Positions 1 to 35,241 of a stretch of 35,241 nucleotides of DNA are shown in pieces; position 1 is the first letter of the stretch; the number at the start of each line of letters is the position of its first letter. The translations under genes were made by a program, and so were the position numbers. The notes under the pieces are model-generated. The model was given only the letters and a program-made list of their open reading frames with translations. It did no database searches and was not told the DNA's origin. Origin of the DNA: Gryganskiella cystojenkinii (lineage: Eukaryota; Mortierellomycota; Mortierellomycetes; Mortierellales; Mortierellaceae); NCBI GenBank assembly GCA_015852425.1, contig JAAAIG010000305.1, forward strand, positions 4,846 to 40,086, given 5' to 3'.

Positions 1-76
1 ACTTTTCTTCAATCTCATTCATTCCTTCATTCGAACACTCACCACACGCTCAGGAACTAACTTCTCATTCTTTAAT

Positions 77-188
77 GTAAGTCGAAATGAAATACCTACA
101 TGTCGTGTGCTCATTTCGGGACAACAAAGTTACGCTGTTTTTTTGACAAATTTTGTCCTCGCCTAATAACCGTGTCCTCGCTCATAAG
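77..188 (+). other. 5'-leader intron of the coronin gene
   Basis: A GTAAGTC donor begins at 77, a good branch-point-like CTAATAAC lies near 163-170, and an AG at 187-188 sits directly before the coronin ATG at 189. The upstream sequence from base 1 is CT-rich leader without an ATG. The next coding exon therefore begins exactly with the start codon. This is inferred from splice signals only. Confidence 0.6.
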
Positions 189-2081
189 ATGGCCAACAGA
201 TTCGTCCGTCAATCGAAGTATAGGTAAGTAAAGGAACAAGACCGTTAGATTAAGTCATTTTTTTCGCCACCAACATAGACTCTGACCACCTTTGGCATCT
301 AATTGCCTTGTAGACACGTCTACGGAACAGCCGCCAGACGTGAGTTCAGCTACGATAACGTCAAAGTTTCCAGCAATGCGTGGGATACCAACCTGATCAA
401 AGTCAATCCGGTAAGTCTGGGAGTCTAAAAAAGTCATTCAACCTGGAGAGGGCTCGATGCTCCACCGAAAAAATCGCTATATGATCCTGACATCTTGAAG
501 CGCGGTTCTCTATGATAGTCTTTCTTCTCTTTGAACTGGAACTCGAGCGGCGGAGGCGCCTTTGCCGTTATTCCTTTGTCCATGACTGGTAAGGAAGTGA
601 GGAGAGGGAGGGGGGAGGGGAGGGGAACGCAAAGGCGTCACCGATCTACCTTTAAAAACGGTTTGTAATTACCATTGTCCGCCATCAACAACGTTATAGG
701 CAAGGTTTCCGATGCACTACCTCTTTATCGAGGCCACACTGCCGCAGTCCTCGATACAGACTTCTCTCCCTTTAATGACCACTTGATCGCCTCAGGATCC
801 GAGGACAGCAAAGTTTTCTTGTATACAATCCCTGTGGAGATTGGGGAAGAAGATATCGAACCCGTCGTTCGATTGAATTCTCATGGTCGTAAGGTCGGTC
901 AGGTCGCGTTCAACCCGGTGGCCGAAAATGTTCTCCTCTCGGCCTCTGCAGATCTGACTATGAAACTCTGGGATGTCGAAAAGGGCCAGGAGAAGCAAGA
1001 TATCACGGGCCATCAAGAAGTGATCCAGAGCGTCGCTTGGAACTACAATGGTACCCTGGTCGCGACTACCTGTCGTGACAAAAAATTGCGAGTCTTCGAT
1101 GTCAGAAGCAACAAGATTGTTCATGTAAGGCATTCGTTCCATATCCATCTTCTATAGTATTGACAGGAACTCAGTTTTCCCGCCGGCATGCAATCGCTAA
1201 CATTGCAAAGTGTCCTCTTGAACATCATCCTATTAGCATGGAGACTCTCATCAGGGCGTCAAGGGTTCGCGTGTGGTTTGGATGGGTGAGAACCGTTTGG
1301 CAACCACAGGATTCTCAAAGATGTCAGACCGACAGGTGAACATCTGGGATGCCGCTAGTCTAGAGACTCATTTGCGAACCATGAACCTTGACACTTCCTC
1401 GGGTGTGATCATACCCTTTTACGATCACGATAGCAACATGCTTTACTTGGCTGGAAAGGGCGATGGTAATATTCGTTACTATGAATACGAGGGTGATGAG
1501 ATCCATACGCTCTCCGAATTTGGATCCAACATTCCGCAACGTGGCATGGCGTTTATGCCAAAGCGCGCTTTGAACGTCAATGAATGTGAGATTGCCAGAG
1601 CTTACAAGGTCTCGAACGGAATCGTCGAGCCGATCAGCTTTACCGTCCCACGCAAAGTAAGAACTGTTGTTCTTTGCTCGTTTGATAACTATGTTATTGT
1701 TCTATTGCGCTATTATGCTAACAACATCATGTTGAAAAACAATAGTCAGACTCGTTCCAAGCTGACCTGTTCCCGGACACGATCGGAGACGAGGCTTCGT
1801 TGACGGCCGATGCCTGGTTCGGAGGTGAGACTGCAGGACCCAAGTTGATTTCACTCGAAAGAGGATTCACCGCTACGGCCAAGAAGGAGTTTGTCTCTAG
1901 CGCTGCTGCTCAAGTTGCAGAAGAATATGTGGCGCCACCCAAGAGTGATAAGGATTATCAGGAGGCCTATCACAAGCTCCGTCTCGAGAACGAAGATCTC
2001 AAGAACCAAATGGCACAACGGGATGTCAAGATTCGTCTCTTGGAAGTCCAACTCGAGCAATTGACTGCTCGCAACGAGTAG
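189..2081 (+). CDS. crn1: Coronin, actin-binding WD40 protein
   Basis: Coding exons are read as 189-223, 314-410, 519-588, 700-1124, 1237-1656 and 1746-2081, giving 460 residues, a normal short-coronin length. The product starts MANRFVRQSKYRHVYGTAA, the coronin N-terminal signature, followed by NAWDTNLIKVNP. Seven WD-type blades follow, including GHTAAVLDTDFSPFNDHLIASGS, LWDVEKGQ and the FYDHDSNMLYLAGKGDGN segment typical of coronins. The last 45 residues or so form a leucine-rich heptad coiled coil (YHKLRLENEDLKNQM...LLEVQLEQL) used for oligomerisation. Coronins bind F-actin and Arp2/3 at cortical patches and act in endocytosis and polarised growth. Exon joins keep frame with GT/AG borders. 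The exon 5 acceptor at 1236 is the least certain: it gives KIVH followed by HGDSHQGV. The gene converges with PEPCK. Confidence 0.95.
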
Positions 2082-2412
2082 AGCTGAAGGAAGACACGAA
2101 AAGAGGCGGATATTCTTCTCAGAGCCTTAGATAGTTATCGTTAGTGCCTGTGGGAGCAAACGAGAGTCGAGATCACACCGCAGTCTGCCAACTTTCCCAC
2201 GATATTAAAGCAAACTATCAAAAGCAAACTGGTATTGTAGTGCACGGTAAGCCACGAGGTACTTTTTTTCCAAGATAGTTGTTCGGTTCTTTTTAATTCT
2301 AATATTTACAACATGATGAGGGAAGGGGATATATTACGTGGAAAGTAAAAAAAAAAGATGCAATGCTAAGGTGAGTGGAGTGGGGGGTTTTTTTTGTCGA
2401 GATTTCCATTGT
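2082..2412. other. Convergent 3' region between coronin and PEPCK
   Basis: No gene is seen. On the + strand ATTAAA at 2204-2209 is a plausible coronin poly(A) signal. On the - strand a TGTAAATA motif (2310 to 2303) lies about 100 nt past the PEPCK stop and matches the PUF/Pumilio binding consensus UGUANAUA. The two 3' UTRs probably meet or overlap here. Confidence 0.5.
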
Positions 2413-4047
2413 TTAGATCTTAGGGCCGACAGCGATGACATCCTCGGTAGCCTGGTCCTGGTACTTGGCAAAGTTCTCCTTGAAGAGACCAGCGAGCTTG
2501 GAAACGGTGGATTGGTAATCCTCGGGGGTTCCCTGCCAGGCAGTAGCGGGGTTCAAGACCTCAGCGGGGACACCAGTAACGGCCTTGGGGATCTCGAGAC
2601 CAAAGATAGGGTAGGTCTCGTACTCGGCGGTGGCGAGCTCACCGTTGTGGATAGCATCAATGATAGCACGAGAGTACTTCAAGGCGATACGCTTGCCGGT
2701 ACCGTAGGCACCACCGTTCCAACCAGTGTTGATCAACCAGACATCGGCCTTGTGCTCATGGATCTTGTCCGCGAGCATGGTAGCATACTGTGTAGGGTGG
2801 AGGACCAAGAAGGGCTGACCGAAGCAAGCAGAGAAGGTCGCCTCGGGTTCGGTGACGCCTTCCTCAGTACCGGCGATCTTGGCGGTGTATCCCGAAATGA
2901 AGTGGTACATGGCTTGGGCCGAGGTCAACTTGGAGACGGGGGGGAGGACTCCGAAGGCATCACAGGTCAACATGATAATGTTCTTGGGGTGAGCTCCAAT
3001 GCAGGGCAAGAGGGCGTTGGGGATATACTCGATAGGGTAGGCGCAACGGGTGTTCTCAGTCAAGGACTTGTCGGTGTAATCAACAACACGGGTATCCTCG
3101 TCAAAGACAACGTTCTCGAGGACGGATCCGAAACGAATAGCACCGAAAATCTCGGGCTCCTTCTCGGCGGAGAGGTCGATAGTCTTCGCATAGCATCCTC
3201 CCTCGATGTTGAAGACACCGGTATCGGTCCAGACATGCTCATCATCACCGATCAAAGCACGGGCAGGGTCAGCAGAAAGAGTGGTCTTGCCAGTTCCGGA
3301 CAAGCCAAAGAACAGAGAGGTATCGCCCTTGGGTCCTTGGTTGGCGGAGGAATGGAGGGAAAGAACACCGGCCTTGGGCATGAGGTAGTGCATGATGGTG
3401 AAGACACCCTTCTTCATCTCACCGGCGTACTCAGTACCGAGAATGACCATCTGACGAAGCTTGAAGTTGATTGAAACAGAGGTGGTCGAGGTCATTCCAG
3501 TGGTGTAACGGTTGGCGGGGAAGGCGCCGGCGTTCAAGATAGTGAAGTCAGGCTCGCCATAGTTCTTGAGCTCCTCTTCCGTGGGGCGGATCAGCATGTT
3601 GTGCATGAACAAAGAGTGGTAGGCACGGGCACAGACGACACGGATCTTGAGGCGGTACTTGGGGTCCCAGCCGGCGAATCCATCAAAGACGTAGAGGCGC
3701 TCACGAGTGTTGAGGTAATCGACGGCACGCTCATGGTTGATCAAGAAGGCGTGCTCGGTCATCTTAGTGTTCACGGGTCCCCACCAGATATCCTCAGAAG
3801 TTGTCTCCTCATCAACAATACGCTTGTCACGAGGAGAACGGCCAGTCTTCTTGCCCGAGCAGGTCACCAAGGCACCAGCGGAGGAGATTGATGTGCCGGG
3901 CTCGTAACGGAGGGCATCTTCGTAAAGCTTGGCGACTGAGGTGTTGCGGAGGAGATTCACGCGGGTGTAATCAATACCGTCCTTGCCAACCGAGGCCTCG
4001 AGCTCGGGATCGTGCTTGTGGATGGAGGGAGTGGGTGATTTCGTCAT
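2413..4047 (-). CDS. pck1: Phosphoenolpyruvate carboxykinase (ATP)
   Basis: Single-exon gene of 544 codons starting [13 protein letters not shown], usual for the fungal ATP-dependent family. It converts oxaloacetate and ATP to phosphoenolpyruvate, CO2 and ADP, the committed cytosolic step of gluconeogenesis. Visible signatures are the substrate-binding TGRSPRDK (68-75), the metal and substrate segment [11 protein letters not shown] (204-214), the P-loop [11 protein letters not shown] (248-258) and the kinase-2-like [10 protein letters not shown] (264-273). [13 protein letters not shown] near the C-terminus also fits. The ATG at 4047 is the first in frame, and the short leader to the TATA box has no other ATG. 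Strong codon bias suggests high expression. An apparent 378-codon antisense ORF is a by-product of that bias. Confidence 0.98.
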
Positions 4048-4157
4048 GTTCGGTTATAGAATGTGTGAGGGGAAGAGAGGGGAGTGGAGAGGCGAGGTAT
4101 TGGTTTGTTAGAAAGTCAAAGAAGAAAAAGAGTGGGAGGACAGAAAAGGGCCGTTGG

Positions 4158-4165
4158 TTTTTATA
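4158..4165 (-). promoter_or_regulatory. TATA box of PEPCK
   Basis: The - strand reads TATAAAAA about 110 nt upstream of the PEPCK ATG, followed by a purine-poor leader free of ATG. Spacing and motif fit a TATA-type core promoter of a strongly regulated metabolic gene. Confidence 0.6.
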
Positions 4166-7100
4166 GGATCATGAATGCCGGAACGAACAGGAGGAGGAAC
4201 CCGACCCACGGGCGCATTTTTTTCATGTTGAACACTTTACTTTGACAGATGAAGAGAAGCTACAATTGAATAAGAAAAAGAACTCAATGACTCTATTTTT
4301 TTTTTTTTTTTTTTTTGGCAACAACCAACCTAAAAGAGGAAGGGCTGTTTATTGTCTTTGTTGGGATTGAATACTCTTTTTCTGTTGGACAGGCCTGCTC
4401 GCAACCCTATTTTTTCCACGGATTCGGATTCTCATTGACGGATTCACTTTTTTTTCCCTGAGTTTGTTCTTAGGCTTACAATGCCCAAGGGCCAGACACC
4501 TGCTTCCTCGATCGAAAGTTGCCTTTTCTCGAAGCCTTTAGAGTGCAGTGCTTTCGACAGCAACATCTTTGAGTTGCTCAATCTCTATAGGAAGAAAGGG
4601 GATGTTGTTGGAGAGGAAGAGGACTGTGATGGCGAACGTTGATGGGTGGACATTAACCAGACGAACGTCTTTCATTTGTAGGGCTTTGCGGTCCAACAAT
4701 TTTTTTTTTTTTTTTTTTTTTGCGTCCAATTGACCCGGCTTGAACTTTGCACAGGAAGTTGGTCCTTAAGCAGTAAAGGCGCTGTCCGACCCGCGTTTAC
4801 CCTTCCTTGGCCATAAAAATAAATCATCACTCACCAGGGATGAAAATAGTTGTGCAAAAGTAACGACTATTTTGACGAGTTAACCCGAAGGAAAGACCGA
4901 GAGAAATGGAAACTAGAGCGGCCAAAGTAAAAAAAAAAAAATCCTTTCCAGGAAAAAGGCGGGGGTGCCTTGTGCGAGAATTCGTTGTGGAGAGAAGGAA
5001 AAATTGCTGCCATTTCAAAATTGACAAAAGAGTGGTCGCACAGTCGCACACACACAAAGCAACTTACAACGGCAGAAAGGACGTTCGGTTCCAACTGTTA
5101 GGCAGGATGGTCCAAACACTGAAGTGTAGGAGTGCCAAAAAAAATTAGTCTATTGTCATTTTATTCTGTTGATGTTTAAGTCAACAAGCATCACCAAGTT
5201 GACGTTCAAGTTTAACAACAGCCAGTCCCCTTGGACTCTGAGAATCCAATAAGAATAGAACCCATTTTTGCAATGAATTGCTTGAAGCACACCTTCACAC
5301 ATCAATAATATTCGAGGCCTGTCGGGACCATGAACGTGTAGAACGACTGACTGGTTTTAAAAGAACTGGCCACCCAACTTCCTTCCTTTCCTCTTTTGAT
5401 TCATCAAAAAAAAAAAAAAAAAAAGGGATCGCCTCTTTGTCCATAATCCTCTGTGACTCTTAAGGAACCTCGTTCATTGGTGCCCCGCTTCAATTTCCTT
5501 CTGAAATTCGTTCGTGCTTTCCCCAACGGAGTTTTGAGCGTTTTTTTTTCTCTTTCACCCAAAAATAATTCGGACATCGAAGACTCCGCTCTTGTCCCCA
5601 CACGCAAACCTTGTGTGCATTTCCAAAGAAGGAAACGCGAAGCCTTGAGAGAGGAAAAGATGCGGGGAAGGGGGAAACATTCAGAGAATTGAGGAACCTT
5701 TAATAATGGATAAGCTGGGAGTGGGACCAGGGCTTGCCTCACAGGTGACGGCAGATTGATATCAAGCATTGCCTGCAATTGACGGAGAGGAACAGCAAAA
5801 AGAACGCAACTTACTGTAGGTACAAAAATCAAAACAGTGACGAACAAGTGTTTGTGGTTGCACAGAAAGAAGATCAAAATGAACCACACGATGTCAACGA
5901 ACATGTTATTTTTGTTACGTTCAATCATCATGACGATCGAGGCCATAACTCGCTCCACCGTTTCAATTGAGCTAGACCGGGAACCCAACGGGCTTACGGC
6001 TTGCAAAGAGTCAAGACAGAAGAACGCACAATTTTGAATGTTGCTTCCTCACATGCTTTCTTGTTGAGTTGTGGACCAGGTGGATGGAAACTTTAGGAAC
6101 CATAAAAAAGCAGTCCACTCCCGACGAAATCCGAGATGACACGAAAGTGCTTTCGAGCGGCGTTCTCTTTGGTTTGTCAACTGTCAACGGCATGTGCTAG
6201 ACCTTAGTCCCTCTGGGATAAAGCGTTGGACAACTCCGAGTCGCGCAAACGAGATTACATGACTGGCCCTTTTGCGTGTCCCTCTCTTGAACATAAAAGT
6301 AAAGGCCATCAATTTTCGCCCGAGTTCTCCTTCAGTGTAACAACATATTCAGCAGTAGAATTGACAAGAATAGAATCGAAGAATAGGAACAGTGTAGTTC
6401 CTCCTTGCCATATTCAAGATTTTTTATATGTTTCTCTTCCCACGGAGCATGTATCGCCCGCCTCGGAGCTTTATGTTTGTCATTTTCCTGAAACGGATGA
6501 AGATATAGGACTTTTTGTACTGTGCAAGATTTTCCCACAATACCAGCACTAGAAAAACCATGGTGGCATGATGGTGTCCGTATTTTTTGCACAATTGATA
6601 GTTTTATTGAGTAGAGTTATTATAGAAAGTAGAGAAATGGAAGACTGAAAGGACGTTTGGTGTTGAAAAGAAGTTGAAAAAGAAAAGTGATTGTAAAAAA
6701 AACTATCATGAAAAAAGTTGTGCGATTGGAAAAAAAAGCGGGAGTAAACAGAAAAAAAATGCTATGAACAAGGTAGATACAAAATGGGGTCGGAAAGAAG
6801 AAGATGCAAGAGGGGTGGTTGCAACAAGTTGGTCGGGATGCCTCCACTTCCTTTGATCCTCCTCCTGTGATTTCCTTCCTCTTGAACACTTTTCACAACA
6901 AAAACTTCCTCCTCTCTCTCTCTTTTTAGGGCCTATCGACGCGGATTCCTCGTTCATAATATTGGTCGAGTTCTTTTTTTTTCCTTTTTTTTTTCTTGAC
7001 TTCCCTCGTCTCCGATGCCCTCTCTCTCTTGTTTTCCCAGAGTTGAATATCAAACGATCAGGTTTTGAACAAGCATAGTTGGTCGTCTACACAAATCCAT

Positions 7101-7241
7101 CCCCACGAAACGTCGATCAAAAAAATGATATGTCGAAAGAAAAAGGAGAAAAAAAATAAACGAAATTCCAGAAAAGCGAAACGAAACAAAGAGAAGAAAT
7201 GAAGGAAACAACGGTGGAGTAAAAGGGCGGGAACTGGAACT
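4166..7241. other. Long A/T-tract-rich intergenic region, no convincing gene
   Basis: This 3 kb spacer holds the distal PEPCK promoter (right of 4166) and the 3' flank of the CPSase small-subunit gene (left of 7241). It is studded with homopolymer runs (T21 at 4296-4316, T22 at 4700-4721, A19 at 5406-5424). Six-frame translations are short and low in complexity and begin mostly at non-ATG codons. A 200-codon - strand frame at 5404-6006 starts with TTG, has erratic composition and ends in the poly(A) tract, so I do not call it. AATAAA on the - strand at 6602-6607 might be a distal poly(A) signal. Confidence 0.5.
4688..4729. repeat. T22 tract flanked by short direct repeats
   Basis: A 22-nt poly(T) run (4700-4721) is bracketed by GCGGTCCAA (4688-4696) and GCGTCCAA (4722-4729), an imperfect direct repeat with an exact GTCCAA. 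It resembles a small target-site duplication around a poly(A) insertion, but may be coincidental. Confidence 0.4.
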
Positions 7242-8651
7242 TTAGACCACAACTTCAACGGGCTTGGGAACCTTCTTGATCAGGGTCTCGGTCGCGTAGA
7301 AGGGCTTGGAAGAGTTCTTGATCTTCTCAGCTCGGGCTAGGTTCAAAAAGTCATCAAAGAGATACTCGGTATCCTGAGGGCCTCCCTTGGCTTCGGGGTG
7401 GAACTGGACCGAGGAGAAGGGTTTGGTCTTGTGACGGATACCCTCATTCGAGCCATCGTTCGCGTTCACGAAGTACTTCTCCCAGCCGTTGAGAACCTTT
7501 CCGGGAGCCAGAACAGAATCCTCGAGCGCATAGCCATGATTCTGGGAGGTGATGCTGCAACGTCCGTTCTGCATGTTGATCGCGGGCTGGTTGTGTCCTC
7601 GGTTACCAAACTGAAGCTTGTAGACGTCCAATCCAGCGGCCATGCCCATCAGCTGATTACCCATACAGATTCCAAAAATGGGTTTGGGGTTTGGGTTCTT
7701 GAAGGCCGTGGCCAGGTTCTCGACGGTGGTCATTGCGGCTCGTGGGTCACCGGGTCCATTCGAGATGAAGAGACCATCAAACTGATCCATGACTTTGTTG
7801 AAATCGTGATTCCAGGGGAGGACGGTTACGGCGGCGCCGCGAGCGACGAGACAACGCAGGATGTTCTCCTTGACGCCACAGTCGATCAACGCAATCTTGA
7901 CATCGCCCATGGGGTTCAACTCGTACACCTCCTTGGTACTGGCCTCAGAGACCAGATTACGGTCGTTGGGGTTAGGGAAATCAACGACTTCCTTGTTCTC
8001 CAGGACTTCTTGGCCGACCTCCAGCTTGGCAAGAGTCGACCCCTGATCACGAAGTAAATGAACGATCGCACGGGTGTCGACTCCGGAAATGGCGGGGATA
8101 CCCTCACGAGCGCACCACTCGCCCAAAGATTCGACAGCGGTCCAGTGAGAATACTTTGTCGCGTAGTCGTTGACGACGATTCCCTGACATTGAATCTTGT
8201 TAGACTCGAAATACTTGAGCAATCCGAATTGATCCTTTTCCTGAGAGGGGACTCCATAGTTTCCAATCAAAGGTTGGGTAAAGACCAAAATTTGACCACG
8301 GTAAGAGGGGTCCGTCATTGATTCGGGGTAACCGACTAGAGAGGTCGTGAAGACGGCCTCGCCAAAGGACGAGCTCTCGGCACCAAAGGACGTTCCGGTG
8401 AAGACATGTCCAGATTTGAGCTTCAAGGCTGCGGGCATAGCCTTAGGAGCTGATGTGTCGAACTGGTAAGGAGTCGAGTGCGCCACGGGCTTTGGAGCAG
8501 CCTTGTTTGCGGGGAAGACCGTGTCGGCGACAGTGGCCAGAGATCGCATAGGGACAGACGAACGCATGAGAGTGCGAGTCAAACTAGGACGGACCAGGGA
8601 CTTGACCGTGGCGACGCGAGACATGATAGCGGCTTGTTGAAGGAACGACAT
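7242..8651 (-). CDS. cpa1: Carbamoyl-phosphate synthase small subunit, arginine-specific, mitochondrial
   Basis: Single-exon 469-residue glutaminase subunit. It hydrolyses glutamine and passes ammonia to the large subunit for carbamoyl phosphate used in arginine synthesis. The first 45 residues are Arg/Ser/Ala-rich with few acids ([20 protein letters not shown]), a mitochondrial presequence. The CPSase_sm domain follows ([36 protein letters not shown]), then a class I glutamine amidotransferase domain with nucleophile Cys329 in GICMGNQ and His418/Glu420 in [11 protein letters not shown]. The ISGVDTRAI and ISNGPGDP motifs are intact. It is separate from the large subunit, as in arginine-type fungal enzymes and unlike the CAD/URA2 fusion. 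The start at 8651 has A at -3. Upstream lie an attenuator-peptide uORF and a Gcn4-type site, pointing to arginine feedback and general amino acid control. Confidence 0.97.
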
Positions 8652-9127
8652 GTTGTTTGTAAGTTGTAGTTTTTTTGTTGATGTTTTGCTTGAGGTGGAG
8701 ATCGGATATGTTTTTTTTGTGATCTTTTTTTAGATCGACGAACCGGAGATTTTTGATCGCGTTTTTTTGTGTGGGGTTGAAAGCGGTGACTGCTAAATGA
8801 GCTGGCTGATGGATAATATCTTTTTTTCGGTAAGGTTTCTTGAGATTACTTCGGACGGTTGTCGTGAAAGAACTGGAGGAGACAGACAGAAAAGCGGGAA
8901 AACTGTGAAAGAGAGGATAAAAGATTGAAAGGAATTGCAAGAGAAAATAGGAAAGAAAAAAAAAAGCGAGGTTGTGCTATGAATATAGAAGGCGAGTTGA
9001 TGAAAGTAAAAAAAAAGAGTGGAGATGAAAGTCGGGTGTGACGAAAGTGTTTAAGGGAAACTGGGCAAAGGAGGAGATGGGGAAGCGGGGGGTGGTGATA
9101 GGTAGGAGTGATTATTGTTTTGTTGCT

Positions 9128-9418
9128 TTAAAGGCCGTTTGGATTGGCGTTCTTCCAGACTATCGTTCGTTATCGGGTAGAGTAAGGTTGAGAGTCGAAA
9201 GAGAGTGCAGGGTTTGTGTGGAAGTGAGGCAGAAAGTGTGAGAGAACGACAAAATCGACTTAGCAAAGAGATCATTCAACATTGTTGACAAGACGCTTTC
9301 TCAAGAAAGAAAGAGATAGAAGGCATTGATGCACACACATAGAAAAGAGAAACAAGCATAGCATACCTTGATCAGAGATGTAATCGGCAGAGTTCTTTTC
9401 TTGCGAGTGGGAGTACAT
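9128..9418 (-). CDS. Arginine attenuator peptide (AAP) uORF, spliced
   Basis: Two exons on the - strand, 9418-9367 (ATG to CAAG) and 9159-9128 (to TAA), join to 28 codons including the stop. The peptide begins MYSHSQEKN and continues SADYISDQVWKNANPNGL. Yeast CPA1 and Neurospora arg-2 leader peptides share the cores CQDYISDHIW and SQDYLSDHLW. Here Asp12, Tyr13, Ser15, Asp16 and Trp19 occupy the same positions as in Neurospora. In those fungi the nascent peptide plus arginine stalls the terminating ribosome, blocks scanning to the main ORF and promotes mRNA decay. The uORF start has T at -3 (weak), allowing leaky scanning, and is the first AUG of the leader. The next AUG after its stop is the CPSase start, 476 nt on. 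Family assignment rests on motif, position and gene context; I have not aligned it computationally. Confidence 0.88.
9160..9366 (-). other. 207-nt intron inside the AAP uORF
   Basis: On the - strand a GTATGC donor (9366) follows CAAG, and the acceptor ATAG ends at 9160 after a CGATAACG branch-like stretch. Removing it restores the AAP core (DQ joined to VW). If it is retained, the frame runs from 9418 to a TGA at 9274-9272, giving 48 codons that lack the Trp and the conserved tail. Confidence 0.8.
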
Positions 9419-9690
9419 GGAAAGTTGTACTAGAGGCAGAAGAGAAGGAGTAGGGTGGTGCCTAGGGCAGCGAGGAACTATTCAGCTAGTAGGTGTGGTA
9501 CGGGGGAAGTGTGTTTAAGGACAAAAGATTGAAAAAGAAAGAGAAAGAGAAAAAGAGGCGAAACCGACGAAGAGAGGGTGCCTTTTATTTGGTTGAGAAG
9601 ATAGCAGGCGGTCGAGATATGGTTATCTGCTTATGTCTCGTTTTTTCGAACCCTTTCGTTTTTTTTTTGTTCAATGAGACTGACACCGCG

Positions 9691-9697
9691 TGACTCA
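9691..9697. promoter_or_regulatory. Gcn4/CPC1-type site TGACTCA
   Basis: A perfect palindromic TGACTCA lies about 270 bp upstream of the AAP start in the promoter of the CPSase small-subunit gene. In ascomycetes this is the target of the bZIP activator Gcn4/CPC1, which induces arginine genes under amino acid starvation. Function here is inferred from motif and gene identity. Confidence 0.6.
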
Positions 9698-9719
9698 AAT
9701 CGACCCAGGATCTCCCCTC

Positions 9720-9796
9720 ACGAGATCACGTGGAGATGCAAGAATCTCGTCAATCAATTTAACGATTGGTGGCAAAATAGATTGCACGCCACCAAT
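9720..9796. promoter_or_regulatory. Inverted-repeat cluster with CACGTG and paired CCAAT boxes
   Basis: ACGAGAT (9720-9726) pairs with ATCTCGT (9744-9750) around a CACGTG E-box (9727-9732). Just beyond, ATTGGTGGC (9765-9773) and GCCACCAAT (9788-9796) form a perfect 9-bp inverted repeat carrying two oppositely oriented CCAAT boxes. Together with the adjacent TGACTCA this looks like an upstream activating region for the - strand gene. Confidence 0.5.
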
Positions 9797-9799
9797 AAG

Positions 9800-12700
9800 C
9801 TTTGGGTGGACTCGAGCCGCACGCCTCCACCTGAACGCCTCCCTCTCCGTCAAGCAATAGCCCAATCTAAGTCACGAACGAGTTTAGCCACTCTTTAGTC
9901 TGCAGAGCCCCTGGCGCCAGTTGGATGGTGAGCCATGAAAACATCAAAGCTCAACATGACAAACGTGGTTGCACGTTTGTGTTTGTATTGTGAGGGGATT
10001 TTTTCATTTCATTTTGTTTTGTTTTATTTTCTTCTCTTTTTTTGTACCAAAACAACAGAGTGATGTTCTGTCCATTGTTGCTCATAAGGCGGAAGAATAA
10101 CACCAAAAATGGTCCACAGTACTGCACAGTATGTATTTTTTGAAGGGTTTGTTTGGATGTGGATGGACTGATGGATTATGTGGACTGTCCTCTTTGGGAG
10201 CTCACGCACTTCCATGCTTGCTCACACGTCTGCAGGGATCTCATTTTTGTCTGTAGATTTTTGGACTGGTTCGTTTTTTTGAGGAGCTTTACAGGTGGGC
10301 GGTCACTTAGTGAGCAGCACAAATGTTATTGAGCGTCTTCCGGAGCACGAGAACTGTATGAAAGGACGCACCAGCAAGGAGTTAGCATGCTTACCGCATC
10401 TCTTTTTTCTTCTAATCTCTCTCTCTGTTTATATCAGTCTAGCTGCGCTGTGCAGCAGCAGAAACAAGAGCATCCTTTCTAATGTTCCCTCTACAAACAA
10501 AAAGAAAAGAAAAATACCCACGACGTGCAATACCTACTCTCGTTTCTTGCCCTACGCCCCCTTTCGCCCCTCGCCCCCAATTTACGTTAGACTCTTTTTC
10601 TAGTCTTCCTTGGCTTAGAAGGTGTAAGAAACTAAACAGAAGGTACAGAAACGAGGACCGAGCATGAAGAAAAATTAGAGAAAGGTAAGAAATCTTCAGT
10701 CTTCATCCCAAGCACAAAAGCCTAGATCTCCTGAGACAAAATTTATGTTTGCAACCATCAGAAAATCACACTCGAAAAAAAGATCTCCACTGTTTTTTGT
10801 TTTGTACGACCCTGCTGTCAGTGCTCAAAAAATAAGGCATCCACATCCAAAAAGGAGCACACCTCCAAATCGGGCCATAAAAGAGGTCCTCCGTGCGGCA
10901 CGTTGCAGGTCTCTATGTCTTTGCCTCCTTTTTTAAGTTGGCAATTGAAGGAGAATAAACTCAACGTCTGGTTTTCGCCTTTTCTTTGCAATCCCTGGTT
11001 CCTTTCTCCCCAAGGACGAATCGAAAAACTTTATTTTTTCTCTCGCCCTCTCCCTCTCTTCAAGAATTGAGGTTCCACGAGGCAGCTGAAAGAAATGCAC
11101 TGACAAAGAAAAAAGTGTCAGAGGCTAGGTTCGAGCAATAATGCAGGTGGAAAGAAAAGAGAGCGCGTGCATTGCAAACATCGAGATGCGGTTGGTTCCT
11201 TTTTTCTTTTTCTTATCTATTTTGTTGTGTACCTGGCGCATGACGAAGAGAGAAAACCTCGGTCAAATAGAAGACAGGAAAGATAACTTTTCGTGTTCTT
11301 GCAAACCTTGTTTCCCAATTCATTCTTCAGTCTTTATCGAAATCTTCCCTTCCTCCTCGGTCCTCGCCGCCCGAGGGGATTTCGGGATCACGACCCAACA
11401 GATTCGGTTCTCTGTATGATAGGCAGCATTACCAAGGGCGGCCTTTTTTTTTGGCATTAACTTATTGCTCCAAGGGACTTTTGGAGGGGGAAAAGTCGCA
11501 TTCCTAATCCTGCCTTCTTTTCACTGGTCTGTTCTTTATTTGACAAGCAATGAGTTGTCGACAAGAGGACTTTGTGCCATGCAAAACCATGCTAATCAAA
11601 TCAGGCGAACCAGAAAAAAAATCAGTTATCCGCCTGGGTGTTTTTTTGTGGTCACAAAGATTTGCTCATGCAACGCGGCAATAGCAACGCAACCACCAAA
11701 CACAGAGAATGGCGACAAAAGACACAAAAAGAGTGCAAACATACAAGCATGCACAGAGTGGCGGACCCTCCAAAAAAATTATGTGCCTGAGCATTATCGT
11801 TCCTGTTATTTCATCTGTTTTTCATTTCGTTTCTTGATTCGTTTTGGAGGGAAGGGTAGAATTGAAAGAGGAACCCAGTTCCCTGTCCAAAAGATGTGGT
11901 CTTTGACAACAAAATTGTGGAGAATGGTCCATACATGCGTGCATTGCCCCTGCTACTCTTTTTTTCTTGCCTTGCCTTCCCCTCAATTATGCACTCTGTG
12001 CCACCATGCAGGGCGAAACACGTTTTCCAATGAGAGGAAACCTATCGCGAGATGCTGACAGTAAAAGGGGTATACTTGCCATTTTGGAACTTGGATGTCG
12101 AAGAATTAATCCCTAAAGACTGTCCAAAAGCATACATAAATACTCGCCTAATGATCAAAAACACAGCAGGACAAGCTTCTTGATGGCGGATCATGCTTGC
12201 TTGCATGGTCCGGTCAAGGACCACTGTCGGATCAAATTCACCCAAAATTCAAGCCAAATCTCACAGAAAAACTGGGATTCCATGCAGCTAATGGTCGATC
12301 ATGGTGTCCTACCCCGCTGAAGGCTTTTTTTTTATTATATTGTAGATTCCGCGTAGGTCATGAGGGGGACCAGTGGACCAAATGAGGATGAGGATGAGTA
12401 TGCCTGGATGGGTGGTACGAACAGTTTTGCATTATTGTTGTCAACATCAAGACCAAGACGATGCACAAACAGCGACCCCCTCTCTTTTCTCGCTTTTTTT
12501 TTTTTTTGTACTCCTCGCGACCAGTCGCGCCTCTCTCTCTCTCTCTCTCTCTCGTTGCGGTCACGGTTGGGGATTTTATGTCCTTGCCACCTTGTTTTTG
12601 TTTTCGACCACCACAAACACACAGCGCAAGTCCTCTCTCTCACACACACACACATACACACACACACCTCTCTCTCACTTGATTTTTTTTTGTTGACATG

Positions 12701-13110
12701 GCTCTCGGTTTGGCTCTCACCTCACCTTTCTCGTCTTGTTTGATGGCAGCCTTCCTTCAATTTTCTCTCTCTCTTCGACCATGGCACCATATCTCATTCA
12801 ATAGCAAGACGTCTTTATTCATTCCCTTTGTATTTTCCTCTCGCCCATTCGCCGCTGGCAAACTAAACGCCGACCTGTGTTTCATTCAACGAAAACAAAA
12901 AAAGGTATCTCGAGCCAGCAAACAAAGTGTGGAAACAGTACAAACAAACTCGCCAGTACACAGCAAAACACGATGAGAGAGAAACAAATTTGAGGAAGTA
13001 CTATTTTTCGGAAGAATTATTTGGGGTCGAAAGAAGAAAAGTTAATGCATTGGGAAAATGGTTTGAGCTTGAAGCCCCAAAAAGTAAGAATACCATAACT
13101 TCCCCGAGCA
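9800..13110. other. 3.3 kb region without a convincing gene, upstream of the HMG regulator
   Basis: Six-frame translation gives only short, compositionally poor frames. The longest, a 197-codon + frame at 11465-12058, starts at TTG and shows no family motif. AT-rich and T-run sequence alternates with CT and CA microsatellites near the right end. The region contains the distal promoter of the HMG gene and the far upstream part of the CPSase promoter. Non-coding RNA cannot be excluded by eye. Confidence 0.5.
12531..12667. repeat. CT and CA microsatellites
   Basis: A (CT)n run of about 11 units spans 12531-12553. CTCTCTCT at 12633-12640 is followed by a (CA)n run at 12641-12667 with one TA interruption. 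They lie about 450-580 bp upstream of the TATA box of the HMG gene. Confidence 0.9.
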
Positions 13111-13111
13111 T

Positions 13112-13117
13112 ATAAAG
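13112..13117 (+). promoter_or_regulatory. TATA box of the HMG-box gene
   Basis: TATAAA lies 370 bp before the chosen ATG. The sequence from about 13140 to 13480 is pyrimidine-rich and has no ATG at all, so 13481 is the first AUG of the predicted mRNA. Confidence 0.6.
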
Positions 13118-13480
13118 TCTACCCACTCTGGAGCTGTTCCTCCTTTTCTTTCTCTTACTTCTGTTCTTTTCCTATCATAGTATTTTGCTGCACCTCCTTC
13201 TCTTTCTCTCCGTCAACCCCCACACCTTCTCAAATCAACAGTCCTCGGCCGTTTTTACTTGCTACATCTTTCTATCCGCGCGTGTAATTCACTTTATTTT
13301 TATATCCACGCTCATATTTTGTTCCTTCTCAGACAATCGCGTTCACTTACACAGCAAAATTCCAGAAAAACAAAAAAAACGCGTTCCGTTCTTTACAACT
13401 CAACCCTTCTGCTGAGTCTTTCACATTACACCCGTCTGTCATCGAGACCACGCCCCCATCTCTTGTTTGTTACCAAAGAC

Positions 13481-15166
13481 ATGGTGCTCTCTAGCCTCCA
13501 AGCTCAACACTCTGCTAACAGCAGTCGAACCACTTTGTTCTCGTCTCCTAACTCTTCAATCTCGTCCATCGGCTCTACAAGTTCGTACAGTTCCTCGTTG
13601 GCTTTTACTCCTGTCTCGTCCACCTCGTGTTTATCTCTGCTTCTTCTCGACAAATCCAACAATGACAAAAGTCTCCCCGCTCTGCGCTTCGACTATGCCC
13701 TTGACCCTAGTTTCCAACAACAGCCGCAACAACGGTATGGATGTTCCTTCATATCTCCCACACTGTCAAAGGAGTTTGTCTCTAAAACGCAGAAAGCAAC
13801 CTCTCCTCGAAAACGATCAGCGCTCAGGACCAATTCCATGGACCCACCAAAACCGGAAAAGATCCGGCGACCTCCCAACTCGTTCCTGATCTATCGCCAA
13901 GAACAAGTCAGACTCCATCCAGGCCAGATAGCATCTCGACTGTCCAAGATCCTAAGCAAGAAATGGAAGGCTGAATCGGCCGAGCGCAAGGCCCATTTCG
14001 CTCTACTCGCTCAATTGGCTCGGGAGGAACACGCACGACGCTACCCTGAGTACAAGTTTACGCCCGCCAAGAGAGGCACAGGGAAGAAGGCCATAGCGGT
14101 CAGGGCAGCGGCAGCGGCGGCAGCCACTGTAGTTGCTTCCTCAATTTCGTCTTCGTCCTTAATGCGTTCCGCTCAGCCACTCTCTTCTTGCATTGCAGTT
14201 TCAACAACCACCACAGAAAAAAATCTTCGGCCTCTGCCCGCCCTTCCGGATCAGCATCAGCAGCAGCAGCAGTCGAACCCTCAGCCGTCGTCGCCCTCCA
14301 ATCATCGACGCGTTGCCCCTTATAACTCTATCTCTTCCCCTCCCTCTATTGTCTTATCCTCGACCATCCCATCTACCTCTCAGCAGGCCTTGCCTCCCAC
14401 ACCTACTTTATACCCAACATCAACAACAGCCTCAAGCTCTCTGCTCTTTGACCCATATGGTTCGCCTTCGACACAACAATCCTTGCTCGCGATGCTCAAT
14501 AACTCTCTTTCCCCACAAACGCCTCTTCCTTCCCTGCGTACATCTGACGTGGTCAACCAGTGTTCCACTTTTGCACTTCACCAACAACAACAGCCTCTGA
14601 CCTCGCCAATGACGCCGCTACCACCTTCATTCAACAGTATCCCTTTGTCGACTGCCTACGGAAGTCCTATTGACTGTAGTTGGGACACTTGTCAGCTCGA
14701 GGGCACACAACCCACCCATACCCCGGTCAGTGCTACCTACATTTCTCAGGCCATGAAGAGTTTCCTCGGCTGCTACGGAAATGACTCCGATTACTTTCCA
14801 CTTGTGAGTACTTCGCAAGGACTGTCCCTGTCCTCGCCATCACCATCGCCGCCTTTATCCCAGCCTGCTTTGGCGTCCATGATCAGGGCATTCTCTCAAC
14901 CGTTGTCGTTGTCGGCCACGATGCCTGCTTGGACCTTCCATCCACTCTCGAGTGGCATCATGATGGAGAACGACATGACCTTGTCCCCGGCCATGTCCCC
15001 TTGTTCCTCTATGTCGTCCTCGTTCACAGACATGTCCCCTCTTCATCTGATGAACAGCCATTTGGACCCTTCTTCGCTTTTGAAGCATGAAAAGCTCGCC
15101 TGTGATGCTCCGATGTTCCAAATGTGTAATAATGACCCTGTATCCACCTTCTCTTATGCTTCCTGA
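13481..15166 (+). CDS. HMG-box transcription factor (MATA_HMG type)
   Basis: Single-exon, 561 residues from the first ATG after the TATA box. Residues 129-198 form one HMG box of the fungal MATA/Ste11 class (RRPPNSFLIYRQEQ, SKILSKKWKAES, ARRYPEYKF). These boxes bend DNA at short AT-rich motifs and regulate mating and development. The segment between helices 1 and 2 appears a few residues shorter than in typical MATA boxes. The rest is disordered: Ser/Thr/Pro- and Gln-rich, with a poly-Ala run just after the box and PLPSLRTSD and SFSNSIP-like Ser/Pro tracts, typical of activation regions. It could be a sex-determining, Ste11-like or Rfg1/Prf1-like factor. The flanks lack the triose-phosphate transporter and RNA helicase that mark the Mucoralean sex locus, so I do not call it a mating-type gene. 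Confidence 0.9.
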   Translation: MVLSSLQAQHSANSSRTTLFSSPNSSISSIGSTSSYSSSLAFTPVSSTSCLSLLLLDKSNNDKSLPALRFDYALDPSFQQQPQQRYGCSFISPTLSKEFVSKTQKATSPRKRSALRTNSMDPPKPEKIRRPPNSFLIYRQEQVRLHPGQIASRLSKILSKKWKAESAERKAHFALLAQLAREEHARRYPEYKFTPAKRGTGKKAIAVRAAAAAAATVVASSISSSSLMRSAQPLSSCIAVSTTTTEKNLRPLPALPDQHQQQQQSNPQPSSPSNHRRVAPYNSISSPPSIVLSSTIPSTSQQALPPTPTLYPTSTTASSSLLFDPYGSPSTQQSLLAMLNNSLSPQTPLPSLRTSDVVNQCSTFALHQQQQPLTSPMTPLPPSFNSIPLSTAYGSPIDCSWDTCQLEGTQPTHTPVSATYISQAMKSFLGCYGNDSDYFPLVSTSQGLSLSSPSPSPPLSQPALASMIRAFSQPLSLSATMPAWTFHPLSSGIMMENDMTLSPAMSPCSSMSSSFTDMSPLHLMNSHLDPSSLLKHEKLACDAPMFQMCNNDPVSTFSYAS

Positions 15167-15576
15167 AGATATGAGCCACAGTTTTTTTTTGTTCTTTATT
15201 ACCCTACCCATAGACGAATAATTTATATTCTTTTGTTGTTTATCGTTCACGTTGGGATGGTCCCAGTGGACACATACCATCGGTATTTTAACATTTCTTG
15301 CAGTGTGCAAAATAAATAAAAAGTATCAAGTTTTTTCAACGTTGTCTCTTTTAAAAATGGTATTCGAGCCAGAACCAGCCTGGCCCAGTATGTTTGTTTT
15401 AATGATAATTGGCATGAGTATATGAGTCACTTCATGGTCAACACGAAGGATTGGGTTCTGGGAATATGGGGTAAAGAGGCGTCTATGGGTACAAAAGGAT
15501 AAATAAATACAGATGAAGGGAGTAATGGTACATAATTTTGGTGGCAGAAAGGGTGAGAGAGCGAACGATGGTTGAT
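15167..15576. other. Convergent 3' region between HMG gene and barrel-protein gene
   Basis: No gene is seen. Overlapping AATAAATAAA at 15311-15320 gives a + strand poly(A) signal for the HMG gene about 145 nt after its stop. On the - strand TATTTATTTAT (15509 to 15499) is an AU-rich element in the probable 3' UTR of the secreted-protein gene. Confidence 0.5.
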
Positions 15577-16050
15577 TTAGTTGACGAACTCCCACTTGAG
15601 CTGGACAACTCCTTGAGCGAGAGGCGCCAACTTCTTAAAGACAGCCTGGGAAAGATCCAAGGCGCCACTGGAGCAGAACTGGGAGGGACAGGTATCGACC
15701 ACACGACCCTGAACAGTCTTGCCGTTGGCAGTGATGCGAACCTCGCGACCACACTGGGAGGTGCCACCCATCTGAGCGGCGTTCATGGCGACGATCATGT
15801 CGTTGGTATCGAAAGGGGTACCGCAGCTGCCGACAGTATCTGTGAACCAGGTGCCGCGACCAGAGAAAGTGCCTGAGCTAGAAGAACTAGAGTCGGTCGA
15901 GACCTTGGAGGCAGCAGAGATGGTCAAGTCCTGATCGGCAAGAGGGATCAAAGAAGCAGAAGTGTGGCGGACAGCGGCAGTATCGATAGGGGCAGCAGAG
16001 ACCATGGCTGCCAAGGTGGCGATGAGAGCGAGCTTGAAGAAGGCGGGCAT
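15577..16050 (-). CDS. Secreted RlpA-like double-psi beta-barrel protein
   Basis: The 157-residue product begins with a classic signal peptide (MPAFFKLALIATLAAMVSA, cleavage near residue 19-20). A Ser-rich linker (SSSSSSG, about 55-60) leads to a single double-psi beta-barrel domain to the C-terminus: GRGTWFTDTVGSCG, MIVAMNAAQMGG, CGREVRI, GRVVDTCPSQFCSSGALDLS. This matches the RlpA-like/barwin/expansin superfamily, small secreted proteins often found in fungal walls. The conserved VVDTCPSQFC...ALDLS motif is present, with four Cys (in SCG, QCG, TCP and FCS) that could pair. There is no carbohydrate-binding module or GH45 catalytic domain, so cell-wall binding or remodelling is only a guess. 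Strong codon bias suggests high expression. Confidence 0.93.
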   Translation of the reverse strand: MPAFFKLALIATLAAMVSAAPIDTAAVRHTSASLIPLADQDLTISAASKVSTDSSSSSSGTFSGRGTWFTDTVGSCGTPFDTNDMIVAMNAAQMGGTSQCGREVRITANGKTVQGRVVDTCPSQFCSSGALDLSQAVFKKLAPLAQGVVQLKWEFVN

Positions 16051-16190
16051 GTTGAAGATGAGAGGCTGATTTATGAAAAGTGAGGAGTTGTGGTGGCTGT
16101 GAATATGTTTTTTTTTGCTTTTCGAAGCGATTGTTGAAAGAGTGCGTGAGTGAGTGAAGAATGAGAGGGAATAATGAAGGTGTCTCGAGG

Positions 16191-16198
16191 TTTTTATA
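16191..16198 (-). promoter_or_regulatory. TATA box of the secreted-protein gene
   Basis: The - strand reads TATAAAAA about 140 nt upstream of the ATG at 16050, a spacing similar to the PEPCK and dehydrogenase promoters in this window. Confidence 0.6.
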
Positions 16199-16216
16199 TC
16201 TTTTTCTTTCTGTCAA

Positions 16217-17932
16217 GGGACCCTGGAGCGGATAAACGAGAGTGGAGTCTGGACCTGAATAATAGGGTTGGTCCTCGCCTGGCCCCCGCTCTTCTACATT
16301 TTTGAGTTAATAGTTGGAGGTGCATGCCTGTATTCAAAGGAAAGAAGGCGTATATGCCCCGTGTTCTTCCTCTCTATTTCTTCGATGAGCGAAGTATACA
16401 TCTACTGCACTCCATCTGTGGCATTCGGGCAGAGTTCTGTCCCGTAAGCCAAACACAGATGGCGTTTCTCTGGATCCAACGGTCTCATAATTGGTCTTCT
16501 CGTCTTGGAAAATATAGAATAAACTCCTGCGCAATAAAGAGACGAATTAACCTTGAATACCCTTCAGCCGCAAGAATCAAAGGGGGAAAAAAGAAAGGGC
16601 CTATCCCTATTCGATATCTCTTTCAATCAACAATCAATGGCTTATGGCGAAGCAAACAAAAAAAAAACAAAAGCAAAAAAATAATCTCGTACTTCACTCC
16701 GTTGGCCGCAGCCAATCCTTGCAAGAGCCCCAGGACGCCCCTGGACCAAACTCAAAGCCAAGTCAAGCCGTGATTCGGTCGTTGATTGCATCGGTTTCAT
16801 TGGCATTAAAAATTTTGCTTTCTTTTTTTTTTTTNNNNNNNNNNATCTCCTGTTCCTGTTCCCATCCCCTGTTCTCCCACCCTTATCTAGATCTACGCCG
16901 AAATAGAGGGTGGAAGACAGAACTCATGTACAATCAAACAAACTTTATATAAGAAGGTATTTTGGGCTCGATGTTGCGTACGGTCGATATTGTGTACGGT
17001 TGGTCGGCGGTGACGAACCTCTTTCAGCCTTCATTTCCCGTCTCTCTTGTTGCGCTATTTTCCGCTGCCCCTGATCTATATCCCACGTTAGTTGGCCTTA
17101 CCCCTCTCTCTTGATAATCCTCGTTTCCTATTCGCCATTTCTCTAGGTTTTGCGCCCACACGAGCATCAAAGAAAAAACAGCAAATGAGCTGGGAACTGC
17201 CTCTGGAATGGGACCCAAAAAAATTGGATTATAATATTTTTTGATCAAAGTCTTGACTGTCCTGTTCTCTTACGCCTAGCATGGAAGATGGGAACCGTAA
17301 CGCCAAGCATATGAAACCATACTTGAAAACGAAATCTCTTATACTTAACATTCATTAGGCCTGAACTTCGATCGCACTCATGCTGTTACGAAAGCAGCCT
17401 GTGTAGTTTAATCACGGAAAAACATTGAAGGGTCTCGCACTCCACTCTCTTTTCCTGCAGATGGATGTTTGTCACCGACAACAACAACAACAACAGCAGC
17501 AGCAGCGGAATGCCGTGTAAACCAGGAAGAGGGAATAGTGAAAACCAGTCCAGATAACTTGCGCCGGAATACGGGCAATGCGAGACAATCGCAGCGTCGT
17601 TCACCACCTATTCAGGGAGATGAAGAAAGAGAGATCATCAAAACTTGTTCCCCGCGTAAAAGAACGCCCTAACTTTTGCCGCTGTTGCGCCAAACCTATC
17701 GTCTCCGAAAGTATAAGAACCACCAGAACCGTCAAAACATCTTGAGGATTAAATGGAAAAGCCGCAAGGAGAGATATACAGTTTGATCAAAATATGTATT
17801 TGTCGGGTAGATGTGGAGAAGTTGAAGCGGGGGAAAATAAAAAACACGAGAGCCTTGGTAACCGTGATATGTGTGGGGGGTATCTATCTGATCCAAAGCG
17901 CGGGCATTTTTTTACGACCGTGATTCATTTTT
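16217..17932. other. 1.7 kb spacer with assembly gap, no convincing gene
   Basis: Left part is the distal promoter of the secreted-protein gene; right part is the 3' flank of the dehydrogenase. Translated frames are short and unconvincing. A (CAA)n(CAG)n tract lies at 17478-17507. A run of N at 16835-16844 means some sequence may be missing, so a gene interrupted by the gap cannot be excluded. Confidence 0.45.
16835..16844. other. Assembly gap (10 N)
   Basis: Ten N follow directly on a poly(T) run. Ten is probably a placeholder length for a scaffold join at a homopolymer the assembler could not cross, not a true size. Confidence 0.95.
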
Positions 17933-19006
17933 TCACTCTTCGTGGGGAGAGGCAAGGACGTCATCATTCTGGTGCAAGAGCTGCTGCTTTTGGTTATCAC
18001 CGACGTGCTTATGATCTTCTGGGATATCCTTCTCCATGATCCCAACGTTTTGTTCAACAACCGAGGGCAGCGCCGAAGCGGATCTCAACGTGTTGATCAA
18101 GCTGCTCCAATCCTCCGCGCCGCGACCCTGATCCTGAACTGCCTTCAAATGACGATACGCCAAATCGGCCGTGGGCAAAGACGCGCCGGAGTCTTGAGCC
18201 AACTGACGCATATGACCCACATCCTTGAGACCGAGATCAACCGAAAAGTTGGCCTCTTTGTGCGAGACCTGACCGTTGACCATCTTGCGCGAGTATTCGG
18301 TCCAAGAGGGAGCAGGGAAGAATGCATCGACAAACTTGAGGACAGACCCTTGATCGACATTCGACTTCTCCGCCAAGGTCAAACCCTCGGCCAAGAGCTC
18401 CATGGAACCGACGACGAAAAAGTTTCCGATCAACTTAAAGTTGCAGGCCTTGGCGACATCATTGGTCTTGAGATGAATAATGCTCTTGGACATGGTCGTA
18501 AAGTACAGGCACATCTTTTTAATCGCCTTCTCGTCACCGGAGGTCACCCAGATTAACTTGGCAGCCTTGGCCACAGGGGGGCGACCAAACACAGGACACT
18601 GAAGGTAAGTGAGCTTCTTTTGAGGGGTCGAAAGCGAGGTAACCTGTTGAGAGATCTTGGTCGCCAAGGTAGGATATATGGTACTGGTTTCGACAAAGAT
18701 GATGGAATGGTCGACCTGGCTCGCGAGCTCCAATAGGGTCGAATAGATCTCCTCGACCGCGGCATCGTTCGCGAGCGAGGTGAAGATGATGTTGCTCTGG
18801 GCGACAAGGTCCTCGAGCGTGTGGGCGACATGGGCACCGTGACTGTGCATCTTGGCACTCTTGGCTGGGGTACGGTTCCAGACCGTCATGGTCAGATGTA
18901 AAGAGGCGAGATACCGCTGGAGGTTGTTGGCCATATTGTAGCCCATCTCGCCGAGACCGATCCATCCAATGCGGTCCTGCTGTTTGAGGTGGAGTAAGTG
19001 GTTCAT
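17933..19006 (-). CDS. 3-hydroxyisobutyrate dehydrogenase-like oxidoreductase
   Basis: Single-exon, 357 residues. An N-terminal Rossmann fold carries GWIGLGEMG (14-22) followed by the second-strand TVWNRTPAK, where the Arg after Asn suggests NADP preference (inference). FVETSTIYP (104-112) corresponds to the DxSTxxP substrate motif, and Lys186 in VAKACNF aligns with the catalytic Lys of beta-hydroxyacid dehydrogenases. The C-terminal helical domain contains the conserved LGLKDVGHM segment. The last 40 residues are a polar tail absent from bacterial relatives. The family includes valine-catabolic 3-hydroxyisobutyrate, tartronate-semialdehyde and glyoxylate/succinic-semialdehyde reductases, and substrate cannot be fixed from sequence. 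No mitochondrial presequence is evident, which argues against a standard valine-pathway enzyme. Confidence 0.9.
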   Translation of the reverse strand: MNHLLHLKQQDRIGWIGLGEMGYNMANNLQRYLASLHLTMTVWNRTPAKSAKMHSHGAHVAHTLEDLVAQSNIIFTSLANDAAVEEIYSTLLELASQVDHSIIFVETSTIYPTLATKISQQVTSLSTPQKKLTYLQCPVFGRPPVAKAAKLIWVTSGDEKAIKKMCLYFTTMSKSIIHLKTNDVAKACNFKLIGNFFVVGSMELLAEGLTLAEKSNVDQGSVLKFVDAFFPAPSWTEYSRKMVNGQVSHKEANFSVDLGLKDVGHMRQLAQDSGASLPTADLAYRHLKAVQDQGRGAEDWSSLINTLRSASALPSVVEQNVGIMEKDIPEDHKHVGDNQKQQLLHQNDDVLASPHEE

Positions 19007-19620
19007 CGTCGAAAACTGTAATGTATCGGATAGTTATTGTAAGACCAGAGAAAATATCGAGGTGAAAAATGGATGTAGATAAAAGACAGGCTAAAAAAAG
19101 GTTGACGGTCGGTTTCTTTTATACCTGAACCCTTTTTTTTGCCCTTTATGCTGTTGCACCCTGACAACCCCGGACGGAGCTGAATCATTAGCCAACCAAT
19201 GTCAAAGATTATGCTTGCTTTGGCCCAAAAAAAAAAAAAAGTGGGGACGATGTAGCAACCTACGCGCTAAGCACAAAAATATTCTTCGGGCAGTTCTTTT
19301 TCAAACTTTTTTCGACGCGGGGAGGGCAATCTCATTTTTATTTTCTTAGTGTGTATTTGCTGAGCCGTGAGTTCTTGCGGGGAAGAGATAGACCTTCGGG
19401 GGAATGACGATGCCGTGTGTGTTGTTCGCAATCATGGTTTGTACATGGTCGAAGAGCACCTCAAAGTTGTGAAGCATCCTTAGGCCGCAGTAATAATGGC
19501 TTTGATTATTATCTTGACTTCAATTGTGGCGCAGCATAACGAGAATTGTTTCCCTCAGATCTTTTCCTTGCAGACACAGTGTTTTTCACCATTCATTTAC
19601 CCTTTAACCGCAATTACACC
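19007..19620. promoter_or_regulatory. Divergent promoter between dehydrogenase and SRR1 gene
   Basis: This 614-bp region serves both genes. The - strand has TATAAAA (19123 to 19117) about 110 nt before the dehydrogenase ATG. A CCAAT box lies at 19196-19200 and an A-tract near 19228-19241. No TATA is obvious for the SRR1 side, whose ATG at 19621 follows a pyrimidine-rich leader. Confidence 0.5.
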
Positions 19621-21151
19621 ATGGCATCGGCGCCCTTAATGACTATCGCCTCATCCTCAGGGGATACACAAAAGATTATACCCAAGGATATCAACCATTC
19701 CCCTACCACGCACCATGCTAATCTAGAAGCTGCATTGGAGAAGCAGGTGGACGAAGAGCCTTTCATATTCGTCTCCAAGAAGAAGAAAGGGCGCGGCCCA
19801 TCGAATACAAAATTACAGCCAACACTTTCAACACGTACCGGGAACGCTACCATGACTCTGGAGTCAAATGTGGCCGCCCCATCCCAACAACAACTTCCAG
19901 GCTGGGGTGTAAGGAAGCCAGGTGTCAAGATCAAGAAGAACAGTCAACGGGCGAAGATGATGGGGTCACGGGGACATGAAGAAGAAAGAACGATCGAGTG
20001 GGGTCGCAACATGATGGACGATCGCATCATGACTCTGAAGCAGTCCAAGTTTTATCTTGCGTTCAGAGGTAACGACGCTTTCTTTTTTGTCGTTTTATTG
20101 CACCATTTTTGGATATCGATCTGATCACGGAGAGTTAAAGCTCTGACATCTTTTTCACGTTTCTACCTCGATCAGACCTTGTGGAGATGTCCGTCATGCC
20201 GCCTTGTCAGGCCAACGATCATCAAACCCATGCGAAAGTAAGACACACACCGGAAAAGTCGAACAGATACTCTGCAGCAACAGACGGCGCTTCAATGCAG
20301 GAGGCATCAACGCCATTAGAACCATCCCAGCAGACCGACTATAATGAGACAGCGAACGAAAGAGAGACAGACGGGAACTCTGTCAAGGATATTATCTGTT
20401 ATGGGATAGGGTCGATCGAATCCTCGAAGAATTCGCAGTATCAGTTAGCTCTCGCTCTCTGTTTGAAAGAGATCCTTCAGGTAACGAGGAGAGCGTAACA
20501 GTTGAGAAGCTGATCAATTTCCGTGTCCTGTGTACGTGTCAAGTTAACGAAAGAAACTATTACCTCTTTGAATTCCGCTTTTTTTTTTGTAACTATAGAT
20601 TTCTGGAACTGTGTCTATATACGATCCGGTCATGTCCAAGTACGACAGTGATTTGGCAAGGGACTTGGGCTTTATCGCTCTGTCAGCAGAGGATCAAACG
20701 ACAAAAAAGTCAATTGAGAAGCATCGCACCCTCTTATATATGCCACATTGCCCCAAGGGACTCTACTCTCAAGTGCTCGAATCCAACTGGTCTCGTGAGC
20801 AATTGAACAAGATGGTCATCATTGGCAACCGCTTCACAAGATACGATGAAAGGTAAGGAAACAAGCTGGAGATTCAAGCGATCCCGATAAGGAACGGTAA
20901 TGCTTAATTTCTTAGCAATGAATTAATTTGCTCCGCTTGCTCTTCATATTAGTCCGTCCTTCCGACAACATGCAAAACAAGCGCCGTTTATCTTACCTGC
21001 TCTCTCTATCGCAACCGTCTCGGACTTCCCCAAAATCAAGTTTGAGGATGACATGGCCTTCAATGATCTGGCCATTCATCTCTTTCCGGAGTATCACGAG
21101 ATTCCGTCCGTGGATCTACAGGATCGTGAAGAAGACCCAGAGATGATGTGA
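19621..21151 (+). CDS. SRR1-like domain protein
   Basis: Four exons, 19621-20068, 20176-20480, 20599-20852 and 20953-21151, with GT/AG borders and consistent phases, give 401 residues. The N-terminal third is basic and low in complexity (VSKKKKGRGP, KPGVKIKK). From about residue 222 the SRR1 fold is clear: DIICYGIGSIESSKNSQYQLA, then VSIYDPVMSKYDSDLARDLGF, HRTLLYMPHCPKGLYSQVLESN and MVIIGNRFTRYDER. The family includes plant SRR1, animal SRRD and yeast Ber1, linked to light and clock signalling, haem regulation and microtubule or proteasome phenotypes; its biochemical activity is unsettled. AATAAA sits four bases after the stop, so the 3' UTR is very short. The gene is tail to tail with the lipase-like gene. 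Confidence 0.9.
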
Positions 21152-21154
21152 GCA

Positions 21155-21216
21155 AATAAAGAGTCGCCCGCTCTATTTGTGTAATATACAGGACGGCATT
21201 GCTATGCCTCTTTATT
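21155..21216. terminator. Back-to-back poly(A) signals
   Basis: AATAAA on the + strand (21155-21160) serves the SRR1 gene, and AATAAA on the - strand (21216 to 21211) serves the lipase-like gene. The stops are only 140 bp apart, so cleavage sites should nearly coincide. Confidence 0.6.
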
Positions 21217-21291
21217 TTGGAGAGCGAGGAGCAAAGAAAAAGCGAAATACATGTGTGTGTAGGATATAATGTGATGCGATAGGTAAGCAAT

Positions 21292-24200
21292 CTAAAGTTT
21301 CGAACGCAATGGCTCTAGTCTAAACTTGATCTCCTTCATACCCTTCGATACCGGTTTCCAGTCATCGTAGAGTTTCTTGAGTCTCTCCATTTCTCCGTCC
21401 AACGTCTTGTCGCCTCGTGATTTGATCTCGTCCATCACGCCACGCATACCCCAGGGGAGATAGAAAGGGTTGAGCGTTTGCTTGGCCTGGAAGGGGTGCA
21501 GTATGGGTTCGCTCCGAGCCATCTCTGAAGTCAAACTGTTAGGAGGTTCAAGTAAAGATCGAATGGCAAGTCTGGTACAAAGCAAGAGAAAGCAATATAA
21601 TAGTTAGTTGCGAGAGTCCATTTTCAAATACCAGTAATAGTTAACAAGGACGAAAGCGCTTACAAATACACTTCGCGCTCTTCATAAATGGTGGAGTGTC
21701 CTTCACCATATATGCTTCCGGCCACAACCTCGCTTAGATGCACGAGGACGCCGTGATCGTCGATGCCTGAGTTACGAAGACGCATCGAGAATGAAATTAG
21801 ATTTGTCAAGAAGTCATCCTGGAAGCTGGCTCCGTCGATATAGACTGCACGAACAATAGACGGGTGGTGGATCGAGGTCATAACTGCAGAATAGAGCGGG
21901 ACGACCTGATCTTCCAAACTGGCGACACACGTGAACCGGACACCTGAGGTAAGCACGGTCCGGAGGGCCTCTCGGTACGTCTTTGCGATATCCGTGTCTG
22001 AATCCATAAACTCAAAGAGCTCTTGGGCAGCGTCGGCCTCGAACCAGCGTACAATCAGGTTCCCTTTCAGGAACGGGAACGGACCATGAGAGATTCCTGC
22101 CATGGCCAGAATACCGATGCGTTGCATCTTGGGGTCGTTCTCATCCACGCGCAGCATACCCTCCTCAATCAGTCGCGCAATGAGCATAGTACTGGTGGGG
22201 GTGCCCTGCGAATGAGTTGCCACTAAAACCAAATCTGCCTCGTGGATGGCATTCTTCCAGGTGTCGTTTTTCACTAGATTTTGATACAGGATCTCGACTC
22301 TCTTCAGAACTTTGCCTTCACCTTCCAACGGGATCAGCGTGATATCCTCAGGATCCAGTTCGACATTATGGATCTTCAGGTAATCTTTGAGCGCTAGGTC
22401 CATCTCGTCGCAAAATTTCTTGCTCGTTCCTGTGGGCTCGCCGATGACTGTTCGGATAAGCTTGATAGGGAACCAACCATGAACTCCAATTATAGCAACC
22501 TTTCGGATGCCGCTAGCACCCCGATGAAGTGCCTCGTCGCCCATCGTGGGTGTTGCTTCAACGGTTGGTGATTTTGAGAACAAGAGCGAGCTTAACGCGC
22601 TGACGGCACTCTTCACGATTGATCCCGATCGTTCATGCTTAGGACTATCAGTGGATACCTCTGTCGGACCAATGGGGATCGTAAGTAAGCTCTGACGAAC
22701 ATCGTCGGAGAATTGTTCGTAGTAGTTTGGGAGGACTACGTTCTTCTTCTTGAAGATCACTTTGGAGAGAGAAGCAATCGCTTTGCCCTCCTCCATAGTC
22801 TCGCGCTCCTTCAACTGCGCAAAAGTATGTCCCTCCATGGGGCTGTCCGTAACGCTTTCCTTGGACGAGAGAATTTCTTTAGAGCTCCTGGCTTCTGCAA
22901 GCTGAGCGAAGGTCCGTCCTCTAGGTTGTGCCTCTAGTTCGACTATGTTGCCGTTGACGTCCTTTCTCTCGCCTTCTTCATAATCAGTTACTTGGTGACT
23001 TGATGGGACTCCTTTTGTCGATGATGCATCGTCCGCCTTGACACCGTAGCCGATCATTGAGAGCCAACTGTAACTACTGGACATGGTACCGTATGTGTTG
23101 GCGTTGGACTCTGCTTTGCTTTTCGAAAATGCAGTTCCCGGAGGGACAACAACACTCAACTCTGACGTGCCAATGACAGCCGGGGCGGTTACTCCACCAT
23201 CGTTCGAGGACTCGACAAGCACGGTTTTCACAGGCACCGGAGAGTCGGAATTCAGGGGCGAGGGTGGCGTTGGGGTCTCGGGTCGTCGATTAGGCTCGCT
23301 GATACTGGATGGTCTCGATTCAGGTTCGATAAGAACATCACCACTTCGTTGGAGCGGTCTTTTCGTGACAGGCTCGTCCTTGTTGTCATCCTTTGATCCG
23401 TAACCAAAGATTGACCAGCGTTTCCTTCCGAGACTGCTTTGTGAATCAGGTACCTTGGCATTCAAGGGTGTAATGCTAAGACCGCCTTTTGTATTTGAGT
23501 CCATGTCCATATCCATGTCCATGACGGAACCCGCAGTAGACGAACTAGTCGACATAAGAGTGCTGGCCGGTGTGCTGCCAGTTTCGGGCTTGACAACGGT
23601 CTTGCTACTGTTCGTAGCTGATTCCGCACAGAGAAGGTTGTCTTGACTGGTGGCGAGTTTATTCCACAGCAGCACAGATAACGATCCTTGAGCGGACGAT
23701 GCAGATCCGCGACGCCCGCTCGAAGTATCAGCGAGTTTGGAGTGTTTGAGCATACTCGTGGGAAATGCTGCGGTGGACGGGAGAGATGAGGGTAAAGATG
23801 CTGATTGAGAGGGTTGTTTTGTGCGTTGGACATAGGCTGCTTCTGGACCGGTTGGTTCCCAGCCCACGCTACCGAAGCGTTTGTCCTTGATCGTAGTGGA
23901 GGAGAGAGATGACGCAAAAATGGAGGTAGATTCAGGGGCAGAAGTGAGAGTGTTTATAGGTGCATCAGCACAAGAGATGGATTCTCCTGATATCGAAATG
24001 GTGGTCAACGCGAGAGGGCTCTGATGCGTGTTTGTGGTATGGTCGTGACTGATGGGCGTGCTGCGATTGGAAGAGGCGGGAGTCGTGCTGCTACTTCCGG
24101 ACCACCACGTGGCAAGAACACTGAGAGACGAGTGCCTCTCAACAGCGCTGCTGCTGATGTTATTATCGCTGTTGGTGCGGACAATCCTTTCGGTCTTGTC

Positions 24201-24991
24201 CGATACTGGTTTTGGAGACAAGGAGGGATCAACATCCATGTGCGACTCTGATTGGGTATTATATGGCTCTGCTCCTGATGATGGTAGATCGGTGGGAACG
24301 GAATGACCCTCCCGTGAGCCAACTACAGCAGCAGTCGGAGAAGGTGCCGTAACAGCTGCATCGCTCGACATGGTACTGTTGTTGTCGTTGTCCCTGTCCA
24401 AATCTATGTCCATACTCACACTCGATGTAGCAACAGCAGATTGATCCTCAATCCCGTGTTGTGCATCAACAGTAATGGTGGCTGATCCTGTGCCAGGAGA
24501 AACGTTTTTAGACATTGGCGAATCTTTTTGACCGGACAAGGAGGAGTTGCTTGACTTTCGCATGATACTCTCTAGCGATTGAGAAGCACTATTGTTTTGT
24601 GCGTTATTGTTCCTGCTGCCGAGCTGGTTCAGAGACGCGGACGAAGAGTTCAGGATGGTGGCGCAATCACTATTACTGCCCTGAGAAAAGTGAGAGGGAG
24701 GAGATAAGATCGATAAGAGGTAAACGGGGTGGACAGATGTTTTTTTTTCCTTGCAATACGCACATGCCAAATGATGACAATATTCCAAAAAAATGAGGGG
24801 CTGTATCGCAGATTTCATACCGTTGCAGAAACAGATGCTTCGCCCTTGGCACTGGCCAACAGTTCCAGTCCAGAGAGTGAACCGGGCGAAGATTTGATAG
24901 AGGTTGTATCCTTGATAGAGGCTCGAGTTCTAGGTGAGATAGGACTACTTTTGGTGGTTAAAGTCTTCTCAGTGCTCCCTGTATGACTCAT
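21292..24991 (-). CDS. Large alpha/beta-hydrolase (lipase)-like protein, YML020W-type family
   Basis: Exons 24991-24821, 24680-21664 and 21571-21292 give 1155 residues. The ATG at 24991 is the first in its frame. The first 750 residues or so are disordered and rich in Ser/Thr/Asp, with MDMDMDMD and MDIDLDRDND tracts and several SWLSMIGYG/RWSIFGYGSK motifs that look like short linear repeats. A folded domain then follows: VAIIGVHGWFPIKLIRTVIG, the lipase-like elbow THSQGTP (Ser near 881), LAMAGISHGPF, SLEDQVVPLYS (Asp near 981) and GEGHSTIY (His near 1052), a credible catalytic triad. The last exon adds a conserved-looking C-terminal tail (HPFQAKQTLNPFYLPWGMRG). I recall this architecture from the uncharacterised fungal YML020W family; that identification is moderate and substrate is unknown. 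Confidence 0.82.
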
Positions 24992-27968
24992 GGACGATCT
25001 GCTGTTGAAAGAGAAGTGTGGTATTGTGGAATGGAGGGATGGTGGAACGGAATGAATGACAGCGTGGTGCACAGCCACGGAAAACGAAGAATGCGCAAAG
25101 TGCAGTGATGAATTGAAGATGAGATGATGTTTCTGTTGATGGGGAGAGAGAGGTAAACAGCAAAGAACGGAGAGGGCAGGACAATGACGGTAGACTACGT
25201 TGAATCAATGGAGCAGATGCAAAGAACCGACTTTTTTTTGATGCAAAAAAAACCGTTCATTCACTTTTTAAAAAATTACGCCCAACTTGGCGATAATTAC
25301 ACGTGACTGAGAGTTTTGAAAATCTCTTTGCTATCGCCATCGTCATCGTGCGCTCACCGGTCATTATCTCTGCACTCGTGTTCGCTCACCCTTTCTTGCA
25401 CTCATGCATAGCCCAACCGCCGAACTAACTACTGCAGAAGAAAGGAATGAATAATCGGACCCTAAAAATCCAACAGGAATCTCGCTTTTTTTTCTCTTTG
25501 ATGGCTTGCTTGCTGCTTTTGTGCGCGTGTTTTCACGCGTCGATGTGCCGACCCCTCCCTCGCCTTCAGCGTCCTTATTTTCTCTCCCCTTTTTATCTCG
25601 GTCGTAGACGGTACGCTCGGACCGACTTGCAGAAGTCGTCATACAGATTGTAATCGATCTCTTTCTCGATCTGGCCCGTTACATCTCATTCTACGAAGCA
25701 TAAGGAAGGACAGCATTCCAGACGCGTACCTTCCACAAGGAAGTCAAAAAAAAATAGGATCGGTGGCGACATGGACTCGTTTGATGCTCTTCCTCTCTTA
25801 GAGCAGTTGACGAACTCCGAGCTGTGGATCTTGATTCCAAGGTCCATTTCAGGACATTTTGTCTCGTATCCCTGTCCAAACCTGAAAGCCACATACACAC
25901 ATGCATTACACCCATTCGCCCCTACTTCTCTTTTAGACGTGGACACAATTCGCTCATACCCGAAGGAAGACTTCATAGGAAAACAAAGCCCTCGGGATTC
26001 AATTAGAAACACGATTTCTCTCTCTCACCCACTCATGCACATACTTTGGGCTCCTCGGATGCAGCCAGCAGAACCTCTCTTCTCGCCCTTGCCTTCAGGT
26101 GGTTTTTCTCGTTCTCTCAGGTTACATAAATAAAAATGGCCCCTGTTGCCCTCGCTCCAAGGGAAAAAAGGAGTCATTTTTTCTAGTTTGACTCCATCTT
26201 CTGTTTCCACAGCAGAACGTCGATTTCCGTCCATCCAATTGCGGGCGAGCTCGTCGAGGCCGACCCATCCCATTGACCACAAGATTCTCAGGAAGAGCCA
26301 ACATGGTGTTGACAAACAAACAAACAAAAGACGGCAATAAAGTTTATTCTGTCTTTTGGCACAATTGACAACACAAACAAACACAAACAAAAGAAAGGGA
26401 GGAGGCAGAGAAAGGAGGAAGAGGAGGTATCGCAAGGGCAGATTGGGATGAGTCTCTTCCCTTCCCCTTGTGCATCACTTGTCTCTCTCTGCTTCGACCA
26501 TGATTGCGATTGCATTATGGGCTTTCGATGTTTGAGTGTATGGTGGTATGATCTGTCTAGCCCCACTTAAACCCTAACTTTTTTTCTCTCCGTCGTCTCT
26601 CTCCCCTCGTTCAGCCACCCTTGCATGGAACTTACATGAACAAATGGTCAATGATCAAGAGTTCAAAGGGACAAGGATGAACTCTGTGAACAACAGGATC
26701 AAAAAAAGCTAGTAATGCAATGCATGACACAAATCATTTCGTAGTTCGCCCCCCGTTTTATGGTTGTCTTTCCTCGGTGCCTCTCTTCGTAATACCCCGA
26801 AATAATGAGCTGCTTGAATCTCGGCCTTACCAACCAATCCCACAAGAGAGTGACACAGAGCAGATTGCTCTCATTCAATCGATTGACGATCGCCCGATCG
26901 ACTTCCTCGCAAACACGAGCAGGTTCTGCAAAGTAGTCAAAAAAATCTCCCTTTGTGCCTCGTACGAGTTCGAACCCCCAACAGGCTTCCGCTTTATGGC
27001 CTAGTTACCCTTTGGCGAAGAAAGCCTCCTAGCTCTTTCTGGTAGAGGAGCAAGTGATAAGTGATAAGACAGTGATCTGGTACATCGTCATCGAGAACTT
27101 CACCACATTCCAATGCATTAGAAAGAGATAAAGACATCCAGCTAAACGGGATCGAGAACCAGGAAGAAGAATCCTTCCCAGATTCAGATTCACTCCACCT
27201 TTAGTTTTCGACGAACCAAATTCGATTTCTTGGACCACCCACAGTCTCTGAGTCTTTCCACACCAGTCCAGGTTCACCCGAAAAAAGTTCTGTCCACTTC
27301 TTTTTTTGTTGTTTTCGCCACACTGTTCTCCACGCGAGAGAGACAAGGGAGAGGCAGACATTGAACAACAAATTTGCCAACCTTTTTCTCTTCTTTTCGC
27401 GAACCCCCTTCTCTCCTGACCTGTCTTTTTTTTTTTTTATTCATCCCTCTCCTCCCTTCCTTTTTTCTTCTACCCTGCCATCTCGACTCGACTTTTTGTT
27501 CGCATTGGCCTTTTCCCTTCTTCTTCTTCAATTCCCTCGTCTTGGACCTCTGCCCTCTTTTGACATCCCCCCCCCTTGCACCCCTTCTTCCGATTTTTTT
27601 TTTTTTTGGTTCTCCATTCTGCTTCTCGTCGTCCGCGCTCTCTCGCTCTTTCTCTCTCTCTCTCCTTGACTCTTTCTTTCCTCCCTCGTCCGTCTATCTT
27701 CAGCCTCTTTTTCTCTTTCTATCTTTTTGTCTCTCTTTTCCTCTCTCTCTCTCTCTCGTTCTCTTCGACTCATTCCTCAAAGCAAAAGAAAGTCCTCGAC
27801 TCGCTTGTCCTCGGAACCCAATTACTTGCGTCAACATTTTTTGTGATCACTTTTCCCCGTCTCTCTCGGTCGCGACGTGTTTTTTATATCCTATCATAGG
27901 CACTGGCTGTCACCCTCCCTGCTCTCCCCTCGTACTTCATTTTTCCGACCTATCGTCGCTTCCCCTGG
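24992..27968. other. 3 kb intergenic region between hydrolase and APSES genes
   Basis: Divergent upstream region of both genes. A CACGTG E-box lies at 25300-25305. Two ATG-started + frames (25771-26133 and 26720-27004) have no recognisable domain or intron structure and are not called. The right part, from about 27370, becomes strongly pyrimidine-rich on the + strand and is probably the promoter and leader of the APSES gene. Confidence 0.45.
27370..27780 (+). repeat. Polypyrimidine-rich tract upstream of the APSES gene
   Basis: About 400 bp are dominated by C and T with runs such as CTCTCTCTCTCTCTC (near 27741-27756) and C10 and T13 stretches. Long frames here encode only Phe/Ser/Leu/Pro low-complexity sequence and are artefacts of composition. 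Confidence 0.7.
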
Positions 27969-30523
27969 ATGCTTGGCCACCAACAGTTGCTCCAGCAGCA
28001 GCAACATCAACACTCTCAACAATACCAGCACCAGCATCAGCACCAGCAACACCCTCTCCAACACCAACAGCATCCGCAACACCAACATTCAAAGCACCCA
28101 CACTCGGTCCTCAACCAACAGCAGCAACAATCTCAGCAGCATCAAAACCATGTGCACCAACAACAGCATCATCAACAACAACAGCACAGTCTTCAGGAAT
28201 TGAAGTCAAACAATATCAACAACCCAACAAAGCATCATCATGGCCAGCACCCCCCTCTTTCTTCTTCCTCCACATCCTCAATTATTTCTTCTTCCGCCAT
28301 TACTATCAAACCGACGTCTGCGGGCGCAGCCTTGCCACCAGCTTACCCTTATTCTACGAGCCATTCCAATACTTCGACTTCGTCTCCTTCCTTACCTTCG
28401 GCCTCCTCCTCTTCGACCCTTGCCTCGGCCTCGGGCGATGTCTCAACTGGTGTGGGCGAGAACTTCGTACCAAACATCAAGAAAGCAAAGTACTCGACTT
28501 CACTCGATCCTCGAGGGTTCATTCCAGGTATTAACAATTTTATGCGGTGCAAAAAAAAAATAATCAAGAACCACACTCTTCCTCGGCAATTCATTTCTTG
28601 GTTGTTTGTGTTCATGTTTTTCTTACCCCACATTCCTTCCCTGTATTAATGTTCTTTACAGTGTACGAGTATGAGCTCTACGGACACCCCATTATGTGGG
28701 ACCAAGAGAACTTGTACGTTCACTTTACTGGTATCTGGAAAGCCCTCGGCAAAACCAAAGCTGATATCGTCAAGATCATCGACGCGAATCCGATTCTAGA
28801 GTCGATCATCCGTAAAGTTCGAGGAGGCTTTCTCAAGATTCAGGGCACATGGTAAAGGAACACCCTGAGAAAGAAAAAAAAGGCAAAACGCATGGAATCA
28901 CTCAACACCCTGGCGGCAGAAGCCCTCTTTCAACCACGCCACCCCCTTGCTCCTCTCTCTTTTGGTCAAGTCCATATGTTCTTGTCCACGCTCACCTCCT
29001 GTCTCACACACTCACGCGCACATACACATACACACGAACATACACACACACTGTCTGTGTCTTTTTCTCTCTCTATACTCACAAAACGCGTGCAACCCCT
29101 TTTGACCACTTTTGTTCCCTTTTGTTTTGTGAAACGAATTTCTACTCTTAGGATGCCACACCAAGAGGCTTATGATCTCGCTAAAAAGACTTGCTACAAG
29201 TTGCGCTATGAACTTGTTCCGGTCTTTGGGCAGGGATTCATCAACGACTGCATCCCTCCAGATGCACCAGGGTTCGGTTCGATTCACCTTACAGTCGTTC
29301 GACGACGTGCCTCTGAATGTGTAGTCGGTCAACGACCCTCGACCATGGGTGCACAACAGCTCCGTCTCCAACAAACTCATATTCATCCAAGTCTGAAGCG
29401 CCGGTACTCGAGTAATGACGTGAGTCGAATCAGTCGATTCAACCAGTCTAGTACCCCTACGACGAGTCATCTCTCTTCCTCGTCTTCATTCTTGCTCAAC
29501 CGTAACAAAGAGCACCATCAACGTGATGATAGCGAGGATGGCGATCAGGACGATTTGGACTTGGATCAAGACGATAAGGACACACACGTGGATCAGGACC
29601 CTCAAAGGTTCCGTCAGACCGGCCGTTTTGATTCGCATGGTGATCATACCGGCGATGATGATGACGAGGAGGACCGGTTGTTGGATGGTTCAACAGAAGA
29701 CGAGGAGGAACAACAGTCCATGTCCGGATCCTACGATGAGGAGGACATTGACGTCGACGGTGATTCTTGCACGAGTGAACAAGAAGATCCCATGTTTGGT
29801 CTCGCCCGTCTCGATCTCTCCCGTCGAAACTCGTCCCCAATGCCGATGAGCACAGCTTATGCTCTTTCAAGTGGAACTTCGAGTACCAAATCGGGTCGGA
29901 CTCGTCGCGGTCGACCCCCAGCACGCAGTCCCATGCCAATTGCCAACAGGATTGCGGCCAACTATGTTGCTTACAACAACTATGTCTCGAGTAACACTCA
30001 AGCAGCTCAGGGGTTGGGTCGTAACAGTGGGTCGAGTCGTGCTCAAAAACAACAACTTCGTCAGCAACAACGTCTTCAAATGCAACAACAACAGCAGCAG
30101 CAGCTCTACAACCAGCACCAACACCAACACCAACACCATCAACATCAACATCAACATCAACTCAGCCAGCAACACCAACGCCCACCACAATACGTCCAGC
30201 AAGGATCACAGTACCCCTCCATGCGTTCTCCAGATCACGACAGCATGGATTATCAAGCATCAAGCTCTGCACCTACCCTTTCGGGACTCTCTCATCAAGA
30301 GCTTGTCGAATTCTTCAAGGCCGGTCAAGCTCTCCAGCGAATGTCCCAAGATGATGGTGTTCGGCCTTGGAAACAGGACAGCAGTCGAATGATTCTACCC
30401 AAGAAGATTGTCCTTGGTGAACAAGTCTTTCAATGCGTGGGTGGCGAGTACAAATGTGTCCCCGAACCTAACACCGCGTCCTCCTCCAAGCCTCCAGGGG
30501 AAGATGACGGATGGTCTCGTTGA
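27969..30523 (+). CDS. APSES/KilA-N transcription factor, Xbp1-type
   Basis: Exons 27969-28527, 28662-28851 and 29152-30523 give 706 residues. Residues 5-75 are Gln/His-rich, followed by a Ser-rich stretch. The DNA-binding domain (about 188-300) spans the exon joins: YEYELYGHPIMW, YVHFTGIWKALGKTKADIV, then RGGFLKIQGTWMPHQEAYDL and CYKLRYELVPVFGQGF. It most resembles Xbp1-type APSES proteins, repressors of cell-cycle and stress genes in yeast, by the RGGFLKIQGTW-P and VPVFG features. Further on come an acidic Asp-rich region (about 375-410), an AT-hook-like RRGRPPA (about 498) and a second poly-Gln/His run (about 550-595). There are no ankyrin repeats, so it is not an Mbp1/Swi4 factor. Retention of intron 2 would stop translation directly after the GTW. 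Confidence 0.92.
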
Positions 30524-31124
30524 CTCTGACGTTCGTTGTTCTGTGACCGATTCCTTATTTTTCCTTCCTACTTAATGTCTTCTTTTAATTACCCATCTCA
30601 TCCGCATTTGTAAATGTCTTTTTTTCTTCGCCTCTCCTCTTCACCTCTCTACCTCTTACTTCTTCTGTTCACTTAGCACCTGTCTCCCTCTCCTTCTCCT
30701 TCTGCCTCTCTCTCGCTCACTTGTGACTTCGCAGCTCAAATTTTGTACATACCCCCCATAGCCTTCTTCTTTTACTTTTCCTCCCAGCTGTGTCCCCATC
30801 TTCTTGTCAGGTGTCTCTCTACTCAAAACAGACATGGAACACCCCCGCCTCTTCCAACATTTTTGTCCGCAACAAACAAAGCACTCCCTGTCAACGCCCC
30901 AAGTCTTGCCCCGTTCGCATTCTCTTTACCACGATTTTCCACTGTTTTTCCATCTCTCCTGTACAGATTTTTTGTTGTTGTTGTAATTGCTATTGTTCCT
31001 TGTGTTTCTGCCCCAAGCTTTGTTCCTTTGCTCTTTATCCTTCTCTTTTTCTCTCCCCTTTCTCCAATTGACGATGAACGATTTTTTTTTTTTTTTTTTG
31101 AGTTTTACTTGACCGCGAAATAAA
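30524..31124 (+). other. CU-rich 3' UTR of the APSES gene
   Basis: About 600 nt of pyrimidine-rich DNA ends in an AATAAA at 31119-31124, after a T18 run (31082-31099). It contains TGTACATA (30744-30751), a PUF/Pumilio-consensus octamer, and the near match TGTAAATG (30609-30616). No protein-coding frame is convincing. The exact 3' end is inferred. Confidence 0.45.
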
Positions 31125-31584
31125 GCTTTCTAAGCAACATCATTTAGAAGAATTACTAGAAAAACACGTACGGTGATGTTGATAGGGATGTTCACATATC
31201 CAAGATGGCACTCACTTTCTGGACTTTCCCAAGACGCGCTCGAGTGCGCACAGTGATCAGTGATTGTGTCTCTTTTCTTTCTTTTTGCTCCCCCGCATCC
31301 CACATGGCAGCAGAGCTCGAACGAGAAGGGCTCTCGTTTTTTTCTTTTTTACTTCCCCCTGTGACGACAGTAACCCAAAATGGAAACCCGCGCTGATAAT
31401 TGATGAAAAAGATAACGAAGAGGGAATAGAAAAACATAAACAAAAAAAAAAAAAAAAAAGAAAGTCCGCTCTGCCACCTCGATTGTCTCTGTTCTTCTAC
31501 ACATTTCATTTCATTCCTTTTCTTTTCCTCTTTCTTTTCTTCCATCACCCCCCTCATTCCTCACCTCCCCGCATCCCATTCATC
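31125..31584 (+). promoter_or_regulatory. Promoter and CT-rich leader of IDH1
   Basis: No gene is seen. An A18 run lies at 31442-31459. The 100 nt before the ATG are almost pure C/T and contain no ATG, typical of an initiator-type leader for a highly expressed gene. No clear TATA box was found. Confidence 0.5.
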
Positions 31585-33217
31585 ATGCTCCGCACCGTCG
31601 CTCTCTCCAAGCCTTTGGCTGCCACTCTCCGCCAGGTAAATCCACGTTACTTTCTCCTCTTTTTTTTGCGGCATACCCTCGTTCTTTCAATCTTCCTCTT
31701 CCTCTCCGTTCTTGACACAGCCACCACCTTCTCCACACAAAACAACCCGTCATTCAGACTTCTCAAAGCACTGTTGACCTGTTGCGACCTCACATTGACA
31801 AGATCACTCGAGCCTGAATCAAATTAACTGATCAAATCTCTTTCATGTTTCCATTGAATAGATGGGACCCCGTGCCATGAGCACCACCACCGTTGTCCCC
31901 CAGGTTCAGGATGTAAGTCTCTCGAATCAGTTTGAGGGTTCTAGACAGATCGTCGGGAAGCCTGTAGACAACTTTGCCAGTGATGAACGACAATGACAAA
32001 GACGACCCTTTGACCTATCGTGGCGTTGAAATTGAAGAGCATCCAGTCCTGCTCTCTCACTCTCTGGACACCACCAACCTTATCGGGATCTACACGGATA
32101 TATCCTTGAAGTCAAGAAAAAACATCGTTCTGCAACGGGAATAGCCACAATCCTGGGAATCAAAGGACTAACATCTGCTGTTTCCTTATAGACCCCCTTC
32201 TCCAAGCTCGGTGGTCGCTACACTGTCACCTTGATCCCCGGTGATGGTATCGGTCAGGAGACTGCCTCGGCTGTCAAGACCATTTTCAAGGCCGCCAACG
32301 TCCCCGTTGATTGGGAGCAATTCGACGTCTCTGGATACACTTCGGCTGACGATCTTACTTTCAAGCAGTCGGTCGAGTCCCTCCGTCGCAACAAGGTCGG
32401 TCTCAAGGGAATCCTCTACACCCCTGTCTCTTCCCTCGGTCACTCCTCCTTCAACGTCACCATCCGTAAGGACTTGGACATGTACGCTTCCTTGGTTCTC
32501 TGCAAGAACATCCCCGGTTACCCTACCCGCCACGAGGGTGTCGATTTTGCCATTATCCGTGAGAACACTGAGGGAGAGTACTCTGGTCTCGAGCACCAGT
32601 CCTACCCCGGTGTCGTTGAGTCCTTGAAGGTCATCACCCGCACCAAGTCTGAGCGCATTGCCCGCTTCGCCTTTGACTTTGCCCTCCGCAACAACCGCAA
32701 GAAGGTTACCTGCATTCACAAGGCCAACATCATGAAGTTGGCTGATGGTCTCTTCCTTAACACCTGTCGCGAGGTCGCCAAGGAATATGCCTCGTCTGGA
32801 ATCAAGTTTGATGACATGATTGTCGATAACGCTTCCATGCAGTTGGTTTCCAAGCCCCAGCAGTTCGATGTTATGGTCATGCCCAACTTGTACGGAAACA
32901 TTGTCTCCAACGTCGGTGCTGGTTTGGTCGGTGGTCCCGGTATCGTTCCCGGATGCAACATTGGACGTGAGTTCGCCATGTTCGAGCCCGGTTGCCGTCA
33001 CGTCGGAAAGGATATCCAGGGACGCAACTCTGCTAACCCCTCGGCCATGATCCTCTCCTCGGTTATGATGCTCCGTCACCTCGGCCTTGATGATCACGCC
33101 AACAAGATTGCCAACGCTGTCTCCAAGACCATCTTGAACGGCGCTGTCAAGACCCCCGACATGGGCGGTTCCAGCACCACCACCGACTTCACCTTTGCCG
33201 TCATCTCCAACCTGTAA
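31585..33217 (+). CDS. idh1: NAD-dependent isocitrate dehydrogenase subunit 1 (regulatory), mitochondrial
   Basis: Exons 31585-31635, 31862-31912 and 32192-33217 give 375 residues. The first two exons are each 51 nt (17 codons, phase 0) and encode the mitochondrial presequence (MLRTVALSKPLAATLRQ, MGPRAMSTTT). The mature enzyme starts near TPFSKLGGRYTVTLIPGDGIG. IRENTEGEYSGLEH, KSERIARFAFDFA, KANIMKLADGLF, VDNASMQ and MPNLYGNIVSN are all present. VDNASMQ, in place of the catalytic-subunit pattern, identifies Idh1, the regulatory, AMP-responsive subunit. With Idh2 it oxidises isocitrate to 2-oxoglutarate in the TCA cycle. In yeast it also binds mitochondrial mRNA leaders. Codon bias is strong, and a 303-codon antisense frame is a by-product of it. 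Confidence 0.96.
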
Positions 33218-33232
33218 ATTTTGATATTTACA
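33213..33232 (+). other. AU-rich hairpin spanning the IDH1 stop codon
   Basis: TGTAAAT (33213-33219) and ATTTACA (33226-33232) are perfectly complementary with a six-base loop, and the TAA stop is inside the left arm. AATAAA at 33399-33404 is the likely poly(A) signal. Confidence 0.5.
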
Positions 33233-33464
33233 CCTCCCTGATACTTTCTCTTATTTCTTTTTTACCCCTGCCTTCGTTCCAGAAGACATTTTGACGACAA
33301 AAAAATATTCCACCCTCCCAACTCTACCATTCACCCACTCTGCTACATTCATTCTTTGTTCTTTAGTCTCCTTGTTTTTGTATTCATTGCATAGGCAAAA
33401 TAAAAATTGCTACCTTTCTTCAAATGTCATGACATCAACAAATAGGAAAGTGGCCATTTTCTTA

Positions 33465-34124
33465 TCAAAACTCGTGATTGTGCTTTGGAGGTGTGCTGGA
33501 GGAGGCTAATTCTTGTGTGCTATTGCTTAATTGTCGTTTTACAATCCACCGTGCTATTCCATTCCAGCTGTTTGTGCAATACATGCTAGCATATGCAATC
33601 TCCTCCATGTCGTCTACTGATGACCCGCCCTGTACTTCATTGTGTAGTGCTCCCATAAAGTCAGGTGCAGCAACTCCTTTTGCCAACGTGTTGATCCATC
33701 TTTTCGCGTCGGCATTATCGGCGTTATCCACACAGGGTCCGAGCCTGAGTATAGCAGTGCAAGATCTATGCGAGCATGAATAGTTCTTCTTGACAGGATC
33801 CTTCAACGTCTCTAGGTGGAGGAGATTGAGGCACCCATTCGCTTCGCCTCGGGCCGAATATAGGGACCGAAAGTTGATGAGCTGCTGATGCCAGGGTAAG
33901 ACGTCGGCGTAAGGAGTTGCTTTGAAGGCGATGATTACGAAATCTGTTACCAGAAAGATTCCAAACAGGAAGGGTATAGTGAACTTTCGATTGAATAACC
34001 ATTTGAGGGCGTGGGATAGAACGGAGCAAAGAATGAGTAGGTTGGCAAGAGAGAAGAGCGCGTCAAAGGAAGTCATAACTGAAAAGGACTTGGTCATGAT
34101 CTCGTTCATAATAGCCTCCTCCAT
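33465..34124 (-). CDS. Unrecognised small membrane protein
   Basis: I do not recognise this 219-residue frame. The first ATG in frame is at 34124; the frame opens further upstream without an ATG. Two hydrophobic segments near residues 21-43 (LFSLANLLILCSVLSHALKWL) and 48-68 (IPFLFGIFLVTDFVIIAF) could span a membrane. The soluble C-terminal part has several Cys (NYSCSHRSCTA, GPCVDNADNAD) and a protein-like segment DMEEIAYASMYCTNSWNGIARWIV. A TATATTTA stretch precedes the ATG closely. It converges with idh1 (stops about 250 bp apart) and diverges from a SANT/Myb-like gene. It may be a lineage-specific gene or part of one, and spurious status is not excluded. Confidence 0.5.
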   Translation of the reverse strand: MEEAIMNEIMTKSFSVMTSFDALFSLANLLILCSVLSHALKWLFNRKFTIPFLFGIFLVTDFVIIAFKATPYADVLPWHQQLINFRSLYSARGEANGCLNLLHLETLKDPVKKNYSCSHRSCTAILRLGPCVDNADNADAKRWINTLAKGVAAPDFMGALHNEVQGGSSVDDMEEIAYASMYCTNSWNGIARWIVKRQLSNSTQELASSSTPPKHNHEF

Positions 34125-34240
34125 TATGTGCGAGATGTAATTTGAATAAATATACAATTATGATTTGTGAAAAATAGGGAATGGTAAGCAAGCTGGGTCT
34201 GAAGACTTGTGAAGGTAATAGAGAGATTTAAAAATCACAA

Positions 34241-34313
34241 TTTCACCGCAAACTTGACTGCAAAAATCGCTGTTTGAACTTTAATGGTTTTTTTTTTTTT
34301 TTTTGCGGTGAAA
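34241..34313. repeat. 12-bp inverted repeat around a poly(T) run
   Basis: TTTCACCGCAAA (34241-34252) and TTTGCGGTGAAA (34302-34313) are perfect inverted copies, separated by 49 nt that include a T17 run. A further CACCGCAA occurs at 34380-34387. This lies between two divergent genes and could be a regulatory palindrome or a small transposon remnant. Confidence 0.55.
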
Positions 34314-34484
34314 AGTGCTCGTTAATCACCGGAGCTCCCGTCTTTCTCGTCAGTTTTTTACATTGAAAAGCAGTCAGGACACCGCAAGGATTGGGACCTG
34401 TGATTGGCTAAAGTTGCCTGTCACAACATCAAAATAAACACTCACACGCGAAATTCACTCTTTCTCTTCTTTGTTCCCCCAAAA

Positions 34485-35241
34485 ATGAACGGACCACCTC
34501 TTCCAGTACCACCACCTCCTGATCGCCATCCAGACCCTCCTGCCCCCCTTGCCCCTCCTGTACCTCAAGATGATGTTCTTGGTGGGGACAATGTTGAAGA
34601 TGATGATGGTGCCGACGTACACGCCCCTGCAGGACCTGGAAGACGGCCCTTCCGTGGATTTGTCTCTGGTGGAGGAGGTGATGTCGTCCTTCTTCAAGCT
34701 ATCTGCGACGTCAATCCTTTTGAGAGACGCCGTGGCAATCGGCGAGAGAATGGTGTCGTAGCCCAGTGGAATCGTGTTGTCGAAGCAGTACTTGAATATG
34801 ACAGGACCCGTCCTGAGGGTGAACCCTTGCGATTTGTAGGAGCGAATCACCGTAATGCCCGAAGCGCTTGGGAGCTCCTCCTGGCAGAACAAATAGAGTA
34901 TGAGGCCCAGTTACTCCGAGCCTCTGGCATCGTTGGAGAAATGGATGAACGCAAACAGCTCTTGGAATCCGCTAAAGATCTGCATGATGCTGCTCAAGCA
35001 GATCAAGCCGCTGCAGCAGAAAGACAAGATGCTGAGGAACAAAGCCGAGTTGAAGGACAAGCCATGCGTGATGCTGCTACGCAGGGTGCTGCTCGTAAAC
35101 GAGGGCGTCAAGAGAATCGCCGAGGAGATAATGGCGACAACCAAGCAGGGCCTGATGATGAGGAGGATGAAAACGACGAGGATGAGGAAGGCGCACGTAC
35201 TACTTTGTCATTCCAGACAAAGCGTGCAGTCAGGCAACGTC
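34485..35241 (+). CDS. SANT/Myb-like (trihelix-type) protein, 3' end outside window
   Basis: An ATG at 34485 opens a frame that runs 252 codons to the window end without a stop. Residues 1-35 are Pro-rich (MNGPPLPVPPPPDRHPDPP) and then acidic. Next comes a SANT/Myb-like helical stretch (VVLLQAICDVNPFERRRG, VVAQWNRVVEAVLEYDR, RNARSAWELLLAEQ), a long Glu/Ala/Gln-rich coiled coil, a basic RKRGRQENRRG patch and an Asp/Glu tract. Proteins of this sort are numerous in some fungal genomes, and some accompany DNA transposons such as PIF/Harbinger, where the second ORF is Myb-like. Two ATTGG (reverse CCAAT) boxes lie 80-95 bp upstream. Assignment is by pattern only and moderate. Confidence 0.65.
   Translation, partial: MNGPPLPVPPPPDRHPDPPAPLAPPVPQDDVLGGDNVEDDDGADVHAPAGPGRRPFRGFVSGGGGDVVLLQAICDVNPFERRRGNRRENGVVAQWNRVVEAVLEYDRTRPEGEPLRFVGANHRNARSAWELLLAEQIEYEAQLLRASGIVGEMDERKQLLESAKDLHDAAQADQAAAAERQDAEEQSRVEGQAMRDAATQGAARKRGRQENRRGDNGDNQAGPDDEEDENDEDEEGARTTLSFQTKRAVRQR

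Follow-up and report, generated by a model that had tools for sequence, protein, structure and literature searches.

A predicted spliced arginine attenuator peptide in the CPA1 leader of a fungus of the Mortierellaceae

Arginine attenuator peptides, encoded by upstream open reading frames (uORFs), are a textbook example of small-molecule sensing by a nascent chain. In yeast and Neurospora, as described in the passages available from PMC11550727 and PMC7049704, ribosomes leak past the uORF when arginine is low. When arginine is high, it alters the nascent peptide in the tunnel and the ribosome stalls at the uORF stop, which blocks CPA1 and promotes nonsense-mediated decay (NMD). Asp12, Tyr13, residue 14 and Trp19 are critical for stalling in Neurospora according to the excerpt of PMC3130931, which does not list Ser15 or Asp16 and which prints residue 14 as Lys, where database entry P0121 has Leu. 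Premature termination arrest results, according to the available part of a 2026 report (PMC13183943), when the Neurospora stop is shifted closer to the N-terminus.

The members available for comparison belong to the Ascomycota (all seven database matches) and the Basidiomycota (PMC7049704, as excerpted). In the latter, the CPA1 gene of Cryptococcus has a conserved attenuator uORF with strong ribosome occupancy, and its mRNA is elevated five-fold without Upf1 (same passages of PMC7049704). Judged from this published description, Cryptococcus has the same arrangement of uORF and CPA1 as the locus reported here, but it belongs to the Dikarya. No report of an attenuator peptide in Mortierella was found in the open-access literature, and none was found there for Mucor or Rhizopus; the Rhizopus passage retrieved concerns tRNA synthetases.

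The window analysed here is the whole stretch of 35,241 nucleotides, and it contains ten unknown bases (N) at 16835-16844. Its minus strand carries CPA1 (7242-8651; start context AAC ATG), which encodes a carbamoyl-phosphate synthase (CPSase) small subunit of 469 aa with Pfam GATase and CPSase_sm_chain domains and is the sole copy found in the 35.0-Mb assembly. Ahead of it, on the same strand, lies a uORF that very probably encodes a fungal arginine attenuator peptide, likely with the same mode of action. Exon 1 (9367-9418, 52 nt) opens with the ATG at 9418 and encodes MYSHSQEKNSADYISDQ; it runs to CAA and the first base of the next codon, the G at 9367, after which GTATGC follows. A predicted GT-AG intron of 207 nt (9160-9366, minus strand; GTATGC...CGATAG) separates it from exon 2 (9128-9159, minus strand, 32 nt). 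After CGATAG, exon 2 reads TC TGG AAG AAC GCC AAT CCA AAC GGC CTT TAA, which completes Val18 and then encodes WKNANPNGL before the TAA stop. On translation of the minus strand, the joined exons encode a 27-residue peptide, MYSHSQEKNSADYISDQVWKNANPNGL, followed by the stop. The spacer between the uORF stop and the CPA1 start (8652-9127, minus strand) is 476 nt long and has no ATG.

An earlier note on this DNA had proposed the two-exon attenuator reading, and its coordinates, frame and junction (last base of exon 1 at 9367, first base of exon 2 at 9159) proved exact. The reading itself is upheld by the five core residues, the match to the Leader_CPA1 family and the presence of CPA1 downstream. 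The note was also right that the uORF precedes the correct gene, as the protein that starts past the spacer has both small-subunit domains.

To judge from the splice sites, the 207-nt intron is presumably removed from the uORF transcript. Nine [CT]AG acceptors occur in the leader; the predicted one is the first at a distance of 45 nt or more from the donor, and it alone yields Val-Trp. Donors of other genes, named by eye (coronin, CPA2, OTC and IDH), include GTAAGG, GTACTT, GTAAGC and GTAAGT as read by eye, with TAG acceptors, and GTATGC...ATAG is compatible with these. Without splicing, the uORF reads as 48 aa that lack Trp19.

The leader examined runs from 9620 to 8652 (969 nt, or 762 nt once spliced), its upper end having been chosen by us. 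Six of its seven ATGs fall within the predicted intron (hypergeometric 5e-4), so that the spliced leader has a single ATG, that of the uORF. Dinucleotide shuffles of the exonic leader gave a mean of 2.1 ATGs, with one or none in 34.6%, and mononucleotide shuffles a mean of 5.7, with one or none in 1.9%. ATGs are thus only modestly scarce outside the intron, which taken alone is not striking. Further upstream, a TATA-like AAATAAAAGG was picked out by eye (9581-9590, minus strand). A candidate site at 9691-9697 (no strand assigned) has the sequence TGA(C/G)TCA, the consensus for Gcn4/CPC1-type factors, and could bind such a factor. It would fit general amino-acid control, though weakly; the window has three sites of this kind where 6.9 are expected by chance, and so shows no enrichment.

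Given the predicted splice, the uORF peptide contains the core D-Y-[IL]-S-D-x-[ILV]-W. When 5.8 billion proteins were searched with a profile, a procedure that reaches only those sharing exact words with its three query rows (two of them the yeast and Neurospora peptides), seven attenuator-peptide members were recovered, from Neurospora, Saccharomyces, Trichoderma, Arxiozyma, Colletotrichum, Claviceps and Lachancea. All seven genera are ascomycetes. Across the alignment of the uORF peptide with these members, M1, D12, Y13, S15, D16 and W19 are invariant, whereas position 11 (Gln in all seven) and position 17 (His in all seven) differ here.

The arg-2 peptide of Neurospora crassa (P0121), like that described here, is encoded by a uORF ahead of the same gene. 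All six invariant residues stand at identical numbering in the two peptides, which confirms what had been claimed for Asp12, Tyr13, Ser15, Asp16 and Trp19. They differ in that Leu14, Gln11 and His17 of Neurospora are Ile14, Ala11 and Gln17 here, and in length, the Neurospora peptide having 24 residues, five of them after Trp, and the present one 27, eight of them after Trp. The CPA1 leader peptide of Saccharomyces cerevisiae (P0122), whose uORF likewise lies ahead of CPA1, has DYISD-x-x-WK in common with it; it differs in having 25 residues, a core shifted by one and only five residues after Trp. The cores that the earlier note had quoted for yeast and Neurospora match these two database entries. 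The longer tail that it had pointed out was borne out against all seven known peptides, each of which has five residues after Trp (one record, P0125, is named partial).

The spliced peptide matches the Pfam family Leader_CPA1 (PF08252) narrowly, at 19.1 bits against a cut-off of 18.5 (0.6 bits over; E 8.4e-4), where the yeast and Neurospora peptides score 58.8 and 56.0 bits in the same run. A D12N version falls to 14.0 bits, and neither the unspliced 48-aa frame nor either of two scrambled peptides is matched. A peptide at another locus in the assembly (C1030), judged to be a chance resemblance, scores 17.2 bits when cut out. With so narrow a margin and a presumed chance peptide at 17.2 bits, the score is weak evidence by itself, and much weight is carried by the position ahead of CPA1.

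The low Pfam score, the changes at positions 11 and 17 and the longer tail would also fit an ordinary translated uORF that lowers CPA1 output, with a diverged peptide that no longer senses arginine and a core that is an ancestral relic. This explanation is unlikely: all five core residues are kept, and across an intron, whereas in a relic their loss would be expected.

It is most improbable that some arbitrary frame of a long leader spells the core by chance. Dinucleotide shuffling of the 969-nt leader, repeated 117,446 times, never produced the core pattern GAYTAYNTNWSNGAYNNNNTNTGG, whether contiguous or across a GT-AG intron of 45 to 500 nt, and with or without an upstream ATG. The pattern of exon 1 plus donor has a single match across the 35.0-Mb assembly, the CPA1 leader itself, and reversed-pattern controls (contiguous, and exon 1 plus donor) gave none. 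The standing of D12 at its Neurospora number also argues against chance. What speaks for it is that the contiguous core pattern does occur elsewhere in the assembly, at two loci. One match (C466) is located in an open frame of 36 aa. The other (C1030, 954-1013, plus strand) is an uninterrupted HSDYISDEFWKKRKKEK-stop reading that resembles an attenuator core; by eye, it falls between the ends of two converging frames and is therefore taken as chance. A second attenuator in the genome was considered and rejected, as a PF08252 scan of the assembly gave just two further matches, C1030 and C661, both below the cut-off.

Exon 1 has an ATG start, a donor-like end and the strand of CPA1, as an alternative first exon extending the CPA1 protein would, with no separate uORF, but no AG at least 45 nt past the donor gives an in-frame, stop-free join, which refutes such an N-terminal extension for single-intron models and leaves it a very slim prospect overall.

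Searches further afield reached no CPA1 leader from another member of the Mortierellaceae. The 27-aa peptide had no match in a PDB sequence search, the 48-aa unspliced frame had none among predicted proteins, and a scan of IMG/VR gave no relatives. A prokaryote genome scan returned nine loci, all with bacterial or archaeal titles. Among the 21 loci scanned for the core motif, it was present in the CPA1 leader, C1030 and C466 only, and in none of the nine prokaryote loci.

The lineage was established from the CPA1 protein, whose best 18 of the 120 matches listed are 79 to 91% identical, the 19th being at 65%. The 13 organism-named entries among these best 18 are all Mortierellaceae (79 to 88% identical): Mortierella alpina, two other Mortierella, Entomortierella, Linnemannia (four entries), Lunasporangiospora, Gamsiella, Actinomortierella, Modicella and Dissophora. 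A tree built from the window protein together with 18 named matches, chosen among the 120 listed, places that protein with 11 Mortierellaceae rows in a clade of 12 (support 97/98); the genus is not resolved. The Mortierellaceae lie outside the Dikarya, and the guess, made from the letters, that the DNA comes from outside that group therefore holds. Most of the organism-named Mortierellaceae entries (P0001-P0016) carry the database name 'Multifunctional pyrimidine synthesis protein CAD'. They are 434 to 474 aa long with small-subunit domains alone listed, so this is apparently a misnaming.

If the uORF acts as an arginine attenuator, plentiful arginine would cause the nascent peptide to stall its own ribosome and so keep scanning ribosomes off CPA1. 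When arginine is scarce, ribosomes would pass over the uORF or complete it and go on to CPA1; when it is abundant, the ribosome would stall around codon 24 or on the stop codon. The stalled mRNA may then be subject to NMD, and its decay is possible, as the assembly encodes a UPF1 domain. The start context of the uORF, CAACTTTCC ATG, has T at -3, whereas the nine other starts compared (CPA1 and eight picked by eye) all have a purine there, A in eight and G in one. The uORF start is thus predicted to be weak, which fits the leaky scanning of the published scheme.

With a tail of eight residues after Trp19, the position that the last codon occupies in the known peptides falls here on Pro24, with Asn25 next, and arrest would probably occur on sense codons before the stop, or be spread over them. 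Should distance from Trp set the arrest, Pro24 would be in the P site with Asn25 incoming, and the arrest would be one of elongation on a sense codon. The attenuator domain can reportedly stall elongation inside longer proteins, a result attributed to Fang et al. in 2004. Since the unspliced transcript encodes a peptide without Trp19, the switch should need splicing. A fuller scheme can be put forward tentatively, with rather less than even confidence in the whole. In it, the ancestor shared by Mortierellomycota and Dikarya would already have had arginine-sensing arrest by the CPA1 leader peptide; in Mortierella this would be a natural arrest of elongation on Pro24-Asn25, with three codons of the peptide still to come; the sensing Trp would be supplied only by splicing; and intron retention would turn the sensor off.

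The pathway context has a bearing on this feedback. One CPSase large-subunit D3 domain (C1041) and one OTC-like gene (C592, named by eye) were found in the assembly. An exon-by-exon search of the assembly, in which some stretches are N, turned up neither a second CPSase small domain nor an aspartate carbamoyltransferase scoring above the cut-off. A pyrimidine CAD gene thus appears to be absent from the assembly or lost, but with a search made exon by exon and stretches of N, absence of the pyrimidine genes cannot be claimed. If the second CPSase or aspartate carbamoyltransferase were truly absent, the CPSase would supply pyrimidines as well, and a brake on it worked by arginine would be harder to explain.

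Taken at the level of its sequence, the uORF, with its extended tail and the intron predicted inside it, is a convincing member of the attenuator family, and its main value is its reach beyond the Dikarya. As a diverged sequence, it shows which positions are kept (D12, Y13, S15, D16 and W19) and which may vary (11, 17 and the tail). The longer tail is a naturally occurring means of asking whether the site of arrest follows from the distance to Trp or from the stop codon. A member in the Mortierellaceae would push the probable origin of the attenuator back before the Dikarya, and the arginine feedback brake is likely to be older than the split between Mortierella-family fungi and the lineages of yeast and Neurospora.
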